Source of the DNA: Pseudomonadota bacterium
GTDB taxonomy: Bacteria; Myxococcota_A; UBA796; SXON01
Reading direction: 5' to 3'
Length of the DNA: 64,000 nt
Assembly: GCA_005778355.1 (NCBI GenBank)
Contig: SXON01000130.1
Location: forward strand, 1 to 64,000
The notes under the pieces are model-generated. The model saw only the letters and a list, made by a program, of their open reading frames with translations. It was not told where the DNA came from and ran no database searches. Positions 1 to 64,000 of the stretch are shown in pieces (the first letter of the stretch is position 1; every line of letters begins with the position of its first letter). Position numbers and translations under genes: made by a program.

Positions 1-1
1 C

Positions 2-187
2 TGGACCGACAAGCCGCTTGATCTACGCCGCGAGGCTCTCGACCGGCTGCTCGAAAGGATCACCCTGGATGAGGGCGGCGTCCACGTCCAGTACGCGGTC
101 AAGGACGAGCCACCGTTTCGTCACCAAGCACCCCCCGGCCCCCCATACGCCCCCATGTCATTCCGCGAGCCGTCCGGGTCGTCGTAG
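2..187 (+). CDS. Possible 3' end of a serine recombinase (partial)
   Basis: An open frame enters from the left edge and runs 61 codons to a TAG stop. Its first half reads LRREALDRLLERITLDEGG then VHVQYAVKD, which resembles the C-terminal helix and beta-strand of large serine recombinases (an LLxRIxV-xxGxVxIxY pattern). That is only a resemblance by eye. The catalytic resolvase domain would lie outside the window. The last 67 bases overlap the convergent beta-helix gene, which is unusual and lowers confidence. If real, it marks a mobile-element edge just left of the surface-protein cluster. Confidence 0.3.
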   Translation, partial: WTDKPLDLRREALDRLLERITLDEGGVHVQYAVKDEPPFRHQAPPGPPYAPMSFREPSGSS

Positions 188-1380
188 CCACTCGCCGGGT
201 CGCCCGCGTCGATGCAGGGTGAGAAGCCCGTATCCAGCGAGAAGTCCGCGCTCGATGGGTTGCTGAACCAGGGATCGGACTCGATGTTGTCGGTCTGGGT
301 GCCGCCGCTCGAGACCACCTTGAAGTTGTACTCCTCGTGCCCGTAGCTGTCGTTGTAGGACAGTGTCGTGGTGCCACCGTAGGCGTACACGCCCTTTGAG
401 TCCGGGTTGTAGAGGATGTTGTTCACGAAGGTGACGCCCTCGTAGAGGTACACGGCGCCGTCGCCCACGGTGGTATTGCCGTACCACACGTTGTTGTACA
501 CCCAGTGGCGGGCGCCGTTCGGGTAGAGTTGGGCGATGACGGCGTTGCTGGTGGCGGCGTTGTCGTAGAAGAGGTTGTTGGCGATCTCCGCGTCGCCGTA
601 GGCCACGTTGATCACCAGGCCGCCGTAGGTCTGGCCGGAGGGGACGGCGCTTCCGTGGAACTTCGAGTGGGTCAGCGATAGGCTCCCGTCCACCGCCTCG
701 ATCACCCAGTGGGTGAGCTGGTTGTCGGCGAAGTCGGTGTCGGAGATGTTCACGGTGCAGTCGGAGAAGATCAGTCCGCCGACGCCGGGCCCGGTCGCCC
801 TCGCCCCGTCGACCACCACGTTCTCGATGGTGACGGTGCTGTCCTCCGCCAGCATGATCGCGGGCTCGCCGCTATCGGACTCGTTGCCGGTCAGCGAGAT
901 GTCGGAGAGCACGAGATCGGAGTCGTCGAGCACCAGCGCGGTGTGGCCGTCGCCGTCGATCCACACGTCGTCCCTCGACTCGCCGGTGATGGTCAGCTCC
1001 AGCCGGGAAATCTCCACGTACTCGTAGGTGCCAGCGCACACGTAGATCACGTCGCCATCGACGGCGTCATCGACCGCGTCCTGGATCTCGGAGTACGGCG
1101 CACCTCCGGTCGCGCAGACGGTGTAGTCGGCGTCGGTGTCGGTGTCGGTGTCGGCGTCGCTGTCCGCGTCCGCGTCACTGTCCGCATCCGCGTCGCCGTC
1201 CGTGTCCGCGTCGCCATCCGCGTCGGTGTCGCTGTCGCTGTCGGCGTCCGCGTCGGCGCTGTCGCCGGAGTCGGCCGAGGCGCTGTCCTCGTCGGCCACG
1301 CAAGCGCCATCCTCCTCGTGGGTGCCCTCGCCGCAGGGGAGGGCTTCTTGCACGATGCACGCGAATAGGGCGAGGAACAT
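121..1380 (-). CDS. Right-handed beta-helix lipoprotein with Asp-rich stalk
   Basis: 419 aa. The N-terminus MFLALFAC is a very short hydrophobic segment ending in a possible lipobox Cys at residue 8, so I predict a surface lipoprotein. Residues 40-84 are an acidic low-complexity stalk of alternating Asp with Ala, Ser, Thr or Gly. From residue 86 the protein follows the parallel beta-helix (pectate-lyase-like, DUF1565-type) pattern: an opening SEIQDAVDDAVDGDVIYV segment, then many short strands with N/D turns, and a closing DMGAYGGPGG motif typical of such repeats. Family members bind or cleave polysaccharide, but no catalytic residues can be assigned here. The stalk resembles those of other surface proteins in the window and probably holds the helix away from the outer membrane. 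Confidence 0.8.
   Translation of the reverse strand: MFLALFACIVQEALPCGEGTHEEDGACVADEDSASADSGDSADADADSDSDTDADGDADTDGDADADSDADADSDADTDTDTDADYTVCATGGAPYSEIQDAVDDAVDGDVIYVCAGTYEYVEISRLELTITGESRDDVWIDGDGHTALVLDDSDLVLSDISLTGNESDSGEPAIMLAEDSTVTIENVVVDGARATGPGVGGLIFSDCTVNISDTDFADNQLTHWVIEAVDGSLSLTHSKFHGSAVPSGQTYGGLVINVAYGDAEIANNLFYDNAATSNAVIAQLYPNGARHWVYNNVWYGNTTVGDGAVYLYEGVTFVNNILYNPDSKGVYAYGGTTTLSYNDSYGHEEYNFKVVSSGGTQTDNIESDPWFSNPSSADFSLDTGFSPCIDAGDPASGYDDPDGSRNDMGAYGGPGGAW
1129..1263 (-). repeat. Imperfect hexanucleotide repeat coding an Asp-rich stalk
   Basis: About 22 tandem units of the form GTCGNN-GTCNNN (read on the plus strand) encode alternating Asp-Ala, Asp-Ser and Asp-Thr in the beta-helix lipoprotein. 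Being six bases long, gain or loss of a unit keeps the reading frame, so stalk length could vary between strains. Confidence 0.7.
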
Positions 1381-1442
1381 GGGACCGCCGTGGACGGTGG
1401 CAGCCTACCACGTCGCGAGCTTCGTGAGCACCGAAGGGCTGG

Positions 1443-2324
1443 TCAGCCGCCGCAGGGCTCGAAGCCGTCGTGGTCCTCGATGCGCTCGCAGGCGTAGTAG
1501 CGGAGCGTGTAGCCAAGGATGCGGGTTTCCTCCGAGACGTCCCACTCGTAGGCGGTGAGCCAGGAGGTCAGCCACCAGGCCTGCACCCCGTAGGCGCCGT
1601 CGACCGTCGCGTCGCACGTTACATCGGGATCGTCCTCGCACGGGACATGACCTGGTACTACGCCGTGCGAGGCCTCGTGCATCAGGAAGCTGGCGTGGGC
1701 CAACGCGGTGAGCGCGTCGGTAGCGCTGCCTCCTTCTTCCCAGTCGGCATCCCCGACGTCGCCGACGACGAGCGTGCCGTCGCCGTACGCCATCCAGGCG
1801 CCCGAGTCGCGCGTGATCCATGGGTCGTACCGAGTGGAGACTATCATCTCGCCGAGGAGATCGAACCAAGCATGGGCGACGTCGTCGCCGCGCCGTTCTC
1901 CGGCCAGGTCTCCGCGGAGAAACGCGGCCAGCGATGGTGGTGCGTCAGCGGCGAGCCACTCCGTCTCTGACCCCAGGCCGGGCGTAGATGCGACGATCGC
2001 ACCCGCGAGAACAAGTTCCGCGCGCGTGGCGGGAGCCTTGAATTGGTGAGCGATCTCGCCGAAGGACGCCCAGTCTAGGCCGAGGCGTGTCTGCACGATT
2101 TCTCGACAATCAGCCGAGACATATGCGAGCGAGTCGGAGTCCGCGTCGGCGAGGGCGAGCACTCGTTCGTGACCACCGGCGGCGCATTCGGCGAGAAAAC
2201 GTGGCCAGGAGTCCACCGCGGCCGACGCTTCCACTCCGGGCGCGCACCCGCAGGCCAATAGGGCTATCGCACACGCATGCGACAGCTCTACTCCGGTTGG
2301 AGAGCGATGGTGCGGTTGCCGCAC
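1443..2324 (-). CDS. Putative lipoprotein with HExxH metalloprotease-like motif
   Basis: 293 aa from a GTG start; the start overlaps the upstream gene by 37 bases, so translation may really begin at an internal CTG nearer the hydrophobic segment. Residues 17-25 (AIALLAC) form a short hydrophobic stretch with lipobox LLAC, predicting lipidation at Cys25. Residues 216-220 are HEASH, the zinc-binding HExxH pattern, followed by His226 and by Glu260 in a TAYEW context that could supply a third ligand. No known peptidase family is recognisable beyond the motif, and HExxH occurs by chance. Codon use here looks less GC-rich at third positions than in the housekeeping genes, as in the two genes upstream, which suggests an accessory locus. 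Confidence 0.65.
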   Translation of the reverse strand: MRQPHHRSPTGVELSHACAIALLACGCAPGVEASAAVDSWPRFLAECAAGGHERVLALADADSDSLAYVSADCREIVQTRLGLDWASFGEIAHQFKAPATRAELVLAGAIVASTPGLGSETEWLAADAPPSLAAFLRGDLAGERRGDDVAHAWFDLLGEMIVSTRYDPWITRDSGAWMAYGDGTLVVGDVGDADWEEGGSATDALTALAHASFLMHEASHGVVPGHVPCEDDPDVTCDATVDGAYGVQAWWLTSWLTAYEWDVSEETRILGYTLRYYACERIEDHDGFEPCGG

Positions 2325-3757
2325 AGCGGGGCCCCTCGGTACGTGATGGAATCGAGGACCAGCGTTCTCATGTCATCGGCGGTACCGATGACACTCGCTT
2401 CGACCGTGAGTTCACCGATGGTCGCCCGGATCGCGCGCTCACTGATCAGGTCCGTCACCGGGAGCTGCGCTACGACGTCTGGCATCCCGTACGGTTCAAT
2501 TGTGATGGACCGACCCGAGCCGGGTCCGGTGCGGAGCACTATTCGCTGATCCCAATCCAAGCCACAGTCGAGGTCCGAGAGGCTAAAGCTTGCCCCGGCT
2601 CGGAGATCCACGCGTTCCGCGGCGCCGGTCTGGTCGCAGTCCCACTCCAGGTCGGCATGGAGGCCTTCGGTCGGGAGCGACGACACCCGCTCGACGACAA
2701 AGGGCGCGGATCCGGCGACGTCATCTGCGAGGCACTCACTAGGCGCTACCCCTGCGGCGCTCAGCGGGATGAAGCGACCATTGGGGCTGATAAGCTCATC
2801 GTCGGCTGTGATCCGGAGCGAGCGAGTTGGTCCGGCCTGCATTCGCACCTCGGCGTCCATGTCTGCGTCGAGAAGCCGGGCGGAAATGATCGACGCGTCG
2901 GCCGTGAGTTGCGCGGTCCCCGCCACTTGAACGGGACGGAGGAGGTAGCTTGCAAGGCCGTCGCCGTTCTTGTCGTGCCTCGCAGTTGGGAGGAGCAAGA
3001 AACGCCCTCGTCCGGCGTCGCATCGTGCGCGAGCAGAGGTACGGTCCAGGCGACCCTCGACGGTTGTCCGGCAGAAGGCAACGTAGTCCGAGTAGTCGGT
3101 GCACTCCTCTGCCACACCGCGCTCATAGTCCATGATCTCTACGTAGATCGCGCGCCAGCGACACAGGGGATAGCAGGCATTCAGGTCGCCAATCTCCGCG
3201 TCCGTGTCCCCCTTCGCGCGCCATGTGGCGATTTCCTCTCCCGTCCCCGACGGGAATCCGGTGGACTCTGCGGTCAGCCAGCCCGAGTAGTAGTTTCCGC
3301 GGTTGGGGTAATGGTGATCCCTGCCGTTGTCGACAGCGCTCACGTCCGACTCGTCGATGCCGACGACTCGGAGCGGGTCGCTTGGCATCACAGCGTTGTT
3401 GAAGCCTCGCACTTCGAACTCCGCGATCGAGACGCCGCCAAAGCTAAGGACGTTGCTGCCATCGTCGTTCGTCGCTCGCGTGGCGCAGAACCGAAGCCAG
3501 TCAGTCGATGGGTAGGAGGTGTTGTAGCCTTGCGGCCATGAGCGAAGCGTAACCCATGCTACGTTGTCGTGTTCCTGGTCCATGAGGATGCAGTCGTCGT
3601 TCGAGCCCTCGTCGATCGGTTCGATTAGCTCCGACGTTGAGACCTCACCTTCCTCCTCGTAGCCCTCCTTGTACTCGGTGGCATTCCAGTCGGACTCACA
3701 TCCAATGGACGTGAGCGCGAGCGCCACGGTCAGGCGTCGCCCCTCTATCCGACACAC
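2288..3757 (-). CDS. Lipoprotein of unknown function
   Basis: 489 aa with the GTG start chosen here. The open frame extends much further upstream but that part is antisense-like and overlaps the next real gene, so I place the start just before MCRIEGRRLTVALALTSIGC, a good lipoprotein signal (lipobox SIGC, Cys20). A Glu-rich linker follows. The rest is mixed beta-type sequence with several scattered Cys that could form disulfides. I recognise no family. It sits between the HEASH lipoprotein, with which it overlaps, and a small secreted protein, all in the same direction, so the three may be one transcription unit. Confidence 0.65.
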   Translation of the reverse strand: MCRIEGRRLTVALALTSIGCESDWNATEYKEGYEEEGEVSTSELIEPIDEGSNDDCILMDQEHDNVAWVTLRSWPQGYNTSYPSTDWLRFCATRATNDDGSNVLSFGGVSIAEFEVRGFNNAVMPSDPLRVVGIDESDVSAVDNGRDHHYPNRGNYYSGWLTAESTGFPSGTGEEIATWRAKGDTDAEIGDLNACYPLCRWRAIYVEIMDYERGVAEECTDYSDYVAFCRTTVEGRLDRTSARARCDAGRGRFLLLPTARHDKNGDGLASYLLRPVQVAGTAQLTADASIISARLLDADMDAEVRMQAGPTRSLRITADDELISPNGRFIPLSAAGVAPSECLADDVAGSAPFVVERVSSLPTEGLHADLEWDCDQTGAAERVDLRAGASFSLSDLDCGLDWDQRIVLRTGPGSGRSITIEPYGMPDVVAQLPVTDLISERAIRATIGELTVEASVIGTADDMRTLVLDSITYRGAPLCGNRTIALQPE

Positions 3758-3807
3758 TGTCCGTTGTGAGAGGACCGGCGACCCGCTGCGACTGCGACTG
3801 CCCACCG

Positions 3808-4296
3808 CTACAACGCAGACTCTGGCTCGACCAGCAGCGTTGCCCTGCAGATCTCCACGCGCACCCCGCTGTTGTTTGCGGCCTGCACGCCGAACTGCAC
3901 CCACGGCTTGGGCGTGCCGAGCGCCATCAGATCGATGTAGGTGGACCCGAAGTCGCTGCCCACCGTGGTGCGGTATCCCGCCACGAGGTTGACGTCGGAG
4001 TCCCAGGATATCCCGTCGTTGGACCAGCGGATCGCGGGCCGGATTTTGCAGTTCGCCGAGGTCTCCTCGAGCTCCGTGGACACCCGCACCTTCAGCAACC
4101 CAGCGCTGGACATGGGCTGGCTCAGCGCGTGCCACGTGGGATTGGTGGTGCCATCGGTCCACACCGGCTCCGGACCGAAGAGCCACGACCCGGCGGTGCG
4201 ACGAAGCGTCGCGTTCGCCTCGTGGGAAAGCGTTCCCACGATGAGCGCCGTGACGACGGCGACCGTGGGAAAAATGGACCTCAAACCCTTCAACAT
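3808..4296 (-). CDS. Small secreted beta-rich protein, paralog of 44828-45343
   Basis: 162 aa. The start MLKGLRSIFP... gives a classical signal peptide with cleavage likely after the HEANA segment near residue 29, so the product is exported. The mature part is beta-rich with a central RWSNDGISW motif and a closing VRVEICRATLLVE strand. The same order (AWSVAGRTW ... VTCVLEIE) occurs in the protein at 44828-45343, suggesting a shared small beta-sandwich fold; this is my alignment by eye. No function is known to me. Directly upstream lie a hairpin over the start codon and a promoter with a C10 tract in its spacer, so expression may be switchable. Confidence 0.65.
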   Translation of the reverse strand: MLKGLRSIFPTVAVVTALIVGTLSHEANATLRRTAGSWLFGPEPVWTDGTTNPTWHALSQPMSSAGLLKVRVSTELEETSANCKIRPAIRWSNDGISWDSDVNLVAGYRTTVGSDFGSTYIDLMALGTPKPWVQFGVQAANNSGVRVEICRATLLVEPESAL

Positions 4297-4317
4297 GGCA
4301 CGCCTCGTTGCGTGCCA
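4296..4317 (-). promoter_or_regulatory. Perfect inverted repeat at the start codon of the 4296 gene
   Basis: On the minus strand TGGCACGC and GCGTGCCA flank a 6-base loop, a perfect 8-bp stem whose last base is the A of the ATG. The only Shine-Dalgarno-like bases (GAGG) lie at the loop/stem junction. The stem could sequester the ribosome site in RNA or be a repressor operator in DNA. Confidence 0.4.
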
Positions 4318-4319
4318 CC

Positions 4320-4351
4320 AGAGTAAGCGACGGCTCCCCCCCCCCTGTCAA
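4320..4351 (-). promoter_or_regulatory. Candidate promoter with G10 tract in the spacer
   Basis: On the minus strand a perfect -35 hexamer TTGACA (4351-4346) is followed at once by ten G (4345-4336), then AGCCGTCGCT, then TACTCT (4325-4320) as the best -10 candidate. The spacer is 20 bp; loss of two or three G would give the optimal 17-18 bp. The layout matches slipped-strand phase-variable promoters known from Neisseria porA and opc. The -10 match is weak (3 of 6), so this is a hypothesis. Confidence 0.4.
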
Positions 4352-4434
4352 CCCTGTTTCTTCGGGAAAGAGCATTGTCCAAAAGCAACAATAGCCCCGC
4401 GTACCCGGCCAGACGCTCCTCCGGGCGGGAGAGA

Positions 4435-7400
4435 TCAACACCCCTCACGCCCCCTTGGAGTCCGCCGACGCCAGAGCGCCAGCGCGCTAACCACCGCCGC
4501 CAAGCCTGCCCCAGGCCCCGCGTTGCACGAGAGCCCCCCGTAGAGCCCGCCCACGCGATCGACATCGCCGGAGTCGGTGGGATCCGGGTCGACGCCGGAG
4601 TCGGTGTCGCCACTGTCGCCGGAGTCCCCGGAGTCCCCGGTGTCGCCGGTGTCGGGCGGGTCGCCGTCGAAGCCGTCGCAATCGTTGTCGATACCGTCGC
4701 CGGGCACCTCGGTGGCGGCGGGGTTCACGGTGTCGACGGTGTCGTCGCAGTCGTCGCCGTTGTCGACGAAGCCCTCGATGTCCTCGCAGGTGACAAAGCC
4801 GGTGCTGGGGTCGCCGTAGCCGTCGTCGTCACCGTCGATGTAGATCGAGTGACCGTCGACGGGGTTCTCGTCGCTGTAGCCGTCGCAGTCGTTGTCGGCC
4901 TCGTCGCAGACTTCCTCCGCGCCCGGGTTGGCGGCGCTCGAGCCGTCGTCGCAATCGTCGCACGCCACGTAGCCATCGCCGTCGTTGTCGTCGGAGCCCA
5001 CGTAGCCGTCGCAATTGTAGTCGTTCGGGTCGTCGCAAACGTCCTCGGCACCCGGGTTGTAGGCCGAGCTGTTGTCGTCGCAGTCGGCGGCGGGGTCGCT
5101 GGCGGCGGCCTCGGCCACGTCGTCGCAGTCCTCGTCGGTACTCTCGACGGTGTCGCTGTCGGAGCGGTACTCGTCGAGGTCGGCGTCGGCGTAGCAGCTC
5201 TCTCCGCCGTCGCAGTCCTGGTCGATCTCGTCGCCCACCACCTCGGTGGCCGCGGGGTACACGCTCGCGTCGTTGTCGTCGCAGTCGTCGCTCGGGTCGC
5301 CGCGCTCGCCCTCGCCGCTGTCGAGGCAGTCGGTGTCGGTGCTGTGTACGCTGGTGCTGGTGTCGGGGCGGTAGCCGTCGTCGTCGACGTCGACGTAGCA
5401 GGTTTCTTCCCCGTCGCAGTCCTGGTCGACGCCGTCGCCGGCCGTCTCGGCGGCCGCCGGGTTCACCGTGGCGTTGCCGTCGTCGCACTCCTCGCAGGCG
5501 GCGTAGCCGTCGCCATCGGCGTCGTCGTAGCCCACGGAGCCGTCGCAATTGTAGTCATTGGCGTCGGTGCAGTCGGTCTCGGTGGCAGCTGGGTTGTAGG
5601 CGGGGTCGGTGTCGTCGCAATCGCCGTCGTCGTCTCCGGTCGAGCCCTCGTTGGCGTCGTCGCAATCGAGGTCGCTCGACTCGATCGTGCCCGGCTCGTC
5701 GTCGAGGTAGCCGTCGTCGTCCTCGTCGAGGAAGCAGGTCTCGGTGCCGTCGCAGTCGGCGTCGATGGCGTCGCCGGTGGTCTCGGCCGCCCCTGGGTTC
5801 ACCGTCGCGTCGCCGTCGTCGCAATCGTCGCTTGGCTGGGAATCGCTGGCCTCGCCGCTGTCGGTGCAGTCGTCGTCTGCCGAGCTCGCGGTGTCGGCGG
5901 TGCGGTAGCCGTCGTCGTCCACGTCGGCGTAGCAGCTCTCGGTGCCGTCACAGTCCTGGTCGACCTCGTCGCCGGTGCCCTCCGTGGCCGCCGGGTTGAC
6001 CGTTCCATCGTCGTCGTCGCAGTCGCCCGCGGGCTCGCTGGTCAGGGCCTCGCCCGCGTCGGTGCAGTCCGCGTCGGCGCTCGCGACGCTCTCGCCGGTC
6101 CGGTAGCCGTCGTCGTCGTTGTCGGCGTAGCAGGCCTCGCTGCCGTCGCAGTCACTGTCAACGCCGTCGCCCGGGGTCTCGGTGGCCCCGGGGTAGGCGC
6201 TGGCGTTGCCGGTGGCGCAATCGGTGGACAGCGTCGATTCACCGGCGTCGTCGCAGTCCGTGTCGGCGGAGGCGGCCGTGGCGGTGCCCCCGAAGCCGTC
6301 GCCGTCGGCATCGACGTAGCAGCGCTCGGCACCGTCGCAGTTCTGGTCGACCTCGTCGCCGGCCGTCTCGGCGGCCGAGGGGTTCACGCTCGCGTTGGTG
6401 TCGTCACAATCGTCGCTGGCCGAGTCCTCGCCCGCGTCGGTGCAGTCGGCGTCGGACGTGGCAACCGTGGTGCTCCCGCCGCTCCCATCGCCGTCGTTGT
6501 CGGCGTAGCAGCTCTCGGCGCCGTCGCAGTCGCTGTCGAGGCCGTCGCCCACCACCTCGGCGGCACCGGGGTTGACACTGGCATCGCCGTCGTCGCAATC
6601 GCCGTCGGGGTCGGTGGCGCCGTTCTCCCCGGCGTCGTCGCAGTCGAGGTCGAGCGAGGCCACTGTGTCGTCGCCGGCGTAGCCGTCGGCGTCGGCGTCG
6701 GCGTAGCAAGACTCCTCGTCGTCGCAGTCCTGGTCGACCTCGTCGCCGGTGGTCTCGCTGGCGCCGGGGTTCACGCTGGCGTCGGTGTCGTCGCAGTCCA
6801 CGGTCGCGGTGGACGGCGCCTCGCCCGCGTCGTCGCAATCCTCGTCGGCGCTCGCGACGGTGCTGGCGCTCCGGTAGCCGTCGCCGTCGGCATCGGCGTA
6901 GCACACCTCGGTGCCGTCGCAATCCTGGTCGACCTCGTCGCCGGTGGTCTCGCTGGCGGCGGGCGACACCGCGGCGTCGCCGTCGTCACAGTCGCCGCTC
7001 GGGTCGGTCGACAGCGCCTCGCCGGCATCGGTGCAGTCGCTGTCGATCGAGCTGACCGTGCTGGTGGTTCGGTAGCCGTCGCCGTCCTGGTCGGCGTAGC
7101 AGCTCTCCATCCCGTTGCAGTCCGCGTCGATGCCGTCGGCCGGGGTGTCGGTGGCGCCGGGGTAGATGCTGCCGTTGGTCTCGTCGCAGTCGGTCGTGGG
7201 GCTCGTGTCGCTGCCCTCGCCGAGGTCCGCGCAGTCGGTGTCGGCGCTCAGCACGGTGTCGCCGGTGGTGTCGAGGTAGCCGTCGTCGTCGTCGTCGTCG
7301 TAGCAGGTCTCGGCGCCGTCGCAGTCCTGGTCGACCTCGTCGCCGGTCGACTCGGTGGCGGCGGGACTCACCGAGGCGTCGCTGTCGTCACAGTCGCTGG

Positions 7401-9483
7401 TGAGCGTGCTGGTTGAGCCCTCGCCGAGGTCGGCGCAGTCGGTGTCGGCGCTCAGCACGGTGTCGCCGGTGGTGTCGAGGTAGCCGTCGTCGTCGTCGTC
7501 GTCGTAGCAGGTCTCGGCGCCGTCGCAGTTGGCATCGACGCCGTCGCCCACCGTCTCACTCGCGGCCGGGTTGACGCTGGCATTGCCATCGTCGCAGTCC
7601 TCGTCGCCCTCGCCGCCTACGAGGTAGCCGTCGGCGTCGGCGTCGGCATAGCCGAGGTACACGTACACCTTGCCGTAGCCGCTCGAATCCGCGTAGTCGG
7701 CCACGGCAAGATCGGCGTGGCCGTCGCCGTTGACGTCGGCGCCGGCGAGCGCGTTGCCGTAGTCGTTGCCGCTCGACGAGGAGAAGCTGTTGACGGCGGT
7801 GGTGCCCACGCCCGCCGCGCTGCCCGCGTAAACGTAGGCGGTCTGCGCGTTGATTGCGCCGCAGGCCACGTCGTCGTAGCCATCGTTGTCGGTGTCGCCG
7901 ACGATGCTGACACTCGTGCCGAAGCTCGTGTCGGACTCGGTGAGCGTGGTCGCCGCAGTGGCGGACACGCCGCTCGCGGAGCCGTGGTGTACCCAGGCCT
8001 CGGCGCTGGCGGCGTACTGGCCGATGATGACGTCGTCGTAGCCGTCGCCGTTGACGTCGCCCCCGCCATCGACGGCGTAACCAAAGATGTCGGCTGCTGC
8101 CGCGCCGTCTATCTCGGTGGTGGCGGTTGACGACACCCCCGAGCTGCTGCCGTGGTGCACCTCGACGCGCCCCTGGTAGCTCTCGCTGTCGCTGTAGTAG
8201 GGCGCGCCGATGATCACGTCGTCGTAGCCGTCGTTGTCGACGTCGCCCGCGTAGGCCAGCGCCTGGCCGAAGTAGGCCCCGCTGTCGGGACCATCGAAGG
8301 TCGAAGAGCTGCTGCTGATGCCGGTGCTACTGCCGCGGTACACGTAGATCCGCCCCTTGGCCGAGGAGTGGCCCGGCGAGCCGACCACCAGGTCGTCGTA
8401 ACCGTCGTTATGCACGTCGCCGTCGAGGGCGAGGGCCTGGCCGTAGCGTGAGGTGACGTTGCCCGAGAGCGAGGTGGTGGACGTGGTGCTCACGCCGCTG
8501 GCGGAGCCGTGGAACACGCGCACGTAGCCGTTGTAGGTGCAGGAGAGCGCCACGTCGTCGTAACCATCGCCGTTGGCGTCGCCGCCGCCCGCCACGAACC
8601 TCCCGCATAGATAGGCGCTCGACACCGAGAGGGTGCTCGTGGCGGTGGTGGACAGGCCCGAGGCGCTGCCGTGGAACACGTAGGCGCGACCGGCGAGGGA
8701 GGAGGCGTAGGGCGAGCCGACGATGAGGTCGTCGTAGCCGTCGTTGTCGACGTCGCCCGCGCTCGACAGCGCGTAGCCGAACTGGCTGCTCGTGGAGGCG
8801 CCGGTCAGCGTTGCGCTCGCGGTGCTGAGCACCGGGTCGACCTCCACAGGGTAGGCCGCGTCGCGGTCGTCGACGAGCACGCGGAGGCCCTCGGGGCCAA
8901 GCTGGAAGTGCGAGGGGAGGGGACGCCCGGTGGCGTCGAAGGCGGCGAGGCCCTGGTAGTCGTAGAGCCGACCGTCGCCATCGATGAGCTGCACGGCATC
9001 GGCCTGGACGTCGATGACGTCGAGGTTGTCGAGGCGTAGCTCAAAGGACAGCGGGCCAGTCCCCGGCGGTGGAGCGTCGATCGTCCAGCCGTGCTCCAGG
9101 CCATCGGGCTGGCCGGCCCACCACTCCGTCACGCCCGCGTGGTCGTACTCCAGCCGTGGAATGGGTCGACCGGCGGGATCGACGAGGCCGGGGAGGGATT
9201 GGCCGAGGGCAGGGGCGACGGCGGCCACGGGGAGCGCGTCGTCGTGGCGACCCCAGGCCGCGAGGCCGAGGCCGCTGTCACCGAGGGACAAGCCCACGCT
9301 ATCGAACTCGGCGTGCATGCCCATCGCCGGGAAGGTGGCGACGTAGGCGCCGTCGCGCTCGACGATCTCGTGCTCGGCGGCGGCAAAGCTCGGGGCGGTT
9401 ACGACGCGCCAGTGATCGGGTGCCTCGGGGGACGCGGGCGACCCGCAAGCAAACAACCACAGGACCAGAGGCAAGAGGCGCAT
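4435..9483 (-). CDS. Giant FG-GAP / Asp-repeat surface protein with MYXO-CTERM anchor
   Basis: 1682 aa. N-terminus MRLLPLVLWLFACGSP has a lipobox-like Cys13. Residues about 210-620 are FG-GAP (integrin-alpha beta-propeller) repeats: GDVDNDGYDDLIVGSP-type units recur seven to eight times, enough for one propeller. Residues about 625-1620 hold roughly 16 units of the myxobacterial putative metal-binding repeat (DCDDGDASVNPGA followed by DGVDQDCDG and CYxDxDxDGYR), which should bind many calcium ions. A TGDSGD linker and the end SCNAGPG, a hydrophobic stretch, WRRR form a MYXO-CTERM-type sorting signal. Presumably a calcium-stiffened surface adhesin; its ligand is unknown. Having both a lipobox and a C-terminal anchor is odd; one may be non-functional. 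Confidence 0.85.
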   Translation of the reverse strand: MRLLPLVLWLFACGSPASPEAPDHWRVVTAPSFAAAEHEIVERDGAYVATFPAMGMHAEFDSVGLSLGDSGLGLAAWGRHDDALPVAAVAPALGQSLPGLVDPAGRPIPRLEYDHAGVTEWWAGQPDGLEHGWTIDAPPPGTGPLSFELRLDNLDVIDVQADAVQLIDGDGRLYDYQGLAAFDATGRPLPSHFQLGPEGLRVLVDDRDAAYPVEVDPVLSTASATLTGASTSSQFGYALSSAGDVDNDGYDDLIVGSPYASSLAGRAYVFHGSASGLSTTATSTLSVSSAYLCGRFVAGGGDANGDGYDDVALSCTYNGYVRVFHGSASGVSTTSTTSLSGNVTSRYGQALALDGDVHNDGYDDLVVGSPGHSSAKGRIYVYRGSSTGISSSSSTFDGPDSGAYFGQALAYAGDVDNDGYDDVIIGAPYYSDSESYQGRVEVHHGSSSGVSSTATTEIDGAAAADIFGYAVDGGGDVNGDGYDDVIIGQYAASAEAWVHHGSASGVSATAATTLTESDTSFGTSVSIVGDTDNDGYDDVACGAINAQTAYVYAGSAAGVGTTAVNSFSSSSGNDYGNALAGADVNGDGHADLAVADYADSSGYGKVYVYLGYADADADGYLVGGEGDEDCDDGNASVNPAASETVGDGVDANCDGAETCYDDDDDDGYLDTTGDTVLSADTDCADLGEGSTSTLTSDCDDSDASVSPAATESTGDEVDQDCDGAETCYDDDDDDGYLDTTGDTVLSADTDCADLGEGSDTSPTTDCDETNGSIYPGATDTPADGIDADCNGMESCYADQDGDGYRTTSTVSSIDSDCTDAGEALSTDPSGDCDDGDAAVSPAASETTGDEVDQDCDGTEVCYADADGDGYRSASTVASADEDCDDAGEAPSTATVDCDDTDASVNPGASETTGDEVDQDCDDEESCYADADADGYAGDDTVASLDLDCDDAGENGATDPDGDCDDGDASVNPGAAEVVGDGLDSDCDGAESCYADNDGDGSGGSTTVATSDADCTDAGEDSASDDCDDTNASVNPSAAETAGDEVDQNCDGAERCYVDADGDGFGGTATAASADTDCDDAGESTLSTDCATGNASAYPGATETPGDGVDSDCDGSEACYADNDDDGYRTGESVASADADCTDAGEALTSEPAGDCDDDDGTVNPAATEGTGDEVDQDCDGTESCYADVDDDGYRTADTASSADDDCTDSGEASDSQPSDDCDDGDATVNPGAAETTGDAIDADCDGTETCFLDEDDDGYLDDEPGTIESSDLDCDDANEGSTGDDDGDCDDTDPAYNPAATETDCTDANDYNCDGSVGYDDADGDGYAACEECDDGNATVNPAAAETAGDGVDQDCDGEETCYVDVDDDGYRPDTSTSVHSTDTDCLDSGEGERGDPSDDCDDNDASVYPAATEVVGDEIDQDCDGGESCYADADLDEYRSDSDTVESTDEDCDDVAEAAASDPAADCDDNSSAYNPGAEDVCDDPNDYNCDGYVGSDDNDGDGYVACDDCDDGSSAANPGAEEVCDEADNDCDGYSDENPVDGHSIYIDGDDDGYGDPSTGFVTCEDIEGFVDNGDDCDDTVDTVNPAATEVPGDGIDNDCDGFDGDPPDTGDTGDSGDSGDSGDTDSGVDPDPTDSGDVDRVGGLYGGLSCNAGPGAGLAAVVSALALWRRRTPRGREGC
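7213..7529 (-). repeat. 113-bp direct repeat inside the giant surface gene
   Basis: Bases 7213-7325 and 7417-7529 differ at one position by my reading. They encode two copies of the unit from CYDDDDDDGYLD to CADLGEG, 204 bp apart. Other units of this array are much more diverged at DNA level, so this pair looks like a recent unit duplication or gene conversion. Confidence 0.8.
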
Positions 9484-9546
9484 CCAACCATCGTACCGCA
9501 GGCGCGTCGGTCTTCGCCCTGGGGATCAGGGAAAGCCGGGTGAGAG

Positions 9547-10722
9547 CTAGCGGATATCGATGGGGATGCGACGCAGCTCGGTGACGCTCGCGTCGCGCCG
9601 CGCGCGCACCACCAGCGCACCGGCGCCGGCGAGGCCCTTGGCGTTGGGCGTGAGCGTGCCCGTCCACTCCCGCTTGTCGCCGGCGCGGAGGCGATCGTCG
9701 TGGGTGGTGCGCCAGGGCGGGGTGCTGTCGACCGTGCGCGAGAGGGAGAAGCCCTGCGGGGGCGCGAGCTCCTTCCCGGCCGCGTCGAGCAAGACCACCT
9801 CGATGGCGTACTTCTTGAAGGGGTTGCCGGTCGGCACGCTGTGGCCGGCGCCGCTGTTGAGCAGGGTGACGGTGACCGGCACCGCCTGCCCGCGCTGGAG
9901 CGAGGCGCCAGGGAGCGTGACCAGGGTGGTGAGCGCGCGATCGAGGCCGGTGGCCGACACGTGCGCATTGACCGTGCCCTTCACGCCAGGCTGTGACACC
10001 CCGGCCACGGGCGCCATGTGACAGTCGAGACAATCGACGCCTGCCTTGGCGTAGGCGCTGGCTTCCCACTCGCCGTAGGTGTCGTAGAAGGGGCGATCCG
10101 CCTCGGGCCAACTCAACTGGTGGCAAGTGGCACAGAGCGCGCTGGAGGACAACTCTTCGGACTTCACCAGCGGGTGGGGCGCGTTGTCGCTCGCGTAGGT
10201 GCCGAGCACCTTGCCCTCGCGCACGTGGCAGGCCACGCAGCTCACGCCCTCGCTCATCAAGGTGGCGTCGAAGCTCGCGTTGGCCTCGAGACGCGGTCGC
10301 GACAGGTCGCCGTCGATGTAGCCGTTGGCGAGCCGGTCGTGCTGCGCCGCCACCGGCAGGTGGCAGGAGAGGCAGGTGGTGGAGTTGCCGGCCGAGCGAA
10401 GCGCCGCCTGGTAGAGCGGGTCGGCCCAGGCCACCGCGTGGGCGCTGGTTTCCCAGGTGTCGTGGGCCGTCCAGTGGCAGGCGTTGCAGGACTGCGCCGA
10501 GAGCGAGGCCACGCCCGGCGGGAGGCTATCGATCACCACCGGGAGACCGGCGGGGAACAAGCTAGGCGCTGGCTCGGCGGGTGGCACCGGCGCGGGCTCG
10601 GTGACGACGGCCGGCACGGGGACCGGCACGTCGGCTTCGACGGCCTTCTTGCCGCGCGCCACGGCGATACCGATGCCGAGCAAGGGGAGGGTGGCGGCGA
10701 GGAGGATCCGGGGGAGGGTCAT
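9547..10722 (-). CDS. Periplasmic pentaheme cytochrome c
   Basis: 391 aa. A signal peptide or membrane anchor (residues 1-22) is followed by a Pro/Val-rich linker. Five CXXCH heme-binding motifs are visible: CNACH 79-83, CLSCH 117-121, CVACH 162-166, CATCH 197-201 and CLDCH 231-235, plus extra His residues as possible distal ligands. This is the cytochrome c554/NrfA-like multiheme arrangement, but the usual NrfA CXXCK site is absent. The C-terminal 130 residues are beta-rich with no heme sites, perhaps an Ig-like partner-binding domain. No electron-transfer partners are adjacent, so the donor and acceptor are unknown. Confidence 0.85.
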   Translation of the reverse strand: MTLPRILLAATLPLLGIGIAVARGKKAVEADVPVPVPAVVTEPAPVPPAEPAPSLFPAGLPVVIDSLPPGVASLSAQSCNACHWTAHDTWETSAHAVAWADPLYQAALRSAGNSTTCLSCHLPVAAQHDRLANGYIDGDLSRPRLEANASFDATLMSEGVSCVACHVREGKVLGTYASDNAPHPLVKSEELSSSALCATCHQLSWPEADRPFYDTYGEWEASAYAKAGVDCLDCHMAPVAGVSQPGVKGTVNAHVSATGLDRALTTLVTLPGASLQRGQAVPVTVTLLNSGAGHSVPTGNPFKKYAIEVVLLDAAGKELAPPQGFSLSRTVDSTPPWRTTHDDRLRAGDKREWTGTLTPNAKGLAGAGALVVRARRDASVTELRRIPIDIR

Positions 10723-10730
10723 CGCGGGCT

Positions 10731-10908
10731 ACCAGAGCACCGGGTTGGTCGTCGCCCCCTCACGCCGCGCTTTGCGCGCGGCTCCGGGGGCGGGGTCGTC
10801 GCCCTACCCGGCTTGTCGCCGGGTGCGCTCGCAGCGCTCGCGCCGGGCGTCTCCCGGCTCCGACCAACCCGGGTGCTCACCAGAGCACCGGGTTGGTCGT
10901 CGCCCCCC
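10731..10908 (-). repeat. Duplicated gene end with REP-like hairpins
   Basis: The 29 bases at 10731-10759 recur at 10879-10907, the 3' end of the neighbouring lipoprotein gene including its stop. An inverted copy of part of it lies at 10862-10877, forming a hairpin with the second copy. Between them are GC-rich stems at 10764-10782 (GCCGCGC/GCGCGGC) and 10806-10824 (ACCCGGC/GCCGGGT). The block fills the gap between the lipoprotein gene and the cytochrome gene and may act as a terminator or be a REP-type repeat; there is no U tract. Confidence 0.55.
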
Positions 10909-11671
10909 ACCACTTCCCGGTCAACGTGTCGGACGAGGTGGCGCGGCCGGTGCTCGCGTCGATCACCAGCACCTTGTTGCCGGAGGTGAAGCCGTAGAGC
11001 GCGCCGTAGGCGTAGCCGAGGGCGTACACCCCGCTCTGGCCGATGCTGCCGAGGCGCACGGCGTCGCCGGACGCGGGGTCGATCCGCACCAGGTCGTCGG
11101 CGCTGCCGCCCTCCACAGACCAGTACAGGTAACCATCGGGGAGGCCGACGATGTCGCCACTGGAGATGTAGTCGTTGCGACCGAGGCGGCTGGTTCGACC
11201 AGTGCTGGTGTCGACCTTCACCACCTGGTTGTCGCCTGCCGCCACGAGGGTGCCGTCGGACACGAAGGTGAGCGCGTTGTATTGCGCGTCGAGCGTGGCC
11301 ACGTGGGTGAGCACCGCCGTGGCCGGCGTGATGCGGTAGAGCTCGTCGTACGCCACCCCGTACATGCGCCCGGTGAGGTCGATCGCGATGTCGGTCATGT
11401 CGGTAACGGTGACGCCGCCGAGGGTGAACATCCCCACGGCCGAGGCGGAATTGGTGTTGGGGTCGTAGCCGTAGAGCGTGTTTCCGGTGCTCAGGTAGAT
11501 GGCCTCGGTGGCGATCTCGGGGTCGTCGACGATCTCGCCGCTGTCGGGCTCGTCGGCGGTGTCGGTGGCGGTGTCGGCCTCGGGCTCGAAGACCTCGCCA
11601 GTGTCGTTCTCCTCGGCGGGCGACTTCGTCGTCTCGAGGTCGTAGTCCTGGCAGGCGAGGAGGAGGAACAT
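10877..11671 (-). CDS. Asp/Glu-rich lipoprotein with beta-propeller-like domain
   Basis: 264 aa from the ATG at 11671. The open frame runs further upstream, but the start giving MFLLLACQDYD, a minimal lipoprotein signal (lipobox LLAC, Cys7), fits the pattern of other lipoproteins in this window. Residues 8-55 are an acidic stalk. The remainder has repeated LYGYDPNT, LYRITPAT, VVKVDTST, LVRIDPAS and VLVIDAST segments spaced about 35-40 residues, the pattern of a WD40/NHL-like propeller. No catalytic site is seen. Expected at the periplasm or cell surface. It is divergent from the PLP enzyme gene. Confidence 0.7.
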   Translation of the reverse strand: MFLLLACQDYDLETTKSPAEENDTGEVFEPEADTATDTADEPDSGEIVDDPEIATEAIYLSTGNTLYGYDPNTNSASAVGMFTLGGVTVTDMTDIAIDLTGRMYGVAYDELYRITPATAVLTHVATLDAQYNALTFVSDGTLVAAGDNQVVKVDTSTGRTSRLGRNDYISSGDIVGLPDGYLYWSVEGGSADDLVRIDPASGDAVRLGSIGQSGVYALGYAYGALYGFTSGNKVLVIDASTGRATSSDTLTGKWWGATTNPVLW

Positions 11672-11713
11672 GGTCGCGGTGCTAATGTGATAGCGCCCGG
11701 CTTTCCCTGGTGA

Positions 11714-13003
11714 TTGGTGCAGCAGAACGGAAAGTCCCGCGACGAGGTGTTCACCGCGCTCGCCGAGGCGCACCAGGGCGACGCCGAATGGAAGCGCGGG
11801 CGCACCTTCAGCCTGGTGTACTTCGCGGGCGACGAGTCGCTCGAAGTCATTCGCCAGGCCTACGCCAGCTACATCCACGAGAACGGTCTCTCGATGGACG
11901 CCTTCCCCTCGCTGCGCCGTTTCGAGCAGGAGGTGCTCAAGAACGGTTGTGCCCTCTTTGGCGGTGCGAGCTGCGGATCGATGACCTCAGGCGGCACCGA
12001 GAGCATCCTGATGGCCATGAAGGCGGCGCGTGATTGGGGCCGAGCGGAGCGGGGCGGCGCGAGGACGGTGATCGTCCCGAGCACGGCGCACCCGGCCTTC
12101 GACAAGGCGGCGCACACCCTCGGCTTGCGCCTGGTCAAGGTGCCCGTGGGCGCCGACTTTCGCGCTGATCTGGTCGCGACGGAAGCCGCCATCGACGCCG
12201 ACACCATCATGCTCGTCGGCAGCGCCTTCTCGTTCCCCCACGGCGTGGTTGACGACATTCCCGCCCTGGCGACCTTGGCCCGGGATCGGGGCCTGCTCTG
12301 CCACGTCGACGCCTGCCTGGGCGGCTTTGTCTTGGCCTTCGCCGACGAGCCGGTGCCCTTCGACTTCCGCGTGCCGGGTGTCACCTCGCTCTCGGCCGAC
12401 CTGCACAAGTATGGCTACGCCGCCAAGGGTGCGTCGCTGGTGCTCTACCGAGACCGAAGCCTTCGACGCCACCAGTTCTTCGCGACCATCGACTGGCCGG
12501 GCGGGCTCTATGGCTCGCCGACCATGGCCGGCACCCGTCCCGGCGGCGCCATTGCCGCGGCCTGGGCCATCCAGCAGTATCTGGGTCGCGACGGCTACGT
12601 GCGCCTCACGCGGCAGGTCTTGGCCTCGGCGCAGCTCTTGCGCGAAGGCATCGCGGCCATCCCGGGGCTTCGCCTCCTGGGCGATGCGCGTCACTCGGTG
12701 ATCGCGTTCACCGGCGATGGGCTCGACGTCTTTGCCGTGGACGAACGGCTCCGCCGGCTCGGCTGGCACCTCGACCGGCTGCAGGCCCCGAGCGGCGTGC
12801 AGATGATCGTCTCCGCCGCGCACGCGGGCGTGGAGGATGCCTTTTTGGACGACTTGCGCGCCATCACCACCGAGGTGCGCGACAACGGCCTCGCCGCTGA
12901 GGCCGACGGCGCCATCTACGGTGCCCTGGCGACGATGCCCGACCGCGAGCTCGTGGGCGACCTCGTGCTCGGCTGGCTCGACGGCCACGACAACGAGGGA
13001 TGA
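11714..13003 (+). CDS. Sphingosine-1-phosphate-lyase-like PLP enzyme
   Basis: 429 aa from TTG at 11714 (GTG at 11717 is equally possible). Fold-type I, group II decarboxylase-like enzyme. Hallmarks: N-terminal GRTFSLVYFAGDE, SMTSGGTESILMAMKAAR (PLP phosphate region, about 89-106), HVDAC (197-201, Asp pairs with the PLP ring nitrogen) and SADLHKYGY with Lys232 as Schiff-base lysine. These motifs are those of the DPL1/sphinganine-1-phosphate aldolase family, which cleaves phosphorylated long-chain bases to a fatty aldehyde and phosphoethanolamine. There is no N-terminal membrane helix, so it should be cytosolic. It starts a coupled operon with the next two genes. A role in turnover of bacterial sphingolipids is inferred; an amino-acid decarboxylase is the alternative. 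Confidence 0.8.
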   Translation: MVQQNGKSRDEVFTALAEAHQGDAEWKRGRTFSLVYFAGDESLEVIRQAYASYIHENGLSMDAFPSLRRFEQEVLKNGCALFGGASCGSMTSGGTESILMAMKAARDWGRAERGGARTVIVPSTAHPAFDKAAHTLGLRLVKVPVGADFRADLVATEAAIDADTIMLVGSAFSFPHGVVDDIPALATLARDRGLLCHVDACLGGFVLAFADEPVPFDFRVPGVTSLSADLHKYGYAAKGASLVLYRDRSLRRHQFFATIDWPGGLYGSPTMAGTRPGGAIAAAWAIQQYLGRDGYVRLTRQVLASAQLLREGIAAIPGLRLLGDARHSVIAFTGDGLDVFAVDERLRRLGWHLDRLQAPSGVQMIVSAAHAGVEDAFLDDLRAITTEVRDNGLAAEADGAIYGALATMPDRELVGDLVLGWLDGHDNEG

Positions 13004-13716
13004 TCGGCCTCGCGCTGGTGGTCGCGGTGGCCTTCCTCGTGGAGACCGTCACTGGTTTCGGGGGCACGGTGGTGGCGGTGGCCCTCGCCAGCTTTTTCAT
13101 GCCAGTGCGCGAGTACCTGCCGGCCCACGTGCCGGTGAACTTACTGCTTTCAACATGGATCGTCGCCCGGGACTGGTCGGCCGTCGACCGCCCGCTCTTG
13201 TTCCGCCGCGTGCTCCCGGCCATGGTGCTCGGCTTCCCACTCGGGGCGTGGGTCTTCTCCGGCCTCTCGGCGCACCACGGCGCCTTGGAGGCGGCTTTCG
13301 GCGGCTTCGTGGCGCTGGTCGGGGCGTACCGTCTCGCTGGGCCCGTGGCCATGCTCGGCCCGGTGGCGACGCAGGGCACCCTGGCGGCGGCGGGCGTGGT
13401 CCACGGGGCTTTCGGGACGGGAGGGCCCCTGGTGGTCATCGCCCTGTCGCGACTCGGTCTCGACAAGACGACGTTCCGGGCCACGCTCTCGGCCCTGTGG
13501 ATGGTGCTGAGCTGTTTGTTGCTGGCGCTCTACGCGCGTGAGGGCGTGCTCGGCGAAGAGAGCGCCCGGGCGAGCGCGGTGCTCGTGCCCAGCCTGCTCG
13601 TGGGCAGCGTGGCCGGCCAGTGGCTGCACGCGCGCATCGACGCCGAGCGATTCCGTCGGGCTGTGGACGGGATGTTGCTCGTTGCAGGATTGTTATTGCT
13701 GGGGAGGAACTTGTGA
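13000..13716 (+). CDS. TauE/SafE-family permease (sulfite/anion exporter type)
   Basis: 238 aa integral membrane protein with about seven to eight hydrophobic helices. The two family motifs are visible: VTGFGGTVVAVAL near residues 17-29 and HGAFGTGGPLVVIAL in the second half, reflecting the internal duplication of the TauE/SafE (DUF81) family. Members export sulfite, sulfoacetate or other organic anions; the substrate here cannot be told. The start overlaps the PLP enzyme stop (ATGA) and the stop overlaps the next start (GTGA), so the three genes are probably co-translated. Confidence 0.85.
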   Translation: MIGLALVVAVAFLVETVTGFGGTVVAVALASFFMPVREYLPAHVPVNLLLSTWIVARDWSAVDRPLLFRRVLPAMVLGFPLGAWVFSGLSAHHGALEAAFGGFVALVGAYRLAGPVAMLGPVATQGTLAAAGVVHGAFGTGGPLVVIALSRLGLDKTTFRATLSALWMVLSCLLLALYAREGVLGEESARASAVLVPSLLVGSVAGQWLHARIDAERFRRAVDGMLLVAGLLLLGRNL

Positions 13717-14747
13717 CACACGACTACGCCAACCTGCACGACCTCGCGCGCCTCCCCTGGTTCAGAGTGGTTGACGGGCAACTGAAACTCGACCCCGCGG
13801 TGGGACCGGCCATCGACGTGCACACCCATCTCGCGCAGAGTTTCATCGTGCCCAACCGGGTGGACTTGCGGCCCGAGACCGGCGAGGTGCGGCACTACCT
13901 GCCGCGCGACCGTGCCTTCGCCTTCGACCGATACCTCAACCAGTATCTGACGGCCGAAGACCGCAAGCGCATGGAGCGCGATCTGGTGTGGGGCGTGTTT
14001 ACCGGTGGCGCCATGCGAACCACCCACACCGCCGGCAACCTCGGTCGCGAGATGAAGTCGGCGGGGGTGGTGAAGAGCGTGCTCCTGGCCATCGACTGGC
14101 CGCTCTTGTCTTGGAACGCACTCGAGTGGCTGCGGGCCTCGGCGGATCGGGACGACCTGGTCGTTTTCGGCTCGGTGCACCCGCTCGCGCCTCGGCTCGC
14201 CGAGCGTCTCGACCAGCAGGTGGCGCTCGGGGTTCGCGGCATCAAGATTCACCCCGCCGTGCAGATCCTCGGTCCCGACCACCCGCGCACCATTGCCCTG
14301 TGCCGGATGTGTGGTGAGCGTGGTCTACCGATCTTCTTCCACTGCGGCCCGGTGGGCATCGAAGGGGAGGGGGCGCGCGCTCGCTGCCAGGTAGACCGGT
14401 ACCGCGCCGCCATCGAAGCGAGCCCGGAGACGACCTTCGTGCTCGGTCACTCGGGTGCCCTGCAGCCGGAGAAGGCGATCGCCCTGGCGAGGGAGTTCCC
14501 CAACGTGTGGGTGGAGTTCGCCTCGCAGTCCTTGCCGGTGATCGAACGTGTGCTCGCCGAGGTGGACCCCTCGCGCATCTGCTTCGGGAGCGACTGGCCC
14601 TTCTATCCCCAGGCGATCGGCATCGCGAAGGTGCTCGTCGCGACCGAGGGGCGCGAGGACCTGCGACGCGCGGTGCTGCACGACAACGCGGCGCGTTTGC
14701 TGGGGAGGGTGCGGCAGGGGGGGGCCACGGCGGATGGGCGCGATTAG
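13713..14747 (+). CDS. Amidohydrolase-2 family metal-dependent hydrolase
   Basis: 344 aa. The GTG at 13713 is chosen because GGGGAGGA lies seven bases before it and its codon overlaps the permease stop. Motifs of the amidohydrolase TIM barrel are in order: DVHTHL near residue 32 (HxH metal ligands), GIKIHP, FFHCGP, LGHSG and CFGSDWPFY (terminal metal-ligand Asp). This set matches the Amidohydro_2 group (decarboxylases and lactonases such as ACMS decarboxylase). The substrate is unknown. Its operon mates, a PLP lyase and an anion exporter, suggest a small catabolic unit. A G8 run sits just before the stop. Confidence 0.8.
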   Translation: MTHDYANLHDLARLPWFRVVDGQLKLDPAVGPAIDVHTHLAQSFIVPNRVDLRPETGEVRHYLPRDRAFAFDRYLNQYLTAEDRKRMERDLVWGVFTGGAMRTTHTAGNLGREMKSAGVVKSVLLAIDWPLLSWNALEWLRASADRDDLVVFGSVHPLAPRLAERLDQQVALGVRGIKIHPAVQILGPDHPRTIALCRMCGERGLPIFFHCGPVGIEGEGARARCQVDRYRAAIEASPETTFVLGHSGALQPEKAIALAREFPNVWVEFASQSLPVIERVLAEVDPSRICFGSDWPFYPQAIGIAKVLVATEGREDLRRAVLHDNAARLLGRVRQGGATADGRD

Positions 14748-14756
14748 CTTCGCCTC

Positions 14757-15827
14757 GTGGAACTGAACTGGGAAGCCCTCGACCCAAATCGCCCGCTCGA
14801 CGGCGACTCGCCTCTGTACGTCCCACGCCCGGGCCGGAACGCAGAGCGCCTCGCGGCGGCGATATCTGCGGGTCGGCAGGTGGAACTGGTCGTCGGGCCC
14901 ACCGGGATCGGGAAGAGCACTGAACTCGCGCGCGCCGCACACCTGCTCGCCGGCACGCACGTTGTCGTGATGGTCCGTGTCGATCGCGAGGCGAACATGC
15001 GGGAGGCAGAGTCGCCAGTCGTGGGTTGGCTCGTCGCTCGGGCGGCGGCGCGAGCGTGCTTCGGAAGCGGCCTGTCGCTTCCGAAGGCGCTGGCTGACGC
15101 CTCCGCACTACACGCCGTGGAAGGCGAGCTTCCGAGCACCTTCGTCTCAGCGAGCGTGGGCCCGCCACCTGACGAACTCGCGATCGGCCTCGTTGCCCAC
15201 CTGGCGCGCAGCCAGCCGAAGCGCGTGGTGCTCGTGTTGGATGGGCTCGAAAAGTGCGGGGCTGGCCTAGACCGACGCGTATTTGCGTTTGTCGGGCGGT
15301 TCGCCCCGCATTCAGCGGTCGTGACGACTCTTCCCTGGCGCCTGGCGTACGGAACGAGCCCCGGCGGCGAGGACCTGGTGGCGTCGGGTGAGCACCATTT
15401 CACCCTGCGACCGCTCCTGCAAGGAACGGCGGAGGAAGCGCACTTCTTTCTTCAGCTGGCGCGCCTTCGCCTCGGCGCGCTGCCGGCCTCGTCCTCGTTG
15501 ATGGCACCGGCGTACGACGCTTGCGGCGGCATCCCTCGCACGTTCCAGCAACTTCTGCTGGAGGCGCACACCTACGCACGGATGCGGGGGGCGCCGGAGC
15601 CTGCGGCAGAGGACATCCAGTCTGCCATCGCGGACCTCAGGGCTAGCTTCCGCCGCGCGCTGCGTCCCGGCGACATGGAGCAGATGCTGGGTCTGAGAGG
15701 CACGGATGGTCGGGCGATGGACCTTGAGCGTCGGGTTCGACTGCTGTCGCAGGGCCTGATGCTGGAGGTTGACTCAGGCTCAGACTTCCAGGTATTGCCT
15801 CACCCGCTGGTGCAGGCGATCGCGTGA
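14757..15827 (+). CDS. P-loop ATPase, first gene of a three-gene cassette
   Basis: 356 aa from GTG. A Walker A motif (GPTGIGKST, near residue 48) and a Walker B strand ending in RVVLVLDGLEK (near 165) identify an AAA/STAND-like P-loop NTPase. The family tail is helical (winged-helix-like) and includes PLHPLVQ-type end residues. A lead segment with PLYVPRPGRNAERL resembles the entry region of nSTAND-type ATPases. It lacks the strong arginine-finger signature of clamp loaders. The stop overlaps the next start (GTGA), and that gene overlaps the third, so the three products are likely made together. Role unknown; such ATPases are often sensors or switch components in conflict or signalling systems. 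Confidence 0.7.
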   Translation: MELNWEALDPNRPLDGDSPLYVPRPGRNAERLAAAISAGRQVELVVGPTGIGKSTELARAAHLLAGTHVVVMVRVDREANMREAESPVVGWLVARAAARACFGSGLSLPKALADASALHAVEGELPSTFVSASVGPPPDELAIGLVAHLARSQPKRVVLVLDGLEKCGAGLDRRVFAFVGRFAPHSAVVTTLPWRLAYGTSPGGEDLVASGEHHFTLRPLLQGTAEEAHFFLQLARLRLGALPASSSLMAPAYDACGGIPRTFQQLLLEAHTYARMRGAPEPAAEDIQSAIADLRASFRRALRPGDMEQMLGLRGTDGRAMDLERRVRLLSQGLMLEVDSGSDFQVLPHPLVQAIA

Positions 15828-16384
15828 CCGGCGGTGACCCGGCCCTCGCTGTCGCCAGCGCGCTCCGTCGCGACCGAGGGGGGGTGGCCGTTGTCTATTA
15901 TCAAGATCTTGGTTTGCTCGACTGGGCCGTGGAGGATGTGGCAAGTCTCTGGACGGGACACTCTGGCACCGTGCGGGTAGCGACCGTGGCAGAGGCGCTG
16001 GCGCACCCGATCGAACTGGTCCTCCTGGTGCCCATTGACGAGCGCGCCGCCGTTCTCGAACTCGATGGCCGTCGCGACCAGCTGCTGAGCTCGAGACGAA
16101 TGTCGCCCCTGGTGTTGTTCCTGCTTCGGGATGGGCCCGGAGCGGCCGCATTTCTCGGGGAGGCGCCGAGCCTCTGGAGCATCGCGGTCGGGAACGACGT
16201 TGACCCGACGGGGGAGGCGGAGTTGGACCCGATCACAGCGCGTCAGGAGTTCGTGGCCCGTGGTGTTGATCCCGAGTCCGTTGTCGCCCAGTGGCGCGCC
16301 GGCACATGGGGTGAGAGCGCAGACGCGCTCGCGACGCTATACCGCGCGATCCTGCTGGTCGGCACCGGCGGGGCGCGCGGGTGA
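15824..16384 (+). CDS. Unknown protein, second gene of the ATPase cassette
   Basis: 186 aa from a GTG overlapping the ATPase stop. The sequence alternates hydrophobic strands (VAVVYYQDLG, IELVLLVPIDE, PLVLFLLRDG) with helices, like a small alpha/beta (Rossmann-like or receiver-like) fold, and ends in an amphipathic helix. No signal peptide or membrane helix is seen, so it should be cytosolic. I recognise no family. Strict coupling to an ATPase suggests a regulatory or adaptor subunit. Confidence 0.6.
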   Translation: MTGGDPALAVASALRRDRGGVAVVYYQDLGLLDWAVEDVASLWTGHSGTVRVATVAEALAHPIELVLLVPIDERAAVLELDGRRDQLLSSRRMSPLVLFLLRDGPGAAAFLGEAPSLWSIAVGNDVDPTGEAELDPITARQEFVARGVDPESVVAQWRAGTWGESADALATLYRAILLVGTGGARG

Positions 16385-16917
16385 GCGAGGACACCCTAGC
16401 CGCGTGGCGGTCGCTCCTGGCATCCCATCGTGCACCACCGTCGGAGCACGATGCCGTCAAGGGAGTGCGCCGTCGCCTCCAGCGCCTCGGCGACCACCAC
16501 GGGGTCGTTGGAGCCTCTCCCCATCGCTTCACCCACAAGGCCGTGCGAGGAAGGCGCGAGTACTTCCTCGGGGGCGGCGCGCTTTCACTCCCGCCGTCGC
16601 ACGACATCGTGGTTGCCGAGCTTCTGGTGCGCTTCATAGTGGAGCGTTCCGAGGTCGTCCAGTTCGACGTCCGTCTTGACGCGCGGGGCGCGGGGCGCCA
16701 GCCGCTCGTCGTCGCCGTCCACCGCGATCCGGAGCCACGCGGGCACGGGGCCTGCGGTCATGCCCTCGTTCATTGCCACGTGGCTCCTAATCTGGATGAT
16801 CTTCCGAAGGTTCGCGTCCCGTTTCCCCACGGCGACCCGCTCGCCGCGCTGGACTGGGTGTTGGTGATCGCGATTCCAGGCTGGGAGCCTGCGCCGTGGG
16901 CGGCGCTCAAGCCCTGA
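16381..16917 (+). CDS. Unknown protein, third gene of the ATPase cassette
   Basis: 178 aa from a GTG overlapping the previous stop. The C-terminal half contains VQFDVRLDARG, then a His-rich segment (GHALVHCHVAP), then LPKVRVPFPHGDPLAALDWVLV. This order (DxxxD-like strand, HxHxH, basic strand, FP, helix) is weakly like the DUF2290/DUF6516-type small proteins found in conflict or toxin-antitoxin loci, but I cannot confirm homology. The HCH pair could bind metal. It overlaps the convergent thioesterase gene by 11 bases. It would be the candidate effector of the cassette. Confidence 0.6.
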   Translation: MSEDTLAAWRSLLASHRAPPSEHDAVKGVRRRLQRLGDHHGVVGASPHRFTHKAVRGRREYFLGGGALSLPPSHDIVVAELLVRFIVERSEVVQFDVRLDARGAGRQPLVVAVHRDPEPRGHGACGHALVHCHVAPNLDDLPKVRVPFPHGDPLAALDWVLVIAIPGWEPAPWAALKP

Positions 16918-17341
16918 GCTTGATGATGTTGTAAACGCCCTTGCCCTCGGCGATCGGCTCGCCAAGCTGGCCGTCGTCACCCGGTTGGCGCACGAGGATG
17001 CGGGCCACCCCCACGCGATTGCCGATACGAACCACCTCGGCCTCGGCCACCACGTCGACCAGGCGCGCGGGGAGGTAGTAGTCCACGCGCAGATCCACGG
17101 TCGCGACACGGCAAGTGAGCAGGCCCACGCGGGCGAAGACGGCGAGGCCGCCGGCGGTGTCGGCGAGGGCGGAGGTCACGCCGCCGTGGAGCGCGGGACG
17201 GAAGGGGTCGCCCACGAGGTGATCGGCGAAGGGCACGCGCAGGCGTACACCGCCTTCTTCGAGCCGTTCCACCTTCATGCCGAGGTGCTTGTTGAAGGGG
17301 ATCTGCTCCTCGAAGAACTTGACCAGGAGGGCTTCGTCCAT
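16907..17341 (-). CDS. PaaI/YigI-type hotdog thioesterase
   Basis: 144 aa from the ATG at 17341. The hotdog-fold signature HGGVTSALADTAGGLAVF (residues about 63-80) and the following VDLRVDYYLPA strand identify a 4HBT-family acyl-CoA thioesterase of the PaaI group, which hydrolyses aromatic or medium-chain acyl-CoA in the cytosol as a tetramer or dimer. The Asp of the LADTAGG segment is the expected catalytic residue. The longer open frame upstream is rejected because family alignment starts near MDEALLVKFFEEQIPF. Substrate unknown. Confidence 0.8.
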   Translation of the reverse strand: MDEALLVKFFEEQIPFNKHLGMKVERLEEGGVRLRVPFADHLVGDPFRPALHGGVTSALADTAGGLAVFARVGLLTCRVATVDLRVDYYLPARLVDVVAEAEVVRIGNRVGVARILVRQPGDDGQLGEPIAEGKGVYNIIKLRA

Positions 17342-17380
17342 GCGCGGGCGTGTATATGCTGGCGCGAGACGGAGAGTCTT

Positions 17381-17647
17381 ATGCCCATCTACGAGTACCG
17401 CTGCGAGTGCGGCGACGTGGTCGAGGCCCTGGTGCGCGGGGGCCGTGAGCCCGAGGCCGGTCCCGACGCGGGACATTTCTGCGACACCGGCGGCAAGCTG
17501 AAGAAGCTCATCTCGGTGCACAACGTCGGTCATGCCGGGCCCGGCGGCGGTGCCGCCTTCCGCAGCGACACAGGTGCGGCTTGCGACATGCCGAGCACCG
17601 ATTGCGGCCACTGTGGCGGCGTCCCCGGCTCCTGCCAGTACGATTGA
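17381..17647 (+). CDS. FmdB-family zinc-ribbon protein, degenerate
   Basis: 88 aa. It begins MPIYEYRCECGDVVE, the classic FmdB/CxxC_CxxC_SSSS start, with GGAGAG eight bases upstream of the ATG. In typical members a second CPxCG knuckle completes the zinc site before LxxLIS; here the equivalent is FCDTGGKLKKLIS with only one Cys, so the ribbon is incomplete. A C-terminal CGHCGG...C tail, common in the family, is present. Suggested roles include transcription regulation of amidase operons, but the function is not established. The stop overlaps the next gene's TTG start. Confidence 0.75.
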   Translation: MPIYEYRCECGDVVEALVRGGREPEAGPDAGHFCDTGGKLKKLISVHNVGHAGPGGGAAFRSDTGAACDMPSTDCGHCGGVPGSCQYD

Positions 17648-18306
17648 TTCTCCTCGTTGCCTGTGCCCTGAGCGAGGCGGAACGCCTCCAGTCGACGACC
17701 ACCGCGGAGTCCTACGAGTCTGCGGTCGCGACCTGCGAGGAGCTCCGCGCCCAGCCCCGTGACGACTGTCTCCTCGCGGCGATGCGGGAGCACGACCGGC
17801 GCGTTCGTTCGGATTGCGACCGCATCTCGGAAGGGCGCGCGAAGGGGGAGTGTCTCTTTGCCTACGCCGAGCGCGTGGTGAAGGTCGATCCCGCCGAGGC
17901 GATGAACGCCTGCGCGGCCACCCAGTACGCCCGGGAATGTAGCTACCACCTGCTTCGCGAGGCGGCGCGGGCCGTGGAAGAGAAGCCGCCCGCTGAGGCT
18001 CTTGCGGCGATCGAGCCCTGGCGGGCGATCTCGGCCGTGGCCGACCCCGATCGGCTCTTCTGGAAGGCCTATTTCCGCGAGCGCATCGACCGGAAGCTCG
18101 TGATCGACCCCGAGGGCTGCCCCGGCCCCGAGTGCCTCGCGGGCGCCCGCGAGACCATACTCAGTGCGATGAACGGGCGCTTGAAGGCGGATCGTTCGCT
18201 GTGCTCGGTCCCCATCAGCGACGAACGCTGGGTGGACAGCCCCACCACCCGGGGTTGGATCGACACCTGGAAGCGCAACGAGTGCCGGGAGCGCCCGCCG
18301 GAATAG
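17644..18306 (+). CDS. Cys-containing lipoprotein of unknown function
   Basis: 220 aa from a TTG that overlaps the preceding stop (TTGA). This start gives MILLVACALSE, a minimal lipoprotein signal with lipobox LVAC and Cys7; upstream codons in this frame are antisense-like and Arg-rich. The mature part is helical with many paired Cys (ATCEE, RDDCLL, SDCDR, GECLF, NACA, ECSY, GCPGPEC), suggesting disulfide-linked helical repeats in the periplasm. No family recognised. argS follows 12 bases downstream. Confidence 0.65.
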   Translation: MILLVACALSEAERLQSTTTAESYESAVATCEELRAQPRDDCLLAAMREHDRRVRSDCDRISEGRAKGECLFAYAERVVKVDPAEAMNACAATQYARECSYHLLREAARAVEEKPPAEALAAIEPWRAISAVADPDRLFWKAYFRERIDRKLVIDPEGCPGPECLAGARETILSAMNGRLKADRSLCSVPISDERWVDSPTTRGWIDTWKRNECRERPPE

Positions 18307-18318
18307 TCACCCGCCGTC

Positions 18319-20025
18319 ATGATCCCGTCCCTGCTCCGCCCCTACTGCGCCGAGGCCGCCGCTCTCGTCGACCCCACCGCCGAGGTGGATGGCGTCGTGC
18401 CCACCAACAACGCCGCCCATGGCGACTACCAGTGGAACTTCGCCTTCCGCATGGCGAAGACACGCCGCGAGAACCCCCGGGCGATGGCGGAGAAGTTGGC
18501 GCCGAGCTTCGCAGGGAAGCCGGGCATCCGCGCCGTGAGCGTGGCCGGTCCGGGCTTCATCAACCTCACGCTCGACGAGGCCTGGCTCGCCGCGCAACTC
18601 GCCACGATCACCGCGTCGCCCTCGACCGGTATCGAAGACGAGGGCCGGGGCCGCACCGTGATTGTCGACTTCTCCTCGCCCAACGTCGCGAAGCGGATGC
18701 ACGTGGGCCACATGCGCAGCACGCATATCGGCGACGTGATCGTGCGCTTGCATCGCGCCAGCGGCTGGTCGGTGATCGGCGACAACCACATCGGCGACTG
18801 GGGCACGCCCTTCGGGAAGCTCGTGGTGGCCTGGGACGAGTGGCGCGACGAGGTGGCCTACGCCGCCGACGCGGTCGGCGAGCTCGAGCGGCTCTACGTC
18901 AAGTTCGGCGACGAGACCGACGGCGAGCGCGCCAAGACCGACCCGGAGTTCGCGGCTCGCGCCGCCACGCTCGGCGACCGGGCGCGCGCGGAGACCGCCA
19001 AACTACAGCGGGGCGACGCCCGTAATCGTGCGCTGTGGGCCGACTTCAAGGCGCGCTCAATGGCGGAGTACGAGGGCGTGTACGCGCGCATGGGGGTGCG
19101 CTTCGACGAGGTGCTGGGCGAGAGTGCCTACGCCGCCCTGGTCGACCCCATCGTCGAGGCGATGCTGGCCTCCGGGCAAGCCGAGGCGAGCGAAGGCGCC
19201 GTGGTGATCCGCGACGGCAACCAGGTGGCGGTCGTGCGGAAAAAGGACGGCGCGGCCACCTACACGGCCACGGATCTCGCCTGCGTGCGCTACCGCGTGG
19301 ACCGCTGGAACCCGGCGCGGATGGTGTACGTCACCGACGTGCGCCAGGCCCAACACTTCGCGAACTTCTTCAGCATCGCGAAGAAGTGGAATGTGGCCGC
19401 CGAGATGGCGCACGTGGGCTTCGGCATGCTCAAGCTTCCTGAGGGGGCGATGAGCACGCGCGCTGGGAACGTGATCCGTCTGGTCGACCTGCTCGACGAG
19501 GCGGTGGCGCGGGCCCGTGCACTGGTGGACGAGAAGTCGTCGAGCCTGCCCGAGGCGGAGCGCGCCGCCGTGGCCGACGCCATCGGCGTGGGCTCGGTGC
19601 GCTACCAGGATCTGGTCCAGTCCCCCGCCACCGACGTGAGCTTCGACTGGAAGCGCATGCTCGCGATGGACGGCAACTCGGCGCCCTACTTGCTCTACTC
19701 GCGAGCGCGTGCCCGCTCGATCCTGCGCAAGGCCGAGATCGTGCCCGGCACGCTGCGCCTTGAGCACCCGCTCGAGCGCGAGTTGGCACTCACCTGCCTC
19801 CGCTTCCCGGAGGCGGTGTCGGCGGCCACGCGCAACTACGCGCCCAACATCCTCGCCGAGCATGTGTACCGCACCTGCGAGGCCTTCAACCGCTTCTACT
19901 ATGAGCTGCCCGTCTTGCAGGGCGGCGACGCGGCCGCCTCGCGACTGGCCCTGGTGTCGGCGGCGGACGTCGTGATGGCGCGCGGGCTGTCACACCTGGG
20001 GCTCGTCCCGCTCGAGCGCATGTAG
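18319..20025 (+). CDS. argS: Arginyl-tRNA synthetase
   Basis: 568 aa, the normal bacterial length. It charges tRNA-Arg with arginine in the cytosol. Seen: an N-terminal tRNA D-loop recognition region (to about residue 100), the class I HIGH-type motif as HVGH (128-131) in SSPNVAKRMHVGHMRST, the KMSKS-loop equivalent in GAMSTRAGNVIRLVDLLDE, and a C-terminal DALR anticodon-binding helix bundle with ALVSAADVVMARGLSHLGL. The canonical KMSKS lysine is absent, as is usual for ArgS. Followed immediately by a class III cyclase. Confidence 0.95.
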   Translation: MIPSLLRPYCAEAAALVDPTAEVDGVVPTNNAAHGDYQWNFAFRMAKTRRENPRAMAEKLAPSFAGKPGIRAVSVAGPGFINLTLDEAWLAAQLATITASPSTGIEDEGRGRTVIVDFSSPNVAKRMHVGHMRSTHIGDVIVRLHRASGWSVIGDNHIGDWGTPFGKLVVAWDEWRDEVAYAADAVGELERLYVKFGDETDGERAKTDPEFAARAATLGDRARAETAKLQRGDARNRALWADFKARSMAEYEGVYARMGVRFDEVLGESAYAALVDPIVEAMLASGQAEASEGAVVIRDGNQVAVVRKKDGAATYTATDLACVRYRVDRWNPARMVYVTDVRQAQHFANFFSIAKKWNVAAEMAHVGFGMLKLPEGAMSTRAGNVIRLVDLLDEAVARARALVDEKSSSLPEAERAAVADAIGVGSVRYQDLVQSPATDVSFDWKRMLAMDGNSAPYLLYSRARARSILRKAEIVPGTLRLEHPLERELALTCLRFPEAVSAATRNYAPNILAEHVYRTCEAFNRFYYELPVLQGGDAAASRLALVSAADVVMARGLSHLGLVPLERM

Positions 20026-20028
20026 GTG

Positions 20029-21240
20029 ATGGATCGGCCGGCCTACCGGGTGTTCGTGAAGGAGCGCCGCCGCAACGCCGTGCGCCTCGCGACGGTCCGT
20101 ATGGTGGGCACCATCGCCTGGACCTGCTCGGCGCTGCTTTTCGGGTGGCGGCCGCAACAGCCGGCGATCATGGCCTACCTCGCGCTCGCGACGGTGACCT
20201 GGCTCCTGGTGCGCCGGTTCCCGCGTTTGCTCGACGTGTCGCCCTGGGCGCTGGCCGTGGTCGACATCCCGGCCTTCGCGGTGGCGCAGTGGACCGCGAT
20301 CGGCGGCGGCGAGGAATCGCCCGCCTACGTGCTGGCGATGAACAACGCGCTCATGGCGGTGGTGATCGTGGGCTCGGGCTTCGTGCTCTCGCCGCGGATC
20401 ACCTGGGCCGTGGCCGGCATGGCCACCGTGCTCCAGGGGGTGATGGTGTGGGCGGTCGACCCGTCGAGAATCGAGCGCGTGGTGGGCGGCATCCTCGTGT
20501 ACGGCACCGTTGCCGCCATCGTCACCGCGCTCACCACCCAGGTGTCGCGACTGGTGAGCGCGGCGGCGTCCGAGCAGGAGGCTAAGTCGCGACTGCAACG
20601 ATACTTCTCTCCGGCGGTGGCCGACCGGATCGTCGAGTCGGGCGGGACGCGCGCCCGCGGCGAACACCGGGTGATCACTGTGCTGGTGAGCGACCTGCGG
20701 GGGTTCAGCTCGCTGGCGGCCAAGGCCGACGCCGAGACCGTCGTCCTCTGGCTCGACGCCTACTTTTCCGCGATGGTGGAGGTCATCTTTCGGCACGGCG
20801 GCACGCTCGACAAGTTCGTCGGCGACGGCATCCTCGCCTACTTCGGCGCCCCCGACGAGCAGCTCGACCACGCCGAGCGCGCGGTTCGGTGCGCGCTGGA
20901 GATGCAGGGGGCGCTGCTGCGGTTGAACGAGGCACGGTCGCGACAGGGGCTTCCCTCGCTGCGCATGGGCGTGGGTGTGCACACCGGTCGGGCGCTGGTC
21001 GGCGACGTGGGGCCCGCGTCGCGACGGGAGTACACCGCCATCGGCGACACGGTGAACCTCGCCAGCCGCATCGAGGGTCTCACCAAGGACGTGAGCGTGG
21101 CGGTGCTGGTGAGCGGCGCCGCGCGAGCCTCCGCCGGCGAGGGCTTCGCCTGGAAGGCGCTGCCGCCGCAGGCGGTGAGGGGACGTGAAGGCGTGGTCGA
21201 GGTGTGGTCGGTGGCCACTGATCAGGACGCTCGCGGATAG
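20029..21240 (+). CDS. Membrane-bound class III adenylate/guanylate cyclase
   Basis: 403 aa (GTG at 20026 is an alternative start). Residues 20-160 contain about five to six hydrophobic helices forming a membrane sensor module. A linker ([22 protein letters not shown]) leads to a class III catalytic domain: [13 protein letters not shown] (first metal Asp), [14 protein letters not shown] (second metal Asp region), [15 protein letters not shown] and [15 protein letters not shown]. The purine-specifying and transition-state residues appear conserved, so I expect an active homodimeric cAMP (or cGMP) producer at the inner membrane. The FSPAVADRI linker is typical of adenylate cyclases. It overlaps the convergent FNT gene by 19 bases. 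Confidence 0.9.
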
Positions 21241-21998
21241 ATCCAGGCGTAGACGAGGCCCACGAGGCCCACCCCGCCCACCACGTTGCCCAGGGTGACG
21301 AGCGCGAGGTTCTGCAAGGCGCCACCGAGGTCGAGCTCACCGAGGCACGCCGCCGCAGCGAAGAGAAAGACGTTGGCCACGGAGTGCTCGAAGCCCGCAG
21401 CCACGAAAACGGTGACGGGGAGGAAAACCGCGAGCAGCTTCTCGCCCGTCCCCCTGCAGGAAAACGCACACCACACGCCCAGGCAAACGAGCACGTTGCA
21501 CAAGACGCCACGCGCGAAGGCCGCGAGGGGCAACAGCGCCGTCTTGGCCGACACGCTGGACTGCAAGGTCGCGACGAGGTTGTCGCTCGGGTCCGAGGCC
21601 CACCAGGCCACCGCCATGCCCACGCTGCCGAGGATGTTGCCCAGGAGCGCGAAGCCCCAGGTGCGGGCGATGTCGCGACCGGTCACCCGGCCGTCGACCC
21701 AGGCCATGGCCATCAGGTTGTCGCCCGTGAAAAGCTCGGCGCCGGCCACCACGACCAACCCGAGCCCGATGGAGAAGGCCGCGCCCACCAGGAGCCGTTG
21801 GAGCCCGTGGCCGAGGTCGGCGGTGCCGGTGGCCGCCACGAGGCTCGCGATGGCGCCGAGCGCGATGAATCCACCCGCGAGCACCCCGAGGGCCACGCAG
21901 CGGTCCGGTCGCAAGGCGGCCTTTTTCGTGGCAGCTTCGACTACGCGGTTGCGAATCTCGGGGGGCGCGAAGGCATCGAGCGTGGGGTTCATTTCCAC
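21222..21998 (-). CDS. Formate/nitrite transporter family channel
   Basis: 258 aa with six hydrophobic helices. FNT hallmarks are present: [15 protein letters not shown] (after helix 2) and [16 protein letters not shown] (the NxLVCLGVW signature), followed by FEHSVANVF with the conserved central His of the selectivity path. FNT proteins are pentameric channels for formate, nitrite, hydrosulfide or lactate across the inner membrane. No formate or nitrite enzymes are adjacent, so the anion is unassigned. Confidence 0.9.
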
Positions 21999-22026
21999 GA
22001 CCTTAGCAAAGCCCGGGCCGCCGACT

Positions 22027-22323
22027 CTAGACCGGGAGCTTCAGCTCCGACTTCTTCTTGCGCTTCCGGTAGAGCGAGAAGGTGAACCCGATCACCTGCA
22101 CCACCTCGCTGTGGGTGCCCTCGGCGAGCGCAGTGGCGATCGTCGTGACGTCGAGCTCGCAGCCGTCGCCCACGCGGCCCTTGATGAGCTCGTGGGCCTC
22201 GAGCTCCAGGTGAGTCTTGCGAACCACCGCCTCGCTCGCGCCCTCGCGTCCCACGAAAACGACCGGGTTGAGCTCGTGGCAGAGTCCACGGAGGAATGCC
22301 TTTTGTTTACCGTTGAGGGGCAT
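22027..22323 (-). CDS. yhbY: YhbY, CRM-domain RNA-binding protein
   Basis: 98 aa, the full length of the family. It begins MPLNGKQKAFLRGLCHELNPVVFVGREG, with the GxxG-type loop (GREGAS) of the CRS1-YhbY (CRM) fold, and ends in a basic tail (RKRKKK). Members associate with pre-50S ribosomal particles. It lies three bases after the epimerase gene on the same strand and was probably co-transcribed with it. Confidence 0.9.
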   Translation of the reverse strand: MPLNGKQKAFLRGLCHELNPVVFVGREGASEAVVRKTHLELEAHELIKGRVGDGCELDVTTIATALAEGTHSEVVQVIGFTFSLYRKRKKKSELKLPV

Positions 22324-22326
22324 GGT

Positions 22327-23262
22327 CTAGACCTCGCCGAGCGCGCGGAAGTAATCGACGGTCCGCGACACGCCGTCTTCAAAGCTCACCCTGGGCGCCC
22401 AGCCAAGCTCGGCGCTCGCCCGGGAGATGTCGGGCTTACGACGCGTGGGGTCGTCTTTCGGCAGGGGCTTGTGGATGATCCCGGCGGTGTTGCCGGTGAA
22501 TCGATTGATGTACTCGGCCAGTTGCAGCATCGTCATCTCGTGCGGGTTGCCGACGTTGCAGGGCTCGGTGAGGTTGGACTCCATCAGGCGGTCAATCCCA
22601 TCGACGAGGTCGCTCACGTAGCAGAAGCTCCGGGTCTGCAGGCCGTCGCCAAACACGGTGAGCGGCTCACCGCGGAGGGCCTGCGAGCAGAAGGCGGGCA
22701 TCACGCGGCCGTCGTTCGGTCGCATACGCGGGCCGTAGGTGTTGAAGATGCGCACGATACGTGTCGCGACACCATGATACCGGTGGTAGGCCATGGTCAG
22801 GGCCTCGCCGTAGCGCTTGGCCTCGTCGTACACCGAGCGCACGCCGATGGGGTTGACGTTGCCCCAGTAGCTCTCCACCTGGGGGTGGATGGCGGGGTCG
22901 CCGTACACCTCGGAGGTGGACGCGAGCAAGAACCGGGCGCCGTCGGCGCGGGCACGGTCGAGGCCGAGGCGCGTGGCGTCGCTCCCGGCGTACAAGGTCT
23001 CGAACGGCAGCTCGACGTAGTCGATGGGGCTGGCCGGGGAGGCCATGTGGTAGATGCGGTCGAGCTTGCCGGGCACCGGCAGCTCGCGGGTGACGTCGGC
23101 CTCGATGAAGCTGAAGCGCGGGTGCTGGGCGAAGGCCGCGATGTTGCGCCGGTGGCCGGTGACGAAGTTGTCGATGGCCACGACCTCGTGACCCTCGCTG
23201 AGCAGGCGCTCGCACAGGTGGCTCGGGACAAAGCCGGCGCCGCCGGTGACCAGGATCCGCAT
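22327..23262 (-). CDS. UDP-glucuronate decarboxylase (UDP-xylose synthase) type SDR
   Basis: 311 aa extended short-chain dehydrogenase. NAD-binding motif GGAGFVPSH at residues 7-15, where the usual third Gly (GFxGSH) is Pro, as in some UXS-like subgroups. The UXS hallmarks [45 protein letters not shown] (catalytic YxxxK) and [10 protein letters not shown] are all visible. The enzyme converts UDP-glucuronate to UDP-xylose in the cytosol, a precursor for surface polysaccharide. A UDP-glucose epimerase role is less likely given the WGNVNP motif. Confidence 0.85.
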
Positions 23263-23313
23263 CCGCGGCGCCTAGCACGCGGGGTTGGCCGGCGCTGCGA
23301 TAAGCGCGCGGCG

Positions 23314-24432
23314 GTGAACCAACTCCGCCCGACCACGGCGATCGTCGACCTCGACGCCCTGCGGCACAACTTCGTCGCGACGCGCGCCTTCGTGGGCCCG
23401 CGGGTGCGCGTGCTCGCGGCGGTGAAGGGGGATGCTTACGGCCACGGGGCGGTGGCCACGGCGAGAGCGTTGTCGTCGGCAGGGTGCGAGGCCTTCGGCG
23501 TGGCGCTGGTGGAAGAAGGCGCGCAGTTGCGCGACGCGGGCGTGGCGGGGCTGGTGCTGTGCATGGGCGGCGTGGGTCGACACGGGGCCGAGGAAGCCGT
23601 GCGGCGCGAGCTCACGCCGGTGCTCTACGACGAGGGCGACGCCGAGCGACTCGACGCCGCCGCGCGTGCCGCGGGTCGACGCCTCGCCGTGCACGTGAAG
23701 GTCGACACGGGCATGGGTCGGCTTGGCGTGCCGCTTCCGCACTACGCGCGCTTCCTCGACCGCCTCGCTCATTTCGAGGCCTTGGACGTGGAAGGCTTGA
23801 TGACGCACTTCGCCGAGAGCGAGGCCGAGGACGCCACGTTCACGCGAGAGCAGCTGCGTCGCTTCAAGCAGGCGGTCGCGACAACGCGCGCGCGCGGCTA
23901 CCACCCACGCCTGCTGCACGCGGCGAACTCCGGGGCGGTCTTGCGTCACCCGGAGTCGCACTTCGACTTGGTGCGCCCGGGCATCATGCTCTACGGCGAG
24001 CCGCCGTCCCCCGGCGTGAGCCTCAGGCCGGTGATGCGGGTCGTCACGCGCGTGCTCTTCGTCAAGGACCTGCCGCGGGGCGCCTCGGTCAGCTACGGTC
24101 GCCGCTTCGTGACCGCCCGGCCCTCGCGCATCGCCACCCTTCCCCTGGGCTACGCCGACGGCCTGCCGCGCGCGGTGTCCGGCCGGGCCCAGGTGATCGT
24201 CAACGGGCGGCGCTGCGACGTGGTGGGCACGGTGTGCATGGACCTCTGCATGATCGACGTCACCGACCTCGGCGAGCCCGTGGAGAGCGGCGACGAGGTG
24301 GTGATCATCGGGAAGGTGGGAAACGTCGAGGTCCGCGCCGCCGAGGTGGCCACGTGGGCGGGCACGATCCCCTACGAGGTCCTTTGCGGTTTCTCCGAGC
24401 GGGTGCCGCGTCGCCACGAGAGCGCGCCGTGA
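23314..24432 (+). CDS. alr: Alanine racemase
   Basis: 372 aa from GTG at 23314, chosen because the family alignment starts at the TTAIVDLDALRHN strand; the open frame continues far upstream but overlaps other genes. PLP lysine at about residue 38 in LAAVKGDAYGHG, second catalytic Tyr in GASVSYGRRFVT, and the MDLCMIDVTDL and GTIPYEVLC motifs are intact. It interconverts L- and D-alanine for peptidoglycan. The stop overlaps the mlaE start (GTGA). It is divergent from the UXS gene. Confidence 0.93.
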   Translation: MNQLRPTTAIVDLDALRHNFVATRAFVGPRVRVLAAVKGDAYGHGAVATARALSSAGCEAFGVALVEEGAQLRDAGVAGLVLCMGGVGRHGAEEAVRRELTPVLYDEGDAERLDAAARAAGRRLAVHVKVDTGMGRLGVPLPHYARFLDRLAHFEALDVEGLMTHFAESEAEDATFTREQLRRFKQAVATTRARGYHPRLLHAANSGAVLRHPESHFDLVRPGIMLYGEPPSPGVSLRPVMRVVTRVLFVKDLPRGASVSYGRRFVTARPSRIATLPLGYADGLPRAVSGRAQVIVNGRRCDVVGTVCMDLCMIDVTDLGEPVESGDEVVIIGKVGNVEVRAAEVATWAGTIPYEVLCGFSERVPRRHESAP

Positions 24433-25217
24433 ACCCCATCGAGAAGCTCGGCGCCTGGGTGATCGAGACCATCGAAGACCTCGGCGGCTACACACGCTTC
24501 ACCGCGCGGGCCACCTGGGGGATGATTCGCCCGCCCTACCGGATCGGGCTCCTGGTCAAACAGATGGAGTTCGTGGGCAACCAGTCCCTGTCGATCGTGA
24601 TGCTGACGGGCGCGTTCACCGGCATGGTCTTCGCGGTGCAGAGCGATTTTGCCTTCGGACGATTCGGGGCGCGCGGGCTCCTCGGCAGCACCGTCACCCT
24701 GGCGCTCACGCGCGAGCTCGGGCCGATCCTCACCTCGCTGATGGTGAACGGACGCGTGGGCTCGGCGATGGCGGCCGAGCTCGGCACGATGCGCGTGACC
24801 GAGCAGATCGACGCGCTCGAGTCGATGTCGGTCGACCCGGTGCAATACCTGGCTTCCCCGCGCATCGGGGCCTCGATCCTGATGGTGCCGATTCTCTGCG
24901 CGATGTTCGACCTCGTCGGCGTGATCGGTGTTTCCTACGTGGCGACTGAGATGCTCGGCGTGAACCCGGGACCCTTCTACAACCGCATGGAGTGGTTCGT
25001 CGATCCCGACGACATCTGGGGCGGCATGATGAAGTCGGCGATCTTCGGTTTCATTCTCGCCTCGGTGGGCTGCTACCGGGGGTTCTACGCCCGCGGGGGC
25101 GCCGAGGGCGTGGGGCAGGCCACCACGCGAGCGGTCGTGGCCAGCGGGGTGGCAATCCTCGTGATCGACTACTTCATCACCTTGATCCTCGCGCCGATGA
25201 GCGTGAATCGGGCATGA
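24429..25217 (+). CDS. mlaE: MlaE/YrbE permease of a lipid ABC transporter
   Basis: 262 aa from a GTG overlapping the alr stop. It has an amphipathic N-terminus and five to six hydrophobic helices, with MlaE-family motifs: LTGAFTGMVFAVQSDFAFGRFGA, LTRELGPILTSLMVNGRVGSAMAAELGTMRVTEQIDAL and the C-terminal YFITLIL. MlaE is the membrane subunit that moves phospholipid between inner and outer membranes. The ATPase follows only after a 301-base gap filled by an inverted-repeat element, and no MlaD gene is seen next to it. Confidence 0.9.
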   Translation: MNPIEKLGAWVIETIEDLGGYTRFTARATWGMIRPPYRIGLLVKQMEFVGNQSLSIVMLTGAFTGMVFAVQSDFAFGRFGARGLLGSTVTLALTRELGPILTSLMVNGRVGSAMAAELGTMRVTEQIDALESMSVDPVQYLASPRIGASILMVPILCAMFDLVGVIGVSYVATEMLGVNPGPFYNRMEWFVDPDDIWGGMMKSAIFGFILASVGCYRGFYARGGAEGVGQATTRAVVASGVAILVIDYFITLILAPMSVNRA

Positions 25218-25245
25218 GCGGGCCTCGAGTTTCTCGTTGCATAGG

Positions 25246-25490
25246 GGTGTCGCGACACGGTTGGCGCACCTCATGCCCCCCGAAATCGGACACTTCCCCT
25301 ACCCATGTGGGAAAAAATAGGACAGATCGGGGGCCTCTGGCCGTGCGGGCATGCAGCGGCTCCATGATTATCGGCGTTAGCTCGTGGCGCCCGTCCCGGG
25401 CGGAAGCGACTTGTCCTGTTTTCTGGGGGATGAGTCCAGCGAGTGTCCGAAATTTGGGGGCATGGGGTCTGCGCACGCTGTCGCGACATG
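25246..25490. mobile_element. 245-bp inverted-repeat element (MITE-like) between mlaE and mlaF
   Basis: The whole 301-base gap between mlaE and mlaF (25218-25518) has no gene. Arms 25247-25329 and 25407-25490 are imperfect inverted repeats (about two thirds identical by eye). Each arm carries two tandem units beginning TGTCC and ending GGGGG-ATG (right arm near 25412 and 25444). Both outer tips are TGTCGCGACA (25248-25257 and 25479-25488). This resembles the multi-repeat ends of IS21-like elements without a transposase, either with those tips as ends or inserted into and duplicating a GTCGCGAC site. A regulatory array is the alternative. Confidence 0.55.
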
Positions 25491-25518
25491 GTGAGTACAC
25501 GGGAACGGCGGTGTTGTC

Positions 25519-26271
25519 ATGAGCGACATCAAGCTCGTGGGCCTGCGAAAGGCCTTCGGCAAGCAAGAAGTGCTTCGCGGCCTCGACCTCGAGATCCCCT
25601 TCGGCAAGATCACGGTGATCATCGGGCGTTCGGGCACCGGGAAATCCGTGCTCTTGAAGCAGCTGATGGGGCTCTTGCGGCCAGACTCGGGCAGCATCAT
25701 CATCGGCGACACCGACATCACGCGCCTGCCGGAGCGCGAGTTCCAGAAGGTGCGCAACCGATTCGGGATGGTGTTCCAGAACGCGGCGCTTTTCGACTCG
25801 ATGACGGTCTACGACAACGTGGCCTTCCCCTTGCGTGAGCACACGCGCCTTCGGGAGAAGGAGATCCGCGAGCTGGTGCTTGCCTCGCTCGCCACGGTCG
25901 GGCTCACCGACGCCATCGACAAGGACCCCCACCAGCTCTCCGGCGGCATGAAGAAGCGTGTGGGCGTGGCGCGCGCGCTCATCCGCAAGCCGGAGTTCCT
26001 CCTGTACGACGAGCCCACCACCGGCCTCGACCCCATCATGACCGCCCACGTCGACGAGCTCATCCGCCACACCCAGGACACCTCGCCGGGGCTCACCTCG
26101 CTGGTGATCAGCCACGACATGGAGGCCACCCTGCGCATCGCGGACAAGATTGCGATGTTGTTCGAGGGACGCGTGATCTTCGAGGGCACCCCCGACGACG
26201 TGCGCAGCACCGATCACCCGGTGGTGCGCCAGTTCGTCGAGGGGCGGCTCGAGGGGCCGATCAAGGTCTGA
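25519..26271 (+). CDS. mlaF: MlaF-type ABC transporter ATPase
   Basis: 250 aa. Walker A GRSGTGKS (36-43), Q-loop in MVFQNAALFDSMTVYDNV, signature LSGGMKKRVGVARAL, Walker B LLYDEPTTGLDP and switch His in VISHDMEATL are all intact. The FDSMTV and MKKR variants are characteristic of the MlaF/Ttg2A group, which powers phospholipid transport by MlaE. An ATG with no strong Shine-Dalgarno sequence starts it; its own promoter may lie in the upstream inverted-repeat element. The next gene is convergent, so the operon stops here. Confidence 0.92.
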   Translation: MSDIKLVGLRKAFGKQEVLRGLDLEIPFGKITVIIGRSGTGKSVLLKQLMGLLRPDSGSIIIGDTDITRLPEREFQKVRNRFGMVFQNAALFDSMTVYDNVAFPLREHTRLREKEIRELVLASLATVGLTDAIDKDPHQLSGGMKKRVGVARALIRKPEFLLYDEPTTGLDPIMTAHVDELIRHTQDTSPGLTSLVISHDMEATLRIADKIAMLFEGRVIFEGTPDDVRSTDHPVVRQFVEGRLEGPIKV

Positions 26272-26274
26272 CGC

Positions 26275-27527
<1,253 letters not shown>

Positions 27528-27531
<4 letters not shown>

Positions 27532-29054
27532 TGAGAAACCTCGGGGCAAAGTTGGTTGTACGCGGGGACAGTGAGCCACTCGGCCAGCACGGGGCCGGTT
27601 GCGAGTGGGAGGAGGAGGGCGGCAGCCTCGGCGGCGCGGGGATGGTCGACGCGGCCCGCCTCGGCGATGGCGCTGGCGACGAGCCACTCGGTGACGACGG
27701 TGCCGTCGTCGAGGTGTGCCCCGTGACGCTGCCATTGCCAGAGCTGCGCGCGGCAGATCTCGGCGGTGGCGGCATCTTCCATGAGGCCGTCGAGGGCCAC
27801 GCAGCCTTGCCCGTCGAGCCAGTGGGCGAGGTATCGAACCGCGATGTTCGCGTTACGACGGAGTCCCTGCAGGCTGCGGCTGCCCTCCGGGCGGGCGAGG
27901 AGGGCCTCGCGACCGGGGGGTGGGCCGGGCACGCGCCCGAGCTGGTTGGGCGAGGGGAACGAGGCGGCGGCGATGTCGACGAGGCCGGGGTGGGCCACCC
28001 AGGTGCCGTCGAAACCTTTCAGTTGCTCCAATTGTTTGTCGGACTGAATTGTGGCGAAAATTGAACCATTCACTTCAGGCGACTTCCCTGGCACCTGCGC
28101 CGCCATCCCGCCCATCGCGTGCGCCCCGCGCCGGTGACAGGTCCACACCAGACGCCGCGTGTACGCGTCGAGGAAACCCGCGCTCATCTGGAGTTGCCCT
28201 CGGTCGGGAAACACGCGGTCGGCGTGAGCCCGCAGCGTCTTGATCGCCGAGAAGATGTAGTCCCATCGCCCACAGTTGAGCCCCGCCGACCAGTGTCGCA
28301 GCTCCCAGAGGATCTCGTCCATCTCGAAGGCGGCCGGGAGGGTCTCGATCAGCACCGTGGCCCGGATCGTGCCGCGCGCGAGCCCGAGGGTGGCCTCCGC
28401 GTGGGCGAAGACCTCCGCCCAGAGCCGTGCCTCGCGGTGAGACTGTAGCTTGGGAATGTAGAACCAGGGTCCGGCCCCACGCTCCACGCTCGCGATGGCG
28501 TTGTGAAAGGTGTGCAGGCCGAAGTCGAAAAGCGCGGCCGGGATTGGTGTGTCGTCGACGGCGTAGTGGCCCTCCACGAGGTGCAGCCCGCGTGGGCGGA
28601 CGAACAGGTGGGCGCGCTCACGACGCAAGGTGTAGAGCTTGGAGGGTGTTTCCACGCGGAGCGTGCCGCGGACAGCCTCGCCGAGGGCCTCGTGGCCAAG
28701 GAGCACCGCCGCCCAGGCCGGGGCGAGGCTGTCCTCGAAGTCGGCCATGAACACTCGCGCGCCGCTGTTGAGGGCGTTGACAATCATCTTCGGCTCGGCC
28801 GGCCCGGTGATCTCTACGCGACGGTCGAGGAGCACCTCTGGAACCGGAGCGACAGTCCACTCGGTCTCGCGCACGTCGCGCGTCTCGGGCAAGAGGTCAG
28901 GAAGTTCGCCCGCGTCGAAGCGGGCTTGTCGCTCGCCGCGCTCGGCGAGCAGCGCCGCAACCCGCCCGGCGAAACGACGGTGGAGGCCGTCGAGGAAGGC
29001 TCGGGCCTCGGGGGTCAACAGCGTGGCGGCGAGCGCGGGGTGGGGGCCGGACAT
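27528..29054 (-). CDS. aceB: Malate synthase A
   Basis: 508 aa, the normal length for isoform A. It condenses glyoxylate with acetyl-CoA to malate. Visible: [13 protein letters not shown] (metal-binding region), the catalytic [19 protein letters not shown] segment, [14 protein letters not shown], and the C-terminal [13 protein letters not shown] and [12 protein letters not shown] motifs. It is the first gene of an aceB-aceA operon with a 4-base overlap and is transcribed divergently from a ScfR/RamB-type regulator 120 bases away, which is probably its controller. Confidence 0.95.
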
Positions 29055-29174
29055 GCAGGAACCGTAGCGTGATAAACATCCGTTGAACGATACTCATTCG
29101 TTGACGCGACGGCCCTCGTCGAGCGATGTCAATGTAAACGTGTCATGCTGTCAATTCTGTCAAAGGAGTCCCCC
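29055..29174. promoter_or_regulatory. Divergent aceB / regulator control region
   Basis: This 120-base gap separates aceB from its likely regulator. It is much more AT-rich than its surroundings. TGTCA recurs in direct orientation at 29127, 29141, 29149 and 29158 (spacing 14, 8 and 9), and a CGTTGA-AC / CGTTGACG pair lies near 29080-29105. These are candidate operators. AAAGGAG at 29162-29168 precedes the GTG at 29175 by six bases and fixes that start rather than the ATG at 29145. Confidence 0.5.
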
Positions 29175-30587
29175 GTGAGCACCGCGCTTGGACCCCGCCT
29201 CCGTTCTCTCCGGCGCAGCCGTGGGCTGGCGCAGGCCACGCTCGCGCAGAAACTAGGGATCTCGGCAAGCTATCTCAACCTGATCGAGGCGGGGAAACGC
29301 CCCATGCCCGCGGAGGTGCTCCTCGCGGCCGCCCGGGAGCTCGACGTCGACCTCCGGGCCCTGGGGGGCGACGGCGAGGCCCGGCTGGTGCACGACCTCG
29401 TCGAGGCGCTGGCCGACCCATCGCTCGACGACGCCGATCTCACCACCGCCGATGCACGCGAGCTGGCCTCGCGGGAGCCGGTGCTCGCCCGCGCGGCGGT
29501 GCAGTTGCACCAGGCCCTCCAGGCCGCCCGCGCCGCGCAGGAGACACTCGCCGGGCAGGTGTACGCCAAGGAAGGCGAGTCCTCCTCATCGCGGCTCCCG
29601 CCGGAGGAGGTGACCGACCATATCGAGTCGCGACACAACTACTTCGATGCCCTCGAGGACGCCGCCGAGGCCCTCGTTCGCGACGCGCGACTCGACCCGC
29701 AGGACCTCTACCCGGGTCTCGTGCGTTTCCTCGACGGCCACGGCGTGCGCGCTCGCATCGGGCCACCGCCCGCCCCGGGTGTGCACGCGCGCTTCGAGCC
29801 CGAGTCGCGAGAGCTCCTGGTGTCGGAGTGGCTCCCCACGCGCAGCCGCAACTTCGAGCTGGCTCGCTCCTGCGCGCGCGTCGTGGCTCGCGACACCATC
29901 GCCGCCCTCGCCGACGACGCTCGCCTCACGACGCCCACCTCCCGGGCCCTGTGTCGCACGGCGCTGGGCTCCTACTTCGCCGCGGCGGTGCTGATGCCCT
30001 ACGGGCCCTTTCACGCCGCCGCCGAGAGCCTCCGCTACGACGTGGAGCTGGTGGGGCGCCGGTTCCGGGTGGGCTTCGAGCAGGTGTGCCACCGCCTCAC
30101 GACGCTGTCGCGACGTGGCGCCGAGGGCGTCCCCTTCCACTTCGTGCGGGTCGACGTCGCCGGCAACATCTCCAAGCGCTTCTCAGGATCCGGCATCCAC
30201 TTCGCGCGCTTCTCGGGCGTGTGCCCGAGGTGGAACGTGTTCTCTGCCTTCGCGATGCCAGGCCGGATCCGAACGCAGGTGAGCCGCATGCCCGACGGTC
30301 GCGACTACTTCTGCATCGCGCGGACGGTGTCGGAAGACTCGCGGGGCTGGGGACAAGACGGCCGGGTGCACGCGGTGGGCCTCGGCACCTCGCTCGAGCA
30401 CGCCCGGCGACTGGTGTATGCCGACGGCGTGGCCCTCGACGATCCGCACAACACCGTGCCAATCGGCGTCACCTGCCGCCTCTGCGAGCGCACCGACTGC
30501 GCGCAGCGCGCCTTGCCGAGCCTCCGCGTACCCCTCCAGGTCGACGAGCTCTCCCGCCGTGCCTCACCTTACGGCTCGACCTCGTGA
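29175..30587 (+). CDS. ScfR/RamB-type short-chain fatty acyl transcriptional regulator
   Basis: 470 aa. Residues 1-65 are an XRE helix-turn-helix (LRRSRGLAQATLAQKLGISASYLNLIEAGKRP). The middle holds an IrrE/DUF955-like region and the end a DUF2083-type domain with the conserved CRLCERTDC cluster. This order is that of short-chain fatty acyl regulators such as RamB of Corynebacterium, which control the glyoxylate and methylcitrate pathways. The divergent position next to aceBA fits that role. The IrrE HExxH is not evident, so it is unlikely to be a protease. The stop overlaps the next start (GTGA). Confidence 0.88.
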   Translation: MSTALGPRLRSLRRSRGLAQATLAQKLGISASYLNLIEAGKRPMPAEVLLAAARELDVDLRALGGDGEARLVHDLVEALADPSLDDADLTTADARELASREPVLARAAVQLHQALQAARAAQETLAGQVYAKEGESSSSRLPPEEVTDHIESRHNYFDALEDAAEALVRDARLDPQDLYPGLVRFLDGHGVRARIGPPPAPGVHARFEPESRELLVSEWLPTRSRNFELARSCARVVARDTIAALADDARLTTPTSRALCRTALGSYFAAAVLMPYGPFHAAAESLRYDVELVGRRFRVGFEQVCHRLTTLSRRGAEGVPFHFVRVDVAGNISKRFSGSGIHFARFSGVCPRWNVFSAFAMPGRIRTQVSRMPDGRDYFCIARTVSEDSRGWGQDGRVHAVGLGTSLEHARRLVYADGVALDDPHNTVPIGVTCRLCERTDCAQRALPSLRVPLQVDELSRRASPYGSTS

Positions 30588-31504
30588 TCCTCGCGTTGTT
30601 CGCCTGCGACGAAGTCCCCGCCGAGCAAGCCGCCGCCCTCGCGCTGGTGCTCGAGGTGCACGCGGAGAACGGGCTCCGCGAGCCGGAAGGCGAGGTGGCC
30701 ATGGTCGAATCGCTGTCCACATCGGCGGGTGACTTCCCGCTGAGCTTCGGGCTCGGTCCCGAGTACTTCCGCAACGAGGGGGCGGTCGAGGCGGCGTTGC
30801 TCGCGCTGGAGCGAGGCCAGGGCGTCAACATGCACGGCGACCTCACGGCCACCGACGCGGCGTCGCGGGAAGTCGAGCTCGCCCGCCGCATGCTCGAGTT
30901 CGACCCACTCGCGGGGAGCCGCCCCGACATTGTGTCCGGCCTGTGCGACGCCACGCCCACCTGGCTGGAAGCCTCGCTCGCCGCCGGGGTGGTCGCGGGC
31001 ATCGGACCGGTCGAGTACTGTCAGCTCAGCCTCGACCCCGCGGGGCCGGGTGCGGAGGCCTACGCCTCCGCGGCCGACCGGGGTTGTGCCGAGGCCGGCT
31101 ACACCGGCTGCCACGCGCCCGCGCCGACCGTGGGCCCGGATCGGCAGCGGCTCTTTCCCTGGCGCCCGAGCAGCACCTCCGCGTGGACCGAGGACGACGG
31201 CGGCACTCTGGTTATCCTCAGCGGCTACGAGGCCGACAGCGTCGACTGCCTCGCGCGCGTGGACCCCGAGGACTGCGGGTTCGCGACGGCCGAGCACGCC
31301 GAGGCCGACATGGCCATGCTCGACGCCTCCCTGCGACAGGCGAGGGGACGGCTCCACCCCGGCGAGCGCGGCGCCTACTACATCACGTGGAGTACCAACC
31401 GCATCGCGACCACCGAGTACATCGAGGCATGGTTCGCGGGCGCGGAGTCACTCCTCGGCGACAGGATCGAAGCGAGGTCTCTGGCCGAGGCCCTCTCCGG
31501 CTGA
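30584..31504 (+). CDS. Lipoprotein, possible polysaccharide-deacetylase-like barrel
   Basis: 306 aa from a GTG overlapping the regulator's stop, giving MILALFACDEVP, a minimal lipoprotein signal (Cys8). The mature part has a TIM-barrel feel: VNMHGDL, PDIVSGLCDATPTWLE, GIGPVEYCQLSL, FPWRPSSTSAWTEDDGG and AYYITWSTNRIATTEYIEAWF. Similar sequences are loosely related to the glycoside-hydrolase/deacetylase superfamily, but no metal triad can be assigned, so this is tentative. Coupling to the regulator may be incidental. A surface or periplasmic location is expected. Confidence 0.6.
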   Translation: MILALFACDEVPAEQAAALALVLEVHAENGLREPEGEVAMVESLSTSAGDFPLSFGLGPEYFRNEGAVEAALLALERGQGVNMHGDLTATDAASREVELARRMLEFDPLAGSRPDIVSGLCDATPTWLEASLAAGVVAGIGPVEYCQLSLDPAGPGAEAYASAADRGCAEAGYTGCHAPAPTVGPDRQRLFPWRPSSTSAWTEDDGGTLVILSGYEADSVDCLARVDPEDCGFATAEHAEADMAMLDASLRQARGRLHPGERGAYYITWSTNRIATTEYIEAWFAGAESLLGDRIEARSLAEALSG

Positions 31505-31541
31505 TTGAAGGGATCACCAGGAGCGCCGCCACAGCCACGAG

Positions 31542-31569
31542 CTACAGCCTACAGCCTACAGCCTACGGC
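31542..31569. repeat. Four tandem copies of CTACAGC
   Basis: Three exact copies and one variant (CTACGGC) of a 7-base unit lie between two convergent genes. The fourth copy contains the stop codon of the minus-strand metalloprotease, so slippage could change the protein's last residues. Confidence 0.7.
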
Positions 31570-32927
31570 CTCGCCCGCCGCCGCCTCGCGACGATCCCCG
31601 CCACCACCCCGAGTCCGAGCGGCGCCGCGCCGGCCTGGCAGCTGCAGGCGGTGGGCTCGTCGACGGGCACGCGCACGCCGTCGGTGCGCTGATCGGCCAC
31701 GCTCCAGGTGTAGCTGGCGCCTCGCTCCCCGATGTCGTTGAGCGGCACCACGCCCACGTAGGCGGCCACGACCGCGCCGCCGAGATCGTCGATCTCCACG
31801 CGCGCGAGGCCGTCGGTGGCGTGATGGATGACGTGGGTGATCGCGCCGTCGGCCGTCTCGGTCGACACGGTGACCGCCCAGTCCGTCGGGATGTCCTTCA
31901 CACTCGCCGCCCCGTCGAGCGTGAACAGCACGTCGCGGGGCGCGTCGCTCGAGAGCTCGAAGAAGTTCTGTCCCCGGCCCTGGGGCGCCGTCTTGCCATC
32001 GACTGTCCCTTGCGATGGGTACGTCGTGACATGCGCAGTATACGGGTCGGTGTCGAAGTCCGACATCACCTGCAACCACAGCTCGCCCTCGGCCACGTCC
32101 ATGGAGGCCACGTGCGCCGTCCAACCCGCCACGAGATCGTCGAAGGGCGTGCCGAGCGCCGCCGTCACCGCGTCGTCCACGTGCGTGTCGGCGGTGGCCG
32201 CTTCCCACGCGAGCAGGGGCGCCGCCGGGTCGACCTGCTCGGACAGGTAGGTATTGAAGGTAAAATGCCCGTAGTTCACGTACCCGGTGTCACTGTCGAG
32301 CGCGAGGTAGGGCGCGTCGAAGTAGCTCCATAGGCTGTAGGTCCAAGTGTTGGCATCGGGGTAGGGGAGCTCGAAGCTCCACTCTGCCGTGCTCTCCCAG
32401 TACCACCAGTCGGCTTCGTCCCAGAACACGTTGTAGTCGAACTGCGAGGCGTGGTTGAACTCGTGGGCGATGAGCGACTCGATCCACGGGTCGCCGTCGG
32501 CGAACCAGTCGGTGTTGAGCACGATGAAGGGCACGCCGCCCTCCTCGTTGACGTTGGTCCAACCACCGGTACCGGAGTTGCCGCCGCTCAGGTCGCCGAG
32601 GACGACGGTGATGAGACAGCTGTCGGTCTGGCTCGGCGCCGCCCAGCCATGCTCGTCGACCATCACCGCCCAGGAACGTTCCAGCGCCCCGGCCACCAGG
32701 TCGAGGGTGGCCTCGTCGAGCGCGGCGTTGCTGGCGTCGTAGGCCACGAGGAAGTGGTCGGTGGTGAGCACCTGGTCGTAGGTGCCGTCGACCTGCTCCT
32801 GGCGTGCCAGTTGCACCGGGTCGATGCACTCCGCCGGGGCGGCGTACAGGGGCCGGGGCTCGGCCTTGGGCAAACCACGCGCCACGTCGAGGGCGAGCAT
32901 GTGCGGGGTGAGGCAGGTGGGGAACAT
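31563..32927 (-). CDS. HExxH metalloprotease with MYXO-CTERM anchor
   Basis: 454 aa from the ATG at 32927, whose A is shared with the upstream stop (TGATG). LIAHEFNHASQFDYN contains HEFNH, a gluzincin-type zinc site, followed by EADWWYWESTAEW whose Glu is a likely third ligand. The region after it is beta-rich. The C-terminus CSCQAG, a hydrophobic stretch, ARRRRARP is a MYXO-CTERM sorting signal. The whole resembles the MXAN_6640-type putative metalloproteases of Myxococcus. No clear N-terminal signal peptide is visible at this start, which is odd for a surface protein. Confidence 0.8.
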   Translation of the reverse strand: MFPTCLTPHMLALDVARGLPKAEPRPLYAAPAECIDPVQLARQEQVDGTYDQVLTTDHFLVAYDASNAALDEATLDLVAGALERSWAVMVDEHGWAAPSQTDSCLITVVLGDLSGGNSGTGGWTNVNEEGGVPFIVLNTDWFADGDPWIESLIAHEFNHASQFDYNVFWDEADWWYWESTAEWSFELPYPDANTWTYSLWSYFDAPYLALDSDTGYVNYGHFTFNTYLSEQVDPAAPLLAWEAATADTHVDDAVTAALGTPFDDLVAGWTAHVASMDVAEGELWLQVMSDFDTDPYTAHVTTYPSQGTVDGKTAPQGRGQNFFELSSDAPRDVLFTLDGAASVKDIPTDWAVTVSTETADGAITHVIHHATDGLARVEIDDLGGAVVAAYVGVVPLNDIGERGASYTWSVADQRTDGVRVPVDEPTACSCQAGAAPLGLGVVAGIVARRRRARP

Positions 32928-33323
32928 CAGAGCTCGCTGTCGCGAATGCGCTCGCGGACGGTGGCGGGGAGGGGAACCAGCTTGTTGTCGCGGTTGACGC
33001 ACACGAGCTGGACGGTGCCCTCGACCATGGCTTGCTTGCCGCCCGGCCGCCACACCGACTGGTGAAACACGGCGCGGTAGTCGGACTCCATCTTCACGCG
33101 GGTTCGCACGTCCAGGTGGTCGCCGAGGCCCGCCGGCTCGCGGAAAGACAGCTCGCACCGGTACACCACGAAGCCGATGCCCTCGTCTTTCCAGAGCCGC
33201 ACCAGCTCCGCGGGGCCGAGGAGGTGCTCGCGGGCGCGCTCGAAGTAACGCAGGTAGTTCGCGTGGTAGACGGCGCCGGAGAGGTCGGTATCCTCGTAGT
33301 AAATCTGCAAGGGGACGACGTGG

Positions 33324-33334
<11 letters not shown>
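32927..33334 (-). CDS. ybgC: YbgC-type acyl-CoA thioesterase
   Basis: 135 aa hotdog protein. The opening IYYEDTDLSGAVYHANYLRYFERARE contains the YxxTDxxGVVYHxNYxxxxExAR signature of YbgC, with the catalytic Asp in EDTDLSG. YbgC hydrolyses short acyl-CoAs and is usually found with tol-pal; here that context is missing. It overlaps the response-regulator gene by 11 bases and the metalloprotease by one. Confidence 0.88.
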
Positions 33335-34727
<1,393 letters not shown>

Positions 34728-34829
34728 GGGCCCCGCTGCTAACCGTCCCGCGCAAAGCTTTGGTTGCGAACCGTGACGAAGGTGCCCGCCCCCGGCGCGT
34801 CTCTGCTATACCGGCGCCCCGGGAGCCCC

Positions 34830-35321
34830 ATGCGATCATTCCTCGCTCTTGCCCTCGCGTTCATGCTCGCTGCCGTGCCCGTGGTGGCTCACGCGGGCGC
34901 CGCCACTGACTTCTCGCTGCGCGACATCAACGGCCAGTCGCACACGCTGTCGCAGTACCGGGGCAAGGTGGTGCTGGTGAACTTCTGGGCCACCTGGTGC
35001 GGTCCCTGCCAGGTGGAGATGCCTCACCTCCAGGCGCTGCACACCGAGCTCGGCGCGAAGGGACTGGTGATCCTCGGCATCAGCGCCGACGACGCCAAGC
35101 TCGACGCGGCTGTGAAGCCGCTGGTGAAGTCCAAGGGGCTCACCTACACCATCCTCCGCGACCCCACGACCACGGTCGTGTCGCAGTACAACCCGGCCAA
35201 GACGCTGCCCTTCAACGTGCTCGTGGCCAAGGACGGCAGCGTGGCCAAGGTTCACTCGGGCTACAACCCGGGCGACGAGGTCACGCTGAAGGCCGAGATC
35301 GTCGAGCTCCTGGCGAAGTAG
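34830..35321 (+). CDS. TlpA/ResA-like thioredoxin, periplasmic
   Basis: 163 aa from the ATG at 34830 with GGGAG five bases upstream. Residues 1-22 are a signal peptide ending AHAG. The thioredoxin fold carries the redox motif WATWCGPC and the cis-Pro loop TLPFNVLV. Members reduce or oxidise protein disulfides or cytochrome c Cys in the periplasm. The stop TAG is followed after one codon, in the same frame, by the start of the beta-barrel gene, so the two are tightly linked and the pair may once have been, or may sometimes be read as, one protein. Confidence 0.85.
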   Translation: MRSFLALALAFMLAAVPVVAHAGAATDFSLRDINGQSHTLSQYRGKVVLVNFWATWCGPCQVEMPHLQALHTELGAKGLVILGISADDAKLDAAVKPLVKSKGLTYTILRDPTTTVVSQYNPAKTLPFNVLVAKDGSVAKVHSGYNPGDEVTLKAEIVELLAK

Positions 35322-35324
35322 TCG

Positions 35325-37049
35325 ATGGACGCGGTGGCCGAATCGGTGGTCGATCCGCTCGGGACGGAGGAGGTCGCGCCCGTGATGGGCGAGGCCATGG
35401 ATCTCGGCGACACCGTGACGGTGTCCACGCCGGTGCGTCCCTACGATCTCGCAGGCGGCGCCACGCATGGCCTGGAGGAGTTCCGCTTCCGCTACTACAC
35501 GGTCGACGACCGGCTCCCCGGCTTCGAAGACAACCCCGTTCTCGACTACCAGGAGGCGGTACAACGCCTGCAACTGGTGGGCGGCAACTCGGCGCTCACC
35601 CTCGGCGCCCAGCTCGACGCCGTGGCCCTCTTCTCCAACGCCTACAAGCTCGATGGCGTGCTCACCTACGAGCGCGACCTCTACACCGACGGGATGATGA
35701 GCTTCCATCCCAACTGGTGGGTGAACCTCGAGAAACTCTGGTTGCAGGGACGCTCGGGGAAGGTCGACTGGACCATCGGCGACAGCTACGCCGCCTTCGG
35801 CCGCGGCTACGCGCTCAACGTGGTGAAGAACACCGACATCGATCTCGATACCTCCCTGCGGGGCGTGAACGTGGGGCTTTCATCGGGGGCTTTCGAGCTG
35901 CGTCTCGTCGAGGCCACCACCAACCCCCAGCAGCTGCGCCTCGAGAACCCCAACGTGTCGATGGTGCCCGACTACAAACACGTCGTGCACGGCCTGCGTG
36001 CCGACTACTACGGGCGTGTGCACGCGGGTGTACACGGCACGGCCTTCCAGTTCGTCGAAGGGGCCGATCCCTCCGGCGACGGCTTCTCTGGCTACGGGCA
36101 GCCTGTTGGCGCCGGCATCGTGGGGGGCACGCTGGAGGTGTCGAGCCTCGGCCCCTTCGACGTGGGCCTCGAAGGCGACTACTTCGCCTACGACCCTGCC
36201 GTGGCCGACGCCCCCGGCTACGCCGGCTATGCCTCCTTGAGCGCCTACCCCGGCGTGGCCATCGTGCTCATCGAAGGCAAGATCAGTCGCGACACCGAGC
36301 ACGTCAACACCTTCTCCGCGATCCACGGCTACGAGCTGTCCACCGGCCCGTCGCTCGAGTACGAGCGCGTGATCACCGAGGACAGCTCCGCCGCGGTCAA
36401 CAGCAATGACGTCAAGGGCGGCCGTGTTCGTGTCGACGTCAACGTGGGCAAGAACGGCGCCATCGTCACCCCCTACGTCGCGGCGGCGGCCTTCCGCGAC
36501 GAAGACCTCGGCGGCGTGCACTTCAACGACACGCCCGAGACCATCGTGCACGGGGTCACGGGCGCGGTGGTGATCAGGGGCGAGTTCCACGCCCTGGTCA
36601 ACGGCGGCTACCGGATGGACCTGCGTGACGATGCGCCCGCGACCAACGCGGGCGACACCACCGCGCACGTCGACGCGGCGGTGACGGTCCCCCTCGGGCA
36701 TGGCCTCTCCCTCGAGCTCGCCCCCTCGGTGCTGGCCTACCACTGGGGTGACAACCCCATCCAGCAGGCCGACTACCTCGACGCGAGCAACGCGCTGGCG
36801 CTCAAGATCGGCGCGCCCTGGGCGGTCATCCTCTACACCGACTACTCCGACAACCCGCTGATCAACAGCACCGGCAACATCACCGACGAGGTGTACGCCG
36901 CCGGCGAGCTGCAGTGGATGCCGAACACCGCGACGACCCTCAAGGCCTTCTACGGCGCGTACCGGGCGGGCATCCGCTGCGCCGGCGGCCAGTGTCGCTC
37001 GCTGCCCGGCTTCGAGGGCGGCCGCGTTTCCGTCACTTCCAACTTCTAG
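35325..37049 (+). CDS. Outer-membrane beta-barrel protein (DUF6029-like)
   Basis: 574 aa. After about 45 residues the sequence is a run of alternating amphipathic strands, ending in RVSVTSNF with the C-terminal Phe recognised by the BAM machinery. VDWTIGDSYAAFGRGYALNV resembles DUF6029-type barrels. No signal peptide is present at this start, which a secreted barrel needs, and none can be gained upstream because the TlpA stop is one codon away in the same frame. It may rely on the upstream thioredoxin's signal by read-through, or the stop may be a sequence error. Confidence 0.7.
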   Translation: MDAVAESVVDPLGTEEVAPVMGEAMDLGDTVTVSTPVRPYDLAGGATHGLEEFRFRYYTVDDRLPGFEDNPVLDYQEAVQRLQLVGGNSALTLGAQLDAVALFSNAYKLDGVLTYERDLYTDGMMSFHPNWWVNLEKLWLQGRSGKVDWTIGDSYAAFGRGYALNVVKNTDIDLDTSLRGVNVGLSSGAFELRLVEATTNPQQLRLENPNVSMVPDYKHVVHGLRADYYGRVHAGVHGTAFQFVEGADPSGDGFSGYGQPVGAGIVGGTLEVSSLGPFDVGLEGDYFAYDPAVADAPGYAGYASLSAYPGVAIVLIEGKISRDTEHVNTFSAIHGYELSTGPSLEYERVITEDSSAAVNSNDVKGGRVRVDVNVGKNGAIVTPYVAAAAFRDEDLGGVHFNDTPETIVHGVTGAVVIRGEFHALVNGGYRMDLRDDAPATNAGDTTAHVDAAVTVPLGHGLSLELAPSVLAYHWGDNPIQQADYLDASNALALKIGAPWAVILYTDYSDNPLINSTGNITDEVYAAGELQWMPNTATTLKAFYGAYRAGIRCAGGQCRSLPGFEGGRVSVTSNF

Positions 37050-37061
37050 GGAACCATCAAG

Positions 37062-37958
37062 ATGATCCTGTGCGCTCTCGCCTCGCTCGCCCTCGCCGGC
37101 CCGGTCAAGGTTACCGCGTGGACCGCCTCGTCCACCGCCGCGAACACCGACACCGCCGCCTACGACGCCTCGAAGCTGGGCGACGGCAAGCAGTCCACGG
37201 CCTGGGTGGAGGGCGACGACGGCGCCGGTCTCGGCTCCTGGGTGCTCTTCGAGTTCGGCGAGAACCGCTCGGTGTCGCAGGTGCAGGTGTGGGCGGGCAA
37301 CTGGTACAACACCGAGTACTGGGGCCACTACAACCGTCCCAAGAACATCGTGTTCGAGTTCGCCGACGGTAGCACCGAGGAGCACACGCTCGCCGACGAG
37401 CAGGCGCCGCAACTCATCACCTTGAAGTCGGCCAAGTCGACGTCGACCGTCAAGCTGCGCGTCAAGGGGATCTACTCGGGCAAGGGGGTCGACACCGCCA
37501 TCGCCGAGGTGAAGTTTTTCGACGGCGGGGCCACCGTGTCGAGCGCCACGGCCTCGACCACTGCGCCGGCCGACACCGACGGCAACTACAACGCCGGCAA
37601 CATGGTCGACGGCATCTCCGACTCGATGTGGTGCGAGGGCAACAAGAAGTCTGACGGCACCGGCGAGTGGGTGGAGCTGCGGCTGGCCAAGACCGCCTCG
37701 GTGACCGGGCTCAAGGTCCGCAACGGCGCCGGTTTCTCGACGGAGCTGTTCAAGCAGGTGAACCGCGCCGCCACCGCGAAGGTGAGCTTCTCCGATGGTT
37801 CGAGCGAGGAGATCGCGCTGAAGGACCTGCCCATGGAGCTCCCCCTGAGCTTCGCCGCGCCGCACACCACGTCGAGCATCAAGCTCAGCTTCACCTCGGC
37901 GAAGAAGGGTACGGACTACGACGACCTCTGCGTGTCCGAGATCACCGTGGTGCCCTGA
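37062..37958 (+). CDS. Secreted protein with two discoidin-like glycan-binding domains
   Basis: 298 aa. MILCALASLALAG is a very short uncharged signal sequence. Residues 14-150 and 155-298 are tandem galactose-binding-like (NADase-type glycan-binding/discoidin) domains: each opens with a TAS-ST motif, has a DASKLGDGKQSTAW or NAGNMVDGISDSMW loop, and a GSWVLFEF or GEWVELRL strand. Such modules bind carbohydrate without catalysis. It lies 12 bases after the barrel gene and likely shares its transcript, so a surface complex with the barrel is possible. Confidence 0.75.
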   Translation: MILCALASLALAGPVKVTAWTASSTAANTDTAAYDASKLGDGKQSTAWVEGDDGAGLGSWVLFEFGENRSVSQVQVWAGNWYNTEYWGHYNRPKNIVFEFADGSTEEHTLADEQAPQLITLKSAKSTSTVKLRVKGIYSGKGVDTAIAEVKFFDGGATVSSATASTTAPADTDGNYNAGNMVDGISDSMWCEGNKKSDGTGEWVELRLAKTASVTGLKVRNGAGFSTELFKQVNRAATAKVSFSDGSSEEIALKDLPMELPLSFAAPHTTSSIKLSFTSAKKGTDYDDLCVSEITVVP

Positions 37959-38031
37959 ACGGCAGGCGGCTTCGCACTCAGTTGACGACGTCCGTGCCGT
38001 GATCCGCTAAATTCCACGACGGAGTGTGACC

Positions 38032-39123
38032 ATGCGTCGTGCCTTCTTGTTGCTCGTCCCCGTGGGCATCGGGTGTAGCGATTACGGGACCAACCGGATT
38101 CGCCAGACCGACGAGTTCGACCAGGCACCCTCGAACATGGTCGACATCCTCTGGGTGATCGACGACTCCACCTCGATGATGGAGGAGCAGGCGGCGGTGG
38201 TGGCGGCCGCGGAAGATTTCCTCACGCAGCTCGAGACGGAAGACATGGACTTCCAGCTCGGCATCATCACCACCGACATGGACAGCACCAACCAGATGTC
38301 GGGACGCCTGCTCGGCAACCCGCCCTACCTGTCCTCGGAGTGCCGCCTCGACGGCGACCCGAGCGACTGCACCTACGGCGAGGCCTTCAAGGAGAACATC
38401 GTCCAGGGCACCGGGGGCTCCGATCAGGAGAAGGGGCTCGAGGCGGCGATCGCTGCGGTCACCGTGCCGCTCGTGGAAACCTTCAACGCGGGCTTCGTGC
38501 GCGACGGCGCGATGCTGATGATCATTCACCTCACCGACGAGAATGACTGCTCCGACGGGGGACGTTTCGGACCCTCCGCCACCGGCGAGGACTGCTACAC
38601 CCAGTACGACGGGCTCACCCCGGTGCCCGACCTCGTCCGGGCCCTGAAGGACGCGAAGGCCGACACCGACGACGAGGTGGTGATGTCGGGCATCATCGGG
38701 CCCGAGGCCGAGGTGGGCTGCCAGACGGCCGTGCCCGGCAAACGTTACCAGCAGGCGATCGAGCTGCTATCGGGGGTCGAGGCGAACATCTGCCTGTCGG
38801 ACTACGCGCCGGTCATGGAGTCGCTCGGCCTCGCCGCCACCGGCATGCTCACGCACTTCCAGCTCAGCAACGCCGCCGACGCCACGGAGAACGGCGACAT
38901 GCAGGTGCGCGTCACCAACCCCGACGGCACCACTACCGAGGTGGCGCAGGACGACACCGAGGGCTGGAGCTACGTGGAGGAGTACGCGCAGGTGGCGTTC
39001 AACGGCGCCTCGGTGCCGGTACGCGAGGCCCACATCGAGGTGGAGTACTACGTCACCGGGCCCGTTCCGACGGGCACCGAAGACGACACCGAGACGGCCG
39101 ACACCGCCACCACCACGCCCTAG
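38032..39123 (+). CDS. VWA-domain lipoprotein
   Basis: 363 aa from the ATG at 38032, preceded by GGAG seven bases upstream. Signal MRRAFLLLVPVGIGC with lipobox GIGC (Cys15). A von Willebrand A domain starts at VDILWVIDDSTSM, whose DxSTS is the MIDAS metal site; further parts include LGIITTDMDS and a MIIHLTDENDCS segment. The VWA domain should bind a protein ligand through Mg/Ca. The tail is acidic and Thr-rich (TGTEDDTETADTATTTP), like the other surface proteins here. A homologous type is common in Myxococcota surface lipoproteins; ligand unknown. Confidence 0.8.
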   Translation: MRRAFLLLVPVGIGCSDYGTNRIRQTDEFDQAPSNMVDILWVIDDSTSMMEEQAAVVAAAEDFLTQLETEDMDFQLGIITTDMDSTNQMSGRLLGNPPYLSSECRLDGDPSDCTYGEAFKENIVQGTGGSDQEKGLEAAIAAVTVPLVETFNAGFVRDGAMLMIIHLTDENDCSDGGRFGPSATGEDCYTQYDGLTPVPDLVRALKDAKADTDDEVVMSGIIGPEAEVGCQTAVPGKRYQQAIELLSGVEANICLSDYAPVMESLGLAATGMLTHFQLSNAADATENGDMQVRVTNPDGTTTEVAQDDTEGWSYVEEYAQVAFNGASVPVREAHIEVEYYVTGPVPTGTEDDTETADTATTTP

Positions 39124-39125
39124 CC

Positions 39126-39518
39126 GTGGTGCCCGTTCGCGTCGTGTGCGCGTGCATTCGGCGCGGGACGACGGTGCTCGTCGCGCGACGCGGCCCCGAG
39201 ATGGAGCACGCCGGCACCTGGGAGTTCCCCGGGGGCAAGGTGGAGCCGGGGGAGGACGACCGCGAGGCGCTCACCCGCGAGATCGCCGAGGAGCTTTCGT
39301 GTCGCGTGACGGTGGGTGCCCTGGCCGGGGAGGGAACCACCGGGCGCATCCATCTCGTGGGCTACTGGTGCGAGGCCGAGGAGGAGCCGGTCGCGACCGA
39401 GCATGATCGACTCGAGTGGGTACAGATCGGGGCGCTCGCGACGCTTCGCTGGGCGCCGGCCGATGGGCCGATCATCGAGGCGATTCAATCGACCTCGCCC
39501 TGGTCGACGACCCCCTAG
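39126..39518 (+). CDS. Nudix hydrolase, MutT / CTP pyrophosphohydrolase type
   Basis: 130 aa from GTG. The Nudix box GGKVEPGEDDREALTREIAEEL (Gx5Ex7REUxEE) is intact, and the WEFPGGK lead is typical of MutT-like enzymes that hydrolyse oxidised or modified (d)NTPs to NMP and pyrophosphate. Short length means no extra domain. It overlaps the convergent fxsA gene by four bases. Confidence 0.85.
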   Translation: MVPVRVVCACIRRGTTVLVARRGPEMEHAGTWEFPGGKVEPGEDDREALTREIAEELSCRVTVGALAGEGTTGRIHLVGYWCEAEEEPVATEHDRLEWVQIGALATLRWAPADGPIIEAIQSTSPWSTTP

Positions 39519-39979
39519 TCGACGACGGGATGTTCGAATTTCTGCTCCGCCTCGTGCCGGGCGCGCATCGCCGGTCCCGGGGCGCCGTCGCCCATGAAGA
39601 CGAAGCCTCGTCGCGTGAGCGCCGCCCAGGCAAGGTCCTTCACCCGTGGCGCGAGCCAGCGGCGCACGGGACCCCAGAGGAGCAAGATGCCCACGATGTC
39701 GGAGAGGTAGCCGGGGGTCACGAGCAAGACCGCGCCAACGAGCGCGAGGAGCCCCTCCACCAGCTTGACGGCGGGCGGCTCACCGCGGCGGAGGCCCTCG
39801 AAGATCTCCCGGAGAACCGTGCTCCCGGCGCGCTTGCCGAGCCAGGCGCCCACGAGGCCAGCGAGCACGAGGGTCCCGACCGTTTCGACCGCGCCGAGTC
39901 GCGACCCCACCTCGATGATCAGGTAGGTCTCCACCACGGGGATGACGGTGAACAAGAGGAAGAGAACGACACCGATCAT
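39515..39979 (-). CDS. fxsA: FxsA-family membrane protein
   Basis: 154 aa with three to four hydrophobic helices: MIGVVLFLLFTVIPVVETYLIIEVG, VGTLVLAGLVGAWLGKRAG and LLALVGAVLLVTPGYLSDIVG. These are FxsA family landmarks (the TPGxxTD-like TPGYLSD motif). FxsA was named for suppressing F-plasmid exclusion of phage T7; its normal role is not known. Start ATG overlaps the mazG stop (ATGA). Confidence 0.85.
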   Translation of the reverse strand: MIGVVLFLLFTVIPVVETYLIIEVGSRLGAVETVGTLVLAGLVGAWLGKRAGSTVLREIFEGLRRGEPPAVKLVEGLLALVGAVLLVTPGYLSDIVGILLLWGPVRRWLAPRVKDLAWAALTRRGFVFMGDGAPGPAMRARHEAEQKFEHPVVD

Positions 39980-40728
39980 GACTCCTCCCGCTTGGCCTCT
40001 TGCCACCACGCTTCGAGCGCTGCCATGCCCGCCTCCGACGGGTCGATGCCTGCCGCGGCGGCGCGGGACTCCACGCCCCGGAAACGCCGCTCGAAGCGCG
40101 TGTTGGCCATGCGCAGGGCATCTTCACCGCTCACGCCGACCCAGCGGCCGAGATTGCTGGCGGCGAGCAAGAGGTCGCCGTACTCGTGGGCGACGCGGTC
40201 CTTGTTGCCCGTGGTCAGTGCCTCGCGAAGCTCGGCGCGCTCCTCGTCGATCTTGTCGACCACGCCCTGCATGTCGGGCCAATCGAAACCGACGGCGGCG
40301 GCCTTCTCCGCCACCCGATGCGCACGCACCAGCGCCGGGAGCGAGGCGGGGACGCCGTCGATGCGGGAGCGTCCCGCGCGGGCCTTGCGACGCTCCCACG
40401 CGGAGATGCCCCCGGGCTCCGCCTCGTCCTCCGTGGCAAAAACGTGCGGGTGGCGCTCCACCATCTTGTCGACGATGCCGCGCTCCACGTCGGCGATGGA
40501 GAACTCGCCGCGTTCCTCCGCGAGCTGCGCGAGGAAGTACACCTGGAAGAGCAGGTCGCCGAGCTCCTCCTTCAACGCGGCGGGCTCGCCCTCGTCGAGC
40601 GCGCCGAGCACCTCGTGGCACTCCTCGAGCAGGTACGGGCGCATGGAGGACTCGTCCTGGGCGCGGTCCCAGGGACAGTCACGGCGGAGGCGCGCGACGA
40701 GGGCGCGCAGGTCGGGCGAGACAGGCAC
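39976..40728 (-). CDS. mazG: MazG nucleoside triphosphate pyrophosphohydrolase
   Basis: 250 aa from GTG at 40728, chosen because MazG proteins start close to LRALVARLRRDCPWDRAQ. Two MazG domains are visible: the first has EECHEVLGALDEGEPAALKEELGDLLFQVYF (EExxE-ExxD metal ligands) and the second EERAELREAL ... HEYGDLLLAASNLGRW. The enzyme hydrolyses NTPs, cleaning damaged nucleotides or lowering ppGpp. Full length, cytosolic. Confidence 0.93.
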   Translation of the reverse strand: MPVSPDLRALVARLRRDCPWDRAQDESSMRPYLLEECHEVLGALDEGEPAALKEELGDLLFQVYFLAQLAEERGEFSIADVERGIVDKMVERHPHVFATEDEAEPGGISAWERRKARAGRSRIDGVPASLPALVRAHRVAEKAAAVGFDWPDMQGVVDKIDEERAELREALTTGNKDRVAHEYGDLLLAASNLGRWVGVSGEDALRMANTRFERRFRGVESRAAAAGIDPSEAGMAALEAWWQEAKREES

Positions 40729-40769
40729 CCGGGGAGAATAAGCACGGTGTCCGCGCGCGGCCCCCGCGT

Positions 40770-41543
40770 CTAGGGCGTGGTGAACATCACGGTGGTGAAC
40801 GCCTCGATGGTGGCGCCGCCGGTGAAGCCCGTGCCGGCCTCGTCGACGGTCAGGGTGCCGCCGAGCAGCCAGCCGGACTCGATGGGCTCGGCCGCGTACC
40901 AGACGTTGACCGTGCTGCCCGCGGCGAGGCCCCAGGTGGTGCTCGGCAGCACGCTCGCGCTGCCATGGGCCTCGAAGGGGGCGAGGTAGTACACCGCCAC
41001 CACCGTCTCGGCGGTCTCGAGCGGCGGGCGGGCGCCCTCGGGGGCCGCCGTCGCGGTGACGTAGGTGATCGGGTCGTCGTAGATGTCGAGCATGTCGCCG
41101 TCGGCGAAGCCGATCTCGAGGTCGCCCACGTGGTAGCTCGGGCCGCCGTCGGTGTACTCGGTGTCGCCCTGGTGCAGGAGCTGGATGTCGATCGTCACCA
41201 CGTCGTCGACCACCCAGGTGATGGGCGCGTAGGGCGTGGCGTAGGCGAGCGTCTCGTCGCCCTGCACGTAGTAGCTGGCCACCTCGGGCGTGAGCGCCGC
41301 GAGCGTGTAGCTGCCGTCGGCGCCGGTGCGCGCCGTCATGCAGAGGCTGCGACACACGTTCACGCGGAAGTCGGGAAGCGGGGCGCCGTCGGGGTCGGTG
41401 ACGACGCCGTTCACCTCGGCGCCCGGGTAGTCGCCGGTCTCGCCCGTTTCCTGGGTGTCGTTGGTGTCGGTGTCGCCGGAGTCGGCCGGCTTCGAGGTGT
41501 CGGCGGTGTCGTCGCCGCAGGCAAAAAGGAGCGCGAGGATCAT
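40770..41543 (-). CDS. Lipoprotein with carboxypeptidase-regulatory-like domain
   Basis: 257 aa from the ATG at 41543. Signal MILALLFACGDD has only eight residues before Cys9. Residues 11-40 are an acidic Thr/Asp stalk (TADTSKPADSGDTDTNDT). Residues 42-110 fit a CarboxypepD_reg-like beta-sandwich (AEVNGVVTDPDGAPLPDFRV ... GADGSYTLAAL). The rest is beta-rich. Presumably surface-exposed; no enzymatic site. Directly upstream, in the opposite direction, is a Ser/Thr kinase gene. Confidence 0.7.
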   Translation of the reverse strand: MILALLFACGDDTADTSKPADSGDTDTNDTQETGETGDYPGAEVNGVVTDPDGAPLPDFRVNVCRSLCMTARTGADGSYTLAALTPEVASYYVQGDETLAYATPYAPITWVVDDVVTIDIQLLHQGDTEYTDGGPSYHVGDLEIGFADGDMLDIYDDPITYVTATAAPEGARPPLETAETVVAVYYLAPFEAHGSASVLPSTTWGLAAGSTVNVWYAAEPIESGWLLGGTLTVDEAGTGFTGGATIEAFTTVMFTTP

Positions 41544-41613
41544 GGCGCTCTCATAGACGATGCGCGGCCGGAGCACAAGCGGAAGGGTATAGGGCCCGCG
41601 CCCGGAGGACCGC

Positions 41614-43104
41614 GTGCCCAACCCGCCCACCGTCCCGCCTGCCCCCGAGGCATTTGGGAAATACCAGCTCCTCGAGCGCATCGCACAGGGCGGCATGGCC
41701 GAGGTTTTCCGCGCGCGTTCGCACGGCGCGATGGGCTTCGAGAAGATCCTCGTCGTCAAGCGCATCCTCGACACGCTCGCCAAGGACGAGGAATTCCGCG
41801 ACCTGTTCACCAACGAGGCCCGCATCGCCGCCGAGCTGAGCCACGTGAACATCGTGCAGGTGTTCGAGCTCGGCAAGGAAAATGAGCACCTCTACATCGC
41901 GATGGAGTACGTGCACGGGCTCGACCTCGCCCGGCTCGCCTCGCGCTCGCGCACGCTCGGCGACTTCCCGATCAACCTTGCCCTGTTCATCACCGGCGAG
42001 GTGCTCAAGGCGCTGGCCTACGCCCACGCGGCCCACGACAGCGACGGCGAGCCGATGAACATCGTTCACTGCGACATCAGCCCACAGAACGTGCTCATCA
42101 GCTTCTCCGGCGAGGTGAAGCTCACCGACTTCGGCATCAGCCGCGCCGCGATCCAGCGCGGCAACGAGAACGTGATCCGCGGCAAGTACAGCTACATGTC
42201 GCCGGAGCAGGCTGAGTCGCGACACCTCGACGGGCGATCCGACCTCTTCTCGCTGGGGACGATGCTCTACGAGATCCTCACCGGGCGTCGCCTCTTCAAG
42301 GCGGCCTCCCGCGACGAGACGCTCGCCCGGGTGCGCCGGGCCGAGGTGCCGAGCCCACGGCCCTACCGCAAGGAGATCAGCGAGGACCTCGAGGGCTTCA
42401 TCCTGCGCACACTGTCGCGACTGCCCGAGGATCGCTTCGCCGACGCCCACGAGATGTACGACGCGCTCAGCAAGATCATCGTTTCGGAGGGCCACCGGGC
42501 CACCAACAACGACCTTGCCCAGTACCTGCGCGAGGTGATCGACGCCGCCAACGCGGCCGCCGCGGGCCAGGCCGCCGCGAAGTCGCCGAAGTCGCTCAAG
42601 ACCATCCCGCCGCAGCCCCTGGTGGCGCTGGCGCTCGAGGCCTCGCCGCCGCCGCGCTCGATCGCCTCGCCGCGCACGTCGATGGCGGCCTTGTCCCAGG
42701 AGTGGATGTCGGTGATCGGCGACCAGGGCGGCGAGGTGTGGGAGCGCGGGGAGGGGAGCCTCTTGGTGGTGTGGGCGGCCGGCACCGGCTTCAAGGAGAC
42801 GGTGGGTCGCGCGGTGCGCACGGCGGTGGCCTTGCAGCGCCTCACCGCCCAGGCTGGCTACCGCCTGTCGGCCGGCATCGCGCCCGGCGTGGCCCGGGTT
42901 CGCCCCGACACACATCGTCCAGCGGAGGGCTGGGAGCTGGCGGGCCCCTTCTACCTGGCGCGCTGGATGATGAACCTGTCCGCGCATCGCGGCCGCGTCT
43001 TGCTCACCGAGGTGGGCGCCAAGCAGATCGACCAGCCCACCGTGATGCTCGGTCGCATCCCCATCCAGGGCAACCGCTACATCAACCTCCACGAAGTCGC
43101 GTAG
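41614..43104 (+). CDS. Ser/Thr protein kinase with degenerate cyclase-like domain
   Basis: 496 aa from GTG. Residues 14-290 form a Hanks-type kinase: glycine loop IAQGGMAEVF, ATP Lys49, catalytic HCDISPQN (Asp154; the HRD arginine is Cys), DFG at 172-174 and SPEQ in the activation segment. The HCD variant suggests an altered activation mechanism but the catalytic base is kept. Residues about 365-490 (SVIGDQGGEVWERGEGSLLVVW ... LSAGIAPGVARV ... GRVLLTEVGAK) match class III cyclase topology, but the first metal Asp is not recognisable, so it is probably a binding domain. There is no membrane helix. Confidence 0.8.
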   Translation: MPNPPTVPPAPEAFGKYQLLERIAQGGMAEVFRARSHGAMGFEKILVVKRILDTLAKDEEFRDLFTNEARIAAELSHVNIVQVFELGKENEHLYIAMEYVHGLDLARLASRSRTLGDFPINLALFITGEVLKALAYAHAAHDSDGEPMNIVHCDISPQNVLISFSGEVKLTDFGISRAAIQRGNENVIRGKYSYMSPEQAESRHLDGRSDLFSLGTMLYEILTGRRLFKAASRDETLARVRRAEVPSPRPYRKEISEDLEGFILRTLSRLPEDRFADAHEMYDALSKIIVSEGHRATNNDLAQYLREVIDAANAAAAGQAAAKSPKSLKTIPPQPLVALALEASPPPRSIASPRTSMAALSQEWMSVIGDQGGEVWERGEGSLLVVWAAGTGFKETVGRAVRTAVALQRLTAQAGYRLSAGIAPGVARVRPDTHRPAEGWELAGPFYLARWMMNLSAHRGRVLLTEVGAKQIDQPTVMLGRIPIQGNRYINLHEVA

Positions 43105-43120
43105 ACCTCGACCAAGCGGC

Positions 43121-43897
43121 CTAGTCGACGAGGCGCAGGCGGTCCAGGCGGAAGGTGCGCGAGGCGCCGCGCAGGTGACAGTGGGCCACCACCCGCGAAC
43201 GTGCCAGCTTGGTGACGGTGATCTCGCGACGGCTGGCCGAGCCGGTGTCGCCGGCGACGTAGTCGACCAGTAGCCGTTCGCCGCTCTTGAGCGCGGCGGC
43301 GAGACGCTCGCGCACGCGGTCGAGCTCCCCCTTGTCGCGGGGCTGGCACAACGACAAGAGGCCGTCCAGGTCGAGCTCACCCGCGGGATCGGCGGCGGCC
43401 ACCAGCCGCGCCGCGAGGAGGAAGGTGGCGTGCGCGTCGTCGAGCGCGCGGTGCTCGACCTCGCGTGGCAGGTCGAAACGTTCGCGCAGCGAGGAGAGCC
43501 GGTGGTCGCCCACGGCGAGCAGGCGCCGCGCGAGGAGCAAGGAGTCGAGCACCGGCTGCTCAGGTCGCGACAGCGCGAGCCGCCCGCACTCCATGTCGAG
43601 GAAGCCGAGATCGAAATCCGCGTTATGACAGACGAGCACGGCCCCGTCGATCCTCCGCAAGAGCTCCGGGAGCACCGCTTCGAAGCGGGGCGCCTGGGCC
43701 ACCATGGCCGCAGTGATGCCGTGCACGCCGGTGGCCGCCATGGGCCGATCCGGGTTGACCAGCGTGCTCCACCGGTCGGGCGTGCCATCGAGGCGGCCAC
43801 GAACCACGGCCACCTCGACCACGCGGTCGCCCTCGTCGGGGTCGAGCCCGGTGGTCTCGAAATCGAGCGCCGCGTAGTCGTGGTGGAGCAGGCTCAC
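43121..43897 (-). CDS. DEDDh exonuclease fused to a WYL-like domain
   Basis: 258 aa. Residues 8-175 are a DnaQ-type 3'-5' exonuclease: ALDFETTGLD (Asp, Glu), CHNADFDLGFLD (Asp) and EHRALDDAHA (His, Asp) give the DEDDh set. The last 55 residues (GERLLVDYVAGDTGSASRREITVTKLA ... VAHCHLRGASRTFRLDRLRLVD) match the WYL domain, which senses ligands or nucleic acid in many defence and regulatory proteins; the RTFRLDR core is clear. This fusion suggests regulated processing of DNA or RNA. Confidence 0.8.
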   Translation of the reverse strand: MSLLHHDYAALDFETTGLDPDEGDRVVEVAVVRGRLDGTPDRWSTLVNPDRPMAATGVHGITAAMVAQAPRFEAVLPELLRRIDGAVLVCHNADFDLGFLDMECGRLALSRPEQPVLDSLLLARRLLAVGDHRLSSLRERFDLPREVEHRALDDAHATFLLAARLVAAADPAGELDLDGLLSLCQPRDKGELDRVRERLAAALKSGERLLVDYVAGDTGSASRREITVTKLARSRVVAHCHLRGASRTFRLDRLRLVD

Positions 43898-44047
43898 CGG
43901 AGCCTTCTAGCCCGCCTACTCGAGTCGCCGAGCGTGCCCCAAGAGGAGAGGTGGCTGCCGTCGGGCTGCCCGTCCCCACGCGCCTGCGCCTTGATCGGGA
44001 CGCGGGCCAGTCGCGTGTTAACCCATGGATCCTACGCAGGTGGTGCA

Positions 44048-44725
44048 GTGGACGATCATGGGGATTCGTCGTCTTCCTCCCGACCTGCGTGGGCCAAACG
44101 GAGTGACTGCGAGGCCACGCTGCGCGCCTTTTGGCTTGGCGAGACGGCTGCCCTGTTCGTGTACCGGGGGGTGCTGGCGGACATCGAAAAGGACCGGGTC
44201 GAAGGGCGCCCCCGCCTGCTCCGGTGGGCAGGCACCCTCTCGGCGCCCGTGCCGCCGGCGGGGGCGGCGCTCGACGCCTGGCTGGGGCTGTGCCCGGCGC
44301 TTGGCGAAGGCGACGTCCACGACCTGGAACGACTGGGCTGGATGCTCGCGACCTGGTACTCGGGCCGCGATGTCGTGCTGCGCGTGGCTGGACGGCGACT
44401 GCATCACCAGCGACCTTCGACAGCCGGCGCGAAGGGGGCGCTGAGTCGGTGCCTCGCTGGGTATCTGTACGAGGGGATTATCGGGACGATTGATGAGGTA
44501 GAACGCCACGAAATGATGAATTCTGGGGGGGGGGTCAAGAATCGCGACAGGGAACTTGCTCGACACGCCCTGACACTGGCCCAGCGGGCTGCCGCGGGCG
44601 AGTGGCGGCTCGGCGTGGTTGGCGTCCTGGCCACGGGGCCCGCAGCGCGGCTTGCCAACGCGCCCGAGCAGGCAGTGATCCGCGAACGGGCCATTCTGCA
44701 ACGCCGTCGTGGCGGCCGCGAGTGA
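44048..44725 (+). CDS. Unknown protein with G10 tract in its gene
   Basis: 225 aa from GTG at 44048; upstream codons in frame look antisense. No signal peptide, membrane helix or known domain seen. Helical segments dominate (SDCEATLRAFWLGETAALFVYRG, HDLERLGWMLATWYSGRDVV and an Arg-rich end). A run of ten G at codons 160-163 (bases 44525-44534) makes Ser-Gly-Gly-Gly. Loss of one G ends translation 12 codons later; gain of one G shifts into a frame that stays open to 47298. It is the first gene of a same-direction group with the next three. Confidence 0.55.
   Translation: MDDHGDSSSSSRPAWAKRSDCEATLRAFWLGETAALFVYRGVLADIEKDRVEGRPRLLRWAGTLSAPVPPAGAALDAWLGLCPALGEGDVHDLERLGWMLATWYSGRDVVLRVAGRRLHHQRPSTAGAKGALSRCLAGYLYEGIIGTIDEVERHEMMNSGGGVKNRDRELARHALTLAQRAAAGEWRLGVVGVLATGPAARLANAPEQAVIRERAILQRRRGGRE
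44525..44534. repeat. G10 homopolymer inside a coding region
   Basis: Ten consecutive G lie inside the 44048-44725 gene. Tracts this long in bacterial genes are prone to slipped-strand mispairing and to sequencing error. Confidence 0.9.
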
Positions 44726-44827
44726 TGCAGCGCCGCGCTGCCACGGCGACTCCCCCGTCGGAAGAAAATTTCCGTTCGCTCCCCGCCAAGTGCCCGGGTA
44801 CATCCAGAGCATCACTGGAGCGGTTTG

Positions 44828-45343
44828 ATGAGTTTCGACAACGATCAGGGTTCTTTGGGGCGGATCAAGCGCGTGGGCGGCGCCACGTGCGGCGGCGCGG
44901 GGGGCTCGTCGGAGTCCGCGATGGGAAATCCGCGCGGCGGGAGCGCGCCGAAGTCGATCCTCGTCACCCTCTGCTCGGAAGAGACCTTTCGCACCAACGG
45001 CACCCAGACGCGGACGGTCACCCTCTACGACCTGCCGCAGGTTCGTCGGCTCGGTCCGCTCATCAATCGCATCCGCGTGCATTGGCTGGTCGAGGGCGCG
45101 AGCGGCGCCAACTTCCAGGGGGGTGTGACGTTGGCCTGGAGTGTCGCTGGGCGCACGTGGTCCAACCCGGTGGACCTACTGGCCCTGACCGCGAACAATG
45201 CCGAGCTGATCGGCGCCTGGTACACCACCGATGGCAACTTCGGCCTGAACATGCGGTACAGCATCGACGTGGCCAACCTCGCGGGGAGCGTGCAGGAGTT
45301 TGGCCGCGTCACCTGCGTGCTCGAGATCGAGCTGAAGAGCTAG
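44828..45343 (+). CDS. Small beta-rich protein, paralog of 3808-4296
   Basis: 171 aa from the ATG at 44828 with GGAG seven bases upstream. A flexible Gly/Ser-rich lead (residues 10-40) replaces the signal peptide of its paralog. The body shares RVHWLVEGASGAN ... TLAWSVAGRTW ... DVANLAGS ... RVTCVLEIE with the 3808-4296 product in the same order, so I infer a common beta-sandwich fold. How it would leave the cell is unclear. The next gene begins five bases later. Confidence 0.65.
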   Translation: MSFDNDQGSLGRIKRVGGATCGGAGGSSESAMGNPRGGSAPKSILVTLCSEETFRTNGTQTRTVTLYDLPQVRRLGPLINRIRVHWLVEGASGANFQGGVTLAWSVAGRTWSNPVDLLALTANNAELIGAWYTTDGNFGLNMRYSIDVANLAGSVQEFGRVTCVLEIELKS

Positions 45344-45348
45344 TCGCC

Positions 45349-47298
45349 GTGCCCCTGGTAGAACCATTGACCTGGGACAACGTGGTCGGGCAACCAGGCT
45401 CGTGGCGGGGAGTGTGGGTGGATGGCGAGTTCGCGCTCGTTCGCACGTGTCCCACGGACGATACGACGGTCCTGCCCCCGGACTCGTTCGTACGCGAGTT
45501 TGCGTGGGGGGCGGGTGTCCACTACCCGCTGTTCACGCACTACCGCGCCGACGACCACGGCGTGATCGCGGATGCCTGGGGGGGCGAGTTGAGCGAGGGT
45601 GACCGCGACCGCCTCAGTGCCGCCGAGGCGGTGCTCCAACACCACGTTGCCAGCGTGCGAACACTCCTGGGTCAACTCCTCCCCGGCGCCGCAGCGCTGC
45701 TGCTCTCGCCCAGCCTGGACCGCCTCGATCGACGCCTCGACGGCGAGGCGATTGCCGGCACGGACGGCTACCTCGGCGAGATCCCGGTGGCGCGGCTGGA
45801 CCGGCAGCATCCTTGGTTTCGCTTTGCGCTCGACAAGGAGGCGGGCGTCACCGAGATCCCGCGGTTGCTGTATGGCGTGCGGGAGACCCCGGACGCCTTC
45901 GTGTGGCCCTTGAACTGGGAGGTGGCCCGGAGCCAGGGACTGGCCGCGTTCGGATTCTCGCTGCCCGAGGAATTCCGGGAGCGGCTGGAGGGTTATCAGA
46001 CCTCTGTCGCGACGAGCACGAACTCCTGGCCACCTGGGCTGACGGGCGTGCTCGGCTCGCTCGTCGCGTTCCCGGTGCCCCTCGGCTTCGCAGCCGGCTT
46101 TTACGGGAATCAGCTTGTCACACAACTGGGCAAGCTCTCGTCGCACCTCGACGACGCGCTGGACCCGGACTGGACCGCCAACGACGCGCTCGCGGAGCTG
46201 ATCGAGGGCTTCGAGGAGTTCATGCGCCTCGACGAGGACAACTTGCTCGCGCTCGACTGGAACTGGGTGGTAGGGGCCGCGGAGAAGATCGAGATTGCGC
46301 TGGAAGACCTTCGCGCGCCGTCGCTGAGCCTCGACCTCCCCCCGTGGCCGGACACGAACCTCTTCACCGGCCAGGGCCAGTTCGAGACGCACGTCCTCGG
46401 CAAGACGCTGCGCCACTACATTATCGGGCAGTCGATCCCCAGCTACACGTACTGGACCTCGGGCAAGGAATCGGAGGTCACATCGACGGGCGCCACCACC
46501 ACCGCCGACCAGTACTCCGTGCATGTGACCTTCGACACCGTCCCGGTGGTGCCCATCGTGTACCTCGATCAACGGTGGTGGGCGTTCCCCTTCGCGGGCA
46601 TGAGCGGTCGCTCGGACCGCGAGCCGATCCTCGAGTTGTGGCCGAACGTCGAGGACCAGGCGCTCCAGTGGTGGGACCGGACGGCCGCGATCCGCGAGTT
46701 CGGCATGGTGGTGGACCTCGCGGCGATGTTGCTCGAGCAGCTCCTCGCGATGGACGACGCGGCGCTCGCGCTGTCCGGCCGGATGCTCGACGCAAGATCG
46801 CCGCTGGTGAACCTCGCGGGTGGCACCGAGAAGATGGGTTCCACGCTCGGCGGAGTGGTGGGCGACCTGGAGTGCTGGTCGGAGCTGCTCGACGGGCGCT
46901 CGCTTCCGCGGCTGGTGAGCCTACTGTGGCGTCAGGGCGTGGTCGACGCGTTCATCACAGAGGCGCGAACGCAGTACGGCACGGACCCCGAGTGTGTCTA
47001 TGCTTGTTTCCCCTGGATGCAGAACGCCGCTGACCGCCAGGTGCTGGATCATGCCTTCGGTGCCTATTTGCCGGTCGACCAGTTGCCGGGCGCCGCGGTG
47101 TTCGCTGGCCGCGACGCGAGCACCGAGTACCTCTTCATTGCGATGCAGTCAGGCCACGGCGTTTGTGGCCTGCGCGACTGCCAGGTCGTCCCATGCGAGG
47201 CCCAACAGTCGATGCGAACGTTGATGGCTGTGGTTGACGACCGGATGCGGTGGTACGCCCTGCCCGACGGCACACTCTACAATGTCGTGCCGGTATGA
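45349..47298 (+). CDS. Unknown large protein of the accessory locus
   Basis: 649 aa from GTG at 45349. The frame is open further upstream, but that part is Arg-rich and overlaps the previous gene. No signal peptide, lipobox or clear domain is visible. Features: an initial TWDNVVGQPGSWRGVWVDGEFALV module, a central hydrophobic patch (LTGVLGSLVAFPVPLGFAAGFYGN) that could be a membrane hairpin, a mixed helical region and a Cys-containing end (PECVYACF, CGLRDCQVVPC). The stop overlaps the following lipoprotein's ATG. Function unknown; it may be a surface or membrane-inserted protein. Confidence 0.6.
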   Translation: MPLVEPLTWDNVVGQPGSWRGVWVDGEFALVRTCPTDDTTVLPPDSFVREFAWGAGVHYPLFTHYRADDHGVIADAWGGELSEGDRDRLSAAEAVLQHHVASVRTLLGQLLPGAAALLLSPSLDRLDRRLDGEAIAGTDGYLGEIPVARLDRQHPWFRFALDKEAGVTEIPRLLYGVRETPDAFVWPLNWEVARSQGLAAFGFSLPEEFRERLEGYQTSVATSTNSWPPGLTGVLGSLVAFPVPLGFAAGFYGNQLVTQLGKLSSHLDDALDPDWTANDALAELIEGFEEFMRLDEDNLLALDWNWVVGAAEKIEIALEDLRAPSLSLDLPPWPDTNLFTGQGQFETHVLGKTLRHYIIGQSIPSYTYWTSGKESEVTSTGATTTADQYSVHVTFDTVPVVPIVYLDQRWWAFPFAGMSGRSDREPILELWPNVEDQALQWWDRTAAIREFGMVVDLAAMLLEQLLAMDDAALALSGRMLDARSPLVNLAGGTEKMGSTLGGVVGDLECWSELLDGRSLPRLVSLLWRQGVVDAFITEARTQYGTDPECVYACFPWMQNAADRQVLDHAFGAYLPVDQLPGAAVFAGRDASTEYLFIAMQSGHGVCGLRDCQVVPCEAQQSMRTLMAVVDDRMRWYALPDGTLYNVVPV

Positions 47299-47672
47299 CC
47301 GTGGGCTATCCCCCTGCCATCCGGGGAATGTTCCTTGTCATCACCGTTGCTGGCTGCTCGGGTACTCGCGACACGTACACTGCCGAGATGGCGACAGAGT
47401 ACTGTGACTGGGTGGAAAGGTGCGAGGGCCGCGGCTCCGACGATGACCACTGTCAGGAACTCGCGGAGGTGATCTACGAGAGTTGGCTGGACGACTGTGC
47501 GACCGAGCACGGGTGCACATTTGTGCCGGGCGGCGCCCCTGAATGCACGGAGTCTATGAGTACGGCAGAGTGCAGTTTGACCGTCGACCAGTTCGACGCG
47601 GCCGCACTGCGCGCCTGCGCCGGCTATTGGGACTGCGGCGACGAGTCCTTCGTGGAGCTCTGCGAGCTGTAG
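47295..47672 (+). CDS. Small Cys-rich lipoprotein
   Basis: 125 aa from the ATG overlapping the previous stop (ATGA); a shorter start at GMFLVITVAGC is also possible. Lipobox VAGC at the end of the signal (Cys22 from this start). The mature part has about 10 Cys with the spacing CDWVERCEG ... CQEL ... DDCATEHGCTF ... ECTES ... CSLT ... CAGYWDC, as in small Cys-rich lipoproteins common in Myxococcota. Likely a disulfide-rich helical surface protein. No function known. Confidence 0.65.
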   Translation: MTVGYPPAIRGMFLVITVAGCSGTRDTYTAEMATEYCDWVERCEGRGSDDDHCQELAEVIYESWLDDCATEHGCTFVPGGAPECTESMSTAECSLTVDQFDAAALRACAGYWDCGDESFVELCEL

Positions 47673-47677
47673 CCCGC

Positions 47678-48937
47678 CTACTCGAACTGCTCGAAGCCAT
47701 CCACCTGCCCGAGCACGTGCCCGGGCTCCACGTCGACCCGCCAGGACACGGCGTCGTCGGCCCCGGCGTAGATGACCTCGCCGAGCGTGCCCCAGGAGGA
47801 GAGGTGACCGCCGTTGGTCATGCGGTCGTAGTCCCCGAGCACAGCGGTGACGTAGCCGTCAGGGTGTGGCCAGGACCAGGCGAGCCGTGCCCCACCGTCC
47901 TCGATGGCGTAGTCGGCCAGTCGCGACACGTTGATCTCGTAGCCGTTGTCGAACACTGAGAAGCCGACGTCGGTCCAGTCGGGCGAGTGTTGCGGGCCGA
48001 AGGGGTTGTCGGCGCCCATCGTGCCGTCGTCGCCGCCGACGATCCACGCGATCTCGCCATCGGCGCGGTCGAGCGCGATCACGCAGGCGCAACGGAACAT
48101 GGAGATTAGGTACTGGTCTCTGGCCTCGTCGAAGGCCAGCCCGTTGGCATGGTTCCAGTCCGCCCCTTCCGGGTAGGCCAGCGGTCCCCAGCCATCGTTG
48201 GGGATCACCTCGAAGTGGTCGAAGGCGTTCCAAATCGTCGTCTGCGCGCCGTCCTCGTTCACCTCCACGATGGTGTCGCCGACGACATTCTCGCCGTTCA
48301 CCTCGCGCACCTCGCCCACCACCGCCGCGAAGCCGCCGGAGGGAAGGGGGAGCACGTCGTGGTGCGCCATCGGCAGGGGGATTGCCTCCCGCTCGCGCCC
48401 GTCGTTCGACACGAAGACGGCGTGCGCATCGGGCAGGTAGCTATGGCTCGACACCAGGTAGAGGAATCCGCCCTCCACCTTGTGGATCACCGAGATGGTG
48501 CCCACGTCGTCGAGCAGGTCGTACCACACCACGCGCCCTGCCTCGTCGAGCACGATCGCCCCGCTGCCCTCGTCGGGGGACTCGAGCCAGCTCGTGGCCA
48601 CGAAGCCGGGCTCCAGCGCGCCGGCGTCGACGAGTTCGACCGGCGGAATCGCCGCCGGGAGGCTCCCCGTCGTCACTTGGATCGGCTCACTCGACCAGTC
48701 CTCGGCGTGCACGGTGACGGAGATCGTCGCGTCGGCCCCGGCGCCGTAGACCACCGCCCGGCCGTCTGCTCCATCGAAACGTTGGCCCTCCCACTCGACC
48801 CAGGCCTCGGCCGAGGCCGGCGTCCAGCTGACCTCGACCAGCGTCGAGATCACCTCGCTGGGGGCAGCGCTGACCGAGGTGATCGGGTCGGCAGCGCAGG
48901 CAGCGAGGAACCACACGGGGCGGCACCATAGCACCAC
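47678..48937 (-). CDS. Arylsulfotransferase-like lipoprotein
   Basis: 419 aa from GTG; the start at 48934 would give the same signal. RPVWFLAACAAD supplies a lipobox (LAAC). Following a fibronectin-like lead of about 100 residues, the six-bladed propeller of bacterial arylsulfate sulfotransferases is suggested by GDTIVEVNEDGAQTTIWNAFDHF, ADWNHANGLAFDEARDQYLIS (His-rich site) and IALDRADGEIAWIVGGDDG. AssT transfers sulfate between phenols in the periplasm, but the catalytic His cannot be verified here, so enzyme activity is tentative. Confidence 0.75.
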   Translation of the reverse strand: MVLWCRPVWFLAACAADPITSVSAAPSEVISTLVEVSWTPASAEAWVEWEGQRFDGADGRAVVYGAGADATISVTVHAEDWSSEPIQVTTGSLPAAIPPVELVDAGALEPGFVATSWLESPDEGSGAIVLDEAGRVVWYDLLDDVGTISVIHKVEGGFLYLVSSHSYLPDAHAVFVSNDGREREAIPLPMAHHDVLPLPSGGFAAVVGEVREVNGENVVGDTIVEVNEDGAQTTIWNAFDHFEVIPNDGWGPLAYPEGADWNHANGLAFDEARDQYLISMFRCACVIALDRADGEIAWIVGGDDGTMGADNPFGPQHSPDWTDVGFSVFDNGYEINVSRLADYAIEDGGARLAWSWPHPDGYVTAVLGDYDRMTNGGHLSSWGTLGEVIYAGADDAVSWRVDVEPGHVLGQVDGFEQFE

Positions 48938-48995
48938 GCGCTCATCGCCTCGCTGGCGTTGCCGGGCGGCCGAAGCGCCCTGCTATGCTGCACGG

Positions 48996-50816
48996 GTGAC
49001 CCGCTCCTTCCACGCGTGGTTCTTGGTCCTCCTGGCCGGCTGCCCGGCGCCCAGTGACGACGAGGGGAAGGACCGGCCGGGCGGGCGCGAGAGCGGCGGG
49101 GTCGACACCGCGGGCGACGCGGCCAGCGACAGCGCCACCGACACGGCGATCGACTCGTCGGTTCACCCGGTGACGGACAGCGCCGAGGACACCGGCGACC
49201 TGCCCCCGGCGCGTTCGATCGATGATTGTGCCACGGTCATCTTCGGCGACGCGAGCGTGCGGCCCGCCCTCTGGGTGAACGCGACCGCGAGCGCGGCGGG
49301 GGACGGGTCCGAGGCCGCGCCCTTCGGTACCCTCGCCGAGGCGCTTGCCGTGGCCGAAGGCGTGGCGGTGATCTGGGTGGCCGAGGGTGAGTACGACGGC
49401 GGCCTCTCCCTCGACGTCTCGGGCCTTGCCGTCGTGGGCAAGGGTCGCGAGGCAACAACGCTCATGGGCAGCGACGCGGCGGCGAACGTGGAGTCCAACC
49501 CGGGCGAGGGCGGCGGCAACCTGCTCTGCGCGCTCACGCTCGACGGTGGCGCGCCCGGGGCTATCGCCGAGACCGGGGAGCTGGCGCTGTACGACGTCAC
49601 GGTGACCGGCGCATCCGGCGTGGGCGTGGTGGCGCGCGGCGAGGGTCGGTCGCTGCGCCTCGAGGGGGTGAGCGTCGAGGCCACGCGGGTGGGCGTCGAC
49701 GCGGGGATGGGTGTGATGGTGTCCGCTGGCGCGGTCGCCGACATCCGCAACAGCAATGTCTCCAGCAACGAGGGCATCGGCGTCCTGGTGCAGGACAAGG
49801 GCACGATCGCGGCGGTCCGCGATTCCCGGGTCGACGCGAACGGGCACGGCGTTGCGGAACAAGACGCCGCCGGCGTGATGGGCCTGTGGTGTGAATCGCT
49901 CGAGCTCGACGGCGTGGAGCTCGACGCGAACGTGGCCCGGGGGATCACCCTGAGAGATGTCGCCGTTGTCACCATCGATGACTGCACAGTGACGGGCACC
50001 GACGCCGCTGGCCTCGTTGCCAACGGCATCCGGACGCTCGGCGGCGACACCACGCTCACCGGCACGACGGTGAGCGGGGGAACCGGGGTGGGCCTGGCGG
50101 TCTACAGCACGGGCGCCATCGCGACCGACGTGATCGTGGAGAACGTCGACGTGGCCGCCGATGGCTCGGGTGGCGTGGGGATCCTGCTGGCCCCACGGGC
50201 GATCGCCGGCTTCTCTGGCGTGGTGGCCTCCGGGAACGCGCGCGCCGGGATCGCGATGCGGTGGTCGGCGCTCGACTGCGTGGACTGCGAGCTCTCGTCG
50301 AACGGGCAGGTCGGACTGTTTCACGACTGGGCGCGGGTGTCCCTTGATTTCGTGTCGGTGACCGACAACGGCTACGCCGGCCTCATGTACGGTGGCAACC
50401 AGACCAACAGCATCCGGGTCATCGACTCCACCTTCGGGCCGCACCCCTACGCCGCCATCTGGGCCTGGGAGTCGCTGGCGCTGAGCGGCAGCACGGTCTA
50501 CGGCAGCGAGGGCTTCGATTCCGGAGGCGAGGTGGCCGACGGCTTCGCGGTGTACATCGAGGGGGGCGTAGACCCCTTGGAAGGCAACGAGTTCCTCGAC
50601 GCGGAAGTCGTCGCCGTGCTGGGCGCTGGCTTTCTCGGCGACCTCAGCGGGAACACCTGGAACAACCCCGGAACCGACTTCGTGGCGGTGAAAACGGCCG
50701 ATGCCGAGACGATCGGTGGCCTCGACGAGATCCCCGAGTACGCGCTCAACCCCGCCGACTCCCCTCAGATCGTCGAGCCCCCGGTGGAGGCCGACGAGAT
50801 CTGGGACGCGATCTAG
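48996..50816 (+). CDS. Right-handed beta-helix lipoprotein
   Basis: 606 aa from GTG at 48996. Signal VTRSFHAWFLVLLAGCP (lipobox LAGC). An acidic linker to about residue 70 precedes a parallel beta-helix: the opening NATASAAGDGSEAAPFGTLAEAL is the standard lead of these proteins, and many short strands with N/G turns follow (for example ATRVGVDAGMGVMVSAGAVADI). Likely a surface glycan-binding or polysaccharide-lyase-like protein; no catalytic residue assigned. Same general family as the protein at 121-1380, with a different linker. Confidence 0.8.
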   Translation: MTRSFHAWFLVLLAGCPAPSDDEGKDRPGGRESGGVDTAGDAASDSATDTAIDSSVHPVTDSAEDTGDLPPARSIDDCATVIFGDASVRPALWVNATASAAGDGSEAAPFGTLAEALAVAEGVAVIWVAEGEYDGGLSLDVSGLAVVGKGREATTLMGSDAAANVESNPGEGGGNLLCALTLDGGAPGAIAETGELALYDVTVTGASGVGVVARGEGRSLRLEGVSVEATRVGVDAGMGVMVSAGAVADIRNSNVSSNEGIGVLVQDKGTIAAVRDSRVDANGHGVAEQDAAGVMGLWCESLELDGVELDANVARGITLRDVAVVTIDDCTVTGTDAAGLVANGIRTLGGDTTLTGTTVSGGTGVGLAVYSTGAIATDVIVENVDVAADGSGGVGILLAPRAIAGFSGVVASGNARAGIAMRWSALDCVDCELSSNGQVGLFHDWARVSLDFVSVTDNGYAGLMYGGNQTNSIRVIDSTFGPHPYAAIWAWESLALSGSTVYGSEGFDSGGEVADGFAVYIEGGVDPLEGNEFLDAEVVAVLGAGFLGDLSGNTWNNPGTDFVAVKTADAETIGGLDEIPEYALNPADSPQIVEPPVEADEIWDAI

Positions 50817-50828
50817 GCTCCTGGCGCC

Positions 50829-53051
50829 TCACCGCCGCCGCCGCGCCATCACGAGCGCCACCGCCATCCCCGCCACCCCCGTGACCGGCGAGCCCACGCC
50901 GCAGCCGCACTCCTCGGCGCCGCCGCCACTGGTCTTGTCTTCCTCGCAGTCCTCGTCGATGGTGCCGTCGCAGTTGTTGTCGATGTAGTCGCACATCTCT
51001 TCCAGGCCCGGGTTCACCCAGCCGGCCGCGTCGTCGCAGTCGCCGTCGTCGGTGGTGTAGCCGTCCTGGTCGAGGTCGCTCACGCCTTCGTCGACCTGGT
51101 CGTCGCAGTCATTGTCGATGCCGTCTTCCACCTCGCCGCCGGGGAAGACACTCGGGTCGGCGTCGTCGCAGTCGCCGCCTTCCTCGGTGTAGCCGTCACC
51201 GTCGTCGTCGGTGTAGCGGGTGCCCTCGTCTACGCTGCCGTCGCAGTCGTTGTCGACGCCGTCGACCACCTCCTCGGCGCCGTCGTAGGTGGACAGGTCG
51301 GCGTCGTCGCAGTCGCCGTCGCGCTCGGTCTGGCCGTCGCCGTCGTCGTCGGACACCGCCGTGCCCTCGTCGATCTCGCCGTCGCAGTCGTTGTCGACGC
51401 CGTCGGCCACCTCGGTGCCGCCGGGGAAGGCGGTGGCGTCGTTGTCGTTGCAGTCGTCGCCCTCGCCGGGGCTGTAGCCATCGCCGTCCACGTCGGTGGC
51501 GGACGCATCCACCTGGCCGTCGCAGTCGTCGTCGACGCCGTTGCCTTCCACCTCGACGTTGCCGGGGCTGGCCGACGCGTCGCCGTCGTTGCAGTCGCCC
51601 GCGTCCTCGGAGAAGCCGTCGCCGTCGTCGTCGTAGGCGCTGGTGCCCTCGTCCACCGTGCCGTCGCAGTCCTCGTCGGTGCCGTCGGCGGTCTCGGTGC
51701 CGGTAGGGCTACTGTCGGCGTCGGTGTCGTCGCAGTCGCCGCCGCTCTCGGCAAAGCCGTCGCCGTCGTCGTCGGCGTAGCTCGTGCCCTCGTCCACGCT
51801 GCCGTCGCAGTCCTCGTCCACCCCGTCGGCGCTCTCGGTGGCGCCGCTGTACACGCTGGCGTCGCCGTCGGCGCAGTCGGTGCCGCCGGCCGCCTCGGCG
51901 TCTTCGCCGTCGCCATCCACGTCGCTCAGGTCGGCGCCGGTGCAGTCCTGGTCGACCCCGTCGTAGGGGATCTCGGCGGTGGCCGGGCTGCGGCCGCCGT
52001 CGCTGTCGTCGCAGTCGTCGTCGTTACTGACGTAGCCGCTGGGTTGTGCGCACTCGCTCTGGGTGGTGGCAGAGGTGCCGTAGCCGTCGCCGTCGGCGTC
52101 GAGGTACCAGGTGACGGACAGGCCCTCGTCGATGCTGGTGTCGCAGTCGTCGTCGATGTCGTTGCACACCTCGGCCTCGCCGGGGTTGATGTCGGCGTCG
52201 GTGTCGTCGCAATCGCGACTGTTGGTAACGTAGCCCGAGGGACGGCTGCACGCTGCGTAGGTTGAGGACAAGTCGCCGTAGGCGTCGCCGTCGTCGTCGG
52301 CGTAGTAGGTCGTCGTCACGCCGTCGTCGACCGTGCCGTCGCAGTCGTCGTCGACCGAGTTGCACGCCTCGGCCTCGCCGGGGTTCACGCTCGCGTCGGT
52401 GTCGTCGCAGTCGCTGCCGCCGCAGATCGTGTCTTCGTAGCCGTCGCCATCGTTGTCGCAGGTGCAGTAGGGGTCGGAGCTGCAGTCGCTGTCGTCGCAG
52501 TCGACGTCGCTGTCGTAGTCGTTGTCGCTGCCGTCGTCGCAATCCTCGGGGCAGCCGGTGCCCGACGACACGTCGAAGGAGAGCGTGTAGTCGCCCGCGG
52601 CGCTTCCCACGCAGCGGCCGGCGCCGCTGGTGCCCCAGCCGTAGCCCTCGACCACCACGTAGTAGGTACTCCCCGACGTGCAGGTGAAGCTGACACTATC
52701 GGTGGTCGTGCTCGAGGCGGTGCTCCCCGCCTCGCAGTCGGAGAAGGGGTCGCAGGTGTCGCCGAGCACGTAGATGTCGAGGTCGCAGTCCATCCCCGAG
52801 ACCTCAAGGGTGACGCTGCCGGTGCGCTGACAGGTGAAGCTGTAGGTGTGGTCGCCCCGCGTCTGTTGCAGGGGCGCGAAGGGCGTGCCGCAGGTGTAGT
52901 AGTCGGGGGCGGTGGCGCCCCCGTGCTCGGAGGGGTCGGTGCTGGTGATCCGGTCGCTCACCGTGGACGAGCAGGTGAGCTCGTCGATCACGGTGGCCGG
53001 ACAGGTGGTGGCCAGGGCGGGGGCGGCGAAGGCAAAAAAGAGCAGGTTCAT
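50829..53051 (-). CDS. PPC-domain / Asp-repeat surface protein with MYXO-CTERM anchor
   Basis: 740 aa. MNLLFFAFAAPALA is a short uncharged signal peptide. Residues 40-165 fit a bacterial pre-peptidase C-terminal-like beta-sandwich (SFTCQRTGSVTLEVSGMDCDLDIYVLG ... YYVVVEGYG). Residues about 190-700 hold ten metal-binding repeats (DCDDTDASVNPGEAEACNSVDDDCDGTVDDG type). The end CGCGVG ... ALVMARRRR is a MYXO-CTERM sorting signal. Last gene of a three-gene coupled operon (54457, 53048, 50829). Presumably anchored and calcium-dependent. Confidence 0.85.
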   Translation of the reverse strand: MNLLFFAFAAPALATTCPATVIDELTCSSTVSDRITSTDPSEHGGATAPDYYTCGTPFAPLQQTRGDHTYSFTCQRTGSVTLEVSGMDCDLDIYVLGDTCDPFSDCEAGSTASSTTTDSVSFTCTSGSTYYVVVEGYGWGTSGAGRCVGSAAGDYTLSFDVSSGTGCPEDCDDGSDNDYDSDVDCDDSDCSSDPYCTCDNDGDGYEDTICGGSDCDDTDASVNPGEAEACNSVDDDCDGTVDDGVTTTYYADDDGDAYGDLSSTYAACSRPSGYVTNSRDCDDTDADINPGEAEVCNDIDDDCDTSIDEGLSVTWYLDADGDGYGTSATTQSECAQPSGYVSNDDDCDDSDGGRSPATAEIPYDGVDQDCTGADLSDVDGDGEDAEAAGGTDCADGDASVYSGATESADGVDEDCDGSVDEGTSYADDDGDGFAESGGDCDDTDADSSPTGTETADGTDEDCDGTVDEGTSAYDDDGDGFSEDAGDCNDGDASASPGNVEVEGNGVDDDCDGQVDASATDVDGDGYSPGEGDDCNDNDATAFPGGTEVADGVDNDCDGEIDEGTAVSDDDGDGQTERDGDCDDADLSTYDGAEEVVDGVDNDCDGSVDEGTRYTDDDGDGYTEEGGDCDDADPSVFPGGEVEDGIDNDCDDQVDEGVSDLDQDGYTTDDGDCDDAAGWVNPGLEEMCDYIDNNCDGTIDEDCEEDKTSGGGAEECGCGVGSPVTGVAGMAVALVMARRRR

Positions 53052-54460
53052 TCCGCCACCCCGTCGCAGTCGTTGTCGATACCGTCGCCGGCAACTTCCA
53101 CGCCCCCCGGGTAGGCGCCGGGCTCGGCGTCGTCGCAGTCGCCGCCCCGCTCGCTGGCGCCGTCGCCGTCGTCGTCGGCGTACTCGGTGCCCTCGTCCAC
53201 CCCGCCGTCGCAGTCGTCATCGACCCCGTTGGCCAGCTCGGCGGCGCCTGGACCCCGGTCGGCCGTCGTGTCGTCGCAGTCGCCGGCGTCTTCGCTGAGG
53301 CCGTCGCCGTCGTCGTCGACCGCGCTCGTGCCCTCGTCGGTGGCGCCGTCGCAGTCGTTGTCGGCCGCGTCGGCCACCTCGGCGGCCCCCGGGTAGGCGC
53401 TGGCGTCGGCGTCGTCGCAATCGCCGGCCGAGGCGTCGTAGCCGTCGCCATCACCGTCCATGGCCCCGTCGTCGGCCACCCCGTCGCAGTCGTCGTCGAT
53501 GCCGTTGCCGTAGTCCTCCGCGAGGAGCGGGCTGCGGTTGGGATCCTGGTCGTTGCAGTCGCCCTCGTCTTCCGTGGCACCGTCGCCGTCGTCGTCCACG
53601 CAGCTGGTGCCCTCGTCGACGCTGCCGTCGCAGTCCTGGTCGAGGCCGTCGCAGCTCTCGGGGGCCCCGGGGTAGGTCGTGGCGACGCTGTCGTCGCAGT
53701 CGATGCCACACGCCGAGTAGCCGTCGCTGTCGCGATCGTAGAGGGATCCGCCGCCCGTGTCGCAGGCGTTGGCGCGCAGCGTGACCACCGCGATGCTGGC
53801 CACGGGGCTGACCGTGAGCTGCAGCGTGGAGGACGCCTCCAGGGCGTCGGTGGCCGCGTAGACCAGGGGGATGCTGAGTGACTCGCCCACGCCCACCTCG
53901 CCGGGCAGCGCGAGCGTGGAGCTGAAGCGACTGTCGCCAAAGCTCAGCGCGTCGAGTGACAACGCGGCCGCGCCGGTGTTGACCAGCTCGATGTTCGACT
54001 CCGCCTCGCCCCCGGCGGGGACGGCGCCGAAATCGAGGATGGAAGGGAGCAGCTCGGCGGTGGCCTGCACGCCCTGCCCGCGCAGGGTGAGCTCGTGTTC
54101 CGGCTCCTTCTGGGCGTTGGTGACGATCGTCACCTGCGTGATGAAGTAGTCCGAGCGACTCGGGCTGAAGCGGAAGCTGATGTCGGTGCGGTCGCCCGAG
54201 GAGAGCGACACGAAGGGATCGCCCTCGACGATAAAGGCGTCGCCCTCGACGCCGCGCGTTTCCACGGCGAGGATCTTCACCGTGCCGCCGTTGGCGTGGG
54301 CCACGCTCACCAGCACGCTTGCCTCGTCGCCCACGGCCACGGCGCCCGCATCGACGAGCCCAGGGCTCACCACCACGGCGCCCGTCCCCTCGGACACCTG
54401 GTAGTCCTGCCCGCAGGCGGCGAGCAGCAAGAAAGGTGTGACGAGGAGGATTCGTGTCAC
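53048..54460 (-). CDS. ASH-domain / Asp-repeat lipoprotein
   Basis: 470 aa from GTG at 54460. Signal TRILLVTPFLLLAACGQ (lipobox LAAC). Residues about 40-250 are two ASPM-SPD2-Hydin-like (choice-of-anchor) beta-sandwiches (VDAGAVAVGDEASVLVSVAHANGG and LDFGAVPAGGEAESNIELVNTGA). Five metal-binding repeats follow to the end. No C-terminal anchor is visible; it ends in the middle of the repeat pattern (DCDGVAE) and directly overlaps the next gene, which starts with a signal peptide. It overlaps its upstream gene by GTGA. Confidence 0.8.
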   Translation of the reverse strand: MTRILLVTPFLLLAACGQDYQVSEGTGAVVVSPGLVDAGAVAVGDEASVLVSVAHANGGTVKILAVETRGVEGDAFIVEGDPFVSLSSGDRTDISFRFSPSRSDYFITQVTIVTNAQKEPEHELTLRGQGVQATAELLPSILDFGAVPAGGEAESNIELVNTGAAALSLDALSFGDSRFSSTLALPGEVGVGESLSIPLVYAATDALEASSTLQLTVSPVASIAVVTLRANACDTGGGSLYDRDSDGYSACGIDCDDSVATTYPGAPESCDGLDQDCDGSVDEGTSCVDDDGDGATEDEGDCNDQDPNRSPLLAEDYGNGIDDDCDGVADDGAMDGDGDGYDASAGDCDDADASAYPGAAEVADAADNDCDGATDEGTSAVDDDGDGLSEDAGDCDDTTADRGPGAAELANGVDDDCDGGVDEGTEYADDDGDGASERGGDCDDAEPGAYPGGVEVAGDGIDNDCDGVAE

Positions 54461-57408
54461 TCGGGCTCCACGGGTGGGCGCATGAACTCGGGGATGCCCG
54501 GCGGCGTGATCTCGCCGTCGCCATCGACATCCACCCAGATGGGGTTGGTCATGGCGAAGGGGAGCACGGGGCCGTCGCGCGGGATGGGCACCGCCGGCGA
54601 GACGAAGGCACCCACGCTGGGTACCGAGGAGAGGGCCTCCACCACGACGTCTTGCAGCTGCACCGGGGGAATGTCGACCGGGCCGAAGAGCGGCCCGAGG
54701 TCGTCGTCTCCCATGGCGATGACCACGAACCAGGAGTCCTTGTCGACTGCGACCGCCAGCTCCTGTGAGAACTTCAGCACGTCGGGATCGAGGCCTTCCC
54801 ACTCGTGGACGAGCACGCCGTTCTGGTAGAGCTCCACCCGGTCGACGCTCATCCAGCTCGGGGCCTCCACCTCGATGTGGAGATCCACGCTGCCGTCGCT
54901 CACGGGCACCGTGTCGCCGAGGATGTAGTCGTTATCGGCCGTGAAGCGGAGGAAGGGCCCGTAGCTGGCCACCACGCGACCCGCCTTCACCGCGTCGGCC
55001 ACCGCCTGCTCGTCGAGCGAGGCGATGTTGTCTTCCTCGCCCACGAACACGTAGTTGCGCGGGCAACCCGCCTCGATGCTGAACTTGCTGTGGGTGTCGC
55101 TGTTGCCGAGGGCCACGATGCGGTTGCCGGTGTTGAGCAGCGTGAACCAGTCGTCGACCTGGCCCTCGTGCCCGTAGCCCAGGCGGTAAACATCCGCCGC
55201 CAAGTCCAACTGTTCCTCGCCGGTGCGCTCCACCATGTCGTAGCCGCTCAGCTGACCGGTGGCGGCGTAGTCGTCGAGCTCGGGCTGGGTGGGCGTGCGG
55301 ATGATCTCGAAACGTTTGCCGTTGAGCAGCTCCAGCGCCTCGAAGTCGAGCGTCATCTTGCTCGGATCTTTGAGGATCGCGTTGGCGATCGACAGGGTGG
55401 GCGTGGACACCTCGCCCGTGTAGGGGTCGTAGCCGTACTGGTCGAAGTAGCCGAGGATGCCGTCTCGCGGGTGGGCAACGAAACGCATGGGCTCGTAGCC
55501 GGCTTCCACGCCGAGGGTTTCCAGCTCGGCCAGGATGTCGGCCGGCGGCATGCCGGTCCAGTCGAACGCGCCGCCTTGTTCCTTGATCGTGTCGTGCCCG
55601 AGCGGGAAGGCGAGGTAGTGCCCGATCTCCAGCGTCGTGGTTTCGAGTCCCACCGCCGTCTTGACCCAGGGCTCGAGCTCGAGGTCTTGCACCACCGGGG
55701 CGAAGTCAGTCAGGAAGTCGTGGTCGGAGCTGGCGAAGAAGTCGACGCCCTCGGCCGCGAAGGTGATCACCCGGTTCTCGAGGCTCACGCCGCTGTCGAA
55801 GCTGTTGGCGGCGTGAACGTGGAAGTCGGCGCTGATCCAGCCGTCCGTGTCGACGCTATGGACGACCTGGAGGTTGAGCTTGCCCACGCCGCTGTCAGAA
55901 ACGGCGAAGGTGTCGCTCTCGCCCACCTCGTACTCGGTGCCGCGGGTGGCGACGGCGCGGTACTTGCCGGGTGGCAGCGTGATCGTGCCCTCGCCGTGTG
56001 ACAGGAACACCGCCTCGGCGGCGTTGCCGGTGAGATAGGTGTCGCCGTAGTCGGGCACGAGCGGCGAGTCGCCATCGGCGGGGAAGATCGTCACCTTGGA
56101 GGGGACGAGTCGTCCCGTCTCATCCACGACGGTCACGTCGACCTGGCCGGGACGGTGCGCCACGAGCACCGTCTCGAGCACTTGCCCCTCGGCGAGGCTG
56201 AAGCTCACCTTCTCCCCGTCGGGACGGCCCTGCATGTGCACCAGGAGCTCCCAGTCGCCCGGGGGCAAGTAGCCGCCCCAGGACCCGTCGATCTGCGTGT
56301 CGTCGCCGACGTCGGACTCCCACTGCATGTAGGGCTTGTCGTTGCCCTTCTTGAAGGCGAGCACGTGGGCGCCGGAGACGGGCACGCCGGTGCCGCTCTC
56401 GACCACGAAGCCCCGCACCGTGCCGTGTGACAATCCGCGCGCCTCGACGAGCCCGTCGTAGGCGGAGCCCACGTCGCCCTGGCCCACCGCGAACCAGCGG
56501 GTGTACTGGTAGGTCTTGCCCCCGTTGAAGCGGTCGTAGTCGCCGGTGCCGTCGTCGGTGCCCGGTTGACCGGCACCGAAGGCCGCCGTTTGCGAGGAGG
56601 TGAAAAGCGGGACGTAGAGGCTCCCGCCCTCGGCCATCAGCGCGTAGCTCACGCCGTCGCCCACGCCGGCGAGGAAGTCGAACTCGAAGGGATCGACGAA
56701 GGTGTTCTTGCCGCCGTTGACCGCGTCGGCCACGAGGCGGTCTTCGTCGAAGCCGCCGTCGGGCGAGAACACGTCGATGCTGCCGCCTTGCAGGTAGAAG
56801 TCGCCGAAAGCGAGACCGCTCACCATCGCATAGTCGAGGATGGGGAGCCCGCCCTCGCCGGTGGCGCCCACGACCTCCTCGGCCTCGGTGAACTCAGTCG
56901 TGAGCGAGGCGGTGCTGACCACCTTCAACGCGGGGGAACCCGCCTCGAGGATGTAGTCGGTGGTGATCTGGAACTCGGGCTGGCCGACCAGGGCCCACAA
57001 CAGATCGAGCATCGTGAGGAAGGGCTCGGCCTGGCCGGTGGCGCGCACGATCGCGGTGCCATCGCTGCCGTCGGCGAGGATCGTCACCTCGCCGGCCTCG
57101 TCGGCGCCGACCAGGTTCATGTTCACCGTGGCGAACATCTCGGCGAGCTGGTCTTTGCCGTGCCCCGCGCCGTACGCCGGGTCGGCCCGCTGGATGTCGG
57201 CGTCGGCCAGGGTGCCGCCGAAGGGGGAGGGGCCCATCGAGTAGCGCGCGTCGAGGATCGCGAAGCGCAACCTGTCGTTCTCGAGCAGGAAGTCGCCCTC
57301 GCGCGCCGTGGCCTTGGGCCCGCCGACGGTGTCGGTGAGCGAGGCGATCTGCCGGGCCGAGGCCCATTCGGAGGACGTGGAGCAGCCGAGGATGGCGAGG
57401 AGGATCAT
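54457..57408 (-). CDS. PHP-domain metallohydrolase lipoprotein (CehA/McbA-like)
   Basis: 983 aa from ATG at 57408, giving signal MILLAILGCSTS (Cys9, no positive charge). After beta-rich domains with a carboxypeptidase-regulatory-like middle (GTVRGFVVESGTGVPVSGA) comes a PHP domain: ISADFHVHAANSFDSG (HxH metal ligands), FFASSDHDFLTD (D-H), RFVAHPRDG and LGNSDTHSKF. This is the CehA/McbA family of PHP hydrolases, known for hydrolysing carbamate or phosphoester bonds. First gene of an overlapping operon with two Asp-repeat proteins, so it probably acts at the cell surface with them. Substrate unknown. Confidence 0.85.
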   Translation of the reverse strand: MILLAILGCSTSSEWASARQIASLTDTVGGPKATAREGDFLLENDRLRFAILDARYSMGPSPFGGTLADADIQRADPAYGAGHGKDQLAEMFATVNMNLVGADEAGEVTILADGSDGTAIVRATGQAEPFLTMLDLLWALVGQPEFQITTDYILEAGSPALKVVSTASLTTEFTEAEEVVGATGEGGLPILDYAMVSGLAFGDFYLQGGSIDVFSPDGGFDEDRLVADAVNGGKNTFVDPFEFDFLAGVGDGVSYALMAEGGSLYVPLFTSSQTAAFGAGQPGTDDGTGDYDRFNGGKTYQYTRWFAVGQGDVGSAYDGLVEARGLSHGTVRGFVVESGTGVPVSGAHVLAFKKGNDKPYMQWESDVGDDTQIDGSWGGYLPPGDWELLVHMQGRPDGEKVSFSLAEGQVLETVLVAHRPGQVDVTVVDETGRLVPSKVTIFPADGDSPLVPDYGDTYLTGNAAEAVFLSHGEGTITLPPGKYRAVATRGTEYEVGESDTFAVSDSGVGKLNLQVVHSVDTDGWISADFHVHAANSFDSGVSLENRVITFAAEGVDFFASSDHDFLTDFAPVVQDLELEPWVKTAVGLETTTLEIGHYLAFPLGHDTIKEQGGAFDWTGMPPADILAELETLGVEAGYEPMRFVAHPRDGILGYFDQYGYDPYTGEVSTPTLSIANAILKDPSKMTLDFEALELLNGKRFEIIRTPTQPELDDYAATGQLSGYDMVERTGEEQLDLAADVYRLGYGHEGQVDDWFTLLNTGNRIVALGNSDTHSKFSIEAGCPRNYVFVGEEDNIASLDEQAVADAVKAGRVVASYGPFLRFTADNDYILGDTVPVSDGSVDLHIEVEAPSWMSVDRVELYQNGVLVHEWEGLDPDVLKFSQELAVAVDKDSWFVVIAMGDDDLGPLFGPVDIPPVQLQDVVVEALSSVPSVGAFVSPAVPIPRDGPVLPFAMTNPIWVDVDGDGEITPPGIPEFMRPPVEPE

Positions 57409-57444
57409 GACGTGGTGTAGGATAGCGCGCGGAACGCCCCTACC

Positions 57445-58521
57445 ATGATGCTGCTCACCACTCTCGCCCTTTCTTCCACCGCCCTCGCCGAAGATTCCAA
57501 GCACGGGGAGGGGGGCTGCGACGGCTGCAAGATGAAGGGCCTAGGCGCGAGCATCGACCCGGTCGCGATGGCGCAAGTGTGGGTGACCGCCTACGACATG
57601 GACACCGACGCGCAAGCCGACGCCACCGGCTACGGCGACCCAGAAGACGACCCCGGCGTGAAGCTGAAGCGTTTGCGCCTCGGGCTCACGGGCGAGACGC
57701 ACAAGTGGAACTACCGCCTCGTGATCGGCACCGCCGCGCCCTACGACGGCCTGGAGCGCGGCGAGGAAGACCTCGGCGTGGTGGACGCCTGGATCGGGGT
57801 GCAGCCCGCCAAGGGCCTCGACATTCGCGTGGGCCAGGACAAGGTGCCCTTCTCGCGCGACCAGCTGATGGGCGCGGGCGAGCTGGTTTTCACCGAGCGC
57901 GGCATCGGCAGCGAGCACATCGCCCCCGACCGCTCGCTCGGCCTCTCGCTCGCCTACGGCATGGGCGGCGGCAAGCTCACGGCGGGGGCCTACAACGCCG
58001 GCGGCGACTTGTTTGGCGACGAGGCCAACGGCAAGACCGTGGCCGGGCGGCTCGAGTGGGACATCGGCAAGGCCAACACCTACCAGACATGGGGCGACAA
58101 GGACGCCTTCGGGATCGGCATCGGCGGCAACGGCTTCTACACGATGGGTGTCGCGACCGACACCTGGGCGGCCGGCGGCGACATCATGGTGCGCGCCAAG
58201 GGACTCTCGCTCCTGGTCGATGGCGCGGTGAGTCACATCACGCCCACCAACACCGACATCGACAGCAGCGAGGTTTTCGCGGAGACGGACCGCATGGGTC
58301 TCACGGCCCAGCTCAGCTACCAGGTGCGGGCCTTCGAGCCGGCGGTCCGGTACTCCATGTTCAACGACAGCACCCTCGGCGACTACAAGCAGGTCTTGAT
58401 CGGCGGCGAGTGGCACACGGCGGAAGATCACGTTCGCATTGGCGCGGGCTACCAGCTCCGCCTCGAGGAGCCGGCCGTCGACAACGACACCGCCCGCTTG
58501 TGGGCGCAGTTCCGGTTGTAG
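57445..58521 (+). CDS. OprP/OprO-like porin
   Basis: 358 aa. A short uncharged signal MMLLTTLALSSTALA precedes the mature start EDSKHG. Then a barrel with KLKRLRLGLTGETHKWNYRLVIG, VVDAWIGVQPAKGLDIRVGQDKVPFSRDQLMGAGELVF and the tail FEPAVRYSMFN ... RLWAQFRL, the pattern of phosphate-selective porins (Porin_O_P). It forms an outer-membrane trimer for anions; polyphosphate or phosphate selectivity is not shown. A CDGCKMKG motif near residue 25 is unusual for a porin. Confidence 0.8.
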   Translation: MMLLTTLALSSTALAEDSKHGEGGCDGCKMKGLGASIDPVAMAQVWVTAYDMDTDAQADATGYGDPEDDPGVKLKRLRLGLTGETHKWNYRLVIGTAAPYDGLERGEEDLGVVDAWIGVQPAKGLDIRVGQDKVPFSRDQLMGAGELVFTERGIGSEHIAPDRSLGLSLAYGMGGGKLTAGAYNAGGDLFGDEANGKTVAGRLEWDIGKANTYQTWGDKDAFGIGIGGNGFYTMGVATDTWAAGGDIMVRAKGLSLLVDGAVSHITPTNTDIDSSEVFAETDRMGLTAQLSYQVRAFEPAVRYSMFNDSTLGDYKQVLIGGEWHTAEDHVRIGAGYQLRLEEPAVDNDTARLWAQFRL

Positions 58522-58522
58522 C

Positions 58523-58870
58523 GTGCGCCGCTACCAGGGCATCGATGGTCTGAGCGAGCCGACCTTTCGGACGGGCGACGACCAGTGGGTTTCCCTGGAC
58601 ACGGTGGTGTGGCGAGTTGTCCGCGCGCTGGGTGGGGGTGTGTCGCCGCTGGTGGCCAAGTGCACGATCCAGCTGTCGCGACATGCGGTGTCTGGGCTCG
58701 AGCACGTGGACATCGGGCGCCTCGCCCGAGACGTGTCGATGGCGCTCCGTCCGGAGCGGATCGTGGTGACGCCCCCCGTCGTGCACGCGATCTTGCTCGC
58801 CTACGTGACGGAGGTCCAAGATCTCGGTGTGGTGCAGGTGGCGGAGGGTTACGAGCCCCTGCGGGCGTAG
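58523..58870 (+). CDS. Unknown 115-aa protein between porin and AlgI
   Basis: 115 aa from GTG one base after the porin stop; no other start gives a better match. No signal or membrane helix. The C-terminal half is helical (ARDVSMALRPERIVVTPPVVHAILLAYV). I recognise no family. Placement just ahead of the acetyltransferase genes may mean it regulates or assists polysaccharide acetylation; this is inference. Confidence 0.5.
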   Translation: MRRYQGIDGLSEPTFRTGDDQWVSLDTVVWRVVRALGGGVSPLVAKCTIQLSRHAVSGLEHVDIGRLARDVSMALRPERIVVTPPVVHAILLAYVTEVQDLGVVQVAEGYEPLRA

Positions 58871-58880
58871 CTGACGACGG

Positions 58881-60281
58881 ATGGTCTTCTCCTCCAACCT
58901 GTTCCTGTTCCTGTTCTTGCCGCTATTCCTCGCGGTGTACTACGCGGTGCCCTTCCGGTACCGCACCCGGGTGATCCTCGCGGGCAGCTACATCTTCGCG
59001 GCGTGGTGGAAGCCCTACCTGGTGTTGCTCTTCGTGGGCATGCAGGTGTGGGACTACGTGATCTCGCACTACGTGTACTACGCGCAGGAGCGTGGCGACG
59101 CGAGACGGGCGCGCCTGTGGGTGATCCTCGGCCTCGGCGGCGATCTCGTCGTCCTCGGCTACTTCAAGTATTTCAACTTCTTCATGTCGAACGTGAATGA
59201 GGCCATCGTCGCCACCGGCGGCGCGCCCCACGTCTTCGATCAAGTGATCCTGCCGATCGGCATCTCGTTCTACACCTTCCACGAGATGTCCTACCTCATC
59301 GACGTGTACCGGCGAGACGCCAAGCCCGCGCCCACCTTCTGGGATTTCGCTGCGTTTATTGCGGTGTTTCCTCAGCTCATCGCCGGGCCCATCCTGCGCT
59401 ACAAGGACGTGGTCGACCAGTTCGCCGAGCGAACGCACACCCCCGAGAAGTTCAGCCGGGGCGCCGTGCGACTGATGGGCGGCTTCGTGAAGAAGGTGCT
59501 CCTGGCCGACAGCATTGCGCCGATCGTCGACGCTTGCTTTGGCTTGGAGTCACCGACCATGGCCGACGCTTGGCTCGGCACCGTGGCCTACACGCTCCAA
59601 CTCTATTTCGACTTCTCGGCCTACTCCGACATGGCGATCGGGCTCGGGCTGATGATGGGTTTCGAGTTCGCCGAGAACTTCAACCACCCCTACATCAGCA
59701 AGAACATCACCGAGTTCTGGCGTCGCTGGCACATCTCGCTCAGCACCTGGCTTCGCGACTACCTCTACATCCCTCTGGGTGGAAACCGACACGGCCCGGT
59801 GCGCACCTATGTCAACCTCGGGCTCACGATGCTGCTCGGCGGCATCTGGCACGGGGCGAACTGGACCTTCGTGGTCTGGGGCATCTGGCACGGGAGCTTG
59901 CTCGCGCTCGAGAAGCGGATGGGCGGGCCGAAGTTCGGCATCCCGCTCACGATGCTCCTGGTGATGATCGGCTGGATCGTGTTCCGGGCGCCGGACATGG
60001 AAACGGCGATCGACTTCTACACCGCCATGGCCGGGGCGAATGGCTTTGCCCTGTCTGACGTCTTGCGTTGGCAGCTCAGCGGCTTCCAGGTGGTGATGCT
60101 CGGGCTCGGCATCGTCGTGGTGTACGCGGCGCCCTACTGGCGCGAGTGGAAACAGAAACTCACGGGCGCGGAGGCGGCACGCTGGCGTCACACGTCGCTC
60201 GCCTACATCCCCCTGTTCGTGTTGGCCGTCTTGCGCCTCTCGGCGCAGTCCTACTCCCCCTTCCTCTACTTCCAGTTCTGA
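58881..60281 (+). CDS. algI: MBOAT-family O-acyltransferase (AlgI-like)
   Basis: 466 aa polytopic membrane protein of about 11 helices. AlgI/PatA landmarks: IGISFYTFHEMSYLIDVYR, PQLIAGPILRY (membrane-embedded acyl site), EFWRRWHISLSTWLRDYLYIPLGGNR, and GGIWHGANWTFVVWG with the catalytic His. It passes acetyl groups from a cytoplasmic donor across the membrane for polysaccharide acetylation. The stop shares a base with the AlgJ-like start (TGATG). Confidence 0.88.
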   Translation: MVFSSNLFLFLFLPLFLAVYYAVPFRYRTRVILAGSYIFAAWWKPYLVLLFVGMQVWDYVISHYVYYAQERGDARRARLWVILGLGGDLVVLGYFKYFNFFMSNVNEAIVATGGAPHVFDQVILPIGISFYTFHEMSYLIDVYRRDAKPAPTFWDFAAFIAVFPQLIAGPILRYKDVVDQFAERTHTPEKFSRGAVRLMGGFVKKVLLADSIAPIVDACFGLESPTMADAWLGTVAYTLQLYFDFSAYSDMAIGLGLMMGFEFAENFNHPYISKNITEFWRRWHISLSTWLRDYLYIPLGGNRHGPVRTYVNLGLTMLLGGIWHGANWTFVVWGIWHGSLLALEKRMGGPKFGIPLTMLLVMIGWIVFRAPDMETAIDFYTAMAGANGFALSDVLRWQLSGFQVVMLGLGIVVVYAAPYWREWKQKLTGAEAARWRHTSLAYIPLFVLAVLRLSAQSYSPFLYFQF

Positions 60282-61327
60282 TGTCGCGACACCTCGTCGA
60301 TCTCGTGCCCGGCGCCGCAGTGGTCACCGTCCTTGGCGGTGGCCTCGTCGGGCTCTGCTTCAACGACTCACTCCTCGTCTCACCCGACAAGACGTGGTGG
60401 AACGGCGACTGGGGGGTGGCCTACGAAGACGCGCTCGACGAGGAGTTCGTCGTCCGCGAACCGAGCATCGATCTGTTCGGCCTCATCGAGTGGACCCTCT
60501 TCGGCGAGGGGCGCCGCGGCGTGGTGGTAGGCGAGGGAGGCTGGCTCTTCACGGCAGAGGAATTCGAGCTCTACCCGGGGGCTGTCGACCGGGCCGACGC
60601 TCGGGCCCGTCGCGTGGCGGAGGTGCAAGCCGAGATGGCGACCAGGGGCGTGTCGCTGCTGGTGGCCTACCTGCCGTCGAAGGCCCGCGTGGAGACCGAG
60701 CATCTCGGCAAACACCGGGTTCCCGCCGAGGTCGCCCTGGTCGGCCCGCGCTTCGTGCAGGGGTTGCGCGCGGCCGGGGTCGACGTGCTCGAACTGGAGG
60801 GCGCCCTCCTCGAGGCACGCGCGGAGGGCGACGTCTTCCTGCGCACCGACACCCACTGGACGCCGCGCGGTGCCCGGGCATCGGCAAGCGCCCTGACCGC
60901 GCACGTCAAGGAGAGCGGTGCGGACTGGGTCGGCGGGGCCACCGTGACGCTCAGCGAGGGCGCCGCCGGCGCGCACGAGGGCGACCTCTTCCGCTACATC
61001 CCCCTCGGGCCCTTCCAGGCCACGCTCGGTCCTGCCGCCGACACGCTCGTCACCCCCGTGGCGGCCGTGGAGAGCGGAGGGGGCCTCTTGGGCGACGCCA
61101 CGATCCCCGTGGCGCTGGTGGGCACGAGCTACTCCGAGGACAAGCGCTGGGGCTTCGTGGCCGGGCTGCAAGTGGAGCTACAAGCCGACGTGCTCAACGC
61201 GGCCAAGCAGGGGCAGGGACCCTTCGTGGCGATGGACGAGTACTTGAAGGACGAGGCCTGGACCGCGTCGCCGCCGCGGCTGGTGATCTGGGAGATCCCG
61301 GAGCGCTACGTGGGGATGGCGGAGTAG
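60281..61327 (+). CDS. algJ: AlgJ/AlgX-like SGNH O-acetyltransferase
   Basis: 348 aa from the ATG at 60281. An N-terminal hydrophobic segment (LVPGAAVVTVLGGGLVGLCF) anchors it at the inner membrane facing the periplasm. The core has VEVQAEMATRGVSLLVAYLPSKARVE, the DTHWT motif (catalytic Asp and His) and GTSYS with the Ser nucleophile, as in AlgJ/AlgX. It should transfer acetyl from AlgI to a surface polysaccharide. The AlgI-AlgJ pair is common in polysaccharide loci; the polymer here is unknown. Confidence 0.85.
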   Translation: MSRHLVDLVPGAAVVTVLGGGLVGLCFNDSLLVSPDKTWWNGDWGVAYEDALDEEFVVREPSIDLFGLIEWTLFGEGRRGVVVGEGGWLFTAEEFELYPGAVDRADARARRVAEVQAEMATRGVSLLVAYLPSKARVETEHLGKHRVPAEVALVGPRFVQGLRAAGVDVLELEGALLEARAEGDVFLRTDTHWTPRGARASASALTAHVKESGADWVGGATVTLSEGAAGAHEGDLFRYIPLGPFQATLGPAADTLVTPVAAVESGGGLLGDATIPVALVGTSYSEDKRWGFVAGLQVELQADVLNAAKQGQGPFVAMDEYLKDEAWTASPPRLVIWEIPERYVGMAE

Positions 61328-61333
61328 GGCCCG

Positions 61334-63043
61334 CTACGGCGTGACGCTGATTCGCTTGGGCGACATCGCGCTGCCGTCCTTGACGATCTTCCCGGCCGGG
61401 TCGTTGGCCTGGACGAACCACTGCACGCCCGTGGTCATCGTCTCGTCGACTTTCACCGAGGCCGTGTAGCGCCCGCCGCTGCCGTTCATCGCCTTCTCGC
61501 GGAAGGCCCCGGAGCCGACCCCCCGGTAGTACAGTTTCACGGTCTGTTTGCCGCCGATGGTGGCCGAGAAGTTGAGGGTGTCGCCGACTCGTCCCTCGGA
61601 GGGGCCGCTGGTGTCCAGCGAGCCCGAGGCCACCTTGGTGACAACCAGCGTGGACTCCGCCACCGGAGGGGGGGCCACGACGGTCTCGGCCGGCGGCTTG
61701 ACCACGTCGGCGGTCTTCGTGACGGTCTGCTTCACGGGGACGGGCGGCGTTTCCGAGGGCGGCGCGTCGGCCTCGACGGGCGGCGGCACGACTTCGATCG
61801 GCGGCGGCTCGACCGGCGGGGGCTCGACCGCCTGCGGCTCGATGGTCACCGGCTCGACCGTCGGGTCGGTGACAGGCTCCTCGGGGAGTGCCACGGTGGT
61901 GATGTCGGGTGAGAGCACCCAGACAATGGTGCCGGCCACGAGCATCGCCACGCCGCCCGCGACCAACGGGACAAGCTTGCGCATCCGGCTTGGGCGTGGA
62001 TCGTCGGGCTCGAAATCGGCACGTTCCGGGGCCACGTAGGGCCGGTCAGAGGTGCCCTCGCCGCTGATCGTGCCGCCCGTCGCGACCGGGCTGCCCTCGG
62101 GCACCATCGTGCCCTCGGCGGGTGGCGGGCGGTTGTGGGTGTCGCCGATGAGCTGCGCCATCGTGTCGAAGCTCTCGGCGTTCGACGGGCGCTCGGGGAT
62201 CTTGGGCACCAGCGAGGGTGTGTCGTCGGGATCGTCCGGCAGAAGCGGCGAGACCAGGCGCAGGGCGTCGGCCATGGACCGTGCCGTGGGGTATCGCTCT
62301 TCCCGCCGGTACCGCGTGGACTTGCGGATCACCTCGACCAACGGCTCGGGGATGCCCTCGAACCACTCGGGCTCCGCCTCAGACATGAACAGCTCGGGGG
62401 GCGTGTCGTTCTTGAGCAACGACCAGAGCGTCGCCCCGCAGGAGTAGATGTCGGCGCGGGCGTCGACTTGCTTGGCGTTGGACTTCTGCTCCGGCGCCAT
62501 GAAGCCCCAGGTGCCGAGCACGGCGCCGGTGCGCGTCATGCCGGGCTCGTTCTCGTGCTGCACCTGGGCGATGCCGAAGTCGGTGATGCGGATGTCGCCG
62601 TTGCGCGTGAGCAGCACGTTGTGGGGCTTGATGTCGCGATGGATGACGCTGTTGTCGTGCGCGCCCTGGAGCGACTCGCACAACGCGATCACCACCTCGC
62701 AGGCCATGCGCGGCGGGAGGGGACCGTGGGCCTTCACCCGGTCGACCAGGGAGCCCCCCTCGATGAGCTCCATCACGATGAAAACGCGATCGCCGTCTTC
62801 TCCCATGTCGAAGACGCGGACGACGTGCGTTTCCTCGAGGTTGGCCATCGTCTGCGCTTCGCTGAGGAAGCGCCGGCGGAGGGCCGGGCGCTGCGAGAAG
62901 GCCGGGGAGAGGATCTTGATGGCCCGTGGCCGCTGCAAGCGCTGGTCGAAGGCCCGGTACACCGTGGCCATGCCGCCCTCACCGATCACCTCGAGGAGCT
63001 GAAATCGTCCCTCGGCGAGGGGTTGCGGCCGAATGCTCGTCAT
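61334..63043 (-). CDS. Membrane Ser/Thr protein kinase
   Basis: 569 aa. Residues 14-270 are a Hanks-type kinase: IGEGGMATVY, ATP Lys43, HRDIKPHN (catalytic Asp137), DFG at 155-157, APEQ in the activation segment. A Pro/Thr-rich linker leads to a single transmembrane helix near 355-373 (LVPLVAGGVAMLVAGTIVWVL). The C-terminus is a Pro-rich stretch and a beta-sandwich (SGSLDTSGPSEGRVGDTLNFSA ... VQWFVQAND) exposed to the periplasm, probably a sensor. Convergent with the algJ gene. Confidence 0.92.
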   Translation of the reverse strand: MTSIRPQPLAEGRFQLLEVIGEGGMATVYRAFDQRLQRPRAIKILSPAFSQRPALRRRFLSEAQTMANLEETHVVRVFDMGEDGDRVFIVMELIEGGSLVDRVKAHGPLPPRMACEVVIALCESLQGAHDNSVIHRDIKPHNVLLTRNGDIRITDFGIAQVQHENEPGMTRTGAVLGTWGFMAPEQKSNAKQVDARADIYSCGATLWSLLKNDTPPELFMSEAEPEWFEGIPEPLVEVIRKSTRYRREERYPTARSMADALRLVSPLLPDDPDDTPSLVPKIPERPSNAESFDTMAQLIGDTHNRPPPAEGTMVPEGSPVATGGTISGEGTSDRPYVAPERADFEPDDPRPSRMRKLVPLVAGGVAMLVAGTIVWVLSPDITTVALPEEPVTDPTVEPVTIEPQAVEPPPVEPPPIEVVPPPVEADAPPSETPPVPVKQTVTKTADVVKPPAETVVAPPPVAESTLVVTKVASGSLDTSGPSEGRVGDTLNFSATIGGKQTVKLYYRGVGSGAFREKAMNGSGGRYTASVKVDETMTTGVQWFVQANDPAGKIVKDGSAMSPKRISVTP

Positions 63044-63100
63044 CCGCCCGGCACCATAGCACGCCGCGTCAGGCGCTACCCTCGTGGGAAGCCGGTGGGC

Positions 63101-63598
63101 TCAGCGCCGTGCGACCAGACTGGCACAGAGCGCGTCGAGCTTCTCGGCGAAGGCGCGGGCGCGTTCGGGTCCACCCGCGCTGGGTCCCATCGCCTCGACG
63201 CGGGCGGCGTGGTCGCGGATCGCGGGGCCGAGCTCGGGCATCTCCATCACCACGATCACGCGGTCGGCGATGCGGCGGGCGAAGCGGCACTGGTGGTCGT
63301 CGACATGCTCGCCGTGACGGCTCTGCCTTGGGACCACCACGGGCACCTTTCCGAGCGCCAGCGCCTGCATGATCGAGGCCGGCCCCCCGTGGGTGACGAC
63401 CACGCGCGCCGCCTTCATCGCGGCCTGCATCGCGTCGAAGCCGATCATCTTGTCGTGACGGCAGTGCGCCGGCGCGAGCTTGGAGTACCCCGTCTGGATG
63501 TAGGCGTCTTCGATGTCGCCCGCAGCGACGAGGCGGTCGATCTCGGCGACGAGCCGGTCGAAAGGATCCTCATGGGTGCCGACGGTGACAAACACCAT
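63101..63598 (-). CDS. PssE/Alg13-like glycosyltransferase subunit
   Basis: 165 aa from ATG at 63598. VFVTVGTHEDPFDRLVAEID and VVVTHGGPASIMQALALGKVPVVVPRQ are the UDP-sugar-binding C-terminal half of GT28-type enzymes (Alg13, PssE, EpsF-like). The subunit alone is catalytic only when paired with a membrane partner; the overlapping upstream gene supplies it. Role: adding a sugar during exopolysaccharide or lipid-linked oligosaccharide assembly at the inner membrane. Confidence 0.85.
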   Translation of the reverse strand: MVFVTVGTHEDPFDRLVAEIDRLVAAGDIEDAYIQTGYSKLAPAHCRHDKMIGFDAMQAAMKAARVVVTHGGPASIMQALALGKVPVVVPRQSRHGEHVDDHQCRFARRIADRVIVVMEMPELGPAIRDHAARVEAMGPSAGGPERARAFAEKLDALCASLVARR

Positions 63599-64000
63599 CA
63601 GAGCACGCCGCCGAGGTTGATGCCCTCTGGGTAGAAGTCTTTTTGCTCCTCCCATTGCACCACCATCCGGTCGAGCACTGGGCGCACCAGGCGGGCGGTG
63701 ACGGTGGGGGAGTCGATGCGGTCGTACACCTCGACGTAGACCGTCTTGCAGCCGAAAAGTAGCTTTCCCACGTAGAAGAAGGGGACGGCGATGCCCGCGC
63801 CATTGCTCACCAGCACGTCGGGACGCTCCCGAGCCAGCGTCTTGAGCGCCAGCACCGTGTTGCGGAGCAGGTTCTTGACGTTGCGGTTGGTGGGGTGGTG
63901 CCCCCACACCACGCGCTCGCCGGCGAGGAGCGAGACGGCGTCGGCCTTGTCGAAGGTGACCCAGAACCGGTCGTGTCGCGACCACCAGGTGTCGAGACAG
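63598..64000 (-). CDS. PssD/Alg14-like membrane subunit (partial)
   Basis: The 3' part (134 codons seen) of a gene continuing past the window end. It reads WSRHDRFWVTFDKADAVSLL, RVVWGHHPTNRNVKN, RPDVLVSNGAGIAVPFFYVGKLLFGCKTVYVEVYDRID and QWEEQKDFYPEGINLGG, the pattern of PssD/Alg14 proteins that anchor and complete the Alg13-like partner. The two overlap by one base (TGATG). The start is outside the window. Confidence 0.8.
   Translation of the reverse strand, partial: CLDTWWSRHDRFWVTFDKADAVSLLAGERVVWGHHPTNRNVKNLLRNTVLALKTLARERPDVLVSNGAGIAVPFFYVGKLLFGCKTVYVEVYDRIDSPTVTARLVRPVLDRMVVQWEEQKDFYPEGINLGGVL

Follow-up and report, generated by a model that had tools for sequence, protein, structure and literature searches.

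Repeats in promoter spacers suggest phase-variable expression of a multi-copy jelly-roll protein family in an order of uncultivated bacteria

Background

The promoter of porA in Neisseria meningitidis carries 11 G residues between its -35 and -10 elements, and phase variants with 9 and 10 G have been described (PMC3639595). In Neisseria nadA, a repeat upstream of the core promoter shifts the spacing of the NadR operators (PMC2791445), and phase variation between yellow and tan colonies is recorded for Myxococcus xanthus (PMC3986340). Repeat-driven phase variation is characterized as typical of small-genome pathogens (PMC11475388). The abstracts and hit lists searched contain no report of repeat-driven promoter switching in the lineage from which the present DNA comes or in Myxococcus xanthus.

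The window analyzed here is a stretch of 64,000 nucleotides from a draft assembly of 6.6 Mb in 252 contigs, estimated to be 85% complete. Positions 4296-4351 of the window probably form a phase-variable promoter, a reading to which we assign a probability of roughly 0.8, and the locus appears to belong to a larger set of similarly built promoters in the same genome and order.

Results

On the minus strand of the window, a TTGACA that matches the -35 consensus is followed directly by ten G, then by ten further nucleotides and by a candidate -10 element, TACTCT, giving a spacer of 20 bp; the ATG of a 162-aa open-reading frame begins after another 23 nt (Table 1). A sequence-only reading had pointed out the TTGACA with its G tract, the -10 candidate at 20 bp and the poor quality of that candidate, and each was found as described, with TACTCT agreeing with TATAAT at 3 of 6 positions (T, A, and the final T). 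That loss of two or three G would bring the spacer to 18 or 17 bp, as it also stated, follows from the 20-bp spacing, and the resemblance it drew to the Neisseria porA layout holds as far as can be judged from sequence. A standard sigma-70 scan did not report the site because the 20-bp spacer falls outside 16-18 bp. The draft assembly contains a single TTGACA with G10 directly behind it, and no instance of the reversed pattern used as a control. Taken alone, without comparison to the family, this layout would be a weak case and suggestive only; it is the comparison with relatives that makes a strong case for the proposed phase-variable promoter.

Table 1 Features of the candidate promoter and of the gene downstream (window coordinates)
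Feature	Position	Strand	Basis or remark
-35 element TTGACA, 6/6 consensus	4346..4351	-	family-wide TTG[AC] enrichment directly left of the repeat
G10 tract, putative slippage-prone part of the spacer	4336..4345	-	repeat at the same position family-wide
Fixed rest of the 20-bp spacer, AGCCGTCGCT	4326..4335	-	sequence
Candidate -10 element TACTCT, T-A----T kept	4320..4325	-	TAATCT, TAATCA, and TACTCA in relatives; TA enriched right of the repeat
8-bp inverted repeat TGGCACGC-AACGAG-GCGTGCCA	4296..4317	-	over the probable transcription start and the start codon
162-aa ORF, member of an order-specific jelly-roll family, signal-peptide-like N-terminus	3808..4296	-	profile searches, AlphaFold model

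A second layer of control had been suggested for a hairpin over the start codon. The 8-bp inverted repeat is real in the DNA and encloses a Shine-Dalgarno-like GAGG at 4306-4303, and as a complete RNA it folds at -15 kcal/mol. In an RNA beginning at the predicted start, at about 4313, the greater part of the 5′ arm would be missing, and such an RNA folds no better than shuffled sequences; a hairpin in the RNA requires a start at or upstream of 4317. Translational control by a hairpin was rejected for a start near 4313, and with such a start the suggested second layer is not supported. The inverted repeat may instead be an operator in the DNA.

Profile searches place the 162-aa protein among small proteins that form a multi-copy family, and about 100 of these were examined. 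Some 20 copies are present in the window's genome, up to 22 matches were found in one genome, and the family was detected in 29 of 379 genomes of the phylum, all 29 of them within the window's own order. Relatives with a named source are environmental MAGs, and the lineage is probably a freshwater one within Myxococcota. The 162-aa ORF has no Pfam match at E ≤ 0.001, and searches with family members (set A2) against Pfam and PHROG returned just single weak hits (E ≥ 0.027). IMG/VR contained no relative, and a viral origin was rejected on this ground and on the lack of a PHROG match. AlphaFold predicts with confidence a beta-sandwich of the jelly-roll type (pLDDT 87, with most of the core above 90), for which Foldseek returned weak matches to distant jelly-rolls, namely birnavirus VP2 (TM 0.47), the Ena2A fibre subunit, and TNF-like lectins; the likeness to these solved structures probably reflects a common topology and not family membership. 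The window's protein has a signal-peptide-like N-terminus, a feature shared by only 10 of 87 relatives. Since most relatives are without one, the term surface protein should not be extended to the family, and a surface or secreted role is putative for the window's product.

A divergent second family member lies at 44825-45343 on the plus strand of the window (HMM E = 2.9e-6 with a 65-sequence profile). The window's other G10 tract (44525-44534) is located about 300 bp upstream of it, apparently within another ORF, and is without the promoter layout. The upstream neighbour of the 162-aa gene (4435-9483, minus strand) encodes a protein of 1682 aa in which FG-GAP repeats and 15 putative metal-binding motifs of the MopE type were recognized.

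Tandem repeats were sought in the 200 bp preceding the start codon, both in family members and in 173 control genes from the same contigs whose upstream regions are intergenic. The sample consisted of draft MAGs, with one genome per species, partly inferred start codons, and imperfect control ORFs. A repeat score of at least 9 was reached by 58 of 100 members compared to 24 of the 173 controls (13.9%, p = 3e-14), and a score of at least 12 by 35% compared to 2.3%. Downstream of the same members, repeats scoring at least 9 were present in 12.6% of regions (paired p = 6e-9 against upstream), and when the member upstream sequences were resampled by a Markov model, 1-7 of 100 attained that score. 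The enrichment held when members were clustered at 40, 50, or 70% identity and each cluster was represented once (p = 1e-4 to 9e-12). The median repeat position was 44 bp before the start codon, and 34 of 100 members had no repeat (score below 8).

Several small proteins of about 100-155 aa outside the family profile, L229, L223, L246, L039, and L046 (G000 C28, C241, C114, C102, and C229), are likewise preceded by a G10-G15 tract or by about 21 nt of (TC) repeat, in several cases with TTG on the left and TA on the right. The set of repeat-bearing promoters may thus extend to families besides the jelly-roll one.

The sequences on either side of the repeats were examined in windows of 14 nt to the left (plus 4 nt into the repeat) and 16 nt to the right. 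TTG[AC] was present on the left in 32 of 59 members compared to 7 of 115 control repeats (p = 2e-12), and TA on the right in 46 of 59 compared to 18 of 115 (p = 6e-16), the family flanks reading as a CTTGAC/CTTGC-like -35 followed, after the repeat, by a TAnnnn -10. The layouts TTGACG-A(CT)6GCAC-TAATCA (G000 C89), TTGACA-GA(TC)nGCAT-TAATCG (C244 and C18), and TTGACG-AGA-C13-AGTGG-TAATCT (C141) can be set beside TTGACA-G10-AGCCGTCGCT-TACTCT in the window, and poor matches to TATAAT are found across the family's -10 hexamers. This shared geometry bears on the idea that the window site is a chance juxtaposition at one locus, or that its homopolymer length is an assembly error. A genome with 17 exact G10 tracts and an assembly that is fragmented and incomplete would allow either, but the same arrangement recurs family-wide, including at repeats that are not homopolymers and not prone to that assembly error, and we regard this explanation as very improbable.

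Scoring CTTG[AC]NN-N(s)-TA at all spacings gave one peak, at s = 17 (12 of 66 members, with no more than 4 at every other s), which is a mode in the distribution of sequences and not of expression. Ordinary genes yielded too few TTG/TA pairs to serve as a yardstick for promoter spacing, partly because the control ORF calls are noisy in a 69% GC genome. A simple rule for both elements is satisfied by 33 of 64 repeat-bearing members and not by the other 31. Within the window's genome the spacers run from 11 to 21 bp, so that ON and OFF copies would be expected to coexist in the genome at a given moment. Some members have long repeats with spacers of 26-66 bp; plain spacing control would be impossible above 25 bp, and such members may act otherwise.

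Over-long repeats of this kind, together with repeats located further from the start in several members, fit a model in which the repeat tunes expression without altering core spacing, either by shifting an activator or repressor site, as in Neisseria nadA, or by sitting in the 5′ leader. The same model could draw on TTGTCA/TGACAA half-sites, present in 21 of 100 family upstream regions compared to 3 of 173 controls, and on direct TGTCA repeats (8 of 100 compared to 0 of 173). In the window and in most members, however, the repeat adjoins the TTG and TA elements, with a spacing mode of 17 bp, and we consider the model rather unlikely as a general account. Half-sites are found left of the repeat in, for example, G000 C118 and C99 and G007 C4 and C7, and GTCGCGAC palindromes occur in 21 of 100 family upstream regions compared to 10 of 173 controls; half-sites and palindromes together are a possible regulator site common to the family.

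About 25 types of repeat unit of 1-16 nt were found, among them G, C, A, GA, CT, GCA, CGT, GCAA, GGGTA, CGTAT, several hexamers, octamers, and units of 12-16 nt. On the gene tree the state changed at least 38 times, which means that this one site has gained repeats again and again. Promoter spacers tolerate sequence change, and this tolerance, together with the lack of relationship between the units of different members, could mean that slippage builds repeats passively where there is little constraint and that switching is unselected. Other intergenic upstream regions on the same contigs, however, show the much lower frequencies given above; the longest tracts, such as (GCAA)8, (GCA)9, (GGGTA)8, and G18, are well beyond the length expected by chance; and most of the strong control repeats with both elements turned out to belong to the family itself, read on the other strand. 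We consider passive accumulation distinctly improbable.

Close relatives differ in repeat number. G000 C244 and C18 share 97% protein identity and an identical right flank, and their (TC) tracts measure 11 and 15 nt, with spacers of 17 and 21 bp; in C89 and C165 the CT tract is 12 and 10 nt and the spacer 17 and 15 bp. Corresponding differences separate G009 C3 from G007 C17 ((CGT)4 compared to (CGT)5, or 12 and 15 nt), G005 C76 from C23 (a (GA) tract of 11 compared to 21 nt), and one further pair between species or paralogues (31 compared to 35 nt). For the window's G10 itself, the relatives compared include no close orthologue that has a G tract. We read these differences as traces that slippage has left over evolutionary time, not as traces of switching within one population. 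The same pairs address the notion that the repeat marks where a mobile gene cassette, inserted at repeats, ends, to which a multi-copy family scattered over contigs and frequently near contig ends might lend itself. In the paralogue pairs, similarity continues through both flanks (left 78-85%, right 97-100%), so the repeat is not a boundary; the cassette reading is largely refuted and is given almost no credence here. In a separate case, two species of the genus have one family member in identical form, upstream region included (G009:C34 and G007:C117), which suggests recent transfer or cross-binning.

The original proposal, that the spacer between -35 and -10 contains a tract prone to slippage, is thus supported by about 100 relatives, through repeat enrichment, the flanking elements, the 17-bp mode, and the differences in repeat number between paralogues.

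Discussion

In the phase-variable promoter proposed here, slipped-strand mispairing at the G10 tract would change the distance between TTGACA and TACTCT and with it the rate of transcription of the 162-aa gene. With its 20-bp spacer the copy in the assembly is predicted to be weak or OFF, and loss of two to three G, by restoring 17-18 bp, would turn the gene up. With about 20 relatives per genome, most having their own repeat at the same promoter position, a clonal population could hold many combinations of expression. Slippage in living cells, its effect on transcription, and the assignment of ON and OFF states are all predictions from DNA sequence.

With somewhat less confidence, we think it likely that this order of uncultivated free-living bacteria carries a combinatorial phase-variable set of about 20 or more jelly-roll proteins per genome, in which the spacer switch site is conserved and the repeat has been swapped repeatedly among the unit types. 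Conservation of the site while the repeat keeps being replaced would point to selection on having an unstable spacer and not on any one repeat. The question of why localized hypermutation evolves would then become testable outside pathogens, and a single promoter type would be available for testing in about 60 natural versions that differ in spacer length. The arrangement also suggests that strong diversifying pressure acts on this unknown protein family; phage, predators, prey, or kin recognition are possible sources of it.

Among the described systems, nadA is similar in that a simple repeat alters the distance between promoter elements, and differs in that the window's repeat lies within the core spacer; the nadA model may apply to those few members whose repeats are very long or distal. 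Myxococcus xanthus offers phase variation in what is probably a relative. The closest likeness in layout is to porA, which also has a homopolymeric G tract in the promoter spacer and in which, as here, spacing is the predicted control variable. However, porA is a single locus in a host-bound pathogen, whereas about 20 paralogues per genome with units of 1-16 nt are found here, the product is an unrelated small jelly-roll protein from an apparently free-living lineage, and switching is predicted from sequence. What is new relative to these systems is that a repeat-promoter architecture appears to extend over a whole family, with repeats born independently many times, and does so in apparently free-living bacteria with large genomes.
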